Source: Kribbella monticola (GTDB lineage: Bacteria > Actinomycetota > Actinomycetes > Propionibacteriales > Kribbellaceae). Taken from it: a stretch of DNA of 64,000 nt. This document shows, piece after piece, positions 1-64,000 of this stretch (position 1 is the stretch's first letter; each line of letters starts with the position of its first letter). The notes beneath the pieces were generated by a model. That model was given only the letters and a program-made list of their open reading frames with translations. It was not told the origin of the DNA and did not search any database. The translations under genes and the position numbers were made by a program. The stretch lies in NCBI RefSeq assembly GCF_003261635.1, contig NZ_QFXK01000037.1:1-64000 (forward strand). Reading direction: 5' to 3'.

Positions 1-54
1 GTGAGGCGGGGGCGCGGGGTGAGGCGGGGGCGCGGGGTGAGGCGGGGGCGTGGG
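1..54. repeat. three tandem 18-bp GC-rich repeats
   Basis: Three consecutive copies of an 18-base unit starting GTGAGGCGGG (1-18, 19-36, 37-54); the third differs by one base. The array touches the window edge, so the copy number is a minimum. It lies just downstream of the RDD gene's stop codon. Confidence 0.85.
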
Positions 55-62
55 GTAGGCGG

Positions 63-527
63 CTAGCGGCGTACGACGATGGTGCCGGCGGCCTTGTCGT
101 GCAGGCCGCGGCGGTCGCGGTCGTAGACGACGGCGGGGATGACCAGGCAGAGCAGGAAGGCCCGGATCGCCCCGCCGAGCAGGCCGACCTGCGCGGCGTA
201 CCCGGTGCCGGCGGGCTTCGTCCGGATCACGCGGAGCCCGAGCAGCCGGTGACCGATCGTGCCGCCACCCAGGCCGGACAGGATCGCTGACATCGCAAAG
301 AAAGTGACCAGCTGCGCGGTGTTGAAATCGTTGCCTCCGGCCCAGATCGGTTTGCCGGTCACCGCGGAGGCGATCAAACCGGCGATCAGCCAGTCGACGA
401 ACAGGGCGACCACTCTGCGTCCCCAACCCGCCACCGAGCCCGATCCGGCCTCGGGCAATCCGAGCCGGCTGCCCGGATAGCGGAACTCCTCGGTGGGTCC
501 TGCCCCGGATTGCGCAGATGATGCCAT
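63..527 (-). CDS. RDD family membrane protein
   Basis: A 154-residue integral membrane protein. The first 30 or so residues are polar and Gly/Pro-rich. A hydrophobic helix near 38-58 follows and contains RRVVALFVDWLIAG, the Arg-Asp signature of the RDD family. Two more hydrophobic stretches lie near 70-90 and 112-135, and GHRLLGLRVIR matches the conserved segment after the second helix. The C-terminal DRRGLHDKAAGTIVV is also typical. RDD proteins are membrane proteins with no settled general function, some linked to transport. The gene is divergent from glnA, and an inverted repeat lies 11 bases upstream of its start. Confidence 0.85.
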   Translation of the reverse strand: MASSAQSGAGPTEEFRYPGSRLGLPEAGSGSVAGWGRRVVALFVDWLIAGLIASAVTGKPIWAGGNDFNTAQLVTFFAMSAILSGLGGGTIGHRLLGLRVIRTKPAGTGYAAQVGLLGGAIRAFLLCLVIPAVVYDRDRRGLHDKAAGTIVVRR

Positions 528-537
528 GATGCAAGCC

Positions 538-560
538 TAGTGCTCGCCAGACGAGCACTA
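538..560. promoter_or_regulatory. perfect inverted repeat upstream of RDD gene
   Basis: Nine-base arms TAGTGCTCG and CGAGCACTA are separated by CCAGA. It sits immediately upstream of the RDD start codon (527, minus strand) in the divergent region with glnA. Symmetry and position suggest a repressor operator overlapping the RDD promoter; the protein that binds it is unknown. Confidence 0.5.
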
Positions 561-628
561 AATGTGCGGCCGGGGGATCTCACCACCCCGCAGCCGTCAC
601 CAGTGGGTCAGCGCGGACCACGCTGGAC

Positions 629-666
629 GTAACATCCGCGAAACATTGGGGTCACGGCCGAGTAAT
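629..666 (+). promoter_or_regulatory. GlnR box of the glnA promoter
   Basis: Four pentamers lie at exact 6-base spacing: GTAAC (629-633), GAAAC (640-644), GTCAC (651-655) and GTAAT (662-666). This is the a-n6-b-n6-a-n6-b architecture of the actinobacterial nitrogen regulator GlnR, and it lies 50-90 bases upstream of the glnA start, where GlnR sites occur in Streptomyces and mycobacteria. The fourth half-site is degenerate. Confidence 0.85.
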
Positions 667-716
667 CGGCAGGGCCTACGTTCAGAACAATCTCTGAGCC
701 ACCCCGAGGAGTACGT

Positions 717-2141
717 ATGTTTTCCAGCGCTGAGGAGCTGCTCGCCTACGTCAAGGACGAGGGCGTCGCATTCATCGACGTCCGGTTCTGTGACCTGCCG
801 GGCATCATGCAGCACTTCACCGTCCCGGTGTCGTCATTCGGTCCCGAGGTCTTCGAGGACGGCCTGCAGTTCGACGGTTCGTCGATCCGCGGCTTCCAGC
901 AGATCCACGAGTCGGACATGTCACTGCTGCCCGACCCGACCACGGCCTACGTCGACCCGTTCCGCCGGGACAAGACGCTGATCGTCAACTTCTTCGTGCA
1001 CGACCCGCTCACCGGCGAGGCCTACAGCCGGGACCCGCGCAACATCGCCCGCAAGGCGCAGGAGTACCTGAAGTCGACCGGCATCGCCGACACCGCCTTC
1101 TTCGCGCCCGAGGCCGAGTTCTACGTCTTCGACGACGTACGGTTCGAGACCAAGCAGAACGAGAGCTACTACCACATCGACTCCGTGGCCGGCGCCTGGA
1201 ACACCGGCCGGGTCGAGGAGGGTGGTAACCGTGGCTACAAGGTCCGCTACAAGGGTGGCTACTTCCCCGCGCCGCCGGTCGACCACTTCGCCGACCTGCG
1301 CAACGACATCACCAAGCACCTCGAGACCAGCGGCCTGACCGTCGAGCGGGCACACCACGAGGTCGGTACGGCGGGGCAGGCGGAGATCAACTACCGCTTC
1401 GACACGCTGCTGACCGCGGCCGACGACCTGATGAAGTTCAAGTACATCGTCAAGAACACCGCCTGGGACGCCGGCAAGACCGCGACCTTCATGCCGAAGC
1501 CGATCTTCGGCGACAACGGCTCGGGCATGCACTGCCACCAGTCGCTGTGGAGCGACGGCAACCCGCTGTTCTACGACGAGTCCGGGTACGGCGGCCTGTC
1601 CGACATCGCCCGCTGGTACATCGGCGGCATCCTGAAGCACGCCCCGTCGCTGCTGGCGTTCACCAACCCGACGGTGAACTCCTACCACCGCCTGGTGCCG
1701 GGCTTCGAGGCGCCGGTCAACCTGGTCTACTCCCAGCGCAACCGGTCGGCCTGCATCCGGATCCCGATCACCGGTTCGAACCCGAAGGCCAAGCGGATCG
1801 AGTTCCGCTGCCCCGACCCGTCGTCGAACCCGTACCTGGCCTTCTCGGCCCAGCTGCTGGCCGGCCTGGACGGTATCCGCAACAAGATCGAGCCCGCGGA
1901 CCCGATCGACAAGGACCTGTACGAGCTGCCGCCGGAGGAGCACGCGTCGGTCGCCCAGGTGCCGACCTCGCTGCCGGCCGTGATCGACTCGCTCGAGGCC
2001 GACCACGACTTCCTCCTCGAGGGCGACGTGTTCACCGCCGACCTGATCGAGACCTGGGTCGACTTCAAGCGCGAGAACGAGATCGCCCCGATCCAGCTCC
2101 GCCCCCACCCGCACGAGTTCGAGCTCTACTACGACGTGTGA
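717..2141 (+). CDS. glnA: glutamine synthetase, type I
   Basis: Makes glutamine from glutamate, ammonia and ATP; a cytoplasmic dodecamer. The 474 residues match the usual GSI length. Visible blocks are DGSSIRGF near 53, EAEFYVF near 132, the Lys/His-rich active-site stretch ending GSGMHCHQS near 270, the NRSACIRIP arginine block, and [17 protein letters not shown]. Tyr402 in [11 protein letters not shown] sits where GSI-beta enzymes are adenylylated. A GAGGAG Shine-Dalgarno lies just before the ATG. The GlnR box upstream indicates activation under nitrogen limitation. A large nested hairpin follows, so the gene is probably monocistronic. Confidence 0.98.
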
Positions 2142-2175
2142 TCGACGCAGGTTCCTGACCTGCACGTAGTCCGCT

Positions 2176-2233
2176 GAACGGCGGCTGACCTGGGCAACGT
2201 TCTCTCGACGTTGCTCATCGTCAGCCGCCGTTC
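2176..2233 (+). terminator. nested hairpin terminator after glnA
   Basis: Outer stem GAACGGCGGCTGAC (2176-2189) pairs perfectly with 2220-2233. Inside it GCAACGT (2194-2200) pairs with ACGTTGC (2208-2214). There is no U-tract, as is common for high-GC actinobacterial terminators. It starts 35 bases after the glnA stop. Confidence 0.8.
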
Positions 2234-2342
2234 TGCGTCGCCAGGGCGCTTAGGTCTTTCTGCCTACGGAATGCCTGACTTCCGGCTCTGCGGCGGGTTC
2301 GGCAACCGGATCAGGCTAGGAGTGGACCCTTAGGAGGCAGTC

Positions 2343-2612
2343 ATGAGTACAACGCTGCAAGATCAGTCTGCAGCCCGGTCCCCTCGTGGAGACTGGACTT
2401 CACGGATCCTTGTTCGCGAGATGTGGGCCACGCTGGCGATCGTCGCGATGTGGGTGGCCGTGCTGTTGGTCGGTGTTTATGGAGGCAACGCGACCTTCCA
2501 CAGCGTCGATTCGAGCTTCAGCACCATCCCCTCGGGCATCTTCGTCGCTCTGTTCGCGGCTATCGGCACCGGCTCCGTCGCCAAGCGAGTGTTCGGACGC
2601 AAGCCGGAGTAG
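2343..2612 (+). CDS. small two-helix membrane protein, unknown function
   Basis: An 89-residue protein preceded by a strong AGGAGG ribosome site five bases before the ATG. Residues 1-27 are polar, a hydrophobic helix spans about 29-47 (ATLAIVAMWVAVLLVGVYG), a short loop follows, then a second helix spans about 62-78, with a basic tail KRVFGRKPE. No family is recognised beyond small actinobacterial membrane proteins of this layout. It sits alone between glnA and a convergent esterase gene. Confidence 0.75.
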   Translation: MSTTLQDQSAARSPRGDWTSRILVREMWATLAIVAMWVAVLLVGVYGGNATFHSVDSSFSTIPSGIFVALFAAIGTGSVAKRVFGRKPE

Positions 2613-2674
2613 TTGCCAAGGCGGCCTTTCGCGACGACAACCGCCCACTGGTTGCCGCCTGAGGTGGGCTCGTT

Positions 2675-3520
2675 TCAGCTGAGCCGGCGGGCGTCGGCCG
2701 GTAAGAGGAGTGGGGCGGCGAAGCGGCAAATCTCTGCTGCGGCGTCGAAGTCGGTGCTGGTTGGTTCAGGGTGGTCAGGATTCGTGGGGGCGCCGGGCCA
2801 GGAGTGGCCGCCGCCGGGGACGGTCCAGGCGGCGACCTGGGTGCCGCCGACGCCGCCGGTGAATGTCGCCCGCGTGCCATCTGCCCGGCCGGGTGGGCAG
2901 CGGTCGATCGTGCGGTAGTGGTCCGCTGTCTCCTCGAGCGACAAGGTGCGGCCGCGGAGTTCGCCGTTCGGGCCGCGGCGACGGGAGTAGCCGCCGCCGA
3001 TGGGCGCGAGCTGATCCGCGTCGCCGTGGATGAGCAGTGCCGACACGGCGTACGCCGGTCGCAGGTGGCTGAGCGAGGCGGGGAGGGTTCCCGCTACGGC
3101 TGCCAGCACGGCTACCCGGTCGCCGGAGGTCAGCGCGAGCCGGTGGGCCATGAAGGCGCCGTTGGAAGCTCCCGCGACAACGGTCAGATCGGGCGTCGTG
3201 CCGTAGAGCGAGGCGGCGTGGTCGATCAGCGCCCGCAAGAACGCGACGTCGTCCACGCCGGCCTCGTCCGCGCTCGTGACACCTCGACCGTCGGCCCAGG
3301 AGCCGCCGTGGCCGTCCGGATACGCGACGACCCAGCCGCGCGCATCCACCTCGCGGTCGAACGTGGTCCAATCGCGCATCATCCAGCCACCCGCTTGGGG
3401 ATGGTTGCCGTGCAGCACCAGAACGAGTGGCCTCGCACTCGAGTCAACGCGAGGCAGCCGGATCGTGAAGGTCCGCACCAGCCCACCGATCGACAGTTCC
3501 CCTTCGACCACGTCCGCCAT
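2675..3520 (-). CDS. PHB-depolymerase-type alpha/beta hydrolase (LpqC-like esterase)
   Basis: A 281-residue serine esterase of the polyhydroxybutyrate depolymerase/feruloyl esterase-like group. The oxyanion region is LVLVLHGNH near 34-40, the nucleophile Ser119 sits in GASNGAF, the acid is probably Asp167 or Asp169 in HGDAD, and His239 sits in GGGHSWPG. All triad elements are present. No signal peptide is visible, unlike secreted PHB depolymerases, so it may be cytoplasmic, or the start may lie elsewhere. It is divergent from the flavin monooxygenase at 3596. In a polysaccharide-degrading locus, side-chain ester removal is a plausible but unproven role. Confidence 0.8.
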   Translation of the reverse strand: MADVVEGELSIGGLVRTFTIRLPRVDSSARPLVLVLHGNHPQAGGWMMRDWTTFDREVDARGWVVAYPDGHGGSWADGRGVTSADEAGVDDVAFLRALIDHAASLYGTTPDLTVVAGASNGAFMAHRLALTSGDRVAVLAAVAGTLPASLSHLRPAYAVSALLIHGDADQLAPIGGGYSRRRGPNGELRGRTLSLEETADHYRTIDRCPPGRADGTRATFTGGVGGTQVAAWTVPGGGHSWPGAPTNPDHPEPTSTDFDAAAEICRFAAPLLLPADARRLS

Positions 3521-3595
3521 ACCCCGACTGTGCCACTGTCATGGGTTCTGAGACGATCAATGTCTAGTAATTCGATTGAAATAAACTTGCTTTTC

Positions 3596-4657
3596 ATGAG
3601 CCGAGAATTCCTGTGGTACATCCCCAATCAGGTCGAGCCCGGGCACCGGGGAGATGACGCCGTACCAGGGCACAACAGCCTCGATCGGTTGACCGAGTTG
3701 GCTCGGTTGACCGAGGAGCACGGGTGGGGTGGGGCGCTGCTGGGGACGGGGTGGGGCCGGCCGGATACGTTGACGGTGGCGACGGCGCTGGCTGCGAGGA
3801 CGACGACGTTTCAGCCGCTCGTGGCGATCCGGCCGGGGTACTGGCAGCCGGCCCATTTCGCGTCGGCGTCGAGCACGCTGGACGAACTGTCCGGCGGCCG
3901 GTTGCTGATCAACATCGTGTCCGGGCAGGACAACCTCGCGGCGTACGGCGATGCCGAAGGCGACCAGGCGCAGCGCTACGCGCGCACCAAGGAGTTCCTG
4001 CAGCTCGTCCGGCGGCTCTGGACCGAGGAGAACGTCACCTTCACCGGCGAGTACTTCGCCGTCGAGGGATCCACCGTCGCGACCCGCCCGGTCCAACGCG
4101 AGGGACGACCACACCCACGCCTGTACTTCGGTGGCGCCTCCCCCTCTGCCGAACGGGTCTCCGCCACCGACGCCGACGTACAACTCTTCTGGGGCGAGCC
4201 CCGCGACGGCATCGCCGAACGCATCGACCGGCTGAAGACCTTGCAGACCGAACTCGGCCGCGAGCACGCGCCACTCGAGTTCGGCCTGCGGATCACCACC
4301 TTGATCCGCGACACCACCGAGCAGGCCTGGGCCGATGCCGAGGCGAAGGTCGAGAAGATGGCCGGTGCGCAGGACGCCCTCGCCCAGCACTCGCGGCGCT
4401 TCAAGGCCGTCGGCCAGCAACGCCTCCTCGCCCTCGCCGAACAAGGCGAGGTCCTCGACGAGAACCTCTACACCACCCCCGGCAAGTACGGCGGTGGCGG
4501 CGCCGGCACCACCTGGCTGGTCGGCTCGCCCGAAGACGTCGCCAAGTCCCTCCGCAAGTACGCCGACCTGGGCGTCACCCACTTCATCCTCTCCGACACC
4601 CCCTACCGAAAAGAGATCACCCACATCGGCGACCGACTCCTCCCCCACCTCATCTGA
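3596..4657 (+). CDS. LLM-class flavin-dependent monooxygenase (SsuD-like)
   Basis: A 353-residue bacterial-luciferase-fold monooxygenase that would use reduced FMN and oxygen, closest in feel to alkanesulfonate monooxygenase. MSREFLWYIPNQVEPGHRGD is a typical SsuD-family opening, which is why ATG 3596 is preferred over the in-frame ATG at 3560. NIVSGQD near 100 and YFAVEGS are conserved in the family, and TTWLVGSPEDVAKSLRKYADLGVTHFILSDTPY is the usual C-terminal flavin-binding end. No flavin reductase or sulfonate transporter lies beside it, so the substrate is open. It is a single gene, divergent from the esterase. Confidence 0.85.
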   Translation: MSREFLWYIPNQVEPGHRGDDAVPGHNSLDRLTELARLTEEHGWGGALLGTGWGRPDTLTVATALAARTTTFQPLVAIRPGYWQPAHFASASSTLDELSGGRLLINIVSGQDNLAAYGDAEGDQAQRYARTKEFLQLVRRLWTEENVTFTGEYFAVEGSTVATRPVQREGRPHPRLYFGGASPSAERVSATDADVQLFWGEPRDGIAERIDRLKTLQTELGREHAPLEFGLRITTLIRDTTEQAWADAEAKVEKMAGAQDALAQHSRRFKAVGQQRLLALAEQGEVLDENLYTTPGKYGGGGAGTTWLVGSPEDVAKSLRKYADLGVTHFILSDTPYRKEITHIGDRLLPHLI

Positions 4658-4711
4658 GCGATCCCTCGACTTGGGGCTGGGGGGTGGGTAGGTTCTCGCG
4701 GGCGGGAGGTT

Positions 4712-4767
4712 TAGCGCGGGGGGATTGCGGTAATCACCCGGAGTAGGGGGAAGCACACTCCGCGCTA
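4712..4767 (+). other. inverted repeat in 5' leader of the amidase gene
   Basis: TAGCGCGG (4712-4719) pairs with CCGCGCTA (4760-4767) around a purine-rich 40-base loop. It lies within the 147 bases between the monooxygenase stop and the amidase start. It could be a leader RNA structure or a terminator for the upstream gene. No known riboswitch class was recognised. Confidence 0.3.
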
Positions 4768-4804
4768 CCTGCTGGGGTGGGGATCATCGATGTGAGGAGT
4801 TGTC

Positions 4805-5743
4805 TTGGCCAGGCCGATGACGGCTGATCAGACGCTGGCGGCGTTGCGGAAGTGGGGTGTGAAGGTTCGCGAGTACCCGGGCTGGCGGACGCGCGGGCGA
4901 CCGGGTGGGATCAAGGACGCGCGCGGCATCGTCATCCATCACACCGGCAGCAGTTCGCAGACCGACGACTACCTGTACTTCCTCTTCGTCCGCGGCCGCC
5001 CAGAAGACGGCATCCCCGGACCGCTGTGCCACGTGTCGACCGACCTGGACGGCGACCTGCACCTCGGCGCGATCGGCCGGGCCAACCACGCCGGCTCGGG
5101 GTCGCTGACGACGCTCAACCACGTGAGCGCCCAGAACTACAACGGGTACGCCGCCGAGCTGCGTCCCGGGCCGGACAACGTCGACGGCAACGACTACTAC
5201 TACGGCAACGAGATCCGGTACGACGGTTCGCGCGCGATGAGCGCGGCCGCCTACCGTACTGCGCTGTTGCACGCGGCTGCGATCTGCGACTTCTACGGCT
5301 GGTCCGCGCTGTCCGTGATCGGCCATAAGGAACACACCCGGCGCAAGGACGACCCGGGCCACTGCTTGATGAACAAATTCCGCACCGACCTGGCCGCAGT
5401 ACTGAAGGCCGGACCTGGAGACGACATGGCGAACGCAGACGAGGTACTGGCCGAGCTGAGGAGGTTCGAGGCCGCGGAGGCACAGCGGTACGCCGACCTG
5501 GCCGCCCGCGTGCAGGGCCTGATCAACCAGGAGGCCGGCCGGTACGCCGATTACCTCCGCCGCTTCGACGCCATCATGAAGGCCCTCCCCAACGCCGTCC
5601 TGGAACCACTCCCCGGTACGCCGACCGACCCCAGCGACCCGGCCGACCCGAGCGACCCGGCCGACCCGAGCGATCCAGCCGACCCCAGCGACCCGGCCGA
5701 CCCGGTCGACCGCGACGAACCGGCCGGCTCCCGCGCCGGCTGA
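4805..5743 (+). CDS. N-acetylmuramoyl-L-alanine amidase / PGRP-domain protein
   Basis: A 312-residue predicted zinc amidase that would cut the lactyl-peptide bond of peptidoglycan. Residues about 35-200 form the amidase_2/PGRP fold: GIVIHHTGSS carries the first zinc His, GRANHAGSGS follows, and VIGHKEHTRRKDDPGH supplies the second His pair with the usual Lys. Residues 205-270 look helical, and the tail is four copies of Asp-Pro-Ser-Asp-Pro-Ala. No signal peptide is visible, which suggests a phage-type endolysin or unusual export. TTG 4805 is chosen because GAGGAG lies seven bases upstream; ATG 4817 is the alternative. Confidence 0.85.
   Translation: MARPMTADQTLAALRKWGVKVREYPGWRTRGRPGGIKDARGIVIHHTGSSSQTDDYLYFLFVRGRPEDGIPGPLCHVSTDLDGDLHLGAIGRANHAGSGSLTTLNHVSAQNYNGYAAELRPGPDNVDGNDYYYGNEIRYDGSRAMSAAAYRTALLHAAAICDFYGWSALSVIGHKEHTRRKDDPGHCLMNKFRTDLAAVLKAGPGDDMANADEVLAELRRFEAAEAQRYADLAARVQGLINQEAGRYADYLRRFDAIMKALPNAVLEPLPGTPTDPSDPADPSDPADPSDPADPSDPADPVDRDEPAGSRAG
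5627..5698 (+). repeat. four 18-bp repeats encoding DPSDPA
   Basis: Four in-frame 18-base units each encode Asp-Pro-Ser-Asp-Pro-Ala at the C-terminus of the amidase, giving a rigid acidic tail. Units differ at synonymous positions, so the repeat is maintained at protein level. Confidence 0.8.
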
Positions 5744-5755
5744 ACCAGAACGCAT

Positions 5756-5781
5756 CCCGGGCGCGCCGGACCGCGCCCGGG
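5756..5781 (+). terminator. hairpin terminator after amidase gene
   Basis: CCCGGGCGCG (5756-5765) pairs perfectly with CGCGCCCGGG (5772-5781) over a six-base loop, 13 bases after the amidase stop. It separates this gene from the LacI gene at 5839. Confidence 0.75.
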
Positions 5782-5838
5782 CACACCTTCTCCTCGGATG
5801 ACAGAATCCAACCGACGAGACGAGGCGGAGGTGAGACC

Positions 5839-6882
5839 GTGCCCAACGGTTCAGAGATCGAGCAGGTGCCCGAAGCTACGACGTCGTCCGCGCGGCGTGC
5901 GCCGAGCCTGACCGACGTCGCCGCGCTGGCCGGGGTGTCGCACATGACGGTGTCCCGGGTGATCAACGACAGCGAGGTCGTCCGGCCGTCCACCCGCGAG
6001 CGGGTCCGGGCCGCGATCGAGACGCTCGGATACCGCCCGAACACCGCCGCCCGCGCCCTCGTCACCGGCCGAACCGGGACGCTCGGCGTAGTGACGATGG
6101 ACTCCACCCTCTACGGACCGGCCAGCACGCTGTACGGGATCGAGTGCGCCGCCCGCGACGCCGGCTTCGCGATCACCGTCGCGAGCGTGGGCCAACCGGG
6201 CCGAGGCTCGATCGCCGAGGCCGTCGAAACCCTGCAGCGCCAGGGCGTCGAGGGCATCGTCGTCATCGCTCCCCACGTCGCGACGGCCGAGGCCCTGGAG
6301 TTCGCACCCCACGACATCCCGCTCGTCGCCGTCGGCGGCGCGGCCGGCCCGACCCCGGCGGTCGCGGTCGACCAGTACGACGGCGCCCGGCTCGCCACCG
6401 AACATCTGCTGTCGCTCGGCCACGAAACCGTCTGGCATGTCGCCGGCCCGGCCGACTGGCTCGAGGCCTCCGAGCGTGAGCGCGGCTGGCGCGAGACGCT
6501 CAAGGCTCACGGTGCCCGTCCGCCACGGTTGATCCGGGGCGACTGGAGCCCCCGCTCGGGGTACGAGGCCGGCCGGACGCTGGCCGCCAAGCGCGACCTG
6601 GGCGCGGTCTTCGTCGCCAACGACCAGATGGCGCTCGGTCTGCTGCGAGCGTTCACCGAGGCCGGGATCAGCGCTCCGGCGGACTTCCATGTCGTCGGCT
6701 TCGACGACATCCCGGAGGCCGAGTTCTTCAACCCGCCGCTGACGACGGTCCGGCAGGACTTCACCGCTGTCGGGCGGCGGACCTTCGCCCTGTTGTCCGA
6801 GCAGATGAGCGGCACCGGACGACCCGGCAGCGAACGGATCGCTGCCGAGTTGATCGTCCGGCAAAGCACCAGCCCGCGCTGA
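5839..6882 (+). CDS. LacI-family regulator (paralog of the 37.4-kb regulator)
   Basis: A 347-residue DNA-binding repressor. The helix-turn-helix lies near 25-45 (TDVAALAGVSHMTVSRVIND), followed by the hinge helix and a periplasmic-binding-type sugar domain ending VGFDDIPEAEFFNPPLTTVRQ. GTG start with GGAGGTGAG upstream. It is strikingly similar along its length to the LacI protein at 37409: both have ARALVT, LGVV, YGPAS/FGPAS, HETVWH/HQTVWH, GDWSPRSGYEAG and VFVANDQMALGLLR. Its stop codon abuts the stop of the convergent furanose-importer operon, so it is probably the local regulator and may share the operator of its paralog. Confidence 0.92.
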   Translation: MPNGSEIEQVPEATTSSARRAPSLTDVAALAGVSHMTVSRVINDSEVVRPSTRERVRAAIETLGYRPNTAARALVTGRTGTLGVVTMDSTLYGPASTLYGIECAARDAGFAITVASVGQPGRGSIAEAVETLQRQGVEGIVVIAPHVATAEALEFAPHDIPLVAVGGAAGPTPAVAVDQYDGARLATEHLLSLGHETVWHVAGPADWLEASERERGWRETLKAHGARPPRLIRGDWSPRSGYEAGRTLAAKRDLGAVFVANDQMALGLLRAFTEAGISAPADFHVVGFDDIPEAEFFNPPLTTVRQDFTAVGRRTFALLSEQMSGTGRPGSERIAAELIVRQSTSPR

Positions 6883-7893
6883 TCAGTTCTGCCGCCGGGT
6901 CAGCAACCGCTGGATCACCACGAAGATCAGCAGCAGCGTCCCGATCGAGATCTTCGTCCACCAGGAACTCAACGTCCCGTCGAACGAGATGAACGTCTGG
7001 ATCGTACCGAGCAGCAGTACGCCGAACATCGTGCCCAGCAACAGCCCGCGGCCACCCGTCAGCAGCGTCCCGCCGATGACGACAGCCGCGATCGCATCGA
7101 GCTCCATCCCCACCGCGTGCAGGCTGTAGCCCGACAGCGTGTACGCCGCGAACAGCAACCCGGCCAGCGCAGAGCACAGTCCACTGATCGTGTAGACGCC
7201 AACCTTGACGAGCGCGACCCGCAAGCCCATCAGGTGGGCCGAGCTCTCACTACCGCCCACGGCATAGACAGTGCGACCGAACCGGGTCATGTGCAGCACC
7301 CAGGCACCGATCGCGAACACAACGACGGCAACGACGACGCTCGGCGTGACGTGGTACCCACCCGGCAGCGGCACGGACCCCTGAGCGAAGGCCGTGAAGC
7401 CGGCTTCCCGGATCGGGATCGACTCGACACTGATCAGATAGCACAGCCCGCGCGCCAGGAACATCACGGCCAGCGAGGCTATGAACGGCTGCACCTCGAA
7501 GTAGTGGATCACCAAGCCCATCAAGGTCCCGAGCAGGGTCCCTGAGACCAGTACGGCGATGATCGTCGCGATTGCAGGCCAACCCGCCTGCAGCGTCGAC
7601 GCCGCGATCATGGTCGACAGCGCGACGACGGACCCGACGCTCAGGTCGATACCGCCGGTAAGGATCACGAACGTCATCCCGACGCCCAGCACCAGCAGGA
7701 ACGCGTTGTCCACGAACAGGTTCAGTACGACCTGAGGATCCGCGAAACCCTGGTAGCGCAGGGATCCCGCGCCGAACATGCCGATCAGCAGCGCGACCGT
7801 CGCGGCCACCGGCAGGTACCGCCGCGGCGGGCTGTACCCGCGTACGCGATCGAGAAAAGTCGGTGACACGGTCACCGAAGTCGAGGTGGTCAT
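6883..7893 (-). CDS. furanose ABC transporter permease 2 (YjfF-like)
   Basis: A 336-residue inner-membrane permease of the ribose/galactofuranose (CUT2) class with about eight to ten hydrophobic helices. VGMTFVILTGGIDLSVGSVVAL is the characteristic permease signature near 85-105. The ATG at 7893 overlaps the stop of the upstream permease by four bases, so the two are translationally coupled. It is the last gene of a four-gene operon ordered binding protein, ATPase, permease, permease, the same order as E. coli ytfQRT-yjfF. It is convergent with the LacI gene at 5839 with no spacer. Confidence 0.92.
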   Translation of the reverse strand: MTTSTSVTVSPTFLDRVRGYSPPRRYLPVAATVALLIGMFGAGSLRYQGFADPQVVLNLFVDNAFLLVLGVGMTFVILTGGIDLSVGSVVALSTMIAASTLQAGWPAIATIIAVLVSGTLLGTLMGLVIHYFEVQPFIASLAVMFLARGLCYLISVESIPIREAGFTAFAQGSVPLPGGYHVTPSVVVAVVVFAIGAWVLHMTRFGRTVYAVGGSESSAHLMGLRVALVKVGVYTISGLCSALAGLLFAAYTLSGYSLHAVGMELDAIAAVVIGGTLLTGGRGLLLGTMFGVLLLGTIQTFISFDGTLSSWWTKISIGTLLLIFVVIQRLLTRRQN

Positions 7894-8912
7894 GCGGCAC
7901 CGGCCTTCACGGTGGAGACGGGACGACGGCTGCGGAACGCCGCACGGACCCTGGGAGACTGCAGCAGACAAACCGCGATCACCACGACCGCCTTGAACAG
8001 GTAGTTGGCCTCGGCCGGAATGCCGATGGTGGGAATCGTGGTGGCCAGCGTCTGGATGAACATCGCGCCGACCAGCGTGCCGAGCAGCGAGAACTTGCCG
8101 CCGGCCAGCGAAGTGCCGCCGATAACGACGGCCAGGATCGCGTCCAGCTCGATCCACAGACCGGCGTTGTTCGCGTCGGCCGCGCTCGTGTTCGACGCGA
8201 TCATCAGCCCGGCGACCCCGGCACAGAAGGCGCAGAACACGTAGACCGTCCAGGTGATCGTCCTCGCCCGGACGCCGGCGAGCCGGCTGGCCTCCGGGTT
8301 GATGCCGACCGACTCGATCAGCATGCCGAGCGCCGTACGCCGGGCCAGTACCGCGGTGACCGCGAAGACCGCGAGTGCGATCAGGATCGCCACCGGCAAG
8401 GTGGCCACGAATCCCGCGCCCAGCACCTTGAACGCCGGGTTGACCACGGTGGTGATCTGGCCGTCGGTGATCAGCATCGCGAGGCCGCGGCCGGCGGTCA
8501 TCAGGACGAGGGTGGCGATGATCGGCTGGATCCCGAACACCGAGACCAGGAAGCCGTTCCAGAGCCCGAGCAGAATGCAGACGCCGACCGCGAGCGCGAC
8601 GGCGCTGACCACGGTCGAGGTAGCGGCCGGCCGATCGGAGCCCGCGATGTACACACACGCCACGGCGCCGGCGATCGCGGCGACAGCGCCGACCGACAGA
8701 TCGATACCGCGGGTGGCGATCACCAGGGTCATTCCCAGCGCCACCAGCAGGACCGGCGCACCGTTGCGCAGGATGTCGATCAGGCTGCCGTACAGATGAC
8801 CGTCCTGGAGCCGCACCGACAGGAAGGACGGGGTGACGGCTGTGTTCAGGGCTATCAGCAACAACAGTGCGAGCGTCGACCAGAACAACGGCCGCCGGAC
8901 GAGTTCACGCAT
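7890..8912 (-). CDS. furanose ABC transporter permease 1 (YtfT-like)
   Basis: A 340-residue CUT2-class permease. The N-terminus MRELVRRPLFWSTLALLLL is a cytoplasmic basic cap followed by the first helix, LGMTLVIATRGIDLSVGAVAAIAG is the class signature near 60-82, and several hydrophobic helices follow. It overlaps the ATPase gene upstream by eight bases and the second permease downstream by four. Two distinct permease genes in tandem, rather than one homodimeric permease, is the arrangement of the galactofuranose importer family. Confidence 0.92.
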   Translation of the reverse strand: MRELVRRPLFWSTLALLLLIALNTAVTPSFLSVRLQDGHLYGSLIDILRNGAPVLLVALGMTLVIATRGIDLSVGAVAAIAGAVACVYIAGSDRPAATSTVVSAVALAVGVCILLGLWNGFLVSVFGIQPIIATLVLMTAGRGLAMLITDGQITTVVNPAFKVLGAGFVATLPVAILIALAVFAVTAVLARRTALGMLIESVGINPEASRLAGVRARTITWTVYVFCAFCAGVAGLMIASNTSAADANNAGLWIELDAILAVVIGGTSLAGGKFSLLGTLVGAMFIQTLATTIPTIGIPAEANYLFKAVVVIAVCLLQSPRVRAAFRSRRPVSTVKAGAA

Positions 8913-10482
8913 CGGAGTCCTCCTCCTTCAACTCGGCACCACCGGCGGCGATGGTCGCCAGGATCCCTGCCACGGTGACGCTTTCGTCGTTGAACCGGTC
9001 CGCGATCTTGGCCCGGTCCCGCATCACCACGACGCGGTCGCTGAGCCGGAGAACCTCTTCGAGTTCGGTCGAGATGAAGACCACCGACATGCCCTCGTCG
9101 GCGAGTTTCGCGACCAGTTGCTGGATCTGGGTCTTGGCGCCGATGTCGATCCCGCGGGTCGGTTCGTCCAGGATCAGCAACTCGGGCTGGGTGATCAGCC
9201 AGCGAGCCAGCAGCACCTTCTGCTGGTTGCCGCCGGACAGGTTGCGCATCAGGGCCGCGGGGTCCGGTGGCCGGATGTCGAGCGCCTTGATGTACTCCTC
9301 GACCAGGCGGTCACGGGTTCGCTGCGGCACCGGGCGCAGCCAGCCGCGCGCGGCCTGCAGCGTCAGCAGCATGTTGTCGGCGATGGTCAGGTCCTCGACC
9401 ACGCCCTCGGCCCGGCGGTTCTCACTCGAGAACGCGATCTTCGCGCCGATGGCACTGCGCGGCGTACGGAACCGCCGCCGGGACCCCCGTACGTCGATCG
9501 TGCCGGCGTCCGCGGTGTCCGCACCGAACAGCAGCCGGGCGAGCTCGGTGCGGCCGGAGCCCAGCAGACCCGCGACACCGATCACCTCGCCGTCGTAGAT
9601 CTCCAGGTCGACCGCCTGCAGACTTCCCTTGCGGCTGAGTCCCAGTACCTGCAGGAGTGGGACGCGTGCCTCGTCCGGCGCCGCGGTCGGCGCCTGGTGC
9701 TCGAGCCGGTCGAGCGTTTCGAGTTCGCGACCGATCATGGCCTCGACCAGAGTGAGTTGGGTGGTGTCGCGGGTCAGGTACTCACCGACGAGCTTCCCGT
9801 TCCGCAGTACCGTCATCCGGTCGGAGATCTCGAAGACCTGGTCCAGGAAGTGCGAGACGAACAGGATCGCCACGCCCTGGTCGCGCAGATCGCTCATCAC
9901 CGCGAACAGTTTGGCCACCTCGTCGGCGTCCAGGCTGGAGGTGGGCTCGTCGAGGATCAGGACCCGGGCGTCGATGTCGAGCGCGCGGCCGATAGCCACG
10001 AGTTGCTGGATCGCGATCGAGTGCTCGCCGAGCGACGAGCCGGGATCGATCGACAGACCGAGCCGGTCCAGGACGGAGCGGGCGCGGCGGTTCATCGCCT
10101 TGACGTCGATCCGGCCGAACCGGTGCGGTTCGCGGCCGAGCAGCATGTTCTCCGCGACCGTCAGGTTCGTGCAGAGGTTGACTTCCTGGTAGACCGTGCT
10201 GATCCCGGCAGCCTGCGAGTCCGCCGGCGAGGTGAACCGGTGGTCGGTGCCGGCCACCGTCACGGTGCCCTCGTCGATCGTGTAGACGCCGGTCAGGGCC
10301 TTGATCAAGGTCGACTTCCCGGCGCCGTTCTCACCCATCAGGGCGTGCACCTCGCCCGGCAGCAGCCGGAAGTCGACGTCGGCCAGCGCCTTGACGCCGG
10401 GAAAGCTGATGGAGATCCCACGCATCTCGACGACCGGCGTACCGACGGCCGGTGGCGGGATCGAAGTGGTCACCTGAGTCAT
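8905..10482 (-). CDS. furanose ABC transporter ATP-binding protein (YtfR-like)
   Basis: A 525-residue double ATPase. The first half has Walker A GENGAGKST near 52-60, and Walker B with VLILDEPTSSLD. The second half has the degenerate P-loop GLLGSGRTELARLLFG typical of the sugar family, the signature LSGGNQQKVLLARW and Walker B LLILDEPTRGID. This tandem layout is that of RbsA/MglA/YtfR. It lies between the binding-protein gene (hairpin in the 79-base gap) and the first permease. Confidence 0.93.
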   Translation of the reverse strand: MTQVTTSIPPPAVGTPVVEMRGISISFPGVKALADVDFRLLPGEVHALMGENGAGKSTLIKALTGVYTIDEGTVTVAGTDHRFTSPADSQAAGISTVYQEVNLCTNLTVAENMLLGREPHRFGRIDVKAMNRRARSVLDRLGLSIDPGSSLGEHSIAIQQLVAIGRALDIDARVLILDEPTSSLDADEVAKLFAVMSDLRDQGVAILFVSHFLDQVFEISDRMTVLRNGKLVGEYLTRDTTQLTLVEAMIGRELETLDRLEHQAPTAAPDEARVPLLQVLGLSRKGSLQAVDLEIYDGEVIGVAGLLGSGRTELARLLFGADTADAGTIDVRGSRRRFRTPRSAIGAKIAFSSENRRAEGVVEDLTIADNMLLTLQAARGWLRPVPQRTRDRLVEEYIKALDIRPPDPAALMRNLSGGNQQKVLLARWLITQPELLILDEPTRGIDIGAKTQIQQLVAKLADEGMSVVFISTELEEVLRLSDRVVVMRDRAKIADRFNDESVTVAGILATIAAGGAELKEEDSDA

Positions 10483-10506
10483 CGAGAGTCCTTCAAGTGC
10501 GTGATC

Positions 10507-10541
10507 GCCCGCGAGGCCGGGCAGGGACCGGCCTCGCGGGC
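10507..10541 (-). terminator. intercistronic hairpin between binding protein and ATPase genes
   Basis: GCCCGCGAGGCCGG (10507-10520) pairs perfectly with 10528-10541 over a seven-base loop. It follows the binding-protein stop by 21 bases and precedes the ATPase gene. Such hairpins usually act as partial terminators or 3'-end protectors that give more binding protein than ATPase and permeases. Confidence 0.7.
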
Positions 10542-10561
10542 AGCTGGGCGATGGAGCTGGA

Positions 10562-11545
10562 TCAGTACTGCCGCGAGGGCAGCGCCGCCTTGGCGGCCGC
10601 TTGGTCGAACACCGTCTCCTTGGTCAGCACCCGCTCGGGCACCGACTCACCGGCCACGACCTTCTTCGCCAGGTCCATCAGTTGTGGGCCGAGCAGCGGG
10701 TTGCATTCGACGATGTAGTTGATCTTGCCGGCCGCGAGCGCGGTCATCCCGTCCTTCACCGCGTCGATGCTGATGATCTGGATGTCCTTGCCCGGCTTCA
10801 GACCGGCCGCCTCGATCGCCTCGATGGCGCCGAGCCCCATGTCGTCGTTGTGAGCGAACACCACGTCGATGTTCTTCTGCGACTTCAGGAACGACTCCAT
10901 CACCTTCTTGCCGCCGTCACGGGTGAAGTCACCGGTCTGCGAGGCCGCGATGGTGATCTTCGGGTTCGCCTTCATGGCGTCCTCGAAGCCCTTCTTGCGG
11001 TCGATGGCCGGCGCCGCGCCCGTCGTCCCCTGCAGCTCGACGACCTTGATGCTGCCGTCCTTGTTCAGGTCGGCGGCATCGCCTTCCTTGACCAGCCACT
11101 CGCCGGCCTTGGTGCCCTCGACAACGAAGTCGGAGCCGAGGAAGGTCTTGTACAGCGAGGTGTCCTTGGAGTCGACCGCACGGTCGGTGAGGATGACCGG
11201 GATGTTGGCCCGCTTGGCCTCCATCAGCACGGTGTCCCAGCCGGTCTCGACCACCGGCGAGAAGGCGATCACGTCCACCTTCTGCTGGATGAAGGACCGG
11301 ATCGACTTGATCTGGTTCTCCTGCTTCTGCTGGGCGTCGGAGAACTTCAGCTCGATCCCCGCCGTCTTGGCGGTCTCCTGGATCGACTTCGTGTTGGCCG
11401 TCCGCCAGCCACTCTCGGCGCCGACCTGGGCGAAGCCCATCGTGATGCTGTCGCTGGACGCACTCGGCTTGGGCTTGTCACCTCCGCAAGCCACCAGGCT
11501 GCCGGCGAGCACCAGGCTCGTCGCAACCGCCACCAGTCTCTTCAC
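10562..11545 (-). CDS. furanose-binding lipoprotein (YtfQ-like)
   Basis: A 327-residue extracellular solute-binding lipoprotein. The signal peptide ends at lipobox LVAC with Cys20. The mature part closely follows E. coli YtfQ as I remember it: GFAQVGAESGWR, QQKQENQIKSIRSF, TDRAVDSKDTSLY, VVELQGTTGAAPAIDRKKGF, SQTGDFTRDGGKKVMESF and AHNDDMGLGAIEAI. YtfQ binds galactofuranose, and L-arabinofuranose is a close structural mimic. Two AraR-type operators lie 47 and 91 bases upstream of the start. Arabinofuranose import is therefore the favoured role, by inference. Confidence 0.93.
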   Translation of the reverse strand: MKRLVAVATSLVLAGSLVACGGDKPKPSASSDSITMGFAQVGAESGWRTANTKSIQETAKTAGIELKFSDAQQKQENQIKSIRSFIQQKVDVIAFSPVVETGWDTVLMEAKRANIPVILTDRAVDSKDTSLYKTFLGSDFVVEGTKAGEWLVKEGDAADLNKDGSIKVVELQGTTGAAPAIDRKKGFEDAMKANPKITIAASQTGDFTRDGGKKVMESFLKSQKNIDVVFAHNDDMGLGAIEAIEAAGLKPGKDIQIISIDAVKDGMTALAAGKINYIVECNPLLGPQLMDLAKKVVAGESVPERVLTKETVFDQAAAKAALPSRQY

Positions 11546-11591
11546 TACAGCGCCTCCCTTGTCGTACCGGTCCGGGACCGATTGGGCTGAA

Positions 11592-11605
11592 TGTTAGCGT
11601 TAACT
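11592..11605. promoter_or_regulatory. AraR-type operator 1 of the furanose importer
   Basis: TGTTAGCGTTAACT, a near-palindrome around AGCGTT. It lies 47 bases upstream of the binding-protein start (11545, minus strand). It shares its core with sites at 11636, 37365, 38466 and 49374. Confidence 0.75.
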
Positions 11606-11635
11606 TTCGGTACGTCAACACCTCCGACGCCAGAT

Positions 11636-11649
11636 TGTTAGCGTTCACG
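11636..11649. promoter_or_regulatory. AraR-type operator 2 of the furanose importer
   Basis: TGTTAGCGTTCACG, centred 44 bases (about four helical turns) from operator 1, on the same face of the helix. The spacing would suit cooperative binding by one LacI-family protein. Confidence 0.75.
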
Positions 11650-11730
11650 ATTTCCGCCTCAGCCAGGCGTGCAACCAACGGTCACAGTTCGGACCAGCGC
11701 TTTCCGAGGTCTTGCCCAGAATTATTCTGA

Positions 11731-11745
11731 GGGTTAACTTAACCC
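11731..11745. promoter_or_regulatory. perfect palindrome, likely ROK or promoter operator
   Basis: GGGTTAACTTAACCC: seven-base arms around a central C. It lies 70 bases upstream of the binding-protein gene at 11815, in the position of a promoter operator for the operon that encodes its own ROK regulator. It is unrelated in sequence to the AraR-type sites on the other side of the same intergenic region. Confidence 0.55.
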
Positions 11746-11814
11746 GCATTCGAACCCCGAAGCGGCCCTCCCGGACCGTCTGCCGGACGGTTCACGAGGC
11801 AAGGAGACAGCGCG

Positions 11815-13119
11815 ATGGCGATCGACAGGACTGACCTCACGCGGCGGGGATTTCTCGGGATGGGAGTCGCCGCGGGCATCATCACCCTCACCGCGTGCGG
11901 CTCGGACAGTGACAAGAAGTCGAGCGGTGGCGGCGGTGGCGCCGCCGACCTGGTGATGACCGTGTGGGGCGGCGACACCGACAAGACGACGTACCAGCAG
12001 CGGATCGACGCGCTGGTGAAGAAGTTCCCGGAGCTGAAGGTCAAGCTCCAGCTGATCCCCGGCGACGGGTACGCGCAGAAGGTGCAGACGATGATCGCGG
12101 GCGGCAAGGGCCCGGACATCATGCAGGTGGCCGAGAACGTCAACGTCTACTCGAGCAAGAACCAGATCATGCCGCTGGACGACCTGGCCAAGAAGGCCGG
12201 GCTGGACCTGGAGCAGCGGTTCGGCTCGATCGGGAAGATCTACTCCTACCAGGACAAGGTCTACGCGATCCCGGACCGCTCCGGCGCGATGATCGTCTAC
12301 TACAACAAGGGCCTGTTCGATGCCAAGGGCATCAAGCCGCCGACCGCGGACTGGACCTGGGACGACGCGCTGTCCGCGTTCAAGGAACTCACCATCCCAG
12401 GTAAGCAGTGGGGCTACGGCGGCGGTGGCTGGTGGGCGCAGTGGTGGAGCTTCGTCTACCAGAACGGCGGCAAGATCATCGACGACGCCGGCAAGCCCGC
12501 CGTCGCCACCGACGAGGTCATCGAGGCGCTGCAGTGGACCGGCGACCTGGTCTTCAAGCACGGTGTGGTGCCGACCCCGAAGCAGTTCGCCGACATGGGT
12601 GCCGACGTCGGCGCCGACGGTGCCTTCGCCAACGGCAAGCTCGCGGTCAACACGACCGGCTTCTGGGGTATCAGCGGACTGGCCAAGTCCAAGATCGACT
12701 GGAACATCGCCCCGCTGTGGCGTGGCAAGGAGCAGGCCGTGACGGCGTTCGGCAGCGGGCTGGCGATCTCGCGGACCGCGAAGAACCCCGAGGCCGCGTT
12801 CAAGGCGATCGAGTTCCTCACCTCGCCCGAGGCACAGCAGAAGATCATTGCCACCGGCGAGGACGTGCCGGCCAGTATCGAGGTGCAGAAGAGCAACGCG
12901 TTCCTCAAGCCCGCCTGGATGACCAAGCCGGTGGACATGAACGTGTTCGCCGAGTCGAGCGCGTTCGTCTACCGGGCCCCGTTCATCCCGGCCTGGAACG
13001 AGATGCAGAAGGCGTTCGACGACGGGCTGGCCGACTTCTGGCTCGGCAAGAAGGACGCCCGGACCTCGTTGACCGCGATCCAGAAGCGGCTCGAGTCCAT
13101 CGTCAAGCCCGCGAGCTGA
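11815..13119 (+). CDS. CUT1 sugar-binding lipoprotein (Tat-exported)
   Basis: A 434-residue family-1 extracellular binding protein. The N-terminus combines a twin-arginine motif, TRRGFLGMG near 9-17, with a lipobox TAC at about Cys28, so it should be folded before export and lipid-anchored. A Gly/Ser linker follows. DLVMTVWGGDTDKTTYQQRIDALVKKFP and AGGKGPDIMQV are typical of oligosaccharide-binding proteins. It starts a six-gene operon with two permeases, GH35, ROK and GH51, which suggests an arabino-galacto-oligosaccharide ligand. No ATPase is encoded. Confidence 0.92.
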   Translation: MAIDRTDLTRRGFLGMGVAAGIITLTACGSDSDKKSSGGGGGAADLVMTVWGGDTDKTTYQQRIDALVKKFPELKVKLQLIPGDGYAQKVQTMIAGGKGPDIMQVAENVNVYSSKNQIMPLDDLAKKAGLDLEQRFGSIGKIYSYQDKVYAIPDRSGAMIVYYNKGLFDAKGIKPPTADWTWDDALSAFKELTIPGKQWGYGGGGWWAQWWSFVYQNGGKIIDDAGKPAVATDEVIEALQWTGDLVFKHGVVPTPKQFADMGADVGADGAFANGKLAVNTTGFWGISGLAKSKIDWNIAPLWRGKEQAVTAFGSGLAISRTAKNPEAAFKAIEFLTSPEAQQKIIATGEDVPASIEVQKSNAFLKPAWMTKPVDMNVFAESSAFVYRAPFIPAWNEMQKAFDDGLADFWLGKKDARTSLTAIQKRLESIVKPAS

Positions 13120-14006
13120 TGTCGATGCTCCGGCGCCGGGAGGCGCTGTGGTTCTACCTGTTCGCGTCGCCGTGGATCATCGGCTTCGTGGTGTTCCTGC
13201 TCGGTCCGATGATCGCCTCGGTCTACATCTCGCTGACCGACTGGGACTCCTTCACCGCGCCCAAGTGGGTCGGGCTGGACAACTACGTCCGGCTGCTGAC
13301 CGACGATCCCATCTTCTGGAAAGCGTTGTGGAACACGTTCTACTACGCGGCGGTCTCGGTCCCGCTCGGCCTGGTGATCGGACTGTGGCTCGCCAACCTG
13401 CTGAACAAGGGGGTGCGGCTGCGCAAGCTCTTCCGGACCCTCATCTACCTGCCGACCCTGGTGCCGTTGGTCGCGACGGCGATGATCTTCAAGATGGTGC
13501 TCGCCCCGTCCGGCCCGCTGAACGACGCGCTCGGGCTGTTCGGCATCCCCGGCCCGTCCTGGCTGCTGGAATCGGTCTGGGTGAAACCCGCGCTGATCCT
13601 GCTGTCGGTCTGGGGCGCCGGCGGCGCGACCGTACTGTTGCTCGCGGCAATGAAAGGTATTCCGCGTGAGTTGTACGAGGCGGCCGAGGTGGACGGCGCC
13701 GGCCCGGTCCGGCAGTTCTGGAGCATCACCGTCCCGCAGCTGACGCCGATCATCTTCTTCAACCTGATCATGGGGCTGATCGGCGCCTTCCAGGTGTTCT
13801 CCCAGGTCTACATCCTGACCAAGGGCGGACCGGACAACGCGAGCCAGACGATGGTGCCGCTGCTGTTCAACGAGGCGTTCTCCTTCTACCACATGGGATA
13901 TGCCTCGGCGATCTCCTGGCTGCTGTTCGCCGTGATCCTGGTGTTCACGCTGATCGCCTTCCGGACCGCGCGGCGCTGGGTGTTCTACGAGACCGAGGTG
14001 AAGTGA
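13119..14006 (+). CDS. CUT1 sugar ABC permease (MalF-like)
   Basis: A 295-residue permease with about six helices. MSMLRRREALWFYLFASPWIIGF is a classic CUT1 opening, and the EAA loop reads ELYEAAEVDGAGPVRQFWSITVPQLTP near 185-210. The ATG shares its A with the TGA of the binding-protein gene, so the genes are translationally coupled. The partner permease follows directly. Confidence 0.93.
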   Translation: MSMLRRREALWFYLFASPWIIGFVVFLLGPMIASVYISLTDWDSFTAPKWVGLDNYVRLLTDDPIFWKALWNTFYYAAVSVPLGLVIGLWLANLLNKGVRLRKLFRTLIYLPTLVPLVATAMIFKMVLAPSGPLNDALGLFGIPGPSWLLESVWVKPALILLSVWGAGGATVLLLAAMKGIPRELYEAAEVDGAGPVRQFWSITVPQLTPIIFFNLIMGLIGAFQVFSQVYILTKGGPDNASQTMVPLLFNEAFSFYHMGYASAISWLLFAVILVFTLIAFRTARRWVFYETEVK

Positions 14007-14911
14007 TGGCTACCGCTCTTTCCACCGCCGCCCCCGGGCAGCACGTCCGCAGTACCGAACGGGTCGTTCGGGCCAAGCGCTCGACGCCGTTCAGCTATGC
14101 GACGCTCATCATCGTCTCGGCGGTGTTGTGCGTGCCGCTGGTGTTCGTGATCTCGATCGCGTTGTCCAGCGACCAGACGGTGAACGCGAACACCTTCACG
14201 ATCATCCCGCGCGAGTTCCACTGGGAGAACTTCACCCGGGTGTTCGGCACCGAGTTGCCGATGCAGCGGTTCCTGCTGAACTCGGTGATCATCTCGGCCG
14301 GTGCCGTGGCCGGCCAGGTGCTGTCCAGCGGCCTGGTCGGTTACGCCTTCGCCCGGCTGCGCGCACCGGGCAAGAACGCCCTGTTCATCGTCGTCATCGC
14401 GACCATGATGATCCCGTCGCAGATCACGATGATCCCGCAGTTCCTGCTGTTCAAGGAGCTCGGCTGGGTGAACACCTATCTCCCGCTGATCGTGCCGAAC
14501 TTCTTCTCCAACGCCTTCAACGTCTTCCTGGTCCGTCAGTTCGTCTCCCGGCTGCCCAGTGAGATCGACGAGGCCGCGATGGTGGACGGGCTCGGCTTCT
14601 TCGGGATCTACCGCCGGATCATGTTGCCGATGCTGGCGCCGGTCCTGATCGCGATCGGCATCTTCACCCTGACCGCCACCTGGGGCGACTTCATGGGCCC
14701 GTTGATCTACCTGAACGACGAGTCGAAGATGCCACTCGCGCTGGGCGTGCAGTACATCACCAGTACTTCGCAGGCGCTCCAGGCGCCGCCGTGGAACCTG
14801 GTGATGGTCGGGTCCATCCTGCTCACGTTGCCGATGATCCTGGTCTACTACCTCGGTCAGCGGTACCTGTACGAGATGGACATCAGCGGCGGCAGTGCGG
14901 GGGTCAAGTGA
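14006..14911 (+). CDS. CUT1 sugar ABC permease (MalG-like)
   Basis: A 301-residue second permease. It has a cytoplasmic N-terminus of about 30 residues, then six hydrophobic helices, with EAA loop SEIDEAAMVDGLGFFGIYRRIMLPMLAP near 185-210. ATG 14006 gives a one-base overlap with the previous stop and a good GAGGTGA spacing; GTG 14003 is the alternative. The ATPase must be supplied in trans, probably by a shared MsiK-type subunit. Confidence 0.92.
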   Translation: MATALSTAAPGQHVRSTERVVRAKRSTPFSYATLIIVSAVLCVPLVFVISIALSSDQTVNANTFTIIPREFHWENFTRVFGTELPMQRFLLNSVIISAGAVAGQVLSSGLVGYAFARLRAPGKNALFIVVIATMMIPSQITMIPQFLLFKELGWVNTYLPLIVPNFFSNAFNVFLVRQFVSRLPSEIDEAAMVDGLGFFGIYRRIMLPMLAPVLIAIGIFTLTATWGDFMGPLIYLNDESKMPLALGVQYITSTSQALQAPPWNLVMVGSILLTLPMILVYYLGQRYLYEMDISGGSAGVK

Positions 14912-17502
14912 CTTCGTCCGTCACGCTGGGCACCGGCGTCGAACTCGATGCCCAGGGCATCTGGATCGACGGCCGGCCCCAGCTGTTGCTCTGCGCATCG
15001 TTGTTCTACTTCCGGCTGCCGCGCGAGCAATGGCGAGCCCGCCTGGAGCAGATCCGTACTTCGGGTTACACCTGCGTCGACGTCTATCTGCCGTGGAACT
15101 TCCACGAGGTCGCGCCCGGCCGGTGGTCGTTCGACGGCCGCCGCGATGTCGCCGCGTTCCTCGATCTCGCCCACGAGGTGGGCCTGTCGGTCATCGCCCG
15201 GCCGGGCCCGTACATCTGCTCGGAGTGGGACGGCGGCGCCCTGCCGGCCTGGCTGGGCGTCGATCCCGGCGTACGGGTTCGTCAGAACGAGCCGCGGTAT
15301 CTCGCGCACGTGACGGCCTGGTTCGACCAGGTGCTGCCGCTGCTCGCCGAGCGGCAGTATCCGGCCGGGCCGGTCGTCATGGTCCAGTTGGAGAACGAGC
15401 TCGACTTCTTCGACTGCGAGGACCGCACCGGCTACCTCACCTCCCTGCGCGACCAGGCGATCAGCCACGGCATCACCGTGCCGCTGATCGCCTGCGCCGG
15501 GCAGGGCGACATCGCCGGCGCCACCGGTGACGTCCCCCATGTCGTTGCCGCCTGCAACTTCTACCCGAACGACGACTCGCCGCACATCGAGGCAGAGGTA
15601 CGCCGGTACGCCGGGCTGCTCGCCGATCGCGGGCTGCCCCTGCTGATCACCGAAACCAACCGCCGGCACCGGACACTCCGTCGGCTCCTGGCAAGTGGGG
15701 CATCGCTGATCGCGCCCTATCTCCAGGCGTCCGGCTGGAACTTCGGCTTCACCCCGTCCACCGGCAACTGGGGCGCCCCCGGCAACTTCATGAGCCACGA
15801 CTACGACTTCGGCGGCTACGTCTCCCCCACCGGGGCGACCCGGCCGGAGTACGACGAGGCGCGGGTGCTCGCCCGCGTAGTCGCGGCCCTCGGGTCTCAA
15901 CTGGCGCTCGCCACCGCCACGGTGCCGCGTGTCGAGGTGACGGCCGACTTCCCCACCAGTTCGTCGATCTCCGCCCTCGACCTGGACGGCGGTGGCCAGC
16001 TGATCGCCGTACCGAACCTCGACCAGGCCCCCGGACAAGCGGTCGTCAACGGGGTGTCCGTGGCGGTCGCGGCCGGGTCGTGTCCGCTCATGCTGGTCGA
16101 TTTGCCCTTGCAGGACACGACTTTGAGACTCGCCTCGGCGGACCTGGTCGCGGTCGGCGACGGCGTACTGGTGTTCTCGTCGGCCGTTCCTGTCACGGTC
16201 GTGCTCGGAGACACCCAGGTCGAGATCCCGGCCACACCGGGGCGGGTCGAGCGCAGAGTTGTCGACGGCATCGATCTCGTGGTGCTGACTCCCCCGAACG
16301 CAGCGCGCCTTGCGACGATCCGGCCCGATCGGACGATCGAGCTGGATCACGTGCAGGACAGGAAGATTCCCACACCGGCGACCGAGGTTCGGACGGTCCG
16401 GCGGCGGTCAGGGACAGCCCCTGCGAAGCCGGCCGGTACCCACGACCTGCCGCCGGCGCTGGAGTCGCTCGGCGTCTATCGCGGCCGTGGAACGTACTCG
16501 GCGACGACGGACCTGACCGGCATCGACGAACTGCTGGTCGTCGGCGCCTGCGACATCGTGGAGTTGTCGATCGACGGCCACCCGCAGCCGGCCGTCGCCG
16601 ATTTCGGCGCGACCCGGCGGGTCGACGTACGGGCTGCGCAAGGCCGTTGCGGTATCGACGCGACGGTCGAGATCTGGGGACATGCCAACTTCGACGATGC
16701 CCGTCTGCCGGCTCTCCGCCTCGGCGCGCTCCGGGGGCTGGGCACGGTCTGGAAGGTCGAGAGGGTTCAAGACCTGGATGCCCTGTGGACAGTGGACGGT
16801 CACTGGGCCGGCGATCCGGCGCCGATCCGGTCGCTCGGCGGCTGGAGCAGTACGCGGGTCGGCGTACCGATCACCTACTCGCGGCGCCTCGATCTCCCGT
16901 CCCGGTCAGCGCTCCACTTCGGCGGGCTCGACCAACCGATCACGGTCAGCCTGGACGACGGCGAGCCGGTCACCGTCCATCGAGAGAACCCTTGGCTGAT
17001 GCTGCCGGCCGGGACCACCAAGATCGCGGTCACCCTGCAGCACAATCCCAGTGGCGCCGGGGTGCACGCAGAGCTGCTCAGCCTGCAACCAGTGATGGAT
17101 TGGACCTGCACTGTCCAGGACGATGAGCTGCTCACCGCCTTCGCCACCAGCAATGCCGTGACGTCGGAGGCCGAGCTTCCGCTGAGCCTCGCGCCAGGCG
17201 AAGAGGTCTGGCTCGACGTCGATCTTCCGGCCGATCACGAAGGGCTGCTGCTCCGGTTCGGCGGCTCGCAGCTGCGGGTGACCGGCTGGGCGTCCGGCGA
17301 GTGCCTCGGCCGGATCTGGATCGGTGACCGGCCGGCATTCTCCGGCGGTGACCCCGACGTCTTGTGGATCCCGGCCGGGTGGTCCGGCCTGACCCTGCTG
17401 CTCCGGGGCGTCGCGGGCCCCGCCGATCCGGTACTTCGTACGCTACGGCTGAGCCCAGCGACGACCGGAGGGGAAAATGGTGCCGCGGCAGACGTCTCGT
17501 GA
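14908..17502 (+). CDS. divergent GH35 beta-galactosidase-like enzyme
   Basis: An 864-residue cytoplasmic glycosidase with no signal peptide. The N-terminal TIM barrel carries VDVYLPWNFHE, the near-diagnostic GH35 block RPGPYICSEWDGGALPAWL near 92-110, and QLENEL with acid/base Glu164. The usual nucleophile block EYWxGWF is absent. LLITETNRRH with Glu249 occupies that place, followed by a shortened link to ASGWNFGF. The remaining 500 residues look like beta-sandwich domains. The GTG start overlaps the permease stop by four bases. Expected substrates are imported beta-galactosides, or perhaps beta-L-arabinopyranosides given the context. Confidence 0.82.
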   Translation: MTSSVTLGTGVELDAQGIWIDGRPQLLLCASLFYFRLPREQWRARLEQIRTSGYTCVDVYLPWNFHEVAPGRWSFDGRRDVAAFLDLAHEVGLSVIARPGPYICSEWDGGALPAWLGVDPGVRVRQNEPRYLAHVTAWFDQVLPLLAERQYPAGPVVMVQLENELDFFDCEDRTGYLTSLRDQAISHGITVPLIACAGQGDIAGATGDVPHVVAACNFYPNDDSPHIEAEVRRYAGLLADRGLPLLITETNRRHRTLRRLLASGASLIAPYLQASGWNFGFTPSTGNWGAPGNFMSHDYDFGGYVSPTGATRPEYDEARVLARVVAALGSQLALATATVPRVEVTADFPTSSSISALDLDGGGQLIAVPNLDQAPGQAVVNGVSVAVAAGSCPLMLVDLPLQDTTLRLASADLVAVGDGVLVFSSAVPVTVVLGDTQVEIPATPGRVERRVVDGIDLVVLTPPNAARLATIRPDRTIELDHVQDRKIPTPATEVRTVRRRSGTAPAKPAGTHDLPPALESLGVYRGRGTYSATTDLTGIDELLVVGACDIVELSIDGHPQPAVADFGATRRVDVRAAQGRCGIDATVEIWGHANFDDARLPALRLGALRGLGTVWKVERVQDLDALWTVDGHWAGDPAPIRSLGGWSSTRVGVPITYSRRLDLPSRSALHFGGLDQPITVSLDDGEPVTVHRENPWLMLPAGTTKIAVTLQHNPSGAGVHAELLSLQPVMDWTCTVQDDELLTAFATSNAVTSEAELPLSLAPGEEVWLDVDLPADHEGLLLRFGGSQLRVTGWASGECLGRIWIGDRPAFSGGDPDVLWIPAGWSGLTLLLRGVAGPADPVLRTLRLSPATTGGENGAAADVS

Positions 17503-18754
17503 CCTTCGCAACGAGAGCCGGTTCGAGGTTCTCCGGGCGCTCTTCGAGCTGGGTCCGTCCACCCGCCAGGAGATCGCCCGGCACACCCGGCTGAGCACGG
17601 CGACGGTGGCCACTTTGGTCACCGAGTTCCTGTCCGAGGGCGTACTGCGGATCGCCGCCCTGGAGCGCCGGACGGTGGGACGACCCTACGAGCGGCTGGC
17701 GATCGACCCGGAGCGCGGCCGCATCGTCGGGGTGGACGTCGCCGAGACCTACGTCGCCGCGACCTTGTTCGACATCGCGCTGACCCCGATCAGCCACGGC
17801 GAGGTGACGCTGGACGAGCACGAGAACAGCCAGGCATACGTGGTCGACGGCATCGTCCGGGCAGTCGAGGCGGCCGTCGGAACCGGCGCGGGTGAGGCGG
17901 CCGTCGGAACCGGCGCGGGCGAGGTTGATCGAATCCTCGGCGTCGGCGTCAGCATGCCCGGCCAGGTCAGCCCCGGCGCGGGCGTCTCGGTCTTCGCGCC
18001 GAACTGGGACTGGCACGAGGTCAAGATCGAGGAACTGCTCGCGCAGGGGCTGCGGATCCCGGTGTACGTCGACAATCCGCTCAAAGCGGTTGCGTTGTCG
18101 GAGATGTGGTTCGGCGTCGGCCGCATCGCCGACAGCATGGCGGTCGTCAACCTCGGCACTGGCGTCGGCGCCGGGATCGCCATCGACGGCGCCCTCATCC
18201 GGGGCGCCAACAACAACGCCGGCGAGTGGGGTCACACGCTGCTCCAACTGGACGGCCGCGAGTGCCGTTGCGGCCGCCGCGGCTGCGTCGAGGCCTACCT
18301 CGGCGTCCAGGGCATCGAGACCTCGCTCGCAGAGATCGACAAGGACCACCCCGCGCTGCAGCAGCCGCTGCAGCGCGACTTCATCGAAGCCGTCGCCACC
18401 GGCCTGGCTGCCGGCGATCCGGTGCTGGCCGAGCTTGCCCGCCGTACGGCGCACTATCTGGCCGCGGCGCTCGGCGACCTCGTCACGCTGCTCGACATCC
18501 CCTACATCACCCTCACCGGCTGGACCTCGACCGCTCTCGCGGAGTGGCTCGTTCCGGCCGTCCGCGCGGAACTGCCCGACCACGTCCTGCCCGGATCGCT
18601 GCCGGACCTCACCGTCGAGGTCTCCCGCGTCCCCGGCAACCCGGTCGCACTCGGTATGGCGGCCTTCGCTCTGGAGCACTTCCTCGGCCAGCTCGGCCTG
18701 CCCAGTCCGGCCAGCGCCCCGATCGCCCGCCGCCGGACCCGACCTCAGTCCTAG
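17477..18754 (+). CDS. ROK-family transcriptional regulator
   Basis: A 425-residue regulator. The N-terminal winged helix-turn-helix spans about 5-70 (TRQEIARHTRLSTATVATLVTEFL). The sugar-kinase-like ROK domain has GVDVAETYVAATLFD, VGVSMPGQV, NLGTGVGAGIAIDGALIRGANNNAGEWGH and the zinc cluster RECRCGRRGCVEAYLG near 260-276. It overlaps the GH35 gene end by 26 bases and is followed ten bases later by GH51. It probably represses this operon; the palindrome at 11731 is the best candidate site. A 27-base tandem duplication lies in its linker. Confidence 0.9.
   Translation: MVPRQTSRDLRNESRFEVLRALFELGPSTRQEIARHTRLSTATVATLVTEFLSEGVLRIAALERRTVGRPYERLAIDPERGRIVGVDVAETYVAATLFDIALTPISHGEVTLDEHENSQAYVVDGIVRAVEAAVGTGAGEAAVGTGAGEVDRILGVGVSMPGQVSPGAGVSVFAPNWDWHEVKIEELLAQGLRIPVYVDNPLKAVALSEMWFGVGRIADSMAVVNLGTGVGAGIAIDGALIRGANNNAGEWGHTLLQLDGRECRCGRRGCVEAYLGVQGIETSLAEIDKDHPALQQPLQRDFIEAVATGLAAGDPVLAELARRTAHYLAAALGDLVTLLDIPYITLTGWTSTALAEWLVPAVRAELPDHVLPGSLPDLTVEVSRVPGNPVALGMAAFALEHFLGQLGLPSPASAPIARRRTRPQS
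17871..17924 (+). repeat. 27-bp tandem duplication inside the ROK gene
   Basis: Two copies of a 27-base unit (17871-17897 and 17898-17924) differ at one base and insert nine residues, so EAAVGTGAGE is followed by a second AVGTGAGE. The near identity points to a recent in-frame slippage or unequal exchange in a surface loop. Confidence 0.85.
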
Positions 18755-18764
18755 GAGATCCCCC

Positions 18765-20285
18765 TTGTCCAGCTCTTCAGCCGCCCGGGTCGTGATCGAC
18801 CTCGACGTCCCCGGTCCGACCATCAGCCGGCACCTCTACGGCCACTTCGCCGAACACCTCGGCCGCTGCGTGTACGACGGCTTCTACGTCGGCGAATCCT
18901 CCGACCTGCCCAACGAGGGCGGCATCCGGCTCGACGTCGTCGAAGCGCTGCGAGCTCTGAACATCCCCAACCTGCGCTGGCCCGGCGGCTGCTTCGCCGA
19001 CGAGTACCACTGGATGAACGGCATCGGCCCGCGCTCCGAGCGGCCCGGCATGGTCAACACCAACTGGGGCAACGTCGTGGAGAACAACCACTTCGGCACC
19101 CACGAGTTCATGGCGCTGTGCGAACTGCTCGGGGCCGAGGCGTACGTGAACGGCAATGTGGGCAGCGGGACCGTCCAGGAGATGAGCGACTGGGTCGAGT
19201 ACCTGACCCGCAGCGGCGACAGCCCGATGGTCCGGCTCCGCAAGGCCAACGGCCGCGAGGAGCCGTGGAAGGTCCCGTTCTGGGGAATCGGCAACGAGGC
19301 CTGGGGTTGCGGTGGCAACCTGTCCGCCGACGCGTACGTCGAACTGGCCCGCCGCTACGCCACCTTCTGCCGCGAGCACGACGGCAACAAGCTCTACCGG
19401 ATCGCGGCCGGTGCGTCCGACGACGACCTCGCCTGGACCGAAGCCCTGATGAAGTCGATCAGCACCCTGGGCGGCGAACCGCGCAACATCTTCCAGGCCA
19501 TCTCCGTGCACTACTACACGGTGCCCGGGACGTGGGAGCACAAGGGCAGCGCGACCGAGTTCGAGGTCGACGACTACTACCGGACCATGATCAAGGCGCA
19601 GGACATCGACCGCGTGCTCACCGGTCACTCGACCGTGATGGACGCCTACGACCCGAAGCGCAAGATCGGCCTCGTGCTCGACGAGTGGGGCACCTGGTGG
19701 GATGTGGAAAAGGGCACGAACCCGGGCTTCCTGTACCAGCAGAACGCTCTGCGCGATGCATTGGTCGCGAGCCTGCATTTCGACGTCTTCCACCGGCACG
19801 CGGAGCGGCTGGTGATGGCCAACATCGCCCAGACGGTGAACGTCCTGCAGGCGATGCTGCTGACCGATGCCGGCGGCGGGCTCGTGCTCACCCCGACGTA
19901 CCACGTGTTCGAGATGAACAAGGGCCATCACGACGCGACCTCCGTACCGGTTCACCTGGTCGACCGGCCCACGCCGTACGCGCTGGACGGTAAGGAACTC
20001 GAGCTGCTCTCGGCCTCGGCGAGCGTGAGGGACGGCCGGGCGCTGGTCTCGGTGACCAATCTCGACCCGGGTGCGCCGGCGGACGTCGTACTGGATCTGC
20101 GGGGTGCGGCGGTGCGCGGGCATCGCGGACGGTTGCTCACGGCACCTAAGTTGCAGGCACACAACTCGGCGGGCGATCCGCAGGCAGTTGTTCCCGTGCC
20201 GTTGACCGACGTGACCGTTGACGACCGAGGTCTCCGGCTGACGCTACCGCCACACTCCTTCGCGACTGTCGAGCTGGACCTTTGA
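18765..20285 (+). CDS. abfA: GH51 alpha-L-arabinofuranosidase
   Basis: A 506-residue intracellular exo-enzyme that removes alpha-L-arabinofuranosyl groups from arabinan or arabinoxylan fragments. The GH51 layout is complete: GHFAEHLGRCVYDG, LRWPGGCFADEYHW near 66-80, acid/base Glu178 in GIGNEAWGCGG, HYYTVPG, nucleophile Glu307 in LVLDEWGTWW, and a C-terminal beta domain ending LPPHSFATVELDL. No signal peptide. TTG 18765 is chosen because AGGAG lies seven bases upstream. It is the last gene of the operon that begins at 11815. A partial copy of its 3' end occurs at 36013. Confidence 0.96.
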   Translation: MSSSSAARVVIDLDVPGPTISRHLYGHFAEHLGRCVYDGFYVGESSDLPNEGGIRLDVVEALRALNIPNLRWPGGCFADEYHWMNGIGPRSERPGMVNTNWGNVVENNHFGTHEFMALCELLGAEAYVNGNVGSGTVQEMSDWVEYLTRSGDSPMVRLRKANGREEPWKVPFWGIGNEAWGCGGNLSADAYVELARRYATFCREHDGNKLYRIAAGASDDDLAWTEALMKSISTLGGEPRNIFQAISVHYYTVPGTWEHKGSATEFEVDDYYRTMIKAQDIDRVLTGHSTVMDAYDPKRKIGLVLDEWGTWWDVEKGTNPGFLYQQNALRDALVASLHFDVFHRHAERLVMANIAQTVNVLQAMLLTDAGGGLVLTPTYHVFEMNKGHHDATSVPVHLVDRPTPYALDGKELELLSASASVRDGRALVSVTNLDPGAPADVVLDLRGAAVRGHRGRLLTAPKLQAHNSAGDPQAVVPVPLTDVTVDDRGLRLTLPPHSFATVELDL

Positions 20286-20297
20286 TCATCAGCCGGC

Positions 20298-22886
20298 TCA
20301 GGGAGCGCTGACGGAGTTGATGGTGGAGCCTTTGAGGTAAACGGGCCGGACGCCGACGGTGACCGTGATGTTGCCGGCCGCGTCCGGGGTGTAGGTGGTG
20401 GACAGGCCGTACAGGCTGGTGACCTGGATCGGGCCGTCGGCGTTCACCGTCACCGTCGTATTGGCGCCGGTGGCTGCCCAGATGGCGCGCAGCGGTGACC
20501 CGTCCGCAGCCGAGAAGACCTGGTCGATCAGCCCGTTGCCTGGGTTCTCCTTTCCGAGGAAGGTCGCGCCCGCGAGTTGGCGGGCGGCGGTCGCATAGGC
20601 GACGTACGACGGCTTCGGGGTGTACGGGCCGAGCGGGTCGGAGCTGTGGTGGATGAGACCGAAGTTGTCCTCCAGTCCCGCCGGATCGGATCCGTCATTC
20701 ATGAAGTCGTACAGGTAGTACCGCTGGATGCCGTGGCCAAGGGTTGTCAGTTCCGCACGGGCCAAATACATCGCCTGGGTTGCTTCGTCGACCGAGTCGC
20801 TGCTGGTGGCCGTCCGCCAGCCGGCCTCGGTGATCCAGATCGGCTTGTCGACGCCGCCGTTGTACTGGCGGATGATCGCGCGTAGCTGCGCGATGTAGGT
20901 GCCGAGGTTCTCGGGCGCGTGCAGGAAGTTGTACGGATGGACCGACACGACGTCGAGGTACTGCAAGCCTCCGAGTGCGGCGAACGACTGGAACCAGGCC
21001 ACTTGAGTGACATCGGTGTCGCCTCCGCCGACCACGGTGACCGCCGGATGGCCGGCCTTGACCTTGGCGTACGTCGCCTTCAGCAGGGCGAGATAGCTGT
21101 CCGGTGACTTGTTCGCCGGACCGGCGGCGTTGTTGTCCCATTCGTTCCACACCGCGAGGTTCTTCACCTGTGGGTACTTCGTGAGCAGGGCGTCGGCGTA
21201 GTTGGCGAACGCTGCTCGCCCGGCATCGGTGGACGGCGCGTTGAACGCGTGGTCCGGGCAGTCGTACAGACAGTTGCCGTAGTCGGCGATGAGCAGCGGA
21301 TCGATCGAGTTGTTCTGCAACGTGGTCAGGTAGTTGGTCACCTTGGCCGGGAAGGCGAAGGTCCCCCATGTCGTCTCGGCGTCCGACCAATAGGCCTCGT
21401 CGCGCACCGTGCGGGCTCCGGACTGCGCGACCAGCGGCAGCGGATCCGGCGCCCACTTCGCACCGAAGTGCGTTCCGGCGCCGAGCAGCGCGCCGGGGTA
21501 CAAGGCCGTCACGCTGTCGATGCTGACGGTCGCGGTTGTCCCGCTACCGATGATCTGTGGCTTGTCGAGCGTGAGCGAGATGGCCTTGGCGGGACCGTGC
21601 CAGATGCCATCGTCCGCTCCGCCGAAGTGCAGGTACGACGTACCGGCGTCGAACCGGGAGACGGTCAGCGACTGCCAGTTCGAGGTCGCGGACAAGGGCA
21701 GGCGTTGTTGATGGACCTGGCCGGTGGCATCGGTCAGTCGCAGTCCGATCGACGACAGCTGAGTGGTACGCACCCACAGGGTCAGCGACGACAGGTTCTG
21801 CGAGGTCAGCTCGCGTTGTAGCGCCACGTAGTTCCCACCGCCGGAGAAGTCGGCGGACAGCTTGGCGGACTGGACCCCGGTGTGTCCGTCAGTTGCGTCG
21901 AGCGTGTAGCTCCCGGTGGCGCCTGGAAACTCGCTGCCCGGGTAGAAGCTCCAGCCTTCGGCCGAACTCTCGTAGTCGCCGAGCACCGTGTTCGGCTGCG
22001 CCGCGGATGCTCCGACCGTCAGGTCGTCGATGCTGATCGCGGCCGTCGTACCGCCACCGGTGATTCCGTTGCGATCCAGGACCAGCTCGACGCCCTTTGC
22101 GGGGCCGTGCCACACCCCGTCGTTCGCGCCACCGAAGTGGCTGTACTGCCGGCCGCCGTTGAAGCGAGCGACCGCCAGCGCCTGCCAATCCGTCGCGCTC
22201 GAGAGGTTCACCAGCTGCTGGTGCACCTGTCCGGTCGAGTCGGTCAGCCGGACGTTGATCCAGGACACGTTCCCGGCGGTCCGGGCCCAGAAACTCAAGC
22301 TGGTGGCGCTGACCGCCGGTACGGCGCGTTTGACGCTGACGTAGGCGCCACCACCGGAGAAGTCTCCGGTCAGCCGACCGGACTTTCCGCCTGTATGACC
22401 ATCGGAAGTGTCCTGGGCAAAGCTTCCGGTGGCGCCCGGATATTCACTGCCTGGGTAGAAGCTCCAGCCTTCGGACGTGCTCTGGAAGTCGCCCAGCACA
22501 CTGGTCGTGATCCCTGACTGCGGGGCAGCGCCCAGTGGACTGATGATCGCGAAGGTCGTCCGGGCTGTCGTTGTTCCACCGCTGTCGGCCGCCTGCACGC
22601 TCAGCTGGTACCAGCCGCGGGTGGTGACCGGGAGCTGCAACGTACTCGCAGCAGCCTGGCTTCCGCTGGTCACCGTCGCGCCGTTCACGTCGGTCACCGT
22701 CCAGCTCACCGAGGCCGCGCTCGTACTGAGTCCGACCTGCACCTGCTGACCGTCGGTGAACACGTTGCCCAGGGCAACCGTCGAGAGTGTCAGCGCCGGC
22801 GCGGCGAAGACCGGCGGCGGCGTGCCCAGGCATCCGAGCAGGACGACCAGGACGATGGCGGCCGAGCGGAGCCGTAGACGTTTCAT
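20298..22886 (-). CDS. secreted clan-A glycosidase with duplicated carbohydrate-binding-like domains
   Basis: An 862-residue exported protein. The signal peptide ends near AFAA/28. Residues 30-120 form a beta-sandwich domain shared with the neighbour at 22900, and two tandem copies of a 160-residue beta domain follow (about 130-290 and 300-462; each starts LGDF/LGDY and contains EGWSFYPGSE). The TIM barrel of about 470-780 has acid/base Glu582 in AVWNEWDN and nucleophile Glu687 in WITEAGW. A C-terminal beta domain ends the protein. The fold is GH39/GH5-like (clan A); substrate unknown. It is co-transcribed with its paralog 13 bases upstream. Confidence 0.82.
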   Translation of the reverse strand: MKRLRLRSAAIVLVVLLGCLGTPPPVFAAPALTLSTVALGNVFTDGQQVQVGLSTSAASVSWTVTDVNGATVTSGSQAAASTLQLPVTTRGWYQLSVQAADSGGTTTARTTFAIISPLGAAPQSGITTSVLGDFQSTSEGWSFYPGSEYPGATGSFAQDTSDGHTGGKSGRLTGDFSGGGAYVSVKRAVPAVSATSLSFWARTAGNVSWINVRLTDSTGQVHQQLVNLSSATDWQALAVARFNGGRQYSHFGGANDGVWHGPAKGVELVLDRNGITGGGTTAAISIDDLTVGASAAQPNTVLGDYESSAEGWSFYPGSEFPGATGSYTLDATDGHTGVQSAKLSADFSGGGNYVALQRELTSQNLSSLTLWVRTTQLSSIGLRLTDATGQVHQQRLPLSATSNWQSLTVSRFDAGTSYLHFGGADDGIWHGPAKAISLTLDKPQIIGSGTTATVSIDSVTALYPGALLGAGTHFGAKWAPDPLPLVAQSGARTVRDEAYWSDAETTWGTFAFPAKVTNYLTTLQNNSIDPLLIADYGNCLYDCPDHAFNAPSTDAGRAAFANYADALLTKYPQVKNLAVWNEWDNNAAGPANKSPDSYLALLKATYAKVKAGHPAVTVVGGGDTDVTQVAWFQSFAALGGLQYLDVVSVHPYNFLHAPENLGTYIAQLRAIIRQYNGGVDKPIWITEAGWRTATSSDSVDEATQAMYLARAELTTLGHGIQRYYLYDFMNDGSDPAGLEDNFGLIHHSSDPLGPYTPKPSYVAYATAARQLAGATFLGKENPGNGLIDQVFSAADGSPLRAIWAATGANTTVTVNADGPIQVTSLYGLSTTYTPDAAGNITVTVGVRPVYLKGSTINSVSAP
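21500..22499 (-). repeat. internal duplication of a 160-residue binding-domain module
   Basis: Two direct copies within the 20298 gene share landmarks EGWSFYPGSE, FPGATGS or YPGATGS, DGHTG, SADFSGGG or TGDFSGGG, QVHQQ, and DGxWHGPAK. The domain resembles a jelly-roll carbohydrate-binding module. The paralogous gene at 22900 lacks both copies. Boundaries are approximate. Confidence 0.75.
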
Positions 22887-22899
22887 GACGACTCCCCCG

Positions 22900-25671
22900 T
22901 CAGTTCGCCGGAAGGGCGGCCGGAGCCAGCCGGACCGCGTTGAACCCGGCCGGGTTCTTCGTCTCCGCGACGCCCTTGCCCCAGCTCAGCCAGCCGCGCC
23001 GGCCGGTCCCGTCGTTCTCGTTGATCACGACCGTCGTCGACAGCAACCGGTCGTCCGGAGCGAACCCGAGCGTGCTCCACGGAACGGCGATCTCGTACGT
23101 CGTACTGTGCGCCGCCTCGTCACGAACCACCTTGGCCTGTACGCCGGGCGGCGCACCGGTCTGGCTCACCGGGGTCCATCGCCAGGTGTCCACGGTGCCG
23201 GCATCGGTCAGCGCGACGCCGATCTCCTGGACCTGTGTCGCCTCGCCCGGAGCGCCCGCGGTCATGCCGAGCTGCAGGCTGTCGCCGGCCCAGATGTTGC
23301 CGTTGCGGTTCGGTTGCGCGAACACGTCGTCGGTGACCTTGGCGGACAGGTAGAGGAACTGGTCGTCGTGCGTCAGCCACAGTGATCCGGAAAGGTCGCT
23401 CGGTCCGGTCCATCCCGTCACGGGCGGAGTACCGGTGCCTTCCAGCGCTATCGCCGGCTGCGCGGCCACGGCTGGGTCGATGGCACCGTCCAGGGTGACC
23501 GGGTGCCGGTAGGTGACGGTCGGCGCAGCTACCGCAGTGAGCTTGCCTGCCGCCTTGATGTCCGGCAGCCCTGGCCGGCGAAGGCTCGCGGACCACGTCG
23601 ACGGCGCGGTCAGGGTCAGCGGTACATCGGCCTGATCAGTACCGTGCGCCGAGACCGTAGACCCTGCGAACAGCGTGCCGGACGCGGAGCCCGAGGCGCA
23701 GTCGAGTCCCGCGACCGTGATGGGCTGGGACGACGCATTGGTGATCCGGAATCTGAGCAGGTCCTTGCCGCTGCCGTTGAGCACGTGCGAAGCGGTCACC
23801 GACAGCGGTGCCGTCGCCGTGCCGGCCGCAGTGATCAGTGCGACCGGTCGACCGTCCATCGTCACCTTGGCGGAGTACGTCCGCGAGCCCGTCGAGTCCT
23901 GCGCCGGGTAGCTGACCGCAGCCGTCGCAGTAGCGCCCGATGTGACCGAGCCGGATGTCTCGGCACCGCCGGCACTCACGGTGAACGCGTGGCCGACAGC
24001 GTCCGGGTTGACGAAGGTCAGTGTGCCGGTGGCCGGATCTCCAGCGATCTCGGGAGCGACCGACAACGAGAACCGACTCGAAGGAAGCATCGGTCCGGTG
24101 ATCGCGCCCCGGAGGTAGACGGGGTCCGGTCCGGCCGTCACCCAGACATGCCCGTTGGGATCTGCGGTGAGTGTCGTCTCCACGCCGTACAGGTTGGTCA
24201 CCTGAACCGTCGAGCCCGCCGGTGCCGTAGCGGCCACTACTCCAGGAGTGGCGGACCAGACGGCGTGGACGCTTTGTCCGCCACCGGCGTTGAAGCTGAC
24301 GTCGTACCCGGCGCTGCCGAAGCGGGTCTGGCCGATCAGCGGGAGTTCGTCGATCTGCCGCGCCAGGACGGCCGTGGCGACGTACGACGGCTTCGGCACG
24401 AGCGCTCCCCGCGGGTCGAGCCGGTTGCGCACCAGGCCGAACCGGTGCTCGATGTTGGCAGGGTCGTTGCCGGAGTCCATGAAGTTGTACGAGCTGTACC
24501 GAGCCACGCCGGCGCCGTACGAGAGCAGTTGGCCGCGGACCAGGTCGCGGGCCTGGGCCGGCTCGGAGACCGCGCTCGGGTTGGTACCGGTCGCCCAGCC
24601 CTGCTCGGTGATGTAGATCGGCTTGGTCGAGCCGTGCGCCGTCACGATGCTGCGGATGGTGTTGAGGTAGGTGACGGAGGCCTCCGGGTCGAGCGGCTGC
24701 ACGTACGGGTGGATGGTCACCGCGTCGACGTAGTCCAGCCCGCCCAGGTCGGCGAACCGCGTGAACCAGCCCTGCCAGTCGTTGATGACCGCCAGCGACG
24801 GACCGGTCAGCTTCACGTCGGGATGCTTCGCCCGGACCGCCGCACTGACCGTCTTGAGCAACGCGACGTAGTTGTCCGGGCTGGCTTTGGCAGCACCGTT
24901 CGGGTCGCGCAGGTTCCACTCGTTCCACAGTTCGTACGTCGTGTGCTCGGTGCCGAACTCGTCCACCGCGGCAACGGCGTACCGCGCGAAGGCCGCGCGC
25001 TGGTCATCCGTCGCGGGCGCCTCGTCCGGGTAGTACAGCGTGTTGCCGTAGTCGAGGATGTTCAGGAAGTCGACGTGGTTGGCGTCCAGTGCGGCCTTGT
25101 AGTCCTTGACCTTCTGCGGGAACTGGATGACGCCCTTCGTCGTCTCCGCAGCGGACCAGAACGCTTCGTCGCGAGCAGTCGAGATTCCGCCCGCCGCCAT
25201 CAGCGGCACCGCCTCCAGCCCGGGGTTGGCGGCGCCGCCGAACGCCAGTGCTGAAGCGACGCCGATCCGGGTGTCGGTCGAGGTGGAGAAGTCGTGCGGG
25301 CTCAGGACCGCGAAATCTGTGCCACCCGAGGTGGTCGAACCGTCGGAGCCGATGGCCGTGAGGTCGGTCTGGTACCAGCCCGGCGTACTGATCGGCAGCG
25401 TGAGCCGGCCGTTCAGCGACGCGGCCGGCGCGGAGCCTTCGGCCACCTCGGTGCCGGCGGCGTCGCGAACGGTCCAGCCGACGGTCGCGGCGTCGGTACT
25501 CAGGCCGAGCGTCACCGGCTCACCGGCAGTGAAGGTGTTGCCGACGGTCGGCGTGGTGACGGCAAGGGCAGGCGCGACCGTCGTGGCGGCGCGGGCGGGT
25601 GACTGGAGTACGGCGGCCAGCAGCAGACCGGCCGTGAGAAGACTGACTGCGCCAGAGCGGCGGCGGGCCAT
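22900..25671 (-). CDS. secreted clan-A glycosidase with C-terminal CBM9-like domain
   Basis: A 923-residue exported protein. Signal peptide to about residue 28 (SPARA), beta-sandwich of about 35-125, TIM barrel of about 130-430 with acid/base Glu251 in ELWNEWN and nucleophile Glu356 in YITEQGW, then beta domains. The last 190 or so residues resemble a CBM9/DOMON-type module (SLWLTHDDQFLYLSAKVTDDVF, NIWAGDSLQLGM, YEIAVPWSTLGF). The start is set at ATG 25671 because GGAGGAG lies six bases upstream; an upstream in-frame start would run through the operator at 25693. The barrel is GH39/GH5-like and it is first gene of a two-gene secreted-enzyme operon. Confidence 0.83.
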   Translation of the reverse strand: MARRRSGAVSLLTAGLLLAAVLQSPARAATTVAPALAVTTPTVGNTFTAGEPVTLGLSTDAATVGWTVRDAAGTEVAEGSAPAASLNGRLTLPISTPGWYQTDLTAIGSDGSTTSGGTDFAVLSPHDFSTSTDTRIGVASALAFGGAANPGLEAVPLMAAGGISTARDEAFWSAAETTKGVIQFPQKVKDYKAALDANHVDFLNILDYGNTLYYPDEAPATDDQRAAFARYAVAAVDEFGTEHTTYELWNEWNLRDPNGAAKASPDNYVALLKTVSAAVRAKHPDVKLTGPSLAVINDWQGWFTRFADLGGLDYVDAVTIHPYVQPLDPEASVTYLNTIRSIVTAHGSTKPIYITEQGWATGTNPSAVSEPAQARDLVRGQLLSYGAGVARYSSYNFMDSGNDPANIEHRFGLVRNRLDPRGALVPKPSYVATAVLARQIDELPLIGQTRFGSAGYDVSFNAGGGQSVHAVWSATPGVVAATAPAGSTVQVTNLYGVETTLTADPNGHVWVTAGPDPVYLRGAITGPMLPSSRFSLSVAPEIAGDPATGTLTFVNPDAVGHAFTVSAGGAETSGSVTSGATATAAVSYPAQDSTGSRTYSAKVTMDGRPVALITAAGTATAPLSVTASHVLNGSGKDLLRFRITNASSQPITVAGLDCASGSASGTLFAGSTVSAHGTDQADVPLTLTAPSTWSASLRRPGLPDIKAAGKLTAVAAPTVTYRHPVTLDGAIDPAVAAQPAIALEGTGTPPVTGWTGPSDLSGSLWLTHDDQFLYLSAKVTDDVFAQPNRNGNIWAGDSLQLGMTAGAPGEATQVQEIGVALTDAGTVDTWRWTPVSQTGAPPGVQAKVVRDEAAHSTTYEIAVPWSTLGFAPDDRLLSTTVVINENDGTGRRGWLSWGKGVAETKNPAGFNAVRLAPAALPAN

Positions 25672-25692
25672 GTGGTGCTCCTCCCAAGAAAA

Positions 25693-25708
25693 GCGAAAGC
25701 GGTTTCGC
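25693..25708. promoter_or_regulatory. LacI operator, module C (site 1)
   Basis: Minus strand reads GCGAAACCGCTTTCGC, a near-perfect palindrome between the secreted-glycosidase operon (start 25671) and the LacI gene (start 25772). The site at 30790 matches it at 15 of 16 bases, so one regulator, most simply the adjacent LacI, should control both. Confidence 0.8.
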
Positions 25709-25771
25709 AAATCACACCTTGATGCCGGCTCGAACCGCTGTCAATGGCTCGGGACTGACTACGATGAACAG

Positions 25772-26767
25772 ATGGCCGACCAGCTGATCACCCTGTCCGA
25801 CGTGGCGACCGCGGCTGGGGTCTCGCTGTCGACGGCCTCCAAAGCTCTCAACGGCACCGACCGGATCTCGGCCGCGACCCGCGAGCACGTGCGCGTCACC
25901 GCGGACCGGCTCGGCTTCCGGCACAACGCGCTGGCCCGCTCCTTCGCCCGCGGCCGCAGCCAGACCATCGGCGTCCTCACCCACCGCGCCTCGAACCCGT
26001 TCAGCCGGGTCGTGCTGGCCACTGTCGCCGCCGAACTTGGCGCCAAGGAACAGGCCGTCCTGCTGTACGACGCCCGGATGGACGAGCAGGACATCACCGA
26101 GAGCGTCCTGCAGTTGCGCGCCCGCCGGATCGACGGCGTGATCGTGATCGGCACCGGCACGTCCTTCCCGACCCCGTCGCTGACCGACCGGTTCGAGGTC
26201 CCGGTGATCAACGCCTTCACCGTCACCGAGGACCCCGCAGACGTGACGATCACCGCGGACGACGTCGCCATCGGCCGGCTGGCCGCGACCCACCTGCTGG
26301 CCGGCGGCCGCCGCCGGATCGTCCACCTCACCGCGGAGCCGCACGACCTCGCCGCGCAGCGCCGAGCGGAGGGCGCCCGTGAAGTGCTCGCCGCGGCCGG
26401 CCTCGACTGGGCGACGCCGGTTCGCTTCGGCCGCTGGCGCGAGGAATGGGGCGAGGAGGCCGCGACCGAGGTGCTCGCCGCGGTGCCCGACGTGGACGCG
26501 ATCTTCTGCGGCAGCGACGCGATCGCCCGCGGCGCCGAGCGGGTGATCCGGGCCAGCGGCCGCCGGGTGCCCGACGACGTCGCGCTGATCGGCGTCGACA
26601 ACTGGGAGCAGCTGATGCACGACCAGCGGGTCCGCCGGCACCTGACCACCATCGACGTCGGGCTCGAGGAGATCGGCCGCCTGGTGGCGGATCGCCTGCT
26701 CGAGCCCGACCTCGAGCCGGGCATCCAGTACGCCGTACCTCAACTGGTGATCGCGGACACCGCCTGA
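25772..26767 (+). CDS. LacI-family regulator of module C
   Basis: A 331-residue repressor. Its helix-turn-helix starts almost at the N-terminus (LSDVATAAGVSLSTASKALNG, near 7-27), followed by the hinge and a sugar-binding core ending LIGVDNWEQL and TTIDVGLEEIGR. It is divergent from the secreted-glycosidase operon and convergent with the epimerase gene, which it overlaps by 28 bases at the 3' end. It is more like the LacI protein at 49569 (shared IGVDNW/VGVDNW, FCGSDxIARG) than the other two LacI proteins. Likely autoregulated through the 25693 site. Confidence 0.92.
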   Translation: MADQLITLSDVATAAGVSLSTASKALNGTDRISAATREHVRVTADRLGFRHNALARSFARGRSQTIGVLTHRASNPFSRVVLATVAAELGAKEQAVLLYDARMDEQDITESVLQLRARRIDGVIVIGTGTSFPTPSLTDRFEVPVINAFTVTEDPADVTITADDVAIGRLAATHLLAGGRRRIVHLTAEPHDLAAQRRAEGAREVLAAAGLDWATPVRFGRWREEWGEEAATEVLAAVPDVDAIFCGSDAIARGAERVIRASGRRVPDDVALIGVDNWEQLMHDQRVRRHLTTIDVGLEEIGRLVADRLLEPDLEPGIQYAVPQLVIADTA

Positions 26768-27609
26768 TCGTCAGTGTGGATCGAGTAGCGCGGCATGAAC
26801 CCGAGGAGTTCCCGAGCCCGGGAGGTGTCGACCAATGACCCGCGACCGGCGACCGGCCGCCGCAGCGGAACCGTCGGGGCGTACTCGCGGAGCAGTTCGT
26901 CCGTCGGGCGGTCGATCAGGATGTCGGCAGCGGCAAGTCCGACCACGTGCGCCCCGGATGTCTCGCATTCGAGCGCCGCGATGATCGCCCGGACACCGTC
27001 GCGCAGATCGAGGTAGGCCCATCCTTCCCGCGCCATCGACGCCGGGTCGCGTTCTGCGTTGGCCCGGAACCGCAAGAGGTGCTGCTGCGACTTCACCAGC
27101 GGGAAACGCAGGGCGATCACGTCGGTGCCCCAGCGCCGCCAGACCATCCGGGCCGTCTGCTCGTCGACGTACTTGGACAGCGAGTAGGCATCGGTGATGT
27201 CCACCGGCACGTCCTCGTCGAGCGGGTAGTACGCCGGGACCACCGGGTTCACGTTCATCGGTACGCCGAACGCGTTGATGCTGCTGGCGATCACGGCCCG
27301 GCCGATCCCGCGCTGCCCGGCCTGGGCCAGCACGTTGAAGGTCGCGGCGACATTGTTCTCGAACACCTCCTCCGGCGTACCGAGGCTCGGATGCGGGATA
27401 GCGGCCAGATGCAGGACGGCATCCACGTCCTCCAGGGCCGCGGCGACATCGAGGGGTGATCGCGCATCGCCGACCAGCGGGCGGTCCGCCCGACTCTCGT
27501 GGTCGTAGCCCAGCGACAGCCCGGTCACGCCGTACCCGGCGTCACGCAGGCCGGCCACGGCGGCCCGGCCGATCGATCCGTCCGCCCCCGTGACCAGGAC
27601 CCGAGTCAC
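26740..27609 (-). CDS. NAD-dependent epimerase/dehydratase (uronate dehydrogenase-like)
   Basis: A 289-residue short-chain dehydrogenase-type sugar-modifying enzyme. The Rossmann motif reads VTGADGSIGRAAVAGL at residues 6-21 and the catalytic YxxxK is YSLSKYVDE near 145-150, preceded by SSINAFG. Overall size and motifs fit the extended SDR group that includes sugar epimerases and uronate dehydrogenases. GTG start overlaps the permease stop by four bases, so it is the last gene of the importer operon beginning at 30737. It probably acts on the imported sugar; the reaction cannot be fixed from sequence. Confidence 0.82.
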   Translation of the reverse strand: MTRVLVTGADGSIGRAAVAGLRDAGYGVTGLSLGYDHESRADRPLVGDARSPLDVAAALEDVDAVLHLAAIPHPSLGTPEEVFENNVAATFNVLAQAGQRGIGRAVIASSINAFGVPMNVNPVVPAYYPLDEDVPVDITDAYSLSKYVDEQTARMVWRRWGTDVIALRFPLVKSQQHLLRFRANAERDPASMAREGWAYLDLRDGVRAIIAALECETSGAHVVGLAAADILIDRPTDELLREYAPTVPLRRPVAGRGSLVDTSRARELLGFMPRYSIHTDDQAVSAITS

Positions 27610-28490
27610 GCCTTGATCCCGCCGGACAGACCGACGCCCCGCAGGAACGCCCGCTGGAAGACGAGGAACAGCGCCACCGGGATCAGCAGCGCCAGGAACA
27701 GCCCCGCCAACTGGATGTTGAGTTCCGTCACCTTCGCGATCTTCGGCAACGCCACCGAGACCGGCTGCAGATCCGGATTCGTCAGCACCAGCAAAGGCCA
27801 CAGATAGTCCTTCCACGAGGAGATGATGCTGAGCAGCAGAACCACACCGAGGATCGGGCGCGACAGCGGGAGCACCAGTGCGGTGAACACCCGCAGCGAG
27901 CCGGCGCCGTCGATCCTGGCCGCTTCGAAGTACTCCCGCGGGATGCTGTCGAAGAAGCGCTTCACGATCAGCACGTTGAACGCGCTGGCGGCCGGGGGTA
28001 GCCAGACGGCCCAGAACGTGTTGGTCAGGTTGGTGTGGACGACCGGGAGCTTCAGCACGGTCAGATAGAGCGGGACGAGCGAAACGATGTGTGGCACGAA
28101 CAGCGTGACCAGGATCGCCGCGGACAACACCGAACCCCAGCGAGGCCGGAGCACGCTGAGCACGTAGCCGGCCGTCGTACAGACGATCAGCGAGCCGAGC
28201 GCCGTACCGGCAGCGATGATCGCTGTGTTGCCGAGGTAGTAGCCGACGTGACCCTGTTGCCACGCAGTACCGAGGTTCTGCCACTGCACCTCGCCGGACG
28301 GGAACAGCGCGAGTGGCTTGCGGATGCTGTCCTGGGTCGGGGAGATCGCTGCCTTGAGCAACCAGAGGAACGGGCCGAGCCCGGCGACCAGCAGGCCGGC
28401 GAACACCACCACCTGCCCAATGACGAACGGCACCCGGACCCGCCGCCGCGTGCGGTCGGTCTGCGAGAGCAGTCCGCGCTCGGCGCTCAC
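27606..28490 (-). CDS. CUT1 sugar ABC permease (MalG-like)
   Basis: A 294-residue permease with a basic N-terminal tail, six hydrophobic helices, and EAA loop SIPREYFEAARIDGAGSLRVFTALVLPLSRP near 180-210. The GTG start overlaps the previous permease by four bases, and its stop overlaps the epimerase start by four. Third gene of the 30737-to-26740 operon. Confidence 0.92.
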   Translation of the reverse strand: MSAERGLLSQTDRTRRRVRVPFVIGQVVVFAGLLVAGLGPFLWLLKAAISPTQDSIRKPLALFPSGEVQWQNLGTAWQQGHVGYYLGNTAIIAAGTALGSLIVCTTAGYVLSVLRPRWGSVLSAAILVTLFVPHIVSLVPLYLTVLKLPVVHTNLTNTFWAVWLPPAASAFNVLIVKRFFDSIPREYFEAARIDGAGSLRVFTALVLPLSRPILGVVLLLSIISSWKDYLWPLLVLTNPDLQPVSVALPKIAKVTELNIQLAGLFLALLIPVALFLVFQRAFLRGVGLSGGIKA

Positions 28491-29362
28491 TCGGTGCTCC
28501 AGCGACGCGTGGCGAGCTGGAAGCCGGCCGAAAGGACGGCGAGCGCCACGGCGAGCAGCACGCTCAACGCGGTGGCCGCGCCGTAGTCACCGTTGACGAA
28601 GGCGTAGTTGTAGATGAGCAGCAGGATCGTCAAGGTCGAGTTCTGCGGTCCGCCACCGGTGAACAGCAGTGGCTCGGTGAACAGCTGCATGGTCCCGATC
28701 ACCTGCAACAGCAGCATCAGCAGCAGTACGCCGCGCAGGTGCGGCAACATCACGTGCCAGACGCGTCGCACGATGCCCGCACCGTCGAGCTCGGCCGCCT
28801 CGTAGAGATCGGTCCGGACCGAGGTCAGCGCGGCCAGGTAGATGATCACCGCGTTGCCGGCGCCGGCCCAGGTCGCCTCGAGCACGATCGACGGCATCGC
28901 CGAATGCGGACTGTCCAGCCAGGGAAAGGGCCCGAGGCCGAACACGCCGAGGATGCCGTTGAACATCCCGTTCGGCGACGGGTCGTAGAAGAACCGCCAC
29001 AGCAGGATGGCGACCACCGGCGGAGTGATCACCGGCAGGTAGGCCAGCGTCGTGTAGGCCCAGGACCGGCCGCGCAGCTCGGACAGGAACATCGCCAGCA
29101 GGACCGGCAGCGGAAACCCGAACAGCAAGGCCAGCAAGGTGAACCAGACCGTGTTCACGGTGGCCTGTCCGACCGCGGGATCGGCCAGGACGTACCGGAA
29201 GTTCTCCAGCCCGACCCACTTCACCGGATCGACCAGGTTGGTCTGCTGCAGGCTCATCACCAGGCCTTTGACGATCGGGCCCCAGGAGAAGAGCAGGAAG
29301 ACCAGGAGTACCGGCAGGGCGAACACCACTGCCGGTACTCCGTTGCGCAGACGCCGGAGCAA
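28487..29362 (-). CDS. CUT1 sugar ABC permease (MalF-like)
   Basis: A 291-residue permease. FALPVLLVFLLFSWGPIVKG forms the first helix, and the EAA loop is TDLYEAAELDGAGIVRRVWHVMLPHLRG near 195-222. TTG start one base after the binding-protein stop. No ATPase gene accompanies the pair, as in the other two CUT1 importers of the window. Confidence 0.92.
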   Translation of the reverse strand: MLRRLRNGVPAVVFALPVLLVFLLFSWGPIVKGLVMSLQQTNLVDPVKWVGLENFRYVLADPAVGQATVNTVWFTLLALLFGFPLPVLLAMFLSELRGRSWAYTTLAYLPVITPPVVAILLWRFFYDPSPNGMFNGILGVFGLGPFPWLDSPHSAMPSIVLEATWAGAGNAVIIYLAALTSVRTDLYEAAELDGAGIVRRVWHVMLPHLRGVLLLMLLLQVIGTMQLFTEPLLFTGGGPQNSTLTILLLIYNYAFVNGDYGAATALSVLLAVALAVLSAGFQLATRRWSTE

Positions 29363-29363
29363 C

Positions 29364-30737
29364 TCAGCGCCCGAGCTTGGCGTTCACCGTGGCGGCGGCC
29401 TTGGTCAGCAGCGCCGGGATGTCGGCCTTCGCGTTGCCCAGCACGGTCTGCACGACCGGGTCGAGCGCGGCGTACACCTCCTGCGCCTTCACCGGCGGCT
29501 CGGGGATGATCTTCTGCTCGGCCGCCACCTTCGTGTACGGCGCGAAGTTATCCAGCGGCACGTTCACGTACGGCTTGATCCAGGACTGGTACGTCGCGTA
29601 CTTGTCGGCTGCGATCACCGGCAGACCCGGGACGCCGACCGGCTGCTTCGCGGCCACGCCGTTCTTCGCACTCATCACGGCGGCGTCCTGCGTCACGTAC
29701 TTGTTCAGGTTGGCGAACTTGATCCACTTGATCGCGGCGGCCTTCTCGGCGTCTGTCGCGGTCTTGCTGACGATCTGGACACTGCCACCGGTGAGAGTGC
29801 CGTGGTCCCCACCCTGCTGCGGGAGCGGCCCCACTCCGAAGGACGCCGGCTTGAGCCCGTTGGTGACGACCACAGAGCGGTACATGTCCGGGGCGCCCAT
29901 GTACATGCCGATCTTCCCGGCCGCGAACGCCTTCTGGATCCCGTCGTAGTCGTAGAGCACGGCCTGGCCCATCGACTTGTCGACCCACTTCATGTCGTGC
30001 AGCGCCTGTAGCGCCGCCCGCGACGGCGCGTCGTCGAAGGTCGCCTTGGTGCCCTCGGCGTTCTCGATCGTGCCGCCGTACGCGTAGGTCTGCGTGGTGA
30101 ACATCCAGCCACCGGTGTTGGTGGTGGTCATCTGCCCGTAGCCGGCCTGACCGGTCTTCGCCGCGATCTGCTTGGCGTCCGCGCGGACCTCGTCCCAGGT
30201 CGCCGGCGGCTTGTCCGGATCGAGGCCGGCCTTGGTGAACAGGTCGCGGTTGTAGATCAGCCCGATCGAGTACGCCGCGGTCGGGATCGCGTACACGTTG
30301 CCGGCCTGGTCCTGACCGATCTTCAGCACGTTCGGGTTGAGCTCGGCCAGCAGCCCGTCGTCCTTCACCGCCTTGGTCAGGTCGGCGACCTGCTTGCGGG
30401 CGATCATGCCCTGCGGCTCGGTGAACGGCACGCTCAGTACGTCGGGCAGCTGCCCGCCGGCAGCCTGGGCCTGGAACGTGGTGGCGTCCCAGATGGTCTC
30501 GACCGGGTTCAGCTTGATGTCGGGGTTGGCCTGCTGGAAGTCGGCCACCTTCTTGTCGAACTGCGCCCGGTTGGTCGGATCGGCGCTGCTGGGCCGGTCA
30601 CCGACGGTGATCGTCACCTGGCCGCCGGCGCCGGAATCACCGGCCGTGGACGGTGCGCTGGAGCAGGCCACCAGCCCTGCCAGCAGCGTGACGGAGGCGG
30701 AGAGCGCTGCGGTGGAACGGATTGCGGTTGTGGTCAT
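29364..30737 (-). CDS. CUT1 sugar-binding lipoprotein
   Basis: A 457-residue extracellular solute-binding protein. The signal peptide ends at lipobox LVAC near Cys25, followed by a Ser/Gly-rich linker. TITVGDRPSSADPTNRAQFDKKVADFQQANPD and YAIPTAAYSIGLIYNRDLFTKAGLDP are typical of family-1 binding proteins. GAGGAG precedes the ATG. A 16-base operator nearly identical to that at 25693 lies about 50 bases upstream. Its partner genes suggest the ligand is an oligosaccharide released by the two secreted enzymes. Confidence 0.92.
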   Translation of the reverse strand: MTTTAIRSTAALSASVTLLAGLVACSSAPSTAGDSGAGGQVTITVGDRPSSADPTNRAQFDKKVADFQQANPDIKLNPVETIWDATTFQAQAAGGQLPDVLSVPFTEPQGMIARKQVADLTKAVKDDGLLAELNPNVLKIGQDQAGNVYAIPTAAYSIGLIYNRDLFTKAGLDPDKPPATWDEVRADAKQIAAKTGQAGYGQMTTTNTGGWMFTTQTYAYGGTIENAEGTKATFDDAPSRAALQALHDMKWVDKSMGQAVLYDYDGIQKAFAAGKIGMYMGAPDMYRSVVVTNGLKPASFGVGPLPQQGGDHGTLTGGSVQIVSKTATDAEKAAAIKWIKFANLNKYVTQDAAVMSAKNGVAAKQPVGVPGLPVIAADKYATYQSWIKPYVNVPLDNFAPYTKVAAEQKIIPEPPVKAQEVYAALDPVVQTVLGNAKADIPALLTKAAATVNAKLGR

Positions 30738-30789
30738 CGGAACTCCTCAGCGGGGATGGCGATCGTCGCACCGATCGTTTCGCAGAGTA

Positions 30790-30805
30790 GCGCAACCGCT
30801 TTCGC
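30790..30805. promoter_or_regulatory. LacI operator, module C (site 2)
   Basis: GCGCAACCGCTTTCGC, 15 of 16 bases identical to the minus strand of the 25693 site. It sits between the divergent binding-protein gene (start 30737) and FAD oxidoreductase gene (start 30883), so one operator could control both outward transcripts. Confidence 0.8.
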
Positions 30806-30882
30806 AAAAGCTAGGGTTCAATTTCTGCGGCGCTGAATCCGGTCCGTCGGCCGGACCGGCCGCCAGCTGGGAAAGGACATCC

Positions 30883-32499
30883 ATGCACGAGCAGCACTGC
30901 CCAGTACTCGTCGTCGGTGGCGGCCTCGGCGGGATCGCGGCGGCCCTGACGGCGGCGCGGCTGGGCCACCGAGTGGTGCTGACCGAGGAGACCGACTGGC
31001 TCGGCGGCCAACTCACGGCGCAGGCCGTGCCACCGGACGAGCATCCCTGGATCGACTCGCAGTACGCATCGCCTAGCTATCGCGATCTGCGCAACCGGAT
31101 CCGGGACTACTACCGCCGCAACTACCCGCTGCGCCCGGAGCCGGCCAGGAATCCGGTGCTGAATCCCGGTCTCGGCTTCGTCAGCCGGCTCTGCCACGAG
31201 CCGCGGGTGGCCGTGGCGGTGATCGACGAACTGCTGGCGCCGTACCGCTCGGCCGGTCTGGTGACGACCCTGCTCCGACACCGGCCCGTGTCGGCCGCCA
31301 CGGCCGGCGACCGGGTCGAGGCGGTGACGTTCCGGCGACTGACCGACGGGCTCGAAGTCACCGTCTCGGCCGGATATGTCATCGACGCCACCGAACTAGG
31401 CGACCTGCTCGAACTGGCCGGCGTCGAGCACATCATCGGGGCCGAAGGCAACGATCAGACCGGTGAGCCGCACGCACCCGCGCAGGCCGATCCGCTCGAC
31501 CAGCAGGCGGTCAGCTGGTGTTTCCCGCTCGAGCACCGCGACGGCGAGAACCACGTCATCGATCGGCCGGCCGGCTACGACCACTGGCGGACCACGGTGG
31601 CGCCGTTCTGGCCAGGGCCGCAGTTGTCGTGGGTGGACGTCGACCCGGTCGAGCTGAAGCCCAGGGAGCGCCGGATCTTCGACGGTGCTCCCGACGCCGC
31701 CTTCGTGCTCGATCATTGGCACTACCGGCGGATCCTGGCCCGCAGTCAGTTCGCGGGAGAGCTCATCCGCTCGGACGTCACCCTCGTCAACTGGCCGCAG
31801 ATCGACTACTGGGAGCTGCCTCTCCTCGGGGTCGATGCGGCGACGACGCAGCGCGCGCTGGCGGGAGCACGAGATCTCTCACTGTCCTTCCTGTACTGGA
31901 TGCAGACCGAAGCTCCGCGCCCGGACGGTGACACCGGCTATCCCGGACTCCGCCTGAGACCCGACGTCGTCGACACCGCCGACGGCCTCGCGAAGGCGGT
32001 GTACGTACGGGAATCACGCCGCATCCAGGCCGAGTTCACGGTGCTGGAGCAACACGTCGGCGTCGAGGCGCGCGGCCAGGACGCAGGCTCGGAGGTGTTC
32101 CTCGACAGCGTCGGCATCGGGTCGTACCGGATCGACCTGCATCCGAGTACCGCCGGCCGGACCTATGTCGACGTCGACAGCTTTCCGTTCCAGATCCCGC
32201 TGGGTGCCTTGATCCCGGTCCGGGTGGACAACCTGCTGCCCGCGAACAAGAACCTCGGCACCACCCACATCACCAACGGCTGTTACCGGCTGCATCCGGT
32301 CGAGTGGAGCATCGGCGAGGCTGCCGGTGCGCTGGCCGCTCAGGCACTGGCCACCAACCGGCCGCCGCGGGACATCCGGAACGATGCACGCCGGCTCGAA
32401 CAGTTCCGCGCGCTGTTGTCGGGCTCCCTCGGCATCCCGCTGGCGTGGTCCGACGAGATCCGCACCCACCCGGCCAACTGGCAGCCGTCCACGAACTGA
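30883..32499 (+). CDS. FAD-dependent oxidoreductase of a sugar locus
   Basis: A 538-residue flavoprotein of the FAD_oxidored (PF12831-like) group. The dinucleotide motif VLVVGGGLGGIAAALTAARLGH spans about 8-29, with acidic VLTEET after the second strand, and VIDATELGDLLELAG is the conserved middle block near 168-180. The C-terminal NLLPANKNLGTTHITNGCYRLHPVEWSIGEAAGALAA is the FAD-binding finish typical of this family. GAAAGGA precedes the ATG. No partner dehydrogenase is fused. It shares a 16-base gap operon with the glycosidase at 32516. Substrate unknown; oxidation of a sugar or glycoside is inferred from context only. Confidence 0.83.
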   Translation: MHEQHCPVLVVGGGLGGIAAALTAARLGHRVVLTEETDWLGGQLTAQAVPPDEHPWIDSQYASPSYRDLRNRIRDYYRRNYPLRPEPARNPVLNPGLGFVSRLCHEPRVAVAVIDELLAPYRSAGLVTTLLRHRPVSAATAGDRVEAVTFRRLTDGLEVTVSAGYVIDATELGDLLELAGVEHIIGAEGNDQTGEPHAPAQADPLDQQAVSWCFPLEHRDGENHVIDRPAGYDHWRTTVAPFWPGPQLSWVDVDPVELKPRERRIFDGAPDAAFVLDHWHYRRILARSQFAGELIRSDVTLVNWPQIDYWELPLLGVDAATTQRALAGARDLSLSFLYWMQTEAPRPDGDTGYPGLRLRPDVVDTADGLAKAVYVRESRRIQAEFTVLEQHVGVEARGQDAGSEVFLDSVGIGSYRIDLHPSTAGRTYVDVDSFPFQIPLGALIPVRVDNLLPANKNLGTTHITNGCYRLHPVEWSIGEAAGALAAQALATNRPPRDIRNDARRLEQFRALLSGSLGIPLAWSDEIRTHPANWQPSTN

Positions 32500-32515
32500 C
32501 TTGTCAGGAGACGAC

Positions 32516-33658
32516 GTGAACAACCCGGAATCGCCGGCCTTCGGCGTGAACTACGTTCCCCGCGAGCAGTGGTGGAACGCCTGGCTGGATTTCGACGAGG
32601 CGTCGATCGCGGACGACCTCGCCGCGATCGCGGCACTCGGCTGCGACCATGTCCGGATCCAGTGCCTGTGGCCGGTCTTCCAGCCGTTCCCGACCTCGGT
32701 CTCGGCGACGGCGATGTCTCGCCTGTCCACCGTGCTGGACCGGGCTCACGCCGCCGGGCTGGACGTCTGGGTCACCGTGCTGAACGGATTCCTCAGCGGC
32801 TGGGTCTTCCGACCCGCCTGGATGCACGGCCGCAACGTCTTCACCGACCCGCTGGCGATCTCCGCGGCCACGACCCTGCTCGGCGCCGTCGCCGAAGTCG
32901 TCGCCCGACATCCCGCGGGCGCCGGCGTGGACCTCGGCAACGAACCCAACATGCTGACCGGTTTCGAGCGCGAGCCGGTCAGCGAAGCGGACCTCGACAG
33001 CTGGGCACGGGCCATGATCGCGGCGGTCCGGTCGGCGGCACCGGACCTACCGGTCGTCCTCGGCGCGGATCACCAACCCTGGATGACCGCGAAGACCGGC
33101 TTCGGCCGCCCGCTGCTCGCGAACGAACTCGATGTGACGACCGTCCATGCCTGGCCGTACTTCAGCGGCTTCCTCGGCCGCTTCGGTGAGGACAACGACG
33201 TCTCGTGGGCGATCGGCGCCTATCTTGCGCGGGTCGCTGCCGCCTATCAGTCGCAGCCACGGCCGATCTGGGTGCAAGAGATCGGCGTCGCCCCTGAATG
33301 GGTCGCCAAGGTCGCCGTCGAGGATGCGGCCGAGCAACTGATCCGCGAGGCGCTGTCCGTGCCCGAGGTGGCCGGGTTGTCCTGGTGGGCGTCGCACGAC
33401 ATCCGCACCGACCACACCGGCTTCAACTCGATCGAGTACGACCTGGGCCTGCTCGATGTCCATAATCGCGTCAAGCCGGTCGGCCGGCGATTCGCCGAGA
33501 CGATCGCCGACCTCCGGCGTACCCGGCCCGCTGCGCCGGACGTTGCTCAGGTCGTCCTGTCCCCCGACGCGATCGCGGACCTCGACTTCGCCGATCGGTG
33601 GGCACGCGGCTGGGTCGCCGGCGGCCCACCACGCATCATGCTGGCAACTGAGGACTGA
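32516..33658 (+). CDS. intracellular clan-A glycoside hydrolase (GH5-like)
   Basis: A 380-residue cytoplasmic TIM-barrel hydrolase. FGVNYVPREQWW opens the barrel, acid/base Glu143 sits in VDLGNEPNM and nucleophile Glu255 in IWVQEIGV, giving the pair of glutamates of clan A. GTG start with AGGAG five bases upstream, 16 bases after the FAD oxidoreductase. No signal peptide, so its substrate must be imported. Family is GH5- or GH39-like by motif only. It abuts the convergent FAD oxidoreductase gene at 33663 with a four-base gap. Confidence 0.78.
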   Translation: MNNPESPAFGVNYVPREQWWNAWLDFDEASIADDLAAIAALGCDHVRIQCLWPVFQPFPTSVSATAMSRLSTVLDRAHAAGLDVWVTVLNGFLSGWVFRPAWMHGRNVFTDPLAISAATTLLGAVAEVVARHPAGAGVDLGNEPNMLTGFEREPVSEADLDSWARAMIAAVRSAAPDLPVVLGADHQPWMTAKTGFGRPLLANELDVTTVHAWPYFSGFLGRFGEDNDVSWAIGAYLARVAAAYQSQPRPIWVQEIGVAPEWVAKVAVEDAAEQLIREALSVPEVAGLSWWASHDIRTDHTGFNSIEYDLGLLDVHNRVKPVGRRFAETIADLRRTRPAAPDVAQVVLSPDAIADLDFADRWARGWVAGGPPRIMLATED

Positions 33659-33662
33659 CGCT

Positions 33663-35204
33663 CTACTCAGGTTTCCAGGCGATTACCTGGCCGCGTTCGA
33701 CGATTCGGCTTTGCAGCTTGGCGATGTCGACGGCTTGTACGTCGGTCTGTGCCCGCAGCGCCTGCACAGTGGCGACCGCGGCGGACTCGGCCAGGACACA
33801 GAAGACCGGCTCCATCCGGGTGGCGGCGTAGCCGATGTGGCTCGCGGACAGGCAGACCGGGACGAGGAGGTTGCCGCAGTCGGCCTGCTTCGGGACGACC
33901 GCCCGGTAAGGAATCGGGTACGGCTCCCCCGTTCCCAGGTGGCCGCCGATGAACATGTCGCCCTCGGTGGCCACCCCGAGTTCGCCGGTCTCCGGGTCGC
34001 GGTACGGGATCCGCCGTACCGGATAGACGTCGACGCCGAACAGCGCCAGGCCGATGCTGTCGCTCGCGTCGGTCTGGTTGATCACGTCGGCGTGCGTCAC
34101 GGTGTAGCTCCCTTCGAGCCGGCGGGTCACCCGCACGTACAGCTGCGGCGGCCACCCGTCCGTGTCGGGGAAGACACTCGCATCGAGACCGTAGGCCGCC
34201 GTTTCGGCGCGAAACTCCTCCGGTACAGAGGGATCGGTCGACAGGAAGTGGTGCAGGCCGCGGAGGTAGTCGAGGTGCCCGCGCCAGATTCTCGAACGGT
34301 CGTCCCAGCTCCCGTCCTGGTACTCGCGGCTGACTCCCAGCGGAGCGTTCGTGATCAGCGATGCGCGCTGATAGTTGTACTCGCCGGAGTTGATCCAGCC
34401 CGGAAAGATGCCGCGGAGTGCTTCCAGGTCGTTCGCGAGGTGCGCGACGTAGCGGCGTACCAGTTCGTACTGGTCGGGGGAATAGTCGTCGGGCGGGTTG
34501 AGCGGGGCGCGTCGGGCCGGGTCGGTGGTGACGTAGAAGCGGTAGTTGTAGGCCTGCGTGTAGCCGTCCGCGGCTCCGACCGGGAGTCCGTGATCAGGAT
34601 CGAGCAGCGGAAGCAGACCGCTGGTGCTGTCACCCGGTACGACGTACGGGTCGATCGGTGTCCAGTTGGTGACCGGCCGGACGCCGGCGACCTCTTCGCC
34701 GAAGGCGTCCTGCGACTCGCGCCCGATGCGGTAGGGGACGTCGGCCCGTGCCATCAGATCGCCTTCGTACGACGCGTCGATGAAGACAGCTGCCCGGACC
34801 TCGTCGTCGGGGGTGGACTCCGAGGCAGGCAACGGCACGCCCCACCTGTCCGGCTGCGAAGTCTCCAGCTGGATGGACGCGATGCGGCTGCCTTTCCGGG
34901 TCACCGAACGAACGCGGCGGTCGAAGATGACCTCGATGTCCGTACTCGCGACCCAGCGGTGGAACGCGCGCATAACCTCGTGCGGCCGGTCGCCGAAGCC
35001 GAACACCACGTCACGGGTCAGCCCGCCGACCGCGGCCGGGATCGGGGCGTCCTGGCCCGGTTTGATGCCCGCACCGAGCATGCCACCGAGCCGACTCCCG
35101 GGCTCGACGAGGACGACGGACGCGCCCTCCTGGTACGCCGTCATCGCGGCGACGCACCCCGCCGCCGTACCTCCGTACACACAGACATCAGCCGTTGTCG
35201 TCAT
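33663..35204 (-). CDS. second FAD-dependent oxidoreductase (PF12831-like)
   Basis: A 513-residue flavoprotein distinct from the one at 30883. The nucleotide-binding start is DVCVYGGTAAGCVAAMTAYQEG near 6-27, with VLVEPGSRLGGMLG after it, AAVFIDASYEGDLMARADVPYRIGRES near 137-163 as the hallmark block, and LLVPVCLSASHIGYAATRMEPVFCVLAESA as the C-terminal FAD region. This group is common beside bacterial glycosidases. The gene is divergent from an AraC regulator that probably controls it. Reaction unknown. Confidence 0.83.
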   Translation of the reverse strand: MTTTADVCVYGGTAAGCVAAMTAYQEGASVVLVEPGSRLGGMLGAGIKPGQDAPIPAAVGGLTRDVVFGFGDRPHEVMRAFHRWVASTDIEVIFDRRVRSVTRKGSRIASIQLETSQPDRWGVPLPASESTPDDEVRAAVFIDASYEGDLMARADVPYRIGRESQDAFGEEVAGVRPVTNWTPIDPYVVPGDSTSGLLPLLDPDHGLPVGAADGYTQAYNYRFYVTTDPARRAPLNPPDDYSPDQYELVRRYVAHLANDLEALRGIFPGWINSGEYNYQRASLITNAPLGVSREYQDGSWDDRSRIWRGHLDYLRGLHHFLSTDPSVPEEFRAETAAYGLDASVFPDTDGWPPQLYVRVTRRLEGSYTVTHADVINQTDASDSIGLALFGVDVYPVRRIPYRDPETGELGVATEGDMFIGGHLGTGEPYPIPYRAVVPKQADCGNLLVPVCLSASHIGYAATRMEPVFCVLAESAAVATVQALRAQTDVQAVDIAKLQSRIVERGQVIAWKPE

Positions 35205-35268
35205 GCCATGTACTGTCCCGCTTCGGCAAAGTGCATGGACATAGCGATATCGAGCACAGCCATGTACT
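35205..35268. promoter_or_regulatory. direct repeats between FAD oxidoreductase and AraC genes
   Basis: GCCATGTACT occurs at 35205-35214 and 35259-35268, 54 bases apart (about five helical turns), in the 72-base divergent promoter region. Paired direct repeats on one helix face are the usual binding pattern of AraC-type activators. The first overlaps the FAD gene's start codon region. Confidence 0.4.
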
Positions 35269-35276
35269 TTCTTTCC

Positions 35277-35999
35277 ATGCTGACGCTGGACGGCTACCTG
35301 CTGGCGCGCCGGGCGCAGTTCAGCCTCGCCGTCGACAGCTACGACACCTGGTGCCTGCTGCTGCCGCGCACCGGAGCCTTCGCCTACGAGGTGTCGGGCG
35401 GCAATTCAGGTGTGGCCAGATTCGGCGACCTCGTGATCTGCCCGCCGGGTGGAACTCTGCGACGCAGGATGCTGAGACCGACGTCGTTCTTCCATGCCCG
35501 CTTCAGCACCCAGCTCGAGCCGCCGGTCGGCTGCACAAGGCTCCCCGACCCCGACCGGCTCCGCGCCGACCTGGCGATGCTCGACTCTGCCGAGGGGTAC
35601 GCCGACGTGGTGGCCGCACACGTCGTCACCGACCTCATCTTGCTGATGCTGCGCGCCCACCGAGCTGCTCCCGGCGACGAACTGGTCCGGCGCGCCACGG
35701 CGTACCTGCTCGAATACTTCGCCTCGCCGGATCTCTCCCTCGCCGACCTGGCCACGACCCTCGGCATCAGTCCCGGGCAGCTCTCCCGGCGCTTCAAAGC
35801 GGTCCAGGGAATCTCCCCGATCGCCTACCTGCGGAACCTCCGCCTCCAGAAGGCCCGCGAACTCCTGACCGAGACCGACGCCACCCTCCAAACCATCGCC
35901 GAACGCTCCGGCTATCGAAGCGCCTTCTACCTCAGCCGCGTCTTCACTCACCACACCGGCCACCCCCCGTCCCACCATCGCAACGTCAACCGGGTCTGA
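35277..35999 (+). CDS. AraC-family transcriptional regulator
   Basis: A 240-residue regulator. The N-terminal half is a small cupin-like sensing domain (FGDLVICPPGGTLRRRM near 49-65). The C-terminal 100 residues hold two helix-turn-helix units: LSLADLATTLGISPGQLSRRFKAVQGISPIAYLRNLRL and TLQTIAERSGYRSAFYLSRVFTHHTGHPPSHHR. ATG 35277 is preferred; the in-frame ATG at 35262 would add five residues. It is divergent from the FAD gene and precedes GH27, both likely targets. Confidence 0.88.
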   Translation: MLTLDGYLLARRAQFSLAVDSYDTWCLLLPRTGAFAYEVSGGNSGVARFGDLVICPPGGTLRRRMLRPTSFFHARFSTQLEPPVGCTRLPDPDRLRADLAMLDSAEGYADVVAAHVVTDLILLMLRAHRAAPGDELVRRATAYLLEYFASPDLSLADLATTLGISPGQLSRRFKAVQGISPIAYLRNLRLQKARELLTETDATLQTIAERSGYRSAFYLSRVFTHHTGHPPSHHRNVNRV

Positions 36000-36012
36000 T
36001 CCGGCCCGGAGG

Positions 36013-36065
36013 GTCCCGGCTGAGGCTGCGGCTACACTCCTTCGCCACTATGGAGCGACCTTTGA
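36013..36065 (+). repeat. partial copy of the 3' end of the GH51 gene
   Basis: These 53 bases align with 20230-20285, the end of the GH51 gene including its stop codon, at about 46 of 53 positions with two small gaps. The stretch CTACACTCCTTCGC and CGACCTTTGA are the best-preserved blocks. It looks like a decayed duplicate or recombination scar between the AraC and GH27 genes, and its terminal TTTGA now lies within the GH27 reading frame. Confidence 0.55.
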
Positions 36066-37348
36066 GTACACCGCGCCGGCGAACCGCACCGCCGATGGGC
36101 TGGAACAGCTGGGACTGCTACGGATCCACCGTTACGGAAGAGGAGGTGCTCGCGAACGCCCGGTTCATGGCGGAGCACCTGCTCCCCTACGGCTGGGACA
36201 CCGTGGTGATCGACATCCTCTGGTACGAACCGGCGGCCAGATCGCATGGCTACAACGACGATCCCGACGTTGTCCTCGACGACCACGGCCAACTCCTGCC
36301 CGCACCGAACCGGTTCCCGTCGTCAGCCGGAGGCAACGGCTTCGCCCCGCTGGCCGCGGAGATCCACCGGCTCGGCCTGCGGTTCGGCGTACACATGATG
36401 CGGGGCATCCCGCGGCGAGCAGTCGAGCGCGACCTGCCGATCGCCGGTACGCCGTGGACCGCGCGCGACGTCGCCGACACGTCGTCGGTGTGCCCCTGGA
36501 ACCCGAACAACTACGGGCTCGACCACGACCACCCCGGCGCGAGTGCGTACTACGAAGCGCAGGTCGGACTGCTCGCCGATTGGGGAGTCGACTTCATCAA
36601 GGGCGACGACTTCCTCTATCCCTACCAGGCAAGGGAAATCGCCGCGTACGCCGACGCCGTGAAGAAGTCCGGACGACCGATCGAGTTGAGCCTGTCCCCC
36701 GGGCGGGAACTGTCGATGGCGAACCTGCCGCACCTGCGCGAGCACTCGTCGATGTGGCGGATCTCGGACGACCTGTGGGACCGCTGGGACGACATCGAGG
36801 CCCAGTTCACCCGTCTCGCCCGCTGGGCACCGGAGTCGGGGCCGGACGGCTGGGCCGACGCGGACATGTTGCCGCTCGGCCGGATCGGGATCCGCGCCGA
36901 GCGCGGTGACGACCGGTTGTGCCGGCTCACTGCAGCCGAGCAGCAGACGATGATGAGCCTGTGGGTCATCGCGCGGTCGCCGCTGATGGTCGGCGGTGAT
37001 CTGCCGACGTCGCCGAGGGCAACGATCGACCTCCTCACCAACCGCGACGTCCTCGAAGTGCTGACGGCAACCAAGGACAACCGCGAAGTACTGCGGGACG
37101 GCGACCTCGTCGCCTGGACAGCTACTGCGACCGCACCCGGGCGGCCGGGTTCTCGATACGCCGCCGTCTTCTGGCTCGGCGACGAACCACAGCGGGTGAC
37201 GGTTCCGTTACTGTCCATCGGAGCACGCGAATCGGACCTCGTGACCGACTTGTGGACCGGTGGAACGCTCTGTCCGGACAGCCTCGGACTGCCGCTGGAA
37301 CTGGACTCCCACGGCTCCCGTTTACTGCGGCTCGACGACGACCGGTGA
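36050..37348 (+). CDS. GH27 glycosidase (alpha-galactosidase or beta-L-arabinopyranosidase)
   Basis: A 432-residue cytoplasmic retaining glycosidase. PPMGWNSWDCYG near 15-26 is the GH27 opening, FIKGDDF gives nucleophile Asp186 (family form KxD), and MWRISDDLWDRWDD gives the RxxxD acid/base Asp241. GWADADML and MSLWVIARSPLMVGGDL complete the family blocks. GH27 includes alpha-galactosidases and beta-L-arabinopyranosidases; the locus favours the latter or an arabinogalactan role. ATG 36050 lies inside the GH51-like relic; TTG 36062, seven bases after GGAG, is a real alternative start. Confidence 0.87.
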   Translation: MERPLSTPRRRTAPPMGWNSWDCYGSTVTEEEVLANARFMAEHLLPYGWDTVVIDILWYEPAARSHGYNDDPDVVLDDHGQLLPAPNRFPSSAGGNGFAPLAAEIHRLGLRFGVHMMRGIPRRAVERDLPIAGTPWTARDVADTSSVCPWNPNNYGLDHDHPGASAYYEAQVGLLADWGVDFIKGDDFLYPYQAREIAAYADAVKKSGRPIELSLSPGRELSMANLPHLREHSSMWRISDDLWDRWDDIEAQFTRLARWAPESGPDGWADADMLPLGRIGIRAERGDDRLCRLTAAEQQTMMSLWVIARSPLMVGGDLPTSPRATIDLLTNRDVLEVLTATKDNREVLRDGDLVAWTATATAPGRPGSRYAAVFWLGDEPQRVTVPLLSIGARESDLVTDLWTGGTLCPDSLGLPLELDSHGSRLLRLDDDR

Positions 37349-37364
37349 GATTTTGCCGCTAGAG

Positions 37365-37378
37365 TGTTAGCGTTCACA
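37365..37378. promoter_or_regulatory. AraR-type operator of the arabinose regulator gene
   Basis: TGTTAGCGTTCACA, part of the near-palindrome GTGTTAGCGTTCACAC, 30 bases upstream of the LacI start. It is the best autoregulatory candidate of the regulon and matches the site at 38466 exactly on the opposite strand. Confidence 0.8.
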
Positions 37379-37408
37379 CTTATCAGGTCCGAGCGAGGAG
37401 AACGATTT

Positions 37409-38425
37409 ATGAGTGCGAGCGCGTCACGTCCGCCGGTGATGGCAGATGTGGCGCGAGTGGCCGGCGTTTCGCACCAGACGGTCTCCCGCGTCCTGAACAA
37501 TCTGCCGAACGTCCGGCCGAGCACCCGGGACCGGATCCTGCAGGCGATCGACGAGCTGGGCTACCGGCGCAACCTGACCGCCCGCGCCCTGGTCACCCGG
37601 CATTCCCGGGTGCTCGGCGTGGTCAGCTTCGACACCACCCTGTTCGGTCCGGCGAGCACGGTGCACGGCATCGAGCAGGCAGCCCGCGATGCCGGGTACT
37701 TCATCAGCATCGTGAGCCTCAAGGCGATCACCCGGGACAGCGTCGAGGACGCGATCCATCACCTCGCCGGTCAGGGCATCGACGGGATCGTCGTGGTGGC
37801 TCCGCAGCGGCAGGCGGCCCGTGCGTTGTCGAGCATCCCCGACGACATCCCGGCGGTTGCCGTCGAAGGTGGCCGGGCCCGGCGGGTGCCGGTCGTCAGC
37901 GTCGACCAGGTCGGTGGCGCGCGGCTCGCCGTACAGCATCTGCTCGAACTCGGTCACCAGACCGTCTGGCACATCGCCGGGCCGGAGGAGTGGCTCGAGG
38001 CCGAAGGACGGCTGAAGGGCTGGCAGGAGACGCTCGAGGCGGCCGGCCGGCCGGTACCTACGGCCATGACCGGCGACTGGAGTCCCCGGTCGGGGTACGA
38101 GGCCGGTCTGCGGCTGCCGTCGAGCGCGACGGCTGTCTTCGTGGCCAACGACCAGATGGCCCTCGGCCTGCTCCGGTCGCTGTCCGAACGCGGCGTGCGG
38201 GTCCCCGACGACGTCAGCGTGGTCGGGTTCGACGACGTACCCGAGGCCGAGTTCTTCAGTCCCCCGCTGACGACCGTGCGCCAGGACTTCACCCTGGTCG
38301 GCCGGTACAGCATCGAGCTGCTGCTCGAACAACTCGCCGAGGACCCGCCGGCCCGGCGGCGCCGCGTGGTCGTGCCCGCGACGCTGGTCCGGCGCCGCAG
38401 CACCGCCGCACCGGCCGGCGCCTGA
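37409..38425 (+). CDS. araR: LacI-family arabinose regulator
   Basis: A 338-residue repressor preceding araBDA. The helix-turn-helix is MADVARVAGVSHQTVSRVLNN near 12-32, then a hinge and periplasmic-binding-type core with GPEEWLEAEGRLKGW, GDWSPRSGYEAG and VGFDDVPEAEFFSPPLTTVRQ. GAGGAG lies eight bases before the ATG. Its own promoter and the araB start carry the same operator, so L-arabinose-responsive repression of araBDA is the natural reading. The symbol reflects role by analogy with the LacI-type AraR of corynebacteria; the Bacillus AraR is a different architecture. Paralog of the 5839 protein. Confidence 0.85.
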   Translation: MSASASRPPVMADVARVAGVSHQTVSRVLNNLPNVRPSTRDRILQAIDELGYRRNLTARALVTRHSRVLGVVSFDTTLFGPASTVHGIEQAARDAGYFISIVSLKAITRDSVEDAIHHLAGQGIDGIVVVAPQRQAARALSSIPDDIPAVAVEGGRARRVPVVSVDQVGGARLAVQHLLELGHQTVWHIAGPEEWLEAEGRLKGWQETLEAAGRPVPTAMTGDWSPRSGYEAGLRLPSSATAVFVANDQMALGLLRSLSERGVRVPDDVSVVGFDDVPEAEFFSPPLTTVRQDFTLVGRYSIELLLEQLAEDPPARRRRVVVPATLVRRRSTAAPAGA

Positions 38426-38465
38426 GACCATGCCCTTGACCACCACACGTACCGCTGGAGAGCAT

Positions 38466-38479
38466 TGTGAACGCTAACA
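38466..38479. promoter_or_regulatory. AraR-type operator across the araB start codon
   Basis: TGTGAACGCTAACA; the reverse complement TGTTAGCGTTCACA is identical to the 37365 site. The GTG start codon (38467) and codons 2-4 (Met-Asn-Ala-Asn) lie inside the operator, so the repressor would sit on the translation-start region. Confidence 0.8.
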
Positions 38480-40152
38480 GTCCTACTGAACCGGAGCCGG
38501 GGTTCGTCGTCGGCATCGACTTCGGCACCTTGTCGGGGCGCGCCGTCGTCGTCCGCGTCTCCGACGGCGAGGAGCTCGGCAGCGCGGTTCACGAGTACTC
38601 CCACGGCGTGATCGAGACCAGCCTGCCCGGCTCCGGCGTCCGGCTCGGCCCGAACTGGGCCCTGCAGTCGCCGACCGACTGGATCGACGTACTGCGCCGC
38701 GCGGTACCCAAGGCGCTCGCCGTCTCGGGTGTCGATCCCGCCGAGGTGATCGGCATCGGCACCGACTTCACCGCCTGCACCGTGCTCCCGACACTCGCTG
38801 ACGGCACGCCGCTGTGCGAGCTGGACGACCTCGCCGCCCGGCCACACAGCTGGCCGAAGCTCTGGAAGCATCACGCCGCCCAGCCGCATGCGGACCTCAT
38901 CAACGAGGTCGCCAGGCAGCGCGACGAACCGTGGCTCGGCCGGTACGGCGGCAAGATCTCCTCGGAGTGGGAGTTCGCCAAGGGGCTGCAGTTGCTGCAG
39001 GAGGACCCGGAGATCTACGCGCGGACCGAGCGGTGGATCGAGGCGGCCGACTGGATCGTCTGGCAGCTCACCGGCACCGAGTCCCGCAACGTCTGCACAG
39101 CCGGCTACAAGGGCATCAGGACCGAGCACGGCTACCCCTCGCGGGAGTACCTGACCGCGCTCGACCCCGCCTTCGGCGACTTCACCGACAAGCTCGCGAA
39201 CGAACTGCTGCCGCTCGGTGCGTCAGCCGGACGGCTCAGCGCCCAAGCGGCCGAGTGGACCGGACTCCCGGCCGGCATTGCCGTTGCCGCAGGCAACGTA
39301 GACGCCCACGTCACCGCCGCGGCCGCAGACGCCACCCGCCCCGGCCAGCTGGTAGCGATCATGGGTACCTCGACCTGCCACGTGATGTCGTCGGACCACC
39401 TCGCCGAGGTACCCGGGATGTGTGGCGTCGTCGACGGCGGCATCATCGACGGGCTCTGGGGCTACGAGGCCGGCCAGTCGGCGGTCGGCGACATCTTCGG
39501 CTGGTTCGTGGACACCTGCGTTCCCCCGGCGTACGTGGCCGAGGCGGAACGACGCGGCGTCTCCGTGCACAGCTATCTGGAAGAGCTCGCGGCCCAGCAG
39601 CCGGTCGGAGCCCACGGTCTGGTCGCGCTCGACTGGCACAACGGCAACCGGTCGGTGCTGGTCGACCACGACCTGTCCGCCGTGATCATCGGCCAGACGC
39701 TCGCGACGCGGCCGGAGGACACCTACCGCGCGCTGATCGAAGCCACCGCGTTCGGCACCCGCCGGATCGTCGAGGCCTTCGAGGAGACCGGCGTCGCGGT
39801 CGAGGAGTTCATCGTCGCGGGCGGCCTGCTGAAGAACCGCCTGCTGATGCAGATCTACTCCGACGTACTGCGCCGGCCGATCTCGGTCGTCAGCTCCGAG
39901 CAGGGCCCGGCCCTCGGGTCGGCCATCCATGCAGCCGTTGCCGCCGGCACCTATCCGGAGGTGCCGACGGCAGCGGCGTCGATGGGCCGGCGGATCGAGT
40001 CCGCCTACCAGCCTGACCAGGGCCGCGCCGACAGCTACGACCGGCTGTACGCCGAGTACCGCGGGCTGCACGACTGGTTCGCCGGCGAGGCGTACGGCGG
40101 CAACGGCGTACTGCACCGTCTTCACAAACTCAGGAACGAGGTAATCGGATGA
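38467..40152 (+). CDS. araB: L-ribulokinase
   Basis: A 561-residue FGGY-family kinase that phosphorylates L-ribulose with ATP. The N-terminal phosphate motif is [14 protein letters not shown] near 15-28 (the Asp-Phe-Gly-Thr block), with [25 protein letters not shown] in the adenosine region, and [20 protein letters not shown] near the C-terminus. Length fits ribulokinase rather than xylulokinase (about 480). GTG start with GGAG six bases upstream. The stop overlaps araD by four bases. The transcript runs araB-araD-araA. Confidence 0.96.
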
Positions 40153-40814
40153 CCTTGCCGCCCGCAGTCGCCGACCTGCGCGAGCAGGTCTGCGGCCTGC
40201 ACACCGAACTGGTCAGATACGGGCTCGTCGCCTGGACCGCCGGGAACATCTCCGGCCGGGTCCCCGGCGAGGACCTGTTCGTGATCAAGCCCAGCGGCAT
40301 CTCGTACGACGACCTCACGCCCGCCTCGATGGTCGTCTGCGACCTCGACGGCACCCTGGTCGACGGCGAGCTCGCGCCGTCCAGCGACACCGCCGCGCAC
40401 GCGTACGTCTACCGCTCCAGGCCCGACATCGGCGGCGTGGTGCACACCCATTCGCCGTACGCGACGGCCTGGGCCGCTCGCGACGAGCCGATCCCGTGCG
40501 TGCTGACCGCGATGGCCGACGAGTTCGGCGGCGACATCCCGGTCGGCCCGTTCGCCCTGATCGGCGACGACTCCATCGGCCAGGGCATCGTCGCCACGCT
40601 GGCCGAGTCCCGCTCGCCGGCGGTGCTGATGCGCAACCATGGCGTCTTCACCGTCGGCAAGGACGCCAAGGCGGCCGTCAAGGCAGCGGTCATGTGCGAG
40701 GACGTCGCCCGCACTGTCCACCTCGCCCGGTCCGGCGGCCCGCTCGTTCCCATCGACCCCGGCCACATCGACAGCCTCTACCACCGCTACCAGACCGTTT
40801 ACGGTCAGCGCTGA
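40149..40814 (+). CDS. araD: L-ribulose-5-phosphate 4-epimerase
   Basis: A 221-residue class II aldolase-fold enzyme converting L-ribulose 5-phosphate to D-xylulose 5-phosphate, the entry to the pentose phosphate pathway. TAGNISGR and [11 protein letters not shown] form the substrate loop, [27 protein letters not shown] supplies the zinc histidines near 85-105, and [23 protein letters not shown] is the C-terminal His region. The ATG overlaps the araB stop by four bases. Confidence 0.96.
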
Positions 40815-40828
40815 ACCCCGGAGCCCTC

Positions 40829-42334
40829 ATGAAAGCTTCCCGCCGACCCCAGCTCTGGTTCCTCACCGGGAGCCAGGGCCTCTACGGCCCCGAGACCCTC
40901 GACCAGGTCGCCGCCCAGTCGCAGCAGATCGTGACCGCGCTGAACGCCTCCGGCGACCTGCCCGCCGAGGTGGTGTGGTTCCCGGTCGTCACCGACGCCG
41001 CGGCGATCAAGAACACCATCCTGAAGGCGAACCTCGACGGCGAGTGCATCGGCGTGATCGCCTGGATGCACACCTTCTCGCCGGCCAAGATGTGGATCGC
41101 CGGCCTGGAGGCGCTCCAGCTGCCGCTGCTGCACCTGCACACCCAGGCGAACGTCGGCCTGCCCTGGGCCGAGATCGACATGGATTTCATGAACCTGAAC
41201 CAGGCCGCCCACGGCGACCGCGAGTTCGGCTTCATCCAGACCAGGCTGGGGATCCCGCGGACCACCGTCGCGGGGCATGTCAGCGACCCCTCGGTCACCG
41301 CGCGGATCGGCAGCTGGGCCCGGGCCGCGACCGGCCTGGCCGAGTTGCGCTCGATGAAGCTGGCCCGCTTCGGCGACAACATGCGCGACGTCGCCGTCAC
41401 CGAAGGCGACAAGGTCGAGGCACAACGCCGGTTCGGGGTCTCGGTCAACACCTACGCGGTGAACGACCTGGTCGCCGCGGTCGACGCCGTACCGGATGCG
41501 GACATCGACGCGCTCGTCAAGGAGTACGACGACACGTATCAGCTGGTCCCTGAGCTCCGGTCCGACGGCGAGCGACACGACTCGCTGCGCTATGCCGCGC
41601 GGCTGGAGGCCGGTATGCGGGCCTTTCTCGAGGCCGGCGACTTCACCGCTTTCACCACGAACTTCGAAGATCTGGGTGGGCTGCGCCAGCTACCAGGACT
41701 GGCCGTCCAGCGCTTGATGGCCGACGGCTACGGCTTCGGCGGTGAGGGCGACTGGAAGACCTCGGTGCTGCTCCGCACCCTCAAGGTCATCGCCGGCGAC
41801 CGGCCGGGTGGGACCTCGTTCATGGAGGACTACACCTACCACCTGGTTCCGGGCGAGGAGCTCATCCTCGGCGCGCACATGCTCGAGGTCTGCCCGAGTA
41901 TCGCGACCGGTACGCCGTCGATCGAGATCCACCCGCTCGGCATCGGCAACCGCGAGGACCCGGTCCGGATGGTGTTCGACGCCGCCCCGGGTGCCGGCCT
42001 GGTGGTCGGGATGGCCGACCTCGGCGAGCGGTTCCGGCTGATCGGCAACGAGATCGACGTGGTCGCTCCCGAGCAGCCGCTCCCCCGGCTCCCGGTCGCC
42101 CGGGCGGTCTGGAAGCCGCGGCCGGACTTCCGTACGTCGGCCGAGTCCTGGCTGACCGCGGGCGCCCCGCACCACACCGTGCTCTCCACGACGGTCACGT
42201 CGGAGGAGCTGGACGACCTCGCGACGATGCTCAAGACCGAACTGCTGATGATCGACGACAGCACCGACGTCCGCCACCTCCAGCAGGAGATCCGCTGGAA
42301 CCAGGTCTACCACCGCCTCGCCCTCGGCTTCTGA
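40829..42334 (+). CDS. araA: L-arabinose isomerase
   Basis: A 501-residue metal-dependent isomerase of L-arabinose and L-ribulose. [27 protein letters not shown] near 9-35 is the diagnostic start, [12 protein letters not shown] near 84-95, [49 protein letters not shown], and the metal-binding Glu/His blocks [10 protein letters not shown] and [15 protein letters not shown] precedes the ATG, 14 bases after araD. A strong bidirectional hairpin follows. Confidence 0.97.
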
Positions 42335-42355
42335 GCGCCGCGGGCGAAACCCTCT

Positions 42356-42391
42356 GAGCCGTAGCTGGACCGTCCGGTCCAGCTACGGCTC
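42356..42391. terminator. bidirectional terminator between araA and the TSUP gene
   Basis: A perfect 16-base stem GAGCCGTAGCTGGACC (42356-42371) and 42376-42391 with a GTCC loop. It serves araA on the plus strand, and on the minus strand overlaps the last bases of the TSUP stop codon (42390-42392). Confidence 0.85.
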
Positions 42392-43130
42392 ATGAGGTCA
42401 GGAGGCCCTTGACCAAGGTGGAGACGCCGCCGGCCAGGGCGAGCAGGAGGACGAGAAGCCGCGCGATCCGATCCGGCAGCCGACCGGCGAGTCCGCGGCC
42501 GATCAGGGCACCGGCGGACAGGCCGGCTGTCGCGGCGATCCAGCTGCCCGGGCGGAGCTGGGGCAGTCCGTTCGAGAGCACCGAGAAGATGTTCACCACA
42601 ACGCCGTAGAACAACGCGTTGGGGACGAACTCCCGAATCGTCCAGCCCGCGTTGACGGCGTACAAGGAGATCGGCGGGCCGCCGAGGCCGGCTGCTGCGT
42701 TCATGAAACCGCCGGCCGCGCCTGCGGTCAGCGCTCCGCCGAGACCATTCAGCGCTTGCACGCGAAGGCCGCTCATCACGAGTACTACGGCCGCGGTCAC
42801 CAGTGCGCCCATGCCGGCAAGCAGAACCGGCTCGGGCAGCTGGTTCGTCACCCAGCTCCCGAGCGGAACTGTGCACGCGGCGGCGAGCACCAGCGGGACC
42901 ATCGCTCGCAACCGGACGTTGACCCAGCCGCCGGTCAGCCCGACCAGGCAGATGACGCCCGATGCGCAGTTCGCCAAGGCCACCCCGTCACCAGGGCCGA
43001 GCAACAGGATCAGAGCCGGTACGGCGACCAGCGCGAAGCCCATCCCGGTCAGCCACTGCACCGACGCGCCCAGCATGACTACGCCGGCAAGGAGCACCTC
43101 CCCGGACCAGGCAACTCCGGCGGCGGACAT
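42390..43130 (-). CDS. TSUP-family membrane exporter (TauE/SafE)
   Basis: A 246-residue integral membrane protein with about seven to eight helices. LLAGVVMLGASVQWLTGMGFALVAVPALILLLGP near 14-46 is the first TauE/SafE repeat, and AGAAGGFMNAAAGLGGPPISLYAVN near 140-162 is the second. The family exports sulfite, sulfoacetate and other small organic anions. It is convergent with araA and divergent from the Gfo/Idh gene; a link to sugar-acid efflux is only conjecture. Confidence 0.88.
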   Translation of the reverse strand: MSAAGVAWSGEVLLAGVVMLGASVQWLTGMGFALVAVPALILLLGPGDGVALANCASGVICLVGLTGGWVNVRLRAMVPLVLAAACTVPLGSWVTNQLPEPVLLAGMGALVTAAVVLVMSGLRVQALNGLGGALTAGAAGGFMNAAAGLGGPPISLYAVNAGWTIREFVPNALFYGVVVNIFSVLSNGLPQLRPGSWIAATAGLSAGALIGRGLAGRLPDRIARLLVLLLALAGGVSTLVKGLLTS

Positions 43131-43239
43131 GCCCGAAGCCTAGACGGGCCTACCCGCAGGTGGACTGACCGGTTCCGGTCACTTGGCCGCTCTCCCTTGC
43201 GTTCCACGAAGGCCCCGACCAAGATCTGCGGAGTTGCTT

Positions 43240-43253
43240 GGAAAAGGCTTTCC
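43240..43253. promoter_or_regulatory. LacI-like palindrome before the Gfo/Idh gene
   Basis: GGAAAAGGCTTTCC: arms GGAAA and TTTCC around AGGC, 21 bases upstream of the ATG at 43275. The arms resemble the outer halves of the 49509 operator, but the centre differs. Confidence 0.4.
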
Positions 43254-43274
43254 GTCACTCTCTGGAAGGTATGG

Positions 43275-44363
43275 ATGTCCGAAACCATTCGTCGCGTCGC
43301 GATCGTCGGGACCGGTGGGATCGCCACCGCGCATGCTCAGGCAGTCGCGGCCCAACCGGGGCGTGCGCGGCTGGTGGCAGCGGTCGACGTCGACCTCGGG
43401 CGGGCCGAAGCGTTCGCCAAGACCTGGGACGTCCCGGCGGCGTACCCGAGTCTGACCGCGCTGCTCGCCGCCGGCGAGGTCGACCTGGTCCTGCTGTGTA
43501 CCCCGCCCGGATCCCACGTACCGCTGGCTGCCGAATGTCTGGCGGCCGGCGTGGATGTCCTGGTGGAGAAGCCGCCGACCCTGTCACTGAACGAGCTGGA
43601 CGAACTCATCGAACTCGAGAGCCGTTCCACCGCCCGAGTGATCTGCGTCTTCCAGCATCGCTTCGGATCGGGTGCCGTGCGGCTGCGCCGGCTGGCCGCG
43701 GACGGTCTCCTCGGCCGGCCGCTCGTCGCCACCTGCCACACCCTCTGGTACCGCGACGACGCGTACTTCGCCGTACCGTGGCGAGGCACCTTCGAGATCG
43801 AGGGTGGTGGCCCGACGATGGGCCACGGGATCCACCAGTTCGACCTGCTGCTGTCGATCCTCGGTCCGTGGGAGCAGGTCACCGCGGTCGCGGCCCGGCA
43901 GGCCCGGCCCACCCAGACCGAGGACGTCTCGCTGGCCCTGGTCACCTTCGCCAACGGCGCCGTCGCCTCGATCGTCAACTCACTGGTATCAGCTCGCGAA
44001 ACCTCGACGCTGCGGTTCGACTATGAGCACGCGACCGTCGAACTCGAGCACCTCTACGGCTACAGCGACGCCGACTGGATCGTGACGCCGGCACCCGGCC
44101 ACGAAGCCGTCGCTGACGCATGGTCGGCCGACGCAGCAGACATCCCGAGCGGTCACAGCGCGCAGTTCGCGGCGGTCCTGGATGCGAAGGACGCGGGCCG
44201 GCCGGCTCCGGTGTCGCTGCAGGATGCGAGAGACACCACGGAACTGATCGCCGCGATCTACGCGTCCGCTTTCACCGGAAAGCCCGTACGACGAGGCGAG
44301 CTCGACCCGGCGAATCCTTTCAGCGTTCGCATGGACGGGACGGGTGCTCCGTGGGCTACTTGA
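43275..44363 (+). CDS. Gfo/Idh/MocA-family sugar dehydrogenase
   Basis: A 362-residue NAD(P)-dependent oxidoreductase of sugars or inositols. The Rossmann start is VAIVGTGGIATAHAQAV near 8-24, VLLCTPPGSHVPLAAECLAAGVDVLVEKPPTLSL contains the family EKP near 99-101, and GHGIHQFDLLLSILGPW near 182-198 carries the catalytic His. GGAAG precedes the ATG. It lies convergent to the importer operon ending at 44356 and overlaps it by eight bases. Substrate unassigned. Confidence 0.88.
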   Translation: MSETIRRVAIVGTGGIATAHAQAVAAQPGRARLVAAVDVDLGRAEAFAKTWDVPAAYPSLTALLAAGEVDLVLLCTPPGSHVPLAAECLAAGVDVLVEKPPTLSLNELDELIELESRSTARVICVFQHRFGSGAVRLRRLAADGLLGRPLVATCHTLWYRDDAYFAVPWRGTFEIEGGGPTMGHGIHQFDLLLSILGPWEQVTAVAARQARPTQTEDVSLALVTFANGAVASIVNSLVSARETSTLRFDYEHATVELEHLYGYSDADWIVTPAPGHEAVADAWSADAADIPSGHSAQFAAVLDAKDAGRPAPVSLQDARDTTELIAAIYASAFTGKPVRRGELDPANPFSVRMDGTGAPWAT

Positions 44364-45213
44364 CCGCGCCGGCCACCAGGCCCGCCACGTAGTACCGCTG
44401 GAGCAGTAGGTAGAGCACGATGCAGGGGATGGCGGTGACCGCGACGCCGGCCTGCATCAGGCCCCAGTTCAGCGTGCCCAGTTGGTTGGAGGCGAGCACG
44501 GTCAACGTCACCGGCAGCGTGAACTTGGACTCGTCGGTGACCAGGATCAGGGCCGCGAAGAACTCGTTCCAGGACGCGAAGAACGTGAACAACGCAGTAC
44601 TGATCAGGCCGGGGATTGCCACCGGCAACAAAACCCGGGCCATCGCGCTGACCAGACCGCAGCCGTCGACCAGCGCCGCTTCCTCGATACTGGCCGGCAC
44701 GGACGCGAAACTGTTGCGCATCAGGAAGATCCCGAACGGCAACTGGAACGTCGTGTAGACCAGCGTCAGCCCCAGCAGAGTGTCGCTCAGGCCCATGTCG
44801 TGCAGGATCGAGAACAGCGGCGTGATGATGGCCTGGAACGGGATCATGAAGGTCGCCAGGATGATGAAGAAGAGCACCCCGCTGCCCCGGAACCGCAACT
44901 TCGCGAAGCCGTAGCCGGCCAGCGTCGCGAGCAGCATCGTCAGCAGGGTCGTCCCCGCGGCCACCAGCAAGCTGTTGCTGACGTGCTGCCAGATGCCGAA
45001 CTGCCCGGTGTTGCCGAGCGCCCGGTAGTTCTCCAGCGACAGGCCGTGCGGGTAGAGCGTCGGTGGATTCTCCGTCGCCTCGCTGGGCTTCTTCAGCGAC
45101 TGCGAGACCATGACCGCCAGCGGATAGAGGACGAGGACGGAGACGCACACGCAGGCGATCCACCAGGCGGCCCGGGGCAGCGTACTGCGTACGTCGGCGA
45201 GCGTTGTTTTCAT
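44356..45213 (-). CDS. CUT1 sugar ABC permease (MalG-like)
   Basis: A 285-residue permease with six helices. EAA loop ASIEEAALVDGCGLVSAMARVLLPVAIPG near 180-208. The ATG at 45213 overlaps the upstream permease stop by four bases. It is last gene of the GH127 operon. Confidence 0.92.
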   Translation of the reverse strand: MKTTLADVRSTLPRAAWWIACVCVSVLVLYPLAVMVSQSLKKPSEATENPPTLYPHGLSLENYRALGNTGQFGIWQHVSNSLLVAAGTTLLTMLLATLAGYGFAKLRFRGSGVLFFIILATFMIPFQAIITPLFSILHDMGLSDTLLGLTLVYTTFQLPFGIFLMRNSFASVPASIEEAALVDGCGLVSAMARVLLPVAIPGLISTALFTFFASWNEFFAALILVTDESKFTLPVTLTVLASNQLGTLNWGLMQAGVAVTAIPCIVLYLLLQRYYVAGLVAGAVK

Positions 45214-46163
45214 GAGTGGTCCGAATTCCGCAGGAGCAGCATCTGCACGGCGCTGACCGCCGCGAGCGCCACCATCAGGATGGCCGACAACGCGGCGCCG
45301 TAGCCGAGGTCGAAGTTGATGAACGAGGTGCGGTAGATCTGGTAGACGGCGGTGATCGTGCCGTTGGACGGCCCACCCGCGGTCATGATGTAGAACTGGT
45401 CGAACGCCAGCAGCGAACCGGCCACGGAGAACACCAGGACCAGGGCCAGTGTCGGGCGCAGCAACGGCAAAGTCACGTGCAGGAAGGCTTTCCAGCGACT
45501 CGCGCCGTCGATCCGCGCCGCCTCGGTCAGCTCCCCCGGAATGGCTTGCATGCCCGACAGCAGGAGCAGCATCTGCATGCCGGTGACCTTCCATACCACC
45601 ATCGCAGTCACCACGAGCAGGCCGCTGGTGGCAGTGGCGAACCAGTTCGTGTCGCGACCGGCGAGTCCGAACCGGGCGGCCAGATCCGCCAGCGGACCGA
45701 GGCCCGGCTGCGCGAGGTACAGCCAGAGGAAGGCACCGGCCGCGAACCCGATCACGACCGGCAGGAAGAAGATCGACTGGAACACCCGGGCCGCCCGGCC
45801 GCCGCGATGAACGAGGAACGCGACAGCCAGGCCTGCGACGAGCAGGATCGGCGTGATGAGCACCGTGTAGGTCAAGGTGAACCGGATCGCGTGCAGCCAG
45901 TCGGTGTCGTGGATCGCCCGGCGGTAGTTGGCCAGCCCGGTGAAGCTGTGGTCACCGAGCAGCGGCCAGTCGTGCAGCGACATCCAGAACGTCATCACGA
46001 GCGGGACGAGGAAGAACACGGTGACGACCACCAGGGCCGGCGACACCATCGCCATCCCCATCAACTGGCGACGTCGGCGGGTGGACAGCCAGGGCCGGCG
46101 AGGCTCGGCCGCTCTGGCGACCGGTCGGCTCGGCGCCACCGGTGGGCTGATGGTCTTGGTCAT
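45210..46163 (-). CDS. CUT1 sugar ABC permease (MalF-like)
   Basis: A 317-residue permease with a basic 30-residue N-terminus, first helix GMAMVSPALVVVTVFFLVPLV, and EAA loop IPGELTEAARIDGASRWKAFLHVTLPLLRPT near 220-250. The ATG at 46163 has GGAGG five bases upstream. It follows the binding-protein gene by 13 bases. Confidence 0.92.
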   Translation of the reverse strand: MTKTISPPVAPSRPVARAAEPRRPWLSTRRRRQLMGMAMVSPALVVVTVFFLVPLVMTFWMSLHDWPLLGDHSFTGLANYRRAIHDTDWLHAIRFTLTYTVLITPILLVAGLAVAFLVHRGGRAARVFQSIFFLPVVIGFAAGAFLWLYLAQPGLGPLADLAARFGLAGRDTNWFATATSGLLVVTAMVVWKVTGMQMLLLLSGMQAIPGELTEAARIDGASRWKAFLHVTLPLLRPTLALVLVFSVAGSLLAFDQFYIMTAGGPSNGTITAVYQIYRTSFINFDLGYGAALSAILMVALAAVSAVQMLLLRNSDHS

Positions 46164-46176
46164 GAGGCCTCCGCGC

Positions 46177-47451
46177 TCAGCCCTTGTCGATGATCTGCTG
46201 AGCGGCCGTCTGCGCCGCCGACTGGGCACTCTTGACGTCACCGGTGCCGAACACCGCCTGGTTGATCAGCTTCGACCACGGGCCGTTGTTGTCGTTGATG
46301 ATCGCGTTCTCGACCACGCTGTACGGCGTCTGCCCGACCGCCATCGCCTGCCCGAGGACCTTGTACCGCGGGTCGAGCGGCGCGTAGATCTTGTCGATCA
46401 GGTCCGTCCGGACCGGGACGATCGCGTTCTTGGCCAGGATCGTCTGAGCCTCTTCGCTGGTGGCCCACTTGACGAAGTCGTACGCGACCGCCTTGTTCTT
46501 GGCGCCTTTCGTGACAGCGATCTCGTCACCACCGGCGAAGGAGGCCGAGCCGCCGTCCTTGCCGACGATGGGAGTGGCGCCGAAGTCGATCTTCTTGTCC
46601 GCCACCAGCGTCTGCACGAAGAAGGCGCCGAGGTTCACCATGCCGACCTTGCCGCTTTGGAACGAGGCCGGTTGCACGCTGCCGTTGTCGGTCTTCGCCG
46701 ATGGCGGCATCAACCCTTCGGTCCACAGCTGGCGGTAGAAGGTGAGCGCATCGGTCACCTCCGAACTGTCGAAGGCCGCGCTCTTCCCGTCGTCGGACAG
46801 CACCTTGCCGCCGCTGGCCCACACATGCGGGGCGAACTCGAAGATGTTGCAGCCACCGCACTGCCCGGCCATCGTGAAGCCGTAGTAGTCGGGGCCGAGC
46901 TTACGGATCGCCCGTGCGTCGGCCAGCATCTCGGCAAAGTTCTTCGGCGACTTGGCGGGGTCGAGACCCGCCTTCTTGAACAGATCCTTGTTGTAGAAGG
47001 TGACCGACGCCTCCGCGGTGAACGGCAGCGCGTAGGTCTTGCCCTCGAAGACGGCCAGCTTCTTGTGCGCCGGGCTGAGTCCGTTCTTCCAGCTCAGCGA
47101 GTCGAGCACCGGCGTGAGATCGTCGAGCACGCCCTTGGACGCGAAGTAGGGCAGGTACACCAGGTCGATCGAGGCGATGTCGGGCCCCGAGCCCGAGGCC
47201 GCCGCCGTACCGAATTTCTGGACGAAGTTCGCCGACGGTACGACGGTGACCTTCACCTTGCCCTCATGGGTCTTGTTGTACTGCTCGGAGAGCAGGTTGA
47301 TGAATCCCTTCGCGCTGTCGCGCACCCACAGCGTCGCGGTACCGGTCGGTTTGTCGGTCGCGGCCGACTTCTGGTCTCCGCCACCGCCACCGCATCCCGC
47401 GAGCAGGAGTGCGAGAGCGCCGGCGGCTGCTACGAGTCTCGTAGATCTCAT
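46177..47451 (-). CDS. CUT1 sugar-binding lipoprotein
   Basis: A 424-residue extracellular solute-binding protein. Signal peptide with lipobox LAGC near Cys20, then a polyglycine linker. TATLWVRDSAKGFINLLSEQYNK begins the mature domain, and YALPFTAEASVTFYNKDLFKKAGLDPAKSPKN is the family-1 core. It follows GH127 by 42 bases in the same operon, so the ligand is probably a beta-L-arabinofuranoside such as beta-arabinobiose, which GH127 would then split in the cytoplasm (inference). Confidence 0.92.
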   Translation of the reverse strand: MRSTRLVAAAGALALLLAGCGGGGGDQKSAATDKPTGTATLWVRDSAKGFINLLSEQYNKTHEGKVKVTVVPSANFVQKFGTAAASGSGPDIASIDLVYLPYFASKGVLDDLTPVLDSLSWKNGLSPAHKKLAVFEGKTYALPFTAEASVTFYNKDLFKKAGLDPAKSPKNFAEMLADARAIRKLGPDYYGFTMAGQCGGCNIFEFAPHVWASGGKVLSDDGKSAAFDSSEVTDALTFYRQLWTEGLMPPSAKTDNGSVQPASFQSGKVGMVNLGAFFVQTLVADKKIDFGATPIVGKDGGSASFAGGDEIAVTKGAKNKAVAYDFVKWATSEEAQTILAKNAIVPVRTDLIDKIYAPLDPRYKVLGQAMAVGQTPYSVVENAIINDNNGPWSKLINQAVFGTGDVKSAQSAAQTAAQQIIDKG

Positions 47452-47493
47452 GACGACTTCACTTTCTGCTCGCGGTAGCCGCGAGCGGGGATC

Positions 47494-49386
47494 TCAGGCG
47501 AGCGGGAGCCAGACCCGCATGGCACCGGGGCCGCGGTTGGCCCAGGCCTGGTACGGGACAGCGGTGACGATGATCGGAGTGCCGGTCGAGGAAGTCGATG
47601 CGTAGGGCTGGTACAACGCTGCGTCGAGCGGGCTCACCAGGGCTGACAAGCGGAGCCGGACACCGTCCGGGCCGGGCTCCTCGACGATGGTTGCCGAGGG
47701 CTCCAATCGCAGCTGCTCGACCAGGATCCCTTCGGGCAGGTCGGCCTGCTCCACGCAGTAAACGATGGGTCCGCGTTCGATTGCCACACAGCCGCGTACT
47801 GCGTCGACGCGGTCGTCGGCGCGCACGAGTCGCGGGGTCATCGGCAGCGTGAGCCGTACCGTGGCGCCGTCGTCGCAGGAGACCCGCAGGTAGTCGCCCG
47901 GGATCGGCTCGGCCAGTACCTTCCCCTCGGTCACGTCGACGGTGGCGCCCGCGGCCCAATTCGGCACCCGGATCGCGAGCTCGCCGCGACCTCTGACGGT
48001 CACCATCACGTCCCCGTCCCACGGGTAGCCGGTCTCCACGACGGCTGTCAGGTTCCCCGCGGTAAAGGTGCCTGCGGCAACGAGATGCAACTGCAGGCAG
48101 GTCGCGTCGGAGGTGGCCGCGTAGCCGTGCAAGGACGCGTACAGCCGGGCAAGGTTCGGTGGGCAGCAAGCGCAGTCGTACCACGGGAGGCGCTCGCTCG
48201 GAGCGTCCTCGCTGGAGCCGTCGTGGCCGGTCCGCAGTTGCAGCGGGTTGGAGTAGAAGAACGCGGTGCCGTCGTGCGCTATCGATGCCGCGATGGCGTT
48301 GAGCAACGCACGTTCCATCTCCTCGGCGTACCGGGCCTGGCCGGTGGCAAGGAGCATCCGCCAACACCATTGCAGGGCGGCGATCGAGGCGCACGTTTCG
48401 GCGTACGCGCGGTCCGGCGGCAGCTCGTACGGATCTCCGTATGCCTCGTCGCGGTGGCGGGAACCGTGGCCGCCGGTGAGGTACATCTTGGTGCCGAACG
48501 CGCTGTCCCACAGCTGCTCCATCGCTTGGAGCAGCGTTTGATCGCCGTTCTCGAGGTACAGGTCGGTGACTCCCGCGGCCAGGTACAGCTGCCGAACGGA
48601 GTGCCCGATGGCCTCGGTCGCCTCGCGGACGGGCAGGTGATCCTGGTAGTACTGAGACCCGAATCGCCCGGCCGGCAGGCTGCCGTGGCCGCGCCGCTCG
48701 ACCTGGAGTTCGGCCGCATGCAGGTAGGACTCCTCCCCCGTCTCGCGGTAGAGCTCGATCAGGGCCGTCTCGACCTCGGGATGCCCGTCGATGATCGGCC
48801 GGCCGTCATCGCCGAACGCGGTCACGATCAGGTCGGCCACCCGCCGTGCGATCGCGAGGAAGCGCTCGTCACCACCGCCACGGTGCAGTGCCACGGCGGC
48901 CTGCATGAGGTGGCCGGCGCAGTAGAACTCGTGGGTGAACTCGGGGTGGCTGAACGGCTCCTCGTCCGGCTTCCCTTGAACATAGGTGTTGAGGTAGCCG
49001 TCCGCCTTCTGCACCTGCTCCAGCAGGTCGGCCAGCTCGGACAGCATCGGCACCCACCGGTCGGTGCCCGAGCGGCCCATCTCCCAGCCGATCGCTTCCA
49101 GCGTCTTGTAGAGATCGGAGTCGGCGAACCAGAACCCCCGGAAGTCCTGCTGCGGATGTTCCTCGGTCAGGCGGCGGAAGTTCGCGATGACGCCGGTGCG
49201 ATCGACGTTGTCCACGCAGTGCGGAATCGTGGCCGTGGCGTTGAGCTCCTGCCAGCCGCCGAGCAGGGACGCGGGATCCAGTCGTACCGCGCTCAACGCC
49301 AACGGCTCGAGCTGCGGCCGCCGTCGCGGCGCGGCCGGGCCAGGGATCTGGGTACGGGCCGGGGCAGTACGAATGTGAGCGTTCAC
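47494..49386 (-). CDS. GH127 beta-L-arabinofuranosidase
   Basis: A 630-residue cytoplasmic enzyme releasing L-arabinose from beta-L-arabinofuranosides. GH127 uses a zinc-bound cysteine nucleophile; here Glu330 and Cys332 in YAETCASIA and Cys407/Cys408 in DCACCPPNLARL match the Glu338/Cys340/Cys417/Cys418 set of the Bifidobacterium enzyme HypBA1. The alpha/alpha barrel start FRGFWFADSDLYKTLEAIG and C-terminal beta domains are present. GTG start with GAGAGG seven bases upstream; an operator covers the first four codons. It leads an operon with its own importer. Confidence 0.93.
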   Translation of the reverse strand: MNAHIRTAPARTQIPGPAAPRRRPQLEPLALSAVRLDPASLLGGWQELNATATIPHCVDNVDRTGVIANFRRLTEEHPQQDFRGFWFADSDLYKTLEAIGWEMGRSGTDRWVPMLSELADLLEQVQKADGYLNTYVQGKPDEEPFSHPEFTHEFYCAGHLMQAAVALHRGGGDERFLAIARRVADLIVTAFGDDGRPIIDGHPEVETALIELYRETGEESYLHAAELQVERRGHGSLPAGRFGSQYYQDHLPVREATEAIGHSVRQLYLAAGVTDLYLENGDQTLLQAMEQLWDSAFGTKMYLTGGHGSRHRDEAYGDPYELPPDRAYAETCASIAALQWCWRMLLATGQARYAEEMERALLNAIAASIAHDGTAFFYSNPLQLRTGHDGSSEDAPSERLPWYDCACCPPNLARLYASLHGYAATSDATCLQLHLVAAGTFTAGNLTAVVETGYPWDGDVMVTVRGRGELAIRVPNWAAGATVDVTEGKVLAEPIPGDYLRVSCDDGATVRLTLPMTPRLVRADDRVDAVRGCVAIERGPIVYCVEQADLPEGILVEQLRLEPSATIVEEPGPDGVRLRLSALVSPLDAALYQPYASTSSTGTPIIVTAVPYQAWANRGPGAMRVWLPLA

Positions 49387-49387
49387 A
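49374..49387. promoter_or_regulatory. AraR-type operator across the GH127 start codon
   Basis: TGTGAGCGTTCACA within the near-palindrome AATGTGAGCGTTCACATT (49372-49389). The GH127 GTG start and codons 2-4 (Met-Asn-Ala-His) are inside it, in the same register as at araB. Confidence 0.8.
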
Positions 49388-49431
49388 TTTTGCCTCTCGA
49401 AGCGGATGCCAAGAAGAAGATGGGAAAGTTA

Positions 49432-49447
49432 GAGAAAATTGTTTCCC
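49432..49447. promoter_or_regulatory. LacI operator, module F (site 1)
   Basis: GAGAAAATTGTTTCCC, an imperfect palindrome 46 bases upstream of the GH127 start. It resembles the 49509 site read in reverse. Confidence 0.65.
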
Positions 49448-49508
49448 GCCGGTCAACATAGAACTCCCGCCTGGTCCCGTCAAGACCCGGTCCAGCCGGT
49501 GTACCGTG

Positions 49509-49526
49509 TGGGAAAATCTTTTCTCA
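49509..49526. promoter_or_regulatory. LacI operator, module F (site 2)
   Basis: TGGGAAAATCTTTTCTCA, eight-base arms with one mismatch, 43 bases upstream of the LacI start at 49569. Good candidate for autoregulation. Confidence 0.7.
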
Positions 49527-49568
49527 CCGATCACCGCCCGCTACGCGCACAGAGCAGGAACGGCACCC

Positions 49569-50588
49569 ATGACTGACGAAACCGCCCCTCGGGCCACCAC
49601 CGCGCGCCGGGTCGGCATCGCAGATGTCGCCGCCCGGGCCGGGGTCTCCGTGGGCACCGTGTCGAAGGCGCTCAACGGCAGCGGCCGGCTTCGCGACGAG
49701 ACCCGCGCCCGGGTCCGAGCAGTCGCCGACGAACTCGGCTTCACCCCGATCAGCGTCGCGCGCAGCCTGCTGGCAGGGCGCACCTTCACCGTCGGCATCA
49801 TCACCACCGACAGCTACGGCCGGTTCGGGATCCCGGTGATGCGCGGCGCCGAGGACTCGCTCGCGGCCGGCGAGATGATCGCGTTCCTGTGCGACGGCCG
49901 CGACGATCCGATCCGCGAGCAGCACCACCTGGGCAAGCTCCTCGAGCGGCGGGTCGACGGCATCATCGTCGCGGGCCGTCGTACCGATCCGCGCCGCCCG
50001 ATCGGCGCCGACCTGCCCGTTCCCGTGGTCTACGCCTTCGCGCCGAGCAGTGATCCGGCCGACTGCAGCGTCGTGAGCGACGAACGCGGTGCGGCCCAGC
50101 TCGCGGTGGAGCACCTCGTCAAGACCGGCCGCCGCCGCATCGCGCACATCACCGGTCCGCAGTCCCACGCCTCGGCCAACGAACGCGCGGCCGGCCTGGC
50201 CGACGCGCTCGCCGCCCACGACCTGGAACTGGTCGGTGATCCGTACTTCGGCAGCTGGACCGAGGCATGGGGGCGCTTCGCGGCGGCCCAACTCCTGCGT
50301 ACACACGAAGATGTCGACGGTGTGTTCTGCGGGAGCGACGTGATCGCCCGCGGCGTCACCGACGGACTGCGCGAGGCCGGCCTTTCCTTGCCCACGCAGG
50401 TCGGCGTCGTCGGCGTCGACAACTGGGGACTGGTCGCGGAGGCCGCCCGCCCACCGCTCACCACGGTCGACCTCGGCCTGGAGGAGATCGGCCGGCTGTC
50501 GGCCGAGCTCCTCCTCGACGCCATCAACGGCCACGCCCAGCCGGGTGTCCACGTCGTCCCCGGCCACCTGGTGGTGCGCGAGTCCTGA
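49569..50588 (+). CDS. LacI-family regulator of module F
   Basis: A 339-residue repressor. Helix-turn-helix VGIADVAARAGVSVGTVSKALNG near 15-37, hinge and sugar-binding core with RFAAAQLLRTHEDVDGVFCGSDVIARG and VVGVDNWGLVAEAARPPLTTVDLGLEEIGR. Divergent from the GH127 operon. Two related palindromes lie between them. Together with the arabinose-type operator at GH127 this implies dual control of that operon. Confidence 0.92.
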   Translation: MTDETAPRATTARRVGIADVAARAGVSVGTVSKALNGSGRLRDETRARVRAVADELGFTPISVARSLLAGRTFTVGIITTDSYGRFGIPVMRGAEDSLAAGEMIAFLCDGRDDPIREQHHLGKLLERRVDGIIVAGRRTDPRRPIGADLPVPVVYAFAPSSDPADCSVVSDERGAAQLAVEHLVKTGRRRIAHITGPQSHASANERAAGLADALAAHDLELVGDPYFGSWTEAWGRFAAAQLLRTHEDVDGVFCGSDVIARGVTDGLREAGLSLPTQVGVVGVDNWGLVAEAARPPLTTVDLGLEEIGRLSAELLLDAINGHAQPGVHVVPGHLVVRES

Positions 50589-50616
50589 CTCCGACGGCCG
50601 CCTGGAAGCGGCTTCC

Positions 50617-50657
50617 TTGACAACGTTACTGAGTAGACTCATTATTGAGTCAACTCA
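50617..50657 (+). promoter_or_regulatory. promoter with two TetR-type operators
   Basis: TTGACA (50617-50622), 17-base spacer, CATTAT (50640-50645). TGAGTAGACTCA (50630-50641) overlaps the spacer and -10, and TGAGTCAACTCA (50646-50657) follows; both have arms TGAGT/ACTCA. Centres are 16 bases apart. This would silence the 50684 gene when bound; the TetR protein at 52663 is the obvious candidate. Confidence 0.75.
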
Positions 50658-50683
50658 GATTAACTCGTGTGAAGGAAGCCGTC

Positions 50684-51679
50684 ATGCAAGCGTTCGTCGT
50701 CAGGCACTACAAGGGCCCGGTCGAGCCGGCCGATGTTCCCGAGCCGGTGGTCGGCGAACACGACGTCCTCGTCCAGGTCCGGGCGGCCGGGCTCAACCTG
50801 CTCGACGAGAAGATCCGGACCGGCGAGTTCAAGCTGGTCCTGCCGTACAAATTGCCCCAGATCCTTGGCAACGACGTCGCCGGCACGGTGCTCGCCGTCG
50901 GCGCGAAGGTGCGCGGCTTCGCACCCGGTGACGAGGTCTACGCCCGGCCAGGCAAGGAGCGGATCGGCACCTTCGCGGAGCGCATCGCGGTCGCCGAGGC
51001 CGACCTGGCCCTCAAGCCGGTATCGGTCAGCTTCGAGGAAGCGGCCTCGCTGCCCTTGGTGGCCCTGACCGCTTGGCAGGCACTCGTCGAACGGGGCAAC
51101 TTGCAACCCGGTCAACGAGTCCTCATCCACGGCGGCGCCGGCGGCGTCGGGACGATCGCGATCCAACTCGCCAAACACCTCGGCGCGACGGTCGCCACCA
51201 CGGCCGGCAGCAGCAACGCCGACTTCGTCCGCGAACTCGGCGCCGACATCGTCATCGACTACCGAACTCAGGACTTCGAACAACTCCTCGACGGCTACGA
51301 CCTGGTGCTGGACAGCGTCGGCGGCAAGAACCTGGAGAAGTCCCTGCGCGTACTACGCCCTGGCGGCAAGGCAATCGGGATCGCCGGACCGCCCGACCCA
51401 GCGTTCGCTCGTGAGCTGGGCAAGAGCGCCGTACTCCGCCTGATGATGACGGTCCTCAGCAGCCGCATCCGCCGTCAGGCCCGCAGGCTCGGGGTGACGT
51501 ACGAATTCCTCTTCATGCGCGCCGACGGCGACCAGCTTCGCCGGATCACCGCCCTCGTCGACGCCGGTGCCCTGCGAGCCGTCGTCGGCCGGGTCTTCGA
51601 TTTCGACCAGACCGTGCAGGCAATGCAATCGCTGGACCAGGGTGGCCTCCGCGGCAAGGCCGTTCTCAGCAGACGCTGA
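50684..51679 (+). CDS. zinc-independent quinone/alkene reductase-type oxidoreductase (MDR family)
   Basis: A 331-residue NADP-dependent medium-chain reductase. GroES-like N-terminal half with LGNDVAGTVLAVGAKVRGFAPGDEVYARPG near 60-90, and Rossmann half with VLIHGGAGGVGTIAIQLAKHLGA near 143-165. It lacks the zinc-ligand pattern of alcohol dehydrogenases, as in quinone reductases. ATG 50684 chosen for GAAGGAAG upstream. First gene of a probable set with an alpha/beta hydrolase and a TetR regulator. Confidence 0.88.
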   Translation: MQAFVVRHYKGPVEPADVPEPVVGEHDVLVQVRAAGLNLLDEKIRTGEFKLVLPYKLPQILGNDVAGTVLAVGAKVRGFAPGDEVYARPGKERIGTFAERIAVAEADLALKPVSVSFEEAASLPLVALTAWQALVERGNLQPGQRVLIHGGAGGVGTIAIQLAKHLGATVATTAGSSNADFVRELGADIVIDYRTQDFEQLLDGYDLVLDSVGGKNLEKSLRVLRPGGKAIGIAGPPDPAFARELGKSAVLRLMMTVLSSRIRRQARRLGVTYEFLFMRADGDQLRRITALVDAGALRAVVGRVFDFDQTVQAMQSLDQGGLRGKAVLSRR

Positions 51680-51713
51680 CCACCAAACACCAACCACAGA
51701 AGGAGAACAGGAC

Positions 51714-52562
51714 ATGAAACCCACCGTCATCACCGCCTACAAGGATGCACCGACCCGCACCGTCGAGGCCGGCGGCGTCACCTACGCCTACCGCGAGCTG
51801 GGGCCGAAGGGCGGCATCCCCGTCGTCTTCTTCGTCCACCTCGCCGCGAATCTGGACAACTGGGACCCCCGGATCATCGACCCGATCGCCGCCGAGCACC
51901 ATGTCGTTGCCTTCGACAACCGTGGCGTCGGCGCCTCCAGCGGCAGCGTTCCCGACAGCGTCGAGGCGATGGCCGACGACGCCGCGACCTTCATCGGCGC
52001 GCTCGGTTTCGACAAGATCGACGTCTTCGGCTTCTCGCTCGGCGGCATGATCGCCCAGGCTCTCGTGGTCAAGCACCCCGGACTGGTTCGCAAGCTCGTC
52101 CTCACCGGCACCGGCCCTGCGGGTGGCAAGGGCATCGACAAGGTCGCCGGCACGACGTACTACGACATCGTGCGCGCGACCCTGACCCGCTCGGACCCGA
52201 AGGAGTTCCTCTTCTTCAACCGCAACGCCACCGGCAAGCCCGCCGCTCGTGCGTTCGTGAAGCGCCTCGAGGAGCGTGCTCAGGACCGCGACGCGCCGGT
52301 CAAGGTGAAGGCGTTCCAGACGCAACTCAAGGCGATCAAGAAGTGGGGACGCTCGACTCCCGCCGACCTCTCGCAGATCACTCAGCCCACCCTGATCGCC
52401 AACGGCGACAACGATCGGATGGTCCCGTCGGCGCTCTCCGAAGACCTGCACCGCCGCATCAAGGGCTCGGAACTGGTCATCTACCCCGATTCCGGCCACG
52501 GCGGCATCTTCCAGTACCACGCCGAGTTCGCCCCCATCGCCGTCGAGTTCCTCGCCCGCTGA
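51714..52562 (+). CDS. alpha/beta hydrolase
   Basis: A 282-residue soluble hydrolase. HLAANLDNWDPRI replaces the usual HG oxyanion region, VVAFDNRGVGASSG follows, the nucleophile elbow is GFSLGGM near 106-112, the acid is in ANGDNDRMV near 228-236, and the His is in PDSGHGG near 259-264. AGGAG precedes the ATG, 34 bases after the reductase gene. It is likely co-transcribed and detoxification-related. Confidence 0.88.
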   Translation: MKPTVITAYKDAPTRTVEAGGVTYAYRELGPKGGIPVVFFVHLAANLDNWDPRIIDPIAAEHHVVAFDNRGVGASSGSVPDSVEAMADDAATFIGALGFDKIDVFGFSLGGMIAQALVVKHPGLVRKLVLTGTGPAGGKGIDKVAGTTYYDIVRATLTRSDPKEFLFFNRNATGKPAARAFVKRLEERAQDRDAPVKVKAFQTQLKAIKKWGRSTPADLSQITQPTLIANGDNDRMVPSALSEDLHRRIKGSELVIYPDSGHGGIFQYHAEFAPIAVEFLAR

Positions 52563-52662
52563 CGACGTCATCGAGGCGCTCGGCTCCGTCTCGGCTTCCG
52601 TAGTACCAGCGATAGCATCGGGGCCGTGAAGTAGGAGTCCGCAGCAGGGAAGGGAACCAGCC

Positions 52663-53265
52663 ATGCCACTCGACTCCCGACCCGTCGGCCGGCGGGAGCG
52701 GAACAAGCAGGAGAAGCTGGATCGCATCACCGCCGCCGCACGAGAGCTCTTCTCCGAGCGCGGTGTCGAGGAAGTCACCACGCAGGAGATCGCCGACAAG
52801 GCGGACATCGGCGCCGGCACCCTCTTCCTCTATGCCAAGAGCAAGGGCGAGCTCCTGCTCCTCGTGCAGAATTCCCTGTACGCCGATGCGCTCGCTCGAG
52901 GCCGGTCCGCTGCCGAGAACCTCAGCGACCCGCTCGACGCGGTGATGGCCATCGTCCGCCAGGTCGTCGAGTGCAACCGCAAACAGGTCGACAACGGCCG
53001 AACCTACCTGCGCGAAATCGTCTTCGGCGACCCGGAGGAACCCCACCACCGAGACGCCCTCTCCCTCACCGTTCAAACCGAGACCGCAATCGCCGAGGTA
53101 CTCCAACGCAACCAGCGCATCACCTCGAACGACGCTGCAACCCTCGCCCACATCATCTCCGCCATCATGTTCGTCAGCATGGCCGCCACCATCAACCGCA
53201 CCAACCCAACCGACGCGATCGTCGAGGAGATCAAGCACCAGGTCCGGGTCCTCTTGGCCCACTGA
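52663..53265 (+). CDS. TetR-family regulator
   Basis: A 200-residue repressor. Helix-turn-helix TTQEIADKADIGAGTLFLYAKSKGELLLLV near 38-67, then an all-helical ligand domain. A 100-base gap separates it from the hydrolase gene, with room for its own promoter. Probable repressor of the reductase-hydrolase pair through the TGAGTnnACTCA sites at 50630 and 50646. Confidence 0.88.
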   Translation: MPLDSRPVGRRERNKQEKLDRITAAARELFSERGVEEVTTQEIADKADIGAGTLFLYAKSKGELLLLVQNSLYADALARGRSAAENLSDPLDAVMAIVRQVVECNRKQVDNGRTYLREIVFGDPEEPHHRDALSLTVQTETAIAEVLQRNQRITSNDAATLAHIISAIMFVSMAATINRTNPTDAIVEEIKHQVRVLLAH

Positions 53266-53406
53266 CGAGGCGGCGGAGCCGACACCCGCGCAACCCTCTT
53301 CGACCACCGCGACCTCGCGGACCAGCATCCGGATGGCGACATCGGTCCGGGAGAAGCCGTCGATGGTGGCATCGCGGCACCCTGTCGACCCGTCGACCCG
53401 TCGGCG

Positions 53407-53462
53407 AGACGGCAGACGGCAGACGGCAGACGGCAGACGGCAGACGGCAGACGGCAGACGGC
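53407..53462. repeat. eight tandem copies of a 7-bp unit
   Basis: AGACGGC repeated perfectly eight times. Because seven is not a multiple of three, each copy shifts frame. No gene spans it convincingly. Copy number is likely to vary between strains. Confidence 0.95.
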
Positions 53463-53522
53463 ACATAGTACCGGGACCGGTTCCGAAAACTCGGCGTACT
53501 TCTGCTGCCTCTTGAATTAAGT

Positions 53523-53541
53523 AAGGAAGTTAGCTTTCCTT
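53523..53541. promoter_or_regulatory. palindrome upstream of secreted lectin gene
   Basis: AAGGAAGTTAGCTTTCCTT, outer arms AAGGAA/TTCCTT, 75 bases before the start of the 53617 gene and just downstream of an AT-rich stretch unusual for this genome. Likely operator or promoter element for the secreted protein. Confidence 0.5.
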
Positions 53542-53616
53542 GGGCAGGTCGCTCCGAATGGCGCATTCCGATGTGCTTGGCCGGCGCCCGCCCCGACAAC
53601 TTCAGAGGAGAGTCAG

Positions 53617-55857
53617 ATGACTCGAGGAGTCGCCCCACTCCGCCCCCCGCCCAGTCGCCGTCGCGTCTTCGGAGCGATTGCCGCGGCCGCGGCAGCAGCG
53701 GTGAGCACGACCGCGCTGACCGCGGTGGTGTCGTCGCCGCACGCGAGCGCCGCGATCTCACCGACCGGCTGGAACACGGTGGTGAGCAAGAACAGCAGCA
53801 AGTGTGTCGACGCGCGAGCCGCCGCGACCGCGAACGGAACCGCCGTACAGCAGCAGGCCTGCAACAGCACGACGGCGCAGCAATGGCAGTTCCAGCCGAC
53901 CACTGACGGCTACGTCCGGGTCAACGCATACAACAACGCAGCCCAGGCGCTCGACGTCACCAATGTCTCCGCCGCCGACAGTGCACCCATCCAACTCTGG
54001 TCCTACAGCAACGGGCTGAACCAGCAATGGCTGCCGGTCGAAGAAGCCGACGGCGCGTACCACCTGGTCAACCGCAACAGCGGTAAGTGTCTCGACGTCC
54101 CCGGCGCCTCGACCGCCGACCGTCTCCAACTGCAGCAGTACACCTGCAACGGAACTGCTGCCCAATCCTTCAGGGTCAACCCAGTGGACGGCACTCCCCC
54201 GACCGACCCGCCGACCGGCCAGCCCGACCTCGGCCCGAACGTCTCGATCTTCGACCCCTCGATGTCGAGCAGCACGATCCAGAACAAGTTGAACTCGGTC
54301 TTCAGCCAGCAGGAGCGCAACCAGTTCGGCGAGGAGCGGTTCGCGCTGCTGTTCAAGCCTGGTACTTACAACGTCAGCGCCAACGTCGGCTTCTACACCC
54401 AGGTGGCCGGTCTGGGCCTGACCCCGGACAGCGTGAACATCAACGGGGCCGTGCATGTCGAGGCCGACTGGTTCCCGCCGCAGAACGCTACTCAGAACTT
54501 CTGGCGTGGTGCCGAAGGTCTGACCATCACGCCACCCGGTGGCTTGGACCGATGGGCGGTCTCGCAGGCCGCGTCGTACCGGCGGAACCACCTCAAGGGC
54601 AACCTCGCGCTCGACGACGGCGGCTGGGCGAGCGGCGGGTACATGGCAGACACCGTTGTCGACGGGCAGGTCCGGTCGGGCAGTCAGCAGCAGTGGATCT
54701 CCCGGAACACCAACTGGGGCAGTTGGACCGGCCAGAACTGGAACATGGTCTTCGTCGGCGCCCAGAACGCCCCGGCCGGCACCTTCCCGAATCCGCCGTA
54801 CACGAAGGTCGCCCAGACCCCGGTGGTCCGCGAAAAGCCCTACCTGTACGTCGATGCTTCGGGCAACTACCAGGTGTTCGTGCCGGCCGTGCGGACCAAC
54901 TCGGCCGGCCCGGGCTGGACCGGTGGCAACCCGGCCGGCCAGTCGTTGTCGATCAGCCAGTTCTACATCGTCAAGCCAGGCGCGACCGCGGCGACGATCA
55001 ACGCACAGCTTGCCGACGGCAAGAACCTGCTGTTCACGCCGGGCGTCTACGGGCTGAGCGACACGCTTCGGATCATCCGGCCCGACACCGTCGTACTAGG
55101 CCTCGGTCTCGCCACTTTGATGCCGACGAGCGGAACGCAGTCGATCACGGTTGCCGATGTCGACGGTGTGAAGATCGCCGGGCTACTGATCGACGCGGCG
55201 CCGACGAATTCGCCGCTGCTGATGGAGATCGGGCCGTCCGGGTCGTCCGCCAACCACTCGGCCAACCCGACGTCGTTGCACGACGTGTACTTCCGGATCG
55301 GCGGTGCGGCCGTCGGCAAGGCGACCGAGACCCTGCGGATCAACAGCAACAACGTGATCATCGACCACACCTGGTTGTGGCGCGGCGACCACAGTTACGG
55401 GGTCGGCTGGAACACCAACACGGCGGCCACCGGACTTGTTGTCAACGGCAACGACGTCACGGCGTACGGGCTGTTCGTCGAGCACTACCAGAAGTACCAG
55501 ACGATCTGGAACGGCAACGGGGGAAGGACGTACTTCTACCAGAACGAGATGCCGTACGACCCGCCGAACCAGTCCGCCTGGATGAACGGCTCCACCCGCG
55601 GCTACGCGGCGTACAAGGTCGCCGATTCGGTCACCACGCACGAGGCGTGGGGCCTGGGCAGCTACTGCGTCTTCAACGACGACCCGAGCATCGTGGCCGA
55701 CCGCGCCTTCGAAGTACCGAACAAACCAGGCGTGAAGTTCCACAGCATGGTCACCGTCTCCCTGGGCGGCAAGGGCGCCATCGCCCACATCATCAACACC
55801 ACCGGCGGCCCCTCCAACTCCACCACCAACGTCGCCCAATGGACCAACTACCCCTGA
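53617..55857 (+). CDS. secreted ricin-lectin plus beta-helix protein
   Basis: A 746-residue exported protein with a Tat-like leader (SRRRVFGAIAAAAAAAV) cleaved near ASAA/46. Residues 50-190 are a ricin B-type lectin domain with repeated QxW signals (QQWQF, NQQWLPV) and CVDARAA/CLDVPGA repeats. After a Pro/Thr linker, residues 205-746 form a repetitive, Asn/Gly-rich domain resembling right-handed beta-helix hydrolases. Homologs of this domain are often labelled adenylyl cyclase or coagulation-factor-like, which the sequence does not support. Probably a polysaccharide-active enzyme. GAGGAG precedes the ATG. Confidence 0.78.
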   Translation: MTRGVAPLRPPPSRRRVFGAIAAAAAAAVSTTALTAVVSSPHASAAISPTGWNTVVSKNSSKCVDARAAATANGTAVQQQACNSTTAQQWQFQPTTDGYVRVNAYNNAAQALDVTNVSAADSAPIQLWSYSNGLNQQWLPVEEADGAYHLVNRNSGKCLDVPGASTADRLQLQQYTCNGTAAQSFRVNPVDGTPPTDPPTGQPDLGPNVSIFDPSMSSSTIQNKLNSVFSQQERNQFGEERFALLFKPGTYNVSANVGFYTQVAGLGLTPDSVNINGAVHVEADWFPPQNATQNFWRGAEGLTITPPGGLDRWAVSQAASYRRNHLKGNLALDDGGWASGGYMADTVVDGQVRSGSQQQWISRNTNWGSWTGQNWNMVFVGAQNAPAGTFPNPPYTKVAQTPVVREKPYLYVDASGNYQVFVPAVRTNSAGPGWTGGNPAGQSLSISQFYIVKPGATAATINAQLADGKNLLFTPGVYGLSDTLRIIRPDTVVLGLGLATLMPTSGTQSITVADVDGVKIAGLLIDAAPTNSPLLMEIGPSGSSANHSANPTSLHDVYFRIGGAAVGKATETLRINSNNVIIDHTWLWRGDHSYGVGWNTNTAATGLVVNGNDVTAYGLFVEHYQKYQTIWNGNGGRTYFYQNEMPYDPPNQSAWMNGSTRGYAAYKVADSVTTHEAWGLGSYCVFNDDPSIVADRAFEVPNKPGVKFHSMVTVSLGGKGAIAHIINTTGGPSNSTTNVAQWTNYP

Positions 55858-55870
55858 CCCCGATCAAGGT

Positions 55871-55896
55871 CTCGGTCGAGCTGCCCCTCGACCGAG
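55871..55896 (+). terminator. hairpin terminator after 53617 gene
   Basis: CTCGGTCGAG (55871-55880) pairs perfectly with CTCGACCGAG (55887-55896) over a six-base loop, 13 bases after the stop. Confidence 0.8.
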
Positions 55897-55989
55897 CCCT
55901 TCCCCCCAACGCCCTGCTGCATGTCAGGACCGCAGGGCGTTGCGGGCGCCCTCGCGCAGAGTGTCGGTGGGGGGTGGTTGGGTGGGGTG

Positions 55990-56304
55990 GTGGAGATCGA
56001 GGAGTTGTCGGGGCGGTTGGAGAAGTTGTCGGCGCGGTACGGGGAGGTGCTGGGGTTCGAGCGGGACGGGGACTGGTTTCTGTTGAAGTTGCAGGAGGAG
56101 GTGGGTGAGCTCACTCAGGCTTACCTGCAGGTGACCGGTCGGGCGCGGACCAAGGGGAAGTCGGCCGAAGAGATCCGCGACGGGTTCCAGTTGGAGTTCG
56201 CCGATGTGTTCTGTCAGTTGCTGCTGCTGGCTCGGCACTTCGACGTCGACGTACCGCGGGAGATCGAGCGGAAGTGGCTCTCCCACGAGAGCGCTTTGCG
56301 GTAG
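55990..56304 (+). CDS. MazG-like nucleotide pyrophosphohydrolase
   Basis: A 104-residue, all-helical protein. KLQEEVGELTQAYL carries the EExxE metal motif and EFADVFCQLLLLA the second ExxD motif of the MazG fold, which hydrolyses nucleoside triphosphates to monophosphates. GTG 55990 is preferred because it gives the usual family length; ATG 55921 would add 23 low-complexity residues. It is a single gene, convergent with the HAAS gene one base away. Confidence 0.82.
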   Translation: MEIEELSGRLEKLSARYGEVLGFERDGDWFLLKLQEEVGELTQAYLQVTGRARTKGKSAEEIRDGFQLEFADVFCQLLLLARHFDVDVPREIERKWLSHESALR

Positions 56305-56305
56305 G

Positions 56306-56863
56306 TCAGGCGGCGGCGCGGGCTGGTTGGGCGGTTTTGAGGAGTACGGCGAGCATCGCCAGCGGCGCGAGCAGGACGACCGCGCCGATGGCGATCTCCA
56401 GCCAGGTCGGCAGTGAGGCCTCGATTTCGAGGAACGTGATCGCGCCGGCGAAGCCGAACGGCCAGACCAAGGTGCCGAGGAGCTTCTCCTTGAGATTCCA
56501 GCGGTCCGCGGTCCACAGCAGATACACGCCGATGAACCAGCCGAAGAAGAGCACCAGGCCGCCGAAGAGCAGGAACAGCAGCGTCACCACTTCGCGGCCT
56601 CGAACGCGCGGCCGGTACCGGTCGACCAGCACCAGCCCATCGGTGGCCGCGGCAACGATCTCGTCCGGATCCCCCAGCCTGGCCAGCATCGCGCGCACCT
56701 CCGCCGCGCTGGACACCCCGGCCGCCCGCTCCTCGTCGATGTGGGCGCTGACCTCCGCGACGAGTTCCGTACGCCGTTCAGCCGGCAACGGGTCAGCCGC
56801 CTTCGCCAGATAGTCCAAGTAGGCATCGACCAGCCGGTCCGCCTCGTTCTGCACGTTCGTCAT
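56306..56863 (-). CDS. HAAS/DUF1700-type membrane protein
   Basis: A 185-residue protein. Residues 1-75 are a helical, charged domain (DRLVDAYLDYLAKAADPLPAERRTELVAEVSAHIDE) of the type encoded beside PadR regulators. Then come three to four hydrophobic helices near 93-115, 128-145 and 150-175. The start overlaps the PadR stop by four bases, so the two are co-translated. Probably a signalling or stress-related membrane partner of the regulator. Confidence 0.82.
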   Translation of the reverse strand: MTNVQNEADRLVDAYLDYLAKAADPLPAERRTELVAEVSAHIDEERAAGVSSAAEVRAMLARLGDPDEIVAAATDGLVLVDRYRPRVRGREVVTLLFLLFGGLVLFFGWFIGVYLLWTADRWNLKEKLLGTLVWPFGFAGAITFLEIEASLPTWLEIAIGAVVLLAPLAMLAVLLKTAQPARAAA

Positions 56864-57201
56864 CCCTGTCTCCCTCGCCCCAGTACGGTGTCGACCGAGT
56901 TGCGGAACCGTTCCCAGTCCGCAGTGAATGCAGCCAATGCCCGGCGTCCTTCAGCGGTACTCCGGTAGTAGCGCCGAGGCGGCCCCGACTCGGACTCGCG
57001 CCAGGTGGTCTCGACCAGACCTTCCCGTCGCAACCGTGCCAGCAGCGGGTAGATCGTCCCCTCGGTGGTGACCAGGCCGTCCACCTCGCCGAGCGCTTTG
57101 ACCAACTCGAAGCCGTAGCGCTCCTCCCCCTGCAGCAACGCGAGCACGCAGAACTCCAGCGTGCCCCGCCGCAGTTGGGTGAAGACCTTCTCGGCTACCA
57201 T
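56860..57201 (-). CDS. PadR-family transcriptional regulator
   Basis: A 113-residue winged-helix regulator. QLRRGTLEFCVLALLQGEERYGFELVKALGE spans the first helices, TEGTIYPLLARLRREGLVETTW is the recognition and wing region, and SGPPRRYYRSTAEGRRAL is the diagnostic PadR block. ATG 57201 is taken; an in-frame TTG at 57231 would add ten residues. It forms an operon with the HAAS gene. Confidence 0.9.
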   Translation of the reverse strand: MVAEKVFTQLRRGTLEFCVLALLQGEERYGFELVKALGEVDGLVTTEGTIYPLLARLRREGLVETTWRESESGPPRRYYRSTAEGRRALAAFTADWERFRNSVDTVLGRGRQG

Positions 57202-57271
57202 GCACCACAAGGTACCTGCCCAGACCGACAACCGCCAACCCCGACAACCGCCGGCCCGGCAATCGACGAGC

Positions 57272-57297
57272 CCGGCACCGGCGGCAACCGGTGCCGG
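57272..57297 (-). terminator. hairpin terminator of the frameshifted glycosidase gene
   Basis: CCGGCACCGG (57272-57281) pairs perfectly with CCGGTGCCGG (57288-57297), just after the stop at 57305 on the minus strand. Confidence 0.75.
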
Positions 57298-57304
57298 ACG
57301 GGAC

Positions 57305-58332
57305 TCAGCTCTTCCCGAGTGCCGCGATCAGCCCTTGGTAGATCCAGAACATCGGCTTGGGTGAGTAGTCGTCTGTCATCAGCCCGAACCCGTCGAAGGG
57401 ATTGGCCGAACCGGTGACATCGTCCCGCAACGCGAACATCTCGTAACTGGTCACGTTGTACGTCCCGCGGACGCCGTTGACGGCCATGATCTCCCTGGTC
57501 AGATCGTGCGCCTGCGCCGCCGGCGTACGGTCTGGACCTGCGTACGTCGACCAGCCGTTCTCCGCCACCCGGATCGGCACGTCCGCGCCCAGGCCGGCCA
57601 GGGGCATCTCCTGATTGCGCACCACGTCGAGGGTCTGCCGGATCCACTCGGCCGCATCCGGAACGGGGTCGGTCCCGGGCAGGCCCGCGTTCGGATAGAG
57701 GTCGACACCGACGAAGCCGACCGCCTTCGCGAACCGCGCTCCCCCGAGCCTCGCCAGGTCCTGCCAGAAGGCGGTGAAGACGAACGGAGCCTCGATCTCG
57801 TCCATCCCGATCTGCAACCTGCGCAGGCCGATACGATCGGCGGCCGCCCGCGCGGCGATGACGCCTTCCACCAATGCCGTGTTGCCGTTGGGAACCGGCA
57901 GGTAGTTCTGCTCGAGTGTCACCGAGATCGTGTCGGTGACCGGACCGTACAGTCGCACCTTCTCCCGGAGGCAGGCCGTCCAGTCCGCCATGTTCTCACC
58001 CGAGTAGGAGACCACCAGATCAAGCCGGCGGCCGGGCTTCAAGAGAGCAGTGGTGGAATCCGGGTACGGCGAATCGCAGGCGATGTAATCGCGCAGCAAG
58101 AACGGCGCACGTCCGTTCTGCAGCCGCGCCAGCGCCTTGCCGATCTTCACCGGGTCGTCAGGTTTGCCATCGTGGAGCCGCCGCCCGCGTAGCCACCGGG
58201 ATAGATCCCAAAGGTCAGCGGAGGCGGAGTGATAGCGCGCGGCGCCGCGCTCGCCGTACTCACCGTGGCCGGAGCCGTTGCGAGTACGGCGGCGGTAGTT
58301 GCCGCGATCATCCAGTTGCGGAGCTTTGTCAT
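57305..58332 (-). pseudogene. secreted TIM-barrel glycosidase-like gene, frameshifted
   Basis: The 5' part starts at ATG 58332 and encodes a clear signal peptide (MTKLRNWMIAATTAAVLATA, ending TASAA) followed by LTFGIYPGGYAGGGST, then reaches a stop at 58147. The remainder continues in another frame from about 58170 (DGKPDDPVKIGKALARLQ) to 57305 with good family character, including MDEIEAPFVF, VGVDLYPNAG and RVAENGWSTYAG near the C-terminus. One base gained or two lost near 58160-58185 would rejoin them. Either a pseudogene, programmed shift or sequencing error. Function: predicted secreted glycosidase, family unassigned. Confidence 0.75.
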
Positions 58333-58415
58333 GGCTCCACTCTCGCTGCCCCACGGGTCCACAGCCGATGACAGATGTCATGTTCCAGCAGCGACATCCG
58401 CCACTGACGCATGAT

Positions 58416-58430
58416 GTTGCTGTCAGCAAC
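58416..58430. promoter_or_regulatory. perfect palindrome upstream of frameshifted gene
   Basis: GTTGCTGTCAGCAAC, seven-base arms around T, between the end of the ABC membrane gene (58438) and the start of the secreted gene (58332), both on the minus strand. It may be a terminator for the first or an operator for the second. Confidence 0.4.
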
Positions 58431-58437
58431 TAACGTG

Positions 58438-59994
58438 TCACGCCTGCTTAGGGTGGACAGCGAACATGACGGCCAGGATGAAGGACGGAACGATCAGGGC
58501 CCAGCGCTGGTTGATGCCGAGCAGGACGGGAGCGAGGCAGAGCAGCAGCAGGTCGAAGCCGCGGATCGGCTGAGAGAAAAGCCCTGGCGGGATCGCGCCC
58601 ATCGGCGAGGCGACCAGCGGTCCGCTGTACGACGGTGGCCGCGCGGACGCTTGACGCACAACGCCGGTCAGGATGCCGACCCCCACCGCGAAGGCCGCCG
58701 AAGGACTCCCGATCGCCGGATAGGCCAGCAGCACCCACACCAGCACGAAGAGCGCCGGTACGACGGACATCGCGACCCGCAACTCGCGCAAGGTCATCCC
58801 GAGCGCGCGGACCAACCCGATGGAGCGGCAGACCGACCGCAGTCCATCCATCAGCGGCCGGACCGCTCCGAAGCCGGCCAGCCCCGCCGCGATCGGCACC
58901 AGTACGTCGTACCCGGTGCCCGCCACGGCGTACGGGACGACGAGCAGACCGAAGCCCACGATCAGCCGACGGGGCCAGCGCAGGATCCGGAGGAACTCGC
59001 GGTAGATGACGGCTTGCGCCAGCGAGCCACGACCGCGGCGCGAGTGCACCCGGCCCACCGTGCGCCAGTGGCGTCCGGCAACGACATCCGCCAACAGGCT
59101 GATGTCCATCGTGATCGCAGCACCAGCCATGCCTGCCAACAGCTCCCCACCGGCGATGACGCTCGTACGACTCAACCGATTGAGCGACCGCGCAGTGATC
59201 ACCACCAGCAGTACGGCAAGAACCAAGCCGATGACACCAGTTACCAGCAGTCTGATCTGGTCAGAGGTCAGGAAAGGCTCAGTGACGCTGTGGCTGCCTA
59301 GAGCGCTGAGGCCGAGCGTGACGCCGCTGGAGCTCTCGTCCTGCGTAGACCGCAGGGCCAAGACGATCGCGGGGATCGCAGCGATCACCAGGAAGCCGTC
59401 GGCCACCCGCAACGCCCCCCGCGTTCGCCCAGCGGTCTGTTGCGCCCACACCGTCACGCAGGCCGTGCAGATCAACAGCACCGTTGTGAGCACGGCAGCC
59501 TCGCCGACAGCCGACCAAGCCGCTCCGAACAGCGCGAACCCAACCAGAGCAGCGACGGCACCTGCAATTGCCGAGACGATCATCACCAGCCGGTACGACG
59601 GTCGCAGGAGCGATGCGCGATCTACAGGTGTGGCTAGTAGCCAGAAGCCAGTGGCGCGCGATGCTGATACCGGGCCGACGCTGAGCAGGACTCGCAGCAG
59701 TGTCGACACCAGTAGCGGCACCAGGATCCACGGCACTGTGTCGAGGAGCCACGAGCACGATCCCGTAGTACAGGCTGCTGAGCGGTCGTTGAGCTTCAGC
59801 AGGACGTTGCCGCCGGTCGCGCCGAGCATCGCAAGAGCGAACGCGACGACGTAGATGTCCTCGAGCTGCTGCCAGATCGTGCGGTCCGCCTTGCCGCGGC
59901 GGACCTTCCGCATCCAGCGGCGCAGTTCCTTGGAGCGCGGGATCGCGCCGAAGTCCGCCGGATCGAAGACGACCGGCCCGTCCGCCGTGGTCAT
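58438..59994 (-). CDS. ABC-transporter membrane protein, uncharacterised (DUF6297-like)
   Basis: A 518-residue polytopic protein. The first 60 residues are polar and basic, followed by about ten to twelve hydrophobic helices in pairs (for example VVAFALAMLGATGGNVLLKL near 70-90 and VPWILVPLLVSTLLRVLLSVG near 108-130). It carries no nucleotide site. The ATG overlaps the stop of the ATPase gene by four bases, so it is the membrane partner of that ABC protein, probably an exporter. Cargo unknown. Confidence 0.8.
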   Translation of the reverse strand: MTTADGPVVFDPADFGAIPRSKELRRWMRKVRRGKADRTIWQQLEDIYVVAFALAMLGATGGNVLLKLNDRSAACTTGSCSWLLDTVPWILVPLLVSTLLRVLLSVGPVSASRATGFWLLATPVDRASLLRPSYRLVMIVSAIAGAVAALVGFALFGAAWSAVGEAAVLTTVLLICTACVTVWAQQTAGRTRGALRVADGFLVIAAIPAIVLALRSTQDESSSGVTLGLSALGSHSVTEPFLTSDQIRLLVTGVIGLVLAVLLVVITARSLNRLSRTSVIAGGELLAGMAGAAITMDISLLADVVAGRHWRTVGRVHSRRGRGSLAQAVIYREFLRILRWPRRLIVGFGLLVVPYAVAGTGYDVLVPIAAGLAGFGAVRPLMDGLRSVCRSIGLVRALGMTLRELRVAMSVVPALFVLVWVLLAYPAIGSPSAAFAVGVGILTGVVRQASARPPSYSGPLVASPMGAIPPGLFSQPIRGFDLLLLCLAPVLLGINQRWALIVPSFILAVMFAVHPKQA

Positions 59995-60632
59995 GGCAGC
60001 GGGGTGAGCGCGACGGTTTCGTCGGCGACGGCGTCCACCAGCGTCGTGTCGTGACTTGCGAAGAGGATCGACGTACCGGCCTTCTTCTCTTCCTTGAGCC
60101 GTTCCGCGAGCCATTCGACACCCGCGGTGTCCAGCCGCTGCTCCGGCTCGTCGAGCACGAGCAACTTGCGCGGCCGGACGAGCGCGGTCGCCAGCGCGAG
60201 GCGCCGGCGCTGACCCGACGACAGCGAACCCGGGAGCTGATCTGCCGCGGCCAGCAGGCCGACATCGTCGAGCAGGGTGTCGACGAGATCCTCCGGCTCC
60301 GGGTTGCCGTGCGCCCGGGCCAGCAGGTCCAGGTGCTCGGCCGCGCTGAGGTCCGGGAAGAAGTCGAGGTCGTCGAGCAACGAGGCGACGTCACGGCGTA
60401 CCGCCTCGGCGCGCTCGTCGATCGGCAATCCGTCCAGCAGGATCTTGCCGGCCGCCGGCTCGGCCGAACCGACGATGCACTTGAGCACCGTGGTCTTGCC
60501 TGCGCCGTTCGGGCCGACCAGGGCGATCGCCCGGCCGGCCGCGAGGGTGAAGGTGAGATCCTCGATCACCGGGCGGTCGGCGTACAGGTGCCTGAGGCCC
60601 TGTACGGCGAGCCGGGGCGCGGCTTTGCTCAT
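59991..60632 (-). CDS. ABC transporter ATP-binding protein
   Basis: A 213-residue single ATPase. Walker A GPNGAGKTTVLK near 38-49, Q-loop region, signature LSSGQRRRLALATALVRPR near 135-153, Walker B LLVLDEPEQRLD near 155-166, and switch His in FASHDTTLVD. Short length and single-domain form fit exporters. It overlaps the methyltransferase gene upstream and the membrane gene downstream by four bases each. Confidence 0.92.
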   Translation of the reverse strand: MSKAAPRLAVQGLRHLYADRPVIEDLTFTLAAGRAIALVGPNGAGKTTVLKCIVGSAEPAAGKILLDGLPIDERAEAVRRDVASLLDDLDFFPDLSAAEHLDLLARAHGNPEPEDLVDTLLDDVGLLAAADQLPGSLSSGQRRRLALATALVRPRKLLVLDEPEQRLDTAGVEWLAERLKEEKKAGTSILFASHDTTLVDAVADETVALTPLP

Positions 60633-61270
60633 CGCTTGCGGACCAGGGTGAGCCCGTCGCCGATGCCGAGCATCACCACGTCGACGCGGTCGTCCTGGGC
60701 GATGTGCGCGTTGAACTCCTTGCGGTCGACCGGGTCCTGCTCGTGCTGGCCGACGACCCGGCCGCCGGCGAGCGTGTTGTCGAATAGCAGCAGGCCGTTC
60801 GGGCGGATCCGCGGGACGAGGTGCTCGAAGTACTCGATGTAGCCGGGCTTGTCGGCGTCCACGAAGGCCAGGTCGAACTCGCCCTCGAGCTCGGCGGCCG
60901 ACTTGTGCGCGTCACCGATCCGCAGGTCGATCTTGTCCGCCACCCCTGCCCGCTGCCAGTAGCGGCGCCCGATGGAGGTCCACTCGTCGCTCACGTCGAG
61001 GCAGATCAACTGTCCGTCGGCCGGCAGGCCGCGCGCGATCGCCAGCGCGGAGAAGCCGGTGAAGGTACCGATCTCCACCGCGCGCCGGGCCGAGATCAGC
61101 CGGGTCAGCGTGGTCAGCAAGGCAGCCTGGTCGGCCGTCGTCAACATCTCCGCGACACCGCCGAGGGCCTGCGTCTCGGCCACCAGTTCGGTCGCGATCT
61201 CGTCCAGTGGCATCCCGTGCGCGACCATGTAGTCGTGCAGTTCACCGGTCACCTGTACCTGACTGCCCAT
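60629..61270 (-). CDS. SAM-dependent O-methyltransferase (class I, COMT-like)
   Basis: A 213-residue cytoplasmic methyltransferase. The SAM-binding block is AVEIGTFTGFSALAIARGLP near 60-80, LICLDVSDEW follows, FDLAFVDADKPGYIEYFEHL near 132-150 carries the metal-binding Asp, and LLLFDNTLAGGRV near 158-170 is the second acidic site. This family methylates catechol-type hydroxyls. It leads an operon with an ABC exporter, which hints at methylation coupled to export of a small molecule (inference). Divergent from the kinase at 61366. Confidence 0.9.
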   Translation of the reverse strand: MGSQVQVTGELHDYMVAHGMPLDEIATELVAETQALGGVAEMLTTADQAALLTTLTRLISARRAVEIGTFTGFSALAIARGLPADGQLICLDVSDEWTSIGRRYWQRAGVADKIDLRIGDAHKSAAELEGEFDLAFVDADKPGYIEYFEHLVPRIRPNGLLLFDNTLAGGRVVGQHEQDPVDRKEFNAHIAQDDRVDVVMLGIGDGLTLVRKR

Positions 61271-61365
61271 CGAATCCCGCCGTCCTCTTCGTCGTGGTCC
61301 GTTCGCCTGTAGTCTCTACGGGTTGCCCCGACGCTCGACACCCACCCCTTGTAGGAGACCCCAGC

Positions 61366-62346
61366 ATGCAGATCGCCGTCGCCGGATCGATCGCGACCGA
61401 CATCCTGATGACGTTCCCCGGACGCTTCAAGGATCAGTTCCTCGAAGAGCAGATGCACAAGGTGTCGCTGTCGTTCCTGGTCGACGAACTGGTCGTGCAC
61501 CGCGGCGGTGTCGGGGCGAACATCTGCTACGGGATGGCCCAGCTCGGCCAGCGGTCGCTGCTGATCGGGTCCGTCGGCGCCGACTTCACCGAGTACGGCG
61601 CGGCGCTCGCCGAGGCCGGCGTGGACGTGTCGCACGTCCGCATCTGCGACAACGTGCACACCGCTCGCTTCACCTGTACCACGGACCTCGACGCGAACCA
61701 GATCGCGTCCTTCTACACCGGCGCGATGGCCGAGTCCCGCGAGATCGACCTCGGTGCCATCCACGCCGCGACCGGCGGCATCGACCTGGTCCTGATCGGC
61801 GCGGACGACCCGGACGGGATGCTCAAGCACACCGCGCTGGCCAAGCAGCACGGCATCGACATCGCCGCCGACCCCTCGCAGCAGCTGGCCCGGATGGAGG
61901 GCGAGCAGATCCGCGAGCTGATCGACGGCGCGAAGTACCTGTTCAGCAACGAGTACGAGTCCGGCCTGATGGTGCAGAAGACCGGCTGGAGCCACGGCGA
62001 GATCCTGGCCCGCGTCGGTGTCCGGGTCACCACTCACGGCGGCGACGGCGTGGTGATCGAGAACGCGGACGGCATTCTCGCGAAGATTCCCGCCGTACCG
62101 ACGCCGGGCCTGGTCGACCCGACCGGTGGTGGCGACGCCTTCCGCGCCGGGTACCTGACCGGCCGCGCCGCGGGCCTCGACCACGAGGCGGCCGCCCAGG
62201 TCGGCTGCACGCTGGCGACCACGGTGCTCGAGACCGTCGGCACCCAGGAGTACACGCTGGACCGCCCGGGCTTCCTGACCCGCCTCGCCTCGGCGTACGG
62301 CGACGAAGCGGCCGCCACCGCCGCCAGCACCCTCAAACTCGGCTGA
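61366..62346 (+). CDS. PfkB-family carbohydrate/adenosine kinase
   Basis: A 326-residue ribokinase-fold kinase. GSIATDILMTFPGRF near 7-21 is the substrate region, LVVHRGGVGANICYGMAQLG near 44-63 the first PfkB signature, and DPTGGGDAFRAGYLTG near 250-265 the second, with the catalytic Asp in GGGDAF. The whole resembles the actinobacterial adenosine kinase group (mycobacterial Rv2202c-like). GTAGGAG precedes the ATG. Monocistronic, with a terminator after it. Confidence 0.88.
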   Translation: MQIAVAGSIATDILMTFPGRFKDQFLEEQMHKVSLSFLVDELVVHRGGVGANICYGMAQLGQRSLLIGSVGADFTEYGAALAEAGVDVSHVRICDNVHTARFTCTTDLDANQIASFYTGAMAESREIDLGAIHAATGGIDLVLIGADDPDGMLKHTALAKQHGIDIAADPSQQLARMEGEQIRELIDGAKYLFSNEYESGLMVQKTGWSHGEILARVGVRVTTHGGDGVVIENADGILAKIPAVPTPGLVDPTGGGDAFRAGYLTGRAAGLDHEAAAQVGCTLATTVLETVGTQEYTLDRPGFLTRLASAYGDEAAATAASTLKLG

Positions 62347-62354
62347 TCCCCCAC

Positions 62355-62391
62355 CCGCTCAGACGGACGCCGAACGCGCCCGTCTGAGCGG
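62355..62391 (+). terminator. hairpin terminator after the PfkB-family gene
   Basis: CCGCTCAGACG (62355-62365) pairs perfectly with CGTCTGAGCGG (62381-62391), nine bases after the stop. Confidence 0.8.
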
Positions 62392-62404
62392 AATCGCACC
62401 AGCT

Positions 62405-62442
62405 GCTCAGGCGGATCGGCATGCCCGCCTGGACCGCTGAGC
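62405..62442 (-). terminator. hairpin terminator of the SnoaL-like gene
   Basis: CAGGCGG (62408-62414) pairs with CCGCCTG (62425-62431), flanked by GCTCAG and CTGAGC arms at 62405-62410 and 62437-62442. Placed at the end of the minus-strand gene whose stop is at 62442. Confidence 0.6.
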
Positions 62443-62891
62443 TAGTTGCTCAGGCGGGCCAGGGCGCCTGTTTGGGCGAGCAGGGCGAAGCGGTCGGGGC
62501 AGCCCCAGTGTTCGACGATGCGACCGTCGACGACTCGCGCCACCTCGAACAGGCGGATGTCGACCTGCGCCCCACTCGGCGGCCCGAAGAACGGTCCCGT
62601 CGCGGTCCCCCGCGCCCGGCCACGCGCCCACACCGTGTCGCCCTGCGTGACCGAGTCCTCGATCGTGTAGACGACGTCCGGCATCATCGCGTGCACGTCC
62701 CGGATCGCCCGCTTGACCTGTGCGATCGCCTCCGCGCCCGTCCCGGCCAGCCCGAACTGGTGCTCGACCAGCTCCGGCGCGCACACCTCGTCGACGATCG
62801 CGTCGTTCCCGGTCGCGAACCCTTCCTGCAGGATCCGTTCCAGGACAGCCAGCGCCTCGGACTGCGCCGGCAAAGCCTTCGAAACTGACAT
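62442..62891 (-). CDS. SnoaL-like/NTF2-fold protein
   Basis: A 149-residue alpha+beta-barrel protein. AVLERILQEGFATGNDAIVDEVCAPELVEHQFG and IAQVKRAIRDVHAMMPDVVYTIEDSVTQGDTVWARG are the hallmark of the SnoaL/ester-cyclase group, and VARVVDGRIVEHWGCPDRFALLAQTGAL ends it. ATG 62891 is chosen with AGGGGGT eight bases upstream. Divergent from TetR at 62977, which probably controls it. Small-molecule substrate unknown. Confidence 0.85.
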   Translation of the reverse strand: MSVSKALPAQSEALAVLERILQEGFATGNDAIVDEVCAPELVEHQFGLAGTGAEAIAQVKRAIRDVHAMMPDVVYTIEDSVTQGDTVWARGRARGTATGPFFGPPSGAQVDIRLFEVARVVDGRIVEHWGCPDRFALLAQTGALARLSN

Positions 62892-62936
62892 CAGCCGTAC
62901 CCCCTGATCATCTCGATGCACTATTCGTGCACTCGT

Positions 62937-62951
62937 TGCAGTAGTACTGCA
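62937..62951. promoter_or_regulatory. TetR operator between SnoaL-like and TetR genes
   Basis: TGCAGTAGTACTGCA, a perfect 15-base palindrome with central G, 26 bases before the TetR start. A looser inverted repeat (GCACTAT ... ATAGTGTGC) surrounds it. Confidence 0.7.
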
Positions 62952-62976
62952 GTGAACGCATTGATAGTGTGCCCGT

Positions 62977-63570
62977 ATGGCCGAAGCTGTCAAGACCTAC
63001 CGCCAGGAGCAGGCCGAGGCGACCAAGATCCGGATCGCCCAGGCCGCCCGGCGCCTGTTCGCCACGTTCGGGTACGGCGCCACGAGCATCGACGCGATTG
63101 CCAAAGAGGCCGGCGTGGCGACCCGGACGGTCTATTCGGCCTTCGGTACCAAGCGCGAGATCCTCTCGCTGATCTGCGACCTCTGGCTCAAGGACGCGGG
63201 AGCGGTCGAGTTCGCGGGCGAGGTGCTCGCGTTGGCCGAACCGGCTGCTCGGCTACGAGGCGCCGCGCAATGGCTGACCCGGCTCTACTCGGCCGGCTTC
63301 GACGTCGTACTGATCTTCGATGCCGCGACGGACGAGAGCGCCGAGACCCGCGCGCTGCTGCGGTCGAAGCTGGCCGGACGCAACCAGGTGATGGACGCGA
63401 TCATCGCTTCCTTGGAAGCAGAGTTGAGGATTCCGCTCAAGCAGGCGCAGGCCGTCTACCGTGCGCTCGCCGCACCGGGGGTCTATCAGGAACTCGTCGA
63501 CGAGTCCGGCTGGACGCCCGCGGAGTTCGAGCAGTGGGTCGCCGATTCGCTGGAGCGCCAACTTCTCTGA
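62977..63570 (+). CDS. TetR-family regulator
   Basis: A 197-residue repressor. Helix-turn-helix TSIDAIAKEAGVATRTVYSAFGTKREILSLI near 38-68, then a helical ligand domain. Divergent from the SnoaL-like gene across an 85-base region with a perfect palindrome. The aldo/keto reductase 77 bases downstream may be a second target. Confidence 0.9.
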   Translation: MAEAVKTYRQEQAEATKIRIAQAARRLFATFGYGATSIDAIAKEAGVATRTVYSAFGTKREILSLICDLWLKDAGAVEFAGEVLALAEPAARLRGAAQWLTRLYSAGFDVVLIFDAATDESAETRALLRSKLAGRNQVMDAIIASLEAELRIPLKQAQAVYRALAAPGVYQELVDESGWTPAEFEQWVADSLERQLL

Positions 63571-63613
63571 GCCCACGCCGTCGGGTTGGAGTCCGGACGA
63601 TCTTTCGCTAGAG

Positions 63614-63628
63614 TGAACTGTACGTTCA
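63614..63628. promoter_or_regulatory. palindrome before the aldo/keto reductase gene
   Basis: TGAACTGTACGTTCA, five-base arms TGAAC/GTTCA around TGTAC, 20 bases upstream of the ATG. TetR-type spacing, but sequence unlike the 62937 site. Confidence 0.5.
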
Positions 63629-63647
63629 GTTCAGTTAGGAGATCGAC

Positions 63648-64000
63648 ATGACCGATGCAGTTGCGGCGGCGTCCGGCGAGTTCACCATCGGCGGAGACCT
63701 GACGGTCCGCCGACTGGGATACGGCACCATGCAGCTCACCGGCGACGGCGTCTGGGGCGATCCACGAGATCCCGACGAGGCGGTCCGGGTACTGCGTCGT
63801 GCGGTCGAGCTCGGGGTGAACTTCATCGACACCGCCGATGCCTACGGCCCGTTCACCGCGGATCTCCTGCTGAAGAAGGCCCTGCATCCGTACGCCGACG
63901 ATCTGGTGATCGCGACCAAGGCCGGCTTCGCCCGGACCGGTCCAGGCGGCTGGGAGCCGATCGGCCGCCCGGCGTACCTTCGCCAACAGGTGGAGCTCAG
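63648..64000 (+). CDS. aldo/keto reductase, N-terminal part (cut by window end)
   Basis: The first 117 residues of an NADPH-dependent aldo/keto reductase. [18 protein letters not shown] is the opening of the barrel, [21 protein letters not shown] near 60-80 has the catalytic Asp and Tyr (DxxxxY), and VIATKAG has the catalytic Lys. The catalytic His lies beyond the window. AGGAG precedes the ATG; a palindrome lies just upstream. Confidence 0.88.

Follow-up and report, generated by a model that had tools for sequence, protein, structure and literature searches.

Gene organization and operators in the arabinose region

The window, i.e., the whole stretch of DNA analyzed here, comprises 64,000 nt of the soil bacterium Kribbella monticola (GCF_003261635.1, contig NZ_QFXK01000037.1, positions 1-64,000, forward strand). 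Its araBDA genes are linked to a LacI-family regulator gene, araR, which is followed by genes for a kinase, a class II aldolase and an arabinose isomerase (Table 1). The long araR open reading frame (37364-38425) carries PF00356 and PF13377, and 41 nt separate its stop from araB. Because the Pfam domains of AraA begin at residue 119, the true araA start is expected downstream of the first GTG of its frame.

Table 1. Genes and candidate regulatory sites in the window
Feature	Position	Strand	Remark
AraR-type operator TGTGAACGCTAACA, fused to araB codons 1-4	38466..38479	+	GTG at 38467
AraR-type operator TGTGAACGCTCACA, fused to GH127 codons 1-4	49374..49387	-	GTG at 49386
araR, LacI-family regulator (AraQ-like by site and linkage)	37409..38425	+	probable ATG start at 37409
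araB, FGGY-family ribulokinase, GTG start	38467..40152	+	PF02782, PF00370
Shine-Dalgarno-like GGAG of araB	38457..38460	+	common in relatives
Class II aldolase family gene, "araD"	40149..40814	+	named from position behind araB
Open frame containing araA, L-arabinose isomerase	40496..42334	+	Pfam domains from residue 119
GH127 beta-L-arabinofuranosidase gene, GTG start	47494..49386	-	PF07944
Frame of second LacI-family regulator, divergent from GH127	49506..50588	+	
Second LacI-type palindrome (GGGAAA/TTTTCTC), GH127 upstream region	49432..49447		beside TTGAC box; putative role
AraR-type operator, 30 nt ahead of probable araR start	37365..37378		absent from the original prediction
AraR-type operator, upstream of sugar-binding protein gene (10562-11545, minus strand)	11592..11605		1 mismatch
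Second AraR-type operator, same sugar-binding protein gene region	11636..11649		1 mismatch; 44 bp away

As originally predicted, an operator begins one base ahead of the GTG start of both araB and GH127 and supplies codons 1-4, giving Met-Asn-Ala-Asn and Met-Asn-Ala-His, respectively, in two genes that indeed belong to unrelated families. The site at araB had been called a palindrome, which has to be corrected: it is an asymmetric operator without a perfect palindrome. Judged from their reading frames, the GTG starts are sound. In both genes, the GTG is the sole in-frame ATG or GTG within the first 40 codons, with the next in-frame TTG at codon 22 (araB) or 29 (GH127); the GH127 frame runs from its upstream stop to the GTG without any other start, and at araB an in-frame stop lies 30 nt upstream with no start in between. 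Ahead of both GTG codons stands a GGAG or GAGAGG stretch that recurs in relatives.

Allowing up to two mismatches, the window contains 13 operator matches, which correspond to seven distinct places (palindromic ones being counted on both strands), while shuffled windows yielded a mean of 1.5 and none of 100 shuffles reached 13. Exact copies of TGTKARCGYTMACA occupy six distinct places in the whole genome, two of which are the araB and GH127 start codons, and the reversed control occupies none. Both start-codon operators have the central CG of the AraQ core TGTGAGCGCTCACA, which comes from DNA described in PMC6882875 as bound by AraQ of Bifidobacterium breve, and differ from this core at two (araB) or one (GH127) of 14 bases. 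The 14-bp sites are probably operators of the LacI-family AraR, whose binding we predict from sequence. The site ahead of araR is a probable autoregulatory O1 of this gene, and the palindrome upstream of GH127 a probable site of the divergent LacI-family regulator. Besides the pair near the sugar-binding protein gene, another operator-like tandem was seen on contig C82.

The operator motif dictates the shared reading register

The matching register at araB and GH127 had been read as a sign of selection or of copying along with the promoter, an argument that fell away, since the motif alone dictates it: only offset 1 is open in all 16 of 16 operator variants, and the GTG at this offset is the sole start codon within the motif. 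A promoter-start cassette copied between the two genes was considered and rejected; the TACTG that follows the operator in the window is absent in two Kribbella relatives (G037 and G017), and the flanks of araB and GH127 are not alike in relatives.

Conservation of the start-codon operators

Among ten close Kribbella araB genes compared (window included), eight have an in-frame operator, five on the GTG start and three in codons 5-8. Across 80 named araB loci, the operator sits on the GTG start in 13 (10 of them exact). One araB clade joins part of Kribbella to Streptosporangiaceae (SH-aLRT 96); here the in-frame operator is kept in 29 of 33 genes and missing in four (32 and five of 37 before near-duplicate removal), its commonest form being the asymmetric one with G at position 4 and A at position 11. 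The 33-row set leaves out L100, which matches L020 exactly, L205 and L208, whose branch lengths to L107 and L102, respectively, are zero, and L149 (0.035 from L147; neither has the operator). L014, from G017, is tagged "upstream" in the tree because the scan was shorter than its extension; its operator is in fact in place. By this phylogenetic distribution, the start-codon arrangement at araB is old and kept in several actinobacterial groups. At GH127, the operator occupies the start codon in just three of eight close orthologues; outside Kribbella, the GH127 relatives in the sample of 394 genomes are at most 61% identical, and no start-codon operator was found at the 13 starts inspected of 19 such relatives.

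When 394 Actinomycetes were screened for GGAG together with the operator, without regard to the gene, 30 sites were returned, of which 13 are araB starts, the window included; the other 17 comprise one ambiguous LacI-family gene (L180) and no clear start of another gene. The screen misses other ribosome-binding sites, among them that of the window's GH127. A control screen with GGAG and an operator form lacking GTG gave 35 rows in 28 of the 394 genomes, which is as many sites, so the screen number is no evidence in itself and only gene identity counts. L197 resembled another Met-Asn-Ala-His start but was dismissed, as its site separates araR from a gene for a sugar-binding protein and its frame runs antisense into araR. 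In L180, a start at the operator GTG is readable, but an ATG 12 codons further looks likelier.

DNA binding as the probable constraint on the first codons of araB

In the 29 araB genes with an in-frame operator, codons 2-4 underwent 11 changes on the tree, and all 11 alter the amino acid and fall at degenerate positions that the operator tolerates, although these genes were chosen by operator match, which itself limits the changes visible inside the operator. In 60 other codons, which served as a control, 131 of 417 changes alter the amino acid, most changes being silent. Codon 3 ends in T in every one of the 29 genes, even though GCT makes up 2.6% of their Ala codons. At codon 1, a single silent change is seen, from GTG to GTT, in a case with the start further upstream. 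The contrast between exclusively replacing changes in the operator codons and mostly silent ones in the controls suggests that the N-terminus is set by DNA binding and not by the peptide, as the original prediction had proposed. On this sequence comparison, it seems to be the operator, not the protein, that decides the first amino acids of araB.

The reverse reading, that the residues Met-(Asn/Ser)-Ala-(Asn/His) are what counts for the enzymes, the palindrome being incidental, could appeal to identical residues in two unrelated genes. We give it practically no credence, since Ala is replaced by Val or Asp and Asn by Ser or His with the operator retained, synonymous changes in codons 2-4 number zero, and the other Kribbella araB lineage starts near the FGGY domain without the peptide. 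Orthologues that share the residues but have no palindrome would count against a DNA constraint. This pattern is seen only in part, and only among genes that have lost the operator: Met-Ser-Ala-Asp is found without a start operator in L016 and L117, where codon 3 is GCC and GCG, and in L016 an operator sits 27 nt upstream of the start.

Promoter elements and operon context

We counted −35-like boxes as matches of at least 5/6 to TTGACA lying 4-14 nt upstream of an operator. Such a box accompanies only two of the 31 in-frame sites, of which 28 lie on the start and three in codons 5-8, compared with nine of 12 operators before araR and all 11 promoter operators at araB in the other Kribbella lineage (all at 7-8 nt), and 29 of 52 sites upstream of araB in other genera, a count that omits L113, L121, L146 and L172, whose operator is in-frame by the tree rule with the start codon downstream of it, together with Kribbella L100, L171 and L178; the background is 93 of 6200. 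By this measure the in-frame sites do not look like promoter operators, the window's araB reaching 4/6 at best and the GH127 site standing outside this count. The operators before araR in the window, G037 and G017 likewise have only 4/6 matches, so that the araR promoter in these three is a presumed one, and araB could be served by an unseen promoter within the last part of araR.

These numbers bear on a block of initiation, in which transcription would start just upstream of the ribosome-binding site, from a promoter located within the short gap or the end of the upstream gene, so that the operator overlaps the polymerase footprint. A GGTAGATGAT stretch before the gap is common to three Nonomuraea loci (L114, L115 and L125), and in L202 the operator is preceded by TTGACC at a distance of 10 nt. 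With −35-like boxes this scarce at in-frame sites and the compared 12 nt upstream variable except for the ribosome-binding site, we nevertheless judge such a block unlikely.

All 13 start-codon operator loci lie behind a co-directional gene. In G000, G037, G017, G008 and G005, araR directly precedes araB, with one operator before araR and an in-frame one at araB, and G007 has the same layout with two operators and a broken araR. The order in G344, G053, G188 and G252 is promoter operator, araR, second operator, sugar-binding protein and ABC ATPase genes and araB-start operator, and in G127 promoter operator, araR and araB-start operator, the gene families of these five loci coming from a family search on part of the genes. 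Where araR precedes araB, the distance from its stop to the conserved Asp is 68-108 nt with a start-codon operator (n=6) versus a median of 187 nt with an upstream operator (n=28), L113 being omitted.

A rule that the start-codon operator needs an adjoining araR was discarded, since the end of an ABC-permease-like frame precedes araB in seven loci (L101, L102, L103, L105, L106, L107 and L109); the gaps in L107 and L109, 105 and 123 nt, leave room for a promoter. No araR match was found upstream of araB in G004 and G001. In G124, the araB-start operator is the only one in the retrieved stretch, which begins inside a transporter gene, and G139 has another operator 1.2 kb upstream of araB with no araR called between.

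A proposed operon-internal roadblock

We favor, at a probability of roughly 60%, the reading that the araB-start site is an operon-internal AraR operator that would roadblock elongating RNA polymerase, and that at GH127 control by AraR has been added below another LacI-type site. As the start codon and the ribosome-binding site must be transcribed, the operator (−1 to +13) would lie inside transcribed DNA, and to this extent the originally proposed block at the gene start gains support. At araB, which is the first catabolic gene, the internal operator occupies the start codon. As long as arabinose is absent, AraR on this site would stop polymerase arriving from the presumed promoter before araR or, in relatives, from one ahead of both araR and the transporter genes; this would allow basal expression of regulator and transporter with araBDA off. 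With arabinose present, every operator would be released. At GH127, the AraR site downstream of the region with the other LacI-type palindrome may act as a second check. We infer that AraR is the ligand, that it forms a roadblock rather than a loop, and that basal expression is the logic of the arrangement.

The paired operators also invite the idea that AraR bridges the site before araR and the araB start, the latter serving as an auxiliary operator as in lac and gal. In six Kribbella genomes, 919-1135 bp separate two operators, with a further one in G008, and pairs are present in Streptosporangiaceae-type genomes and G127 as well; however, the distances vary, reaching ~6 kb where transporter genes intervene, the Pfam sugar-binding hit of AraR extends to residue 347 of the 353 encoded by the long open reading frame, and there would appear to be little room for a lac-type tetramer helix. 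Looping is, in our estimate, an improbable explanation. Less probable by far is control at the RNA level, with the inverted repeat folding in the mRNA and hiding the start codon: while the 14-mer of GH127, taken by itself, has a fold of −3.2 kcal/mol (two of 200 shuffles are as good), the 61-nt start regions of seven genes have z-scores of −0.85 to 1.17, and the G4/A11 asymmetry, commonest in the araB clade, breaks the RNA pairing. For araB itself we rejected a hairpin, the 14-mer having no stable fold (0 kcal/mol).

Returning to the roadblock reading, it is tempting to speculate, at somewhat less than even odds, that such operators form a class of operon valve, maintained by selection at the point where translation of the first catabolic gene starts in an autoregulated regulator-transporter-enzyme operon, with one repressor using internal roadblocks to grade one transcript into segments (regulator, transporter and enzymes) and the reading frame adapting to the operator, not the operator to the frame. 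The araB start appears to be a clear example from nature of protein sequence being set by a regulatory DNA site, with all changes inferred in codons 2-4 being amino acid changing, the opposite of the usual coding constraint. The motif explains why operator-start fusions adopt one register. The arrangement is at odds with the habit of seeking LacI-family operators at promoters and offers a ready test case for intra-operon roadblock regulation.

Comparison with known systems

The closest counterpart is Bifidobacterium AraQ (PMC5928203, PMC6882875), which is described as a LacI-family regulator of araBDA with a nearly identical operator core (one or two of 14 bases differ); araQ orthologues linked to araBDA are predicted in Arthrobacter, Geodermatophilus and Stackebrandtia (PMC5928203). 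The AraQ sites, as described in the accessible portions of both papers, are placed around promoters, with none mentioned there on an araB start codon. As the search reported in PMC5928203 covered −350 to +50 of the start, start-codon sites would have been detectable in it.

Intragenic operators of the LacI family include the LacI site in lacZ and the PurR site in purB (cited in PMC4052901), which, like the araB site, lie in transcribed and translated DNA, but inside the coding region and not over the start codon; the same source places <1% of LacI-family sites in coding regions and >75% at 30-140 bp upstream. Roadblocks by LacI are on record both in autoregulation at O3 (PMC3711431) and in vivo (PMC4132739), with a LacI-family protein halting elongating polymerase at up to 25-fold inhibition. 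In the accounts given there, these roadblocks are experimental findings from Escherichia coli, whereas the AraR roadblock is proposed from site position. For the controller protein C.Kpn2I, a site inside its own open reading frame, close to the 5' end much like the site at araB, is reported to act as an elongation roadblock (PMC6237814).

Operators over the start codons of araB and GH127

The original prediction placed one operator over the GTG start and following codons of two genes of unrelated families, and both the coordinates (see the table) and the Pfam identities, an FGGY kinase for araB and a GH127 beta-L-arabinofuranosidase for the other gene, agree with it. Both starts are firm, since the first 40 codons of either gene contain no further in-frame ATG or GTG and a ribosome-binding-site-like GGAG or GAGAGG lies a few bases 5' of each GTG. 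The LacI-family gene araR ends 41 nt before the araB GTG. At up to two mismatches the window holds 13 motif matches (7 distinct places) against 1.5 expected, a count reached by 0/100 shuffles of the window. Exact TGTKARCGYTMACA occurs at six distinct places in the 8.03-Mb genome, two of which are the araB and GH127 start codons, and its reversed control at none; ten Kribbella genomes hold 42 distinct operator places against 0 control matches. Elsewhere in the window, two operators 44 bp apart lie upstream of a sugar-binding protein gene whose product resembles the binding proteins behind araR in Streptosporangiaceae-type operons. On another contig of this genome (C82, L001:1478-1514), TGTGATCGCTAACA and TGTGAACGCTAACA stand in tandem with 23 bp between them, flanked by a reading frame on either side.

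Operators and associated features in the window
Feature	Position	Strand	Remark
AraR-type operator TGTGAACGCTAACA on araB start	38466-38479	+	GTG at 38467
AraR-type operator TGTGAACGCTCACA on GH127 start	49387-49374	minus	GTG at 49386
AraR-type operator TGTTAGCGTTCACA	37365-37378		30 nt before probable araR ATG (37409)
AraR-type operator	11592-11605		upstream of sugar-binding protein gene
AraR-type operator	11636-11649		upstream of sugar-binding protein gene
Sugar-binding protein gene	10562-11545	minus	
GGGAAA/TTTTCTC-type palindrome	49432-49447		between GH127 and divergent LacI-family gene
GGGAAA/TTTTCTC-type palindrome	49510-49525		between GH127 and divergent LacI-family gene

The identical register at the two genes had been taken as a sign of selection or of copying. 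Across the 16 operator variants, however, the frame at offset 1 is free of stops in 16/16 cases, as opposed to 4/16 at offset 0 and 8/16 at offset 2, and the GTG at offset 1 is the sole start codon anywhere within them. Any gene that starts in the operator, or carries a variant in this frame (T-GTG-ARC-GYT-MAC-A), will thus read Met/Val-(Asn/Ser)-(Ala/Val)-(Asn/His), so that the match between araB and GH127 requires neither copying nor selection for register.

Distribution and age of the arrangement

Among the 38 genomes searched (G000 being the window's own), 21 carry an araB with 67% identity or more; kinase matches in the remainder are all weak (about 25-33%). Ten, the window's included, form a close group, in which the operator lies on the GTG start in G000, G037, G017, G007, and G008, within codons 5-8 of the same reading frame, behind an ATG, in G004, G005, and G001, and at -27 (G030) and -73 (G031) from the aligned start, where the start region no longer matches. 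An araR with 67-100% identity to that of the window stands intact before araB in G000, G037, G017, G008, and G005. In G007 (araB locus L015) it is apparently broken, with some 60 residues missing and a frame change, which could be an assembly error, and both operators remain. The other 11 Kribbella araB genes have the operator upstream of an ATG, without the extra peptide, behind a regulator of 46-47% identity to the window's araR, before which we saw no operator. For GH127, three of eight close orthologues (G000, G037, G017) have the start-codon operator; G031 and G007 keep GTGAA and have lost the operator centre, the site of G030 lies 46 nt upstream of the aligned start, and G004 and G001 have no operator.

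Beyond the genus, 13 of the best 80 of 583 araB loci, from Nonomuraea, Planobispora, Sphaerisporangium, Microbispora, Planotetraspora, and Jiangella, carry the operator on the GTG start, ten exactly (L101, L102, L103, L105, L106, L107, L109, L114, L115, L125), L119 and L135 with one mismatch, and L122 with two (one under a relaxed consensus). At a Streptacidiphilus locus (L172) the operator's final base is the A of the araB ATG, another junction of operator and start codon. We also screened 394 Actinomycetes gene-blind for GGAG followed by a TGTG-form operator, a design that cannot pick up genes with a different ribosome-binding site and that misses GH127. The screen found 30 sites, spread over 24 genomes: 13 fall on araB starts, which span three family codes and include that of the window, L180 is ambiguous, and the other 16 lack a convincing gene start. 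Because a control operator form without GTG gives 35 rows in 28 genomes, the evidence lies in gene identity and not in the number of sites.

A tree built from 113 araB proteins has a branch of 37 rows (SH-aLRT 96, from a quick search) that unites Streptosporangiaceae with G139, Actinomadura, and the close Kribbella group; 32 of these rows, counting L014 (araB of G017), have the in-frame operator. The label "coding" changes 9 times on the tree versus 31.5 times in shuffles (0/500 as low, with L014 miscoded and four doubtful rows). Such clustering indicates that the arrangement is old in this araB clade; it was probably carried along with araB between families. Two loci outside the clade, L119 and L181, seem to be independent cases. 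The araB genes of the other Kribbella lineage sit far from this branch. The presence of two distant lineages in this genus (L012-L032), one grouping with Streptosporangiaceae, suggests that the arabinose operon was transferred horizontally, operator layout included.

Constraint on codons 1 to 4

Leaving out near-duplicates, the clade comprises 33 rows, 29 of which retain the operator, with no more than one mismatch to the relaxed consensus, and four of which (L117, L021, L016, and L147) lack it. In these 29 rows, whose selection by operator match qualifies the counts, codon 2 is AAC or AGC, codon 3 GCT, GTT, or GAT, and codon 4 AAC or CAC, with 6, 3, and 2 changes on the tree, respectively, all of which replace the amino acid. 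Codon 1 changed once, from GTG to GTT (L018 and L020, where the start is upstream), and the base preceding it twice. In the control, 60 codons from the conserved Asp on, only 131 of 417 codon changes alter the amino acid. Each of the ten bases 3' of the operator changed 5-10 times, and conservation therefore ends at the operator edge. Codon usage tells the same: GCT makes up 55/2154 Ala codons in gene bodies (2.6%) versus 25/25 Ala-3 codons in the operator-matched rows, and the two operator-less genes with Ala-3 use GCC and GCG. These patterns bear out the proposal that a DNA constraint fixes the N-terminal peptide.

Promoter context and operon layout

We then looked for a -35 box (5-of-6 match to TTGACA, 4-14 nt upstream of the operator). 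It is present at 9/12 operators before araR and 11/11 araB promoter operators of the other Kribbella lineage, always at 7-8 nt, and at 29/52 upstream araB sites of other genera, as against 2/31 in-frame araB sites and 93/6200 random positions. The three araR operators without a match belong to G037, G017, and the window's genome, whose araR promoter is therefore not of consensus type.

A co-directional frame stands upstream at all 13 start-codon loci among the best 80 of 583; the gap from its end to the GTG is 37-72 nt at 11 of them and widens to 105 nt at L107 and 123 nt at L109. From the araR stop to the conserved Asp the distance is 68-108 nt with a start-codon operator (n=6) versus a median of 187 nt with an upstream one (n=28; Mann-Whitney p 0.0003, relatedness ignored), and 23-38 nt in 4/5 araR-araB pairs without an araB operator. 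In eight longer stretches, with most genes named by eye, G344, G053, G188, and G252 share the order promoter operator, araR, second operator (with a mismatch in G252), sugar-binding protein, ABC ATPase, and araB-start operator. G344 does contain LacI, sugar-binding, and ABC domains, and in it a frame, named permease from its last residues, ends 44 nt before araB. G127 has a promoter operator, araR, and the araB-start operator 20 nt past the araR stop; G352 has one unit of araR with two operators and another of transporter genes, araR, and araB-start operator; G124 has the araB-start operator alone within the piece read; and G139 has a further operator, lying 1.2 kb upstream, and no called araR. 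In readable cases, the start-codon operator thus usually marks an internal boundary of the gene row. Five loci (L229, L230, L231, L232, L233) have an extra AraR-type operator between araR and the sugar-binding protein gene, with a 5-of-6 -35 match in 0/5, which suggests that an operon can hold more than one internal operator.

Proposed mechanism and comparison with known systems

A ribosome-binding site and a start codon have to be part of the transcript, which places the operator within transcribed DNA. In E. coli, a LacI-family repressor is reported to hold back elongating polymerase by up to 25-fold (PMC4132739), and LacI at O3 limits its own gene by stopping polymerase (PMC3711431). The window's sites depart at 1-2/14 bases from the core of the DNA that B. 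breve AraQ binds (PMC6882875). The AraR sequence ends directly after the sugar-binding domain, which would speak for a dimer and against looping. On these grounds, we favor a roadblock at the araB start: AraR on this operator would stop polymerase, so that regulator and transporter are made and the enzymes kept off. Upstream of GH127, the two palindromes, one beside a TTGAC box, are likely operators of the divergent second LacI-family regulator, and similar stretches occur in G037 and G017; AraR at the GH127 start would then add a second condition for expression.

In a survey of the LacI family, <1% of sites are in coding regions (PMC4052901). Literature on start-codon-overlapping or roadblock operators and on AraQ in Streptosporangium, drawn mostly from outside subscription journals, yielded no such arrangement. 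On this search the start-codon arrangement appears new; LacI-family operators and roadblocks are already known.
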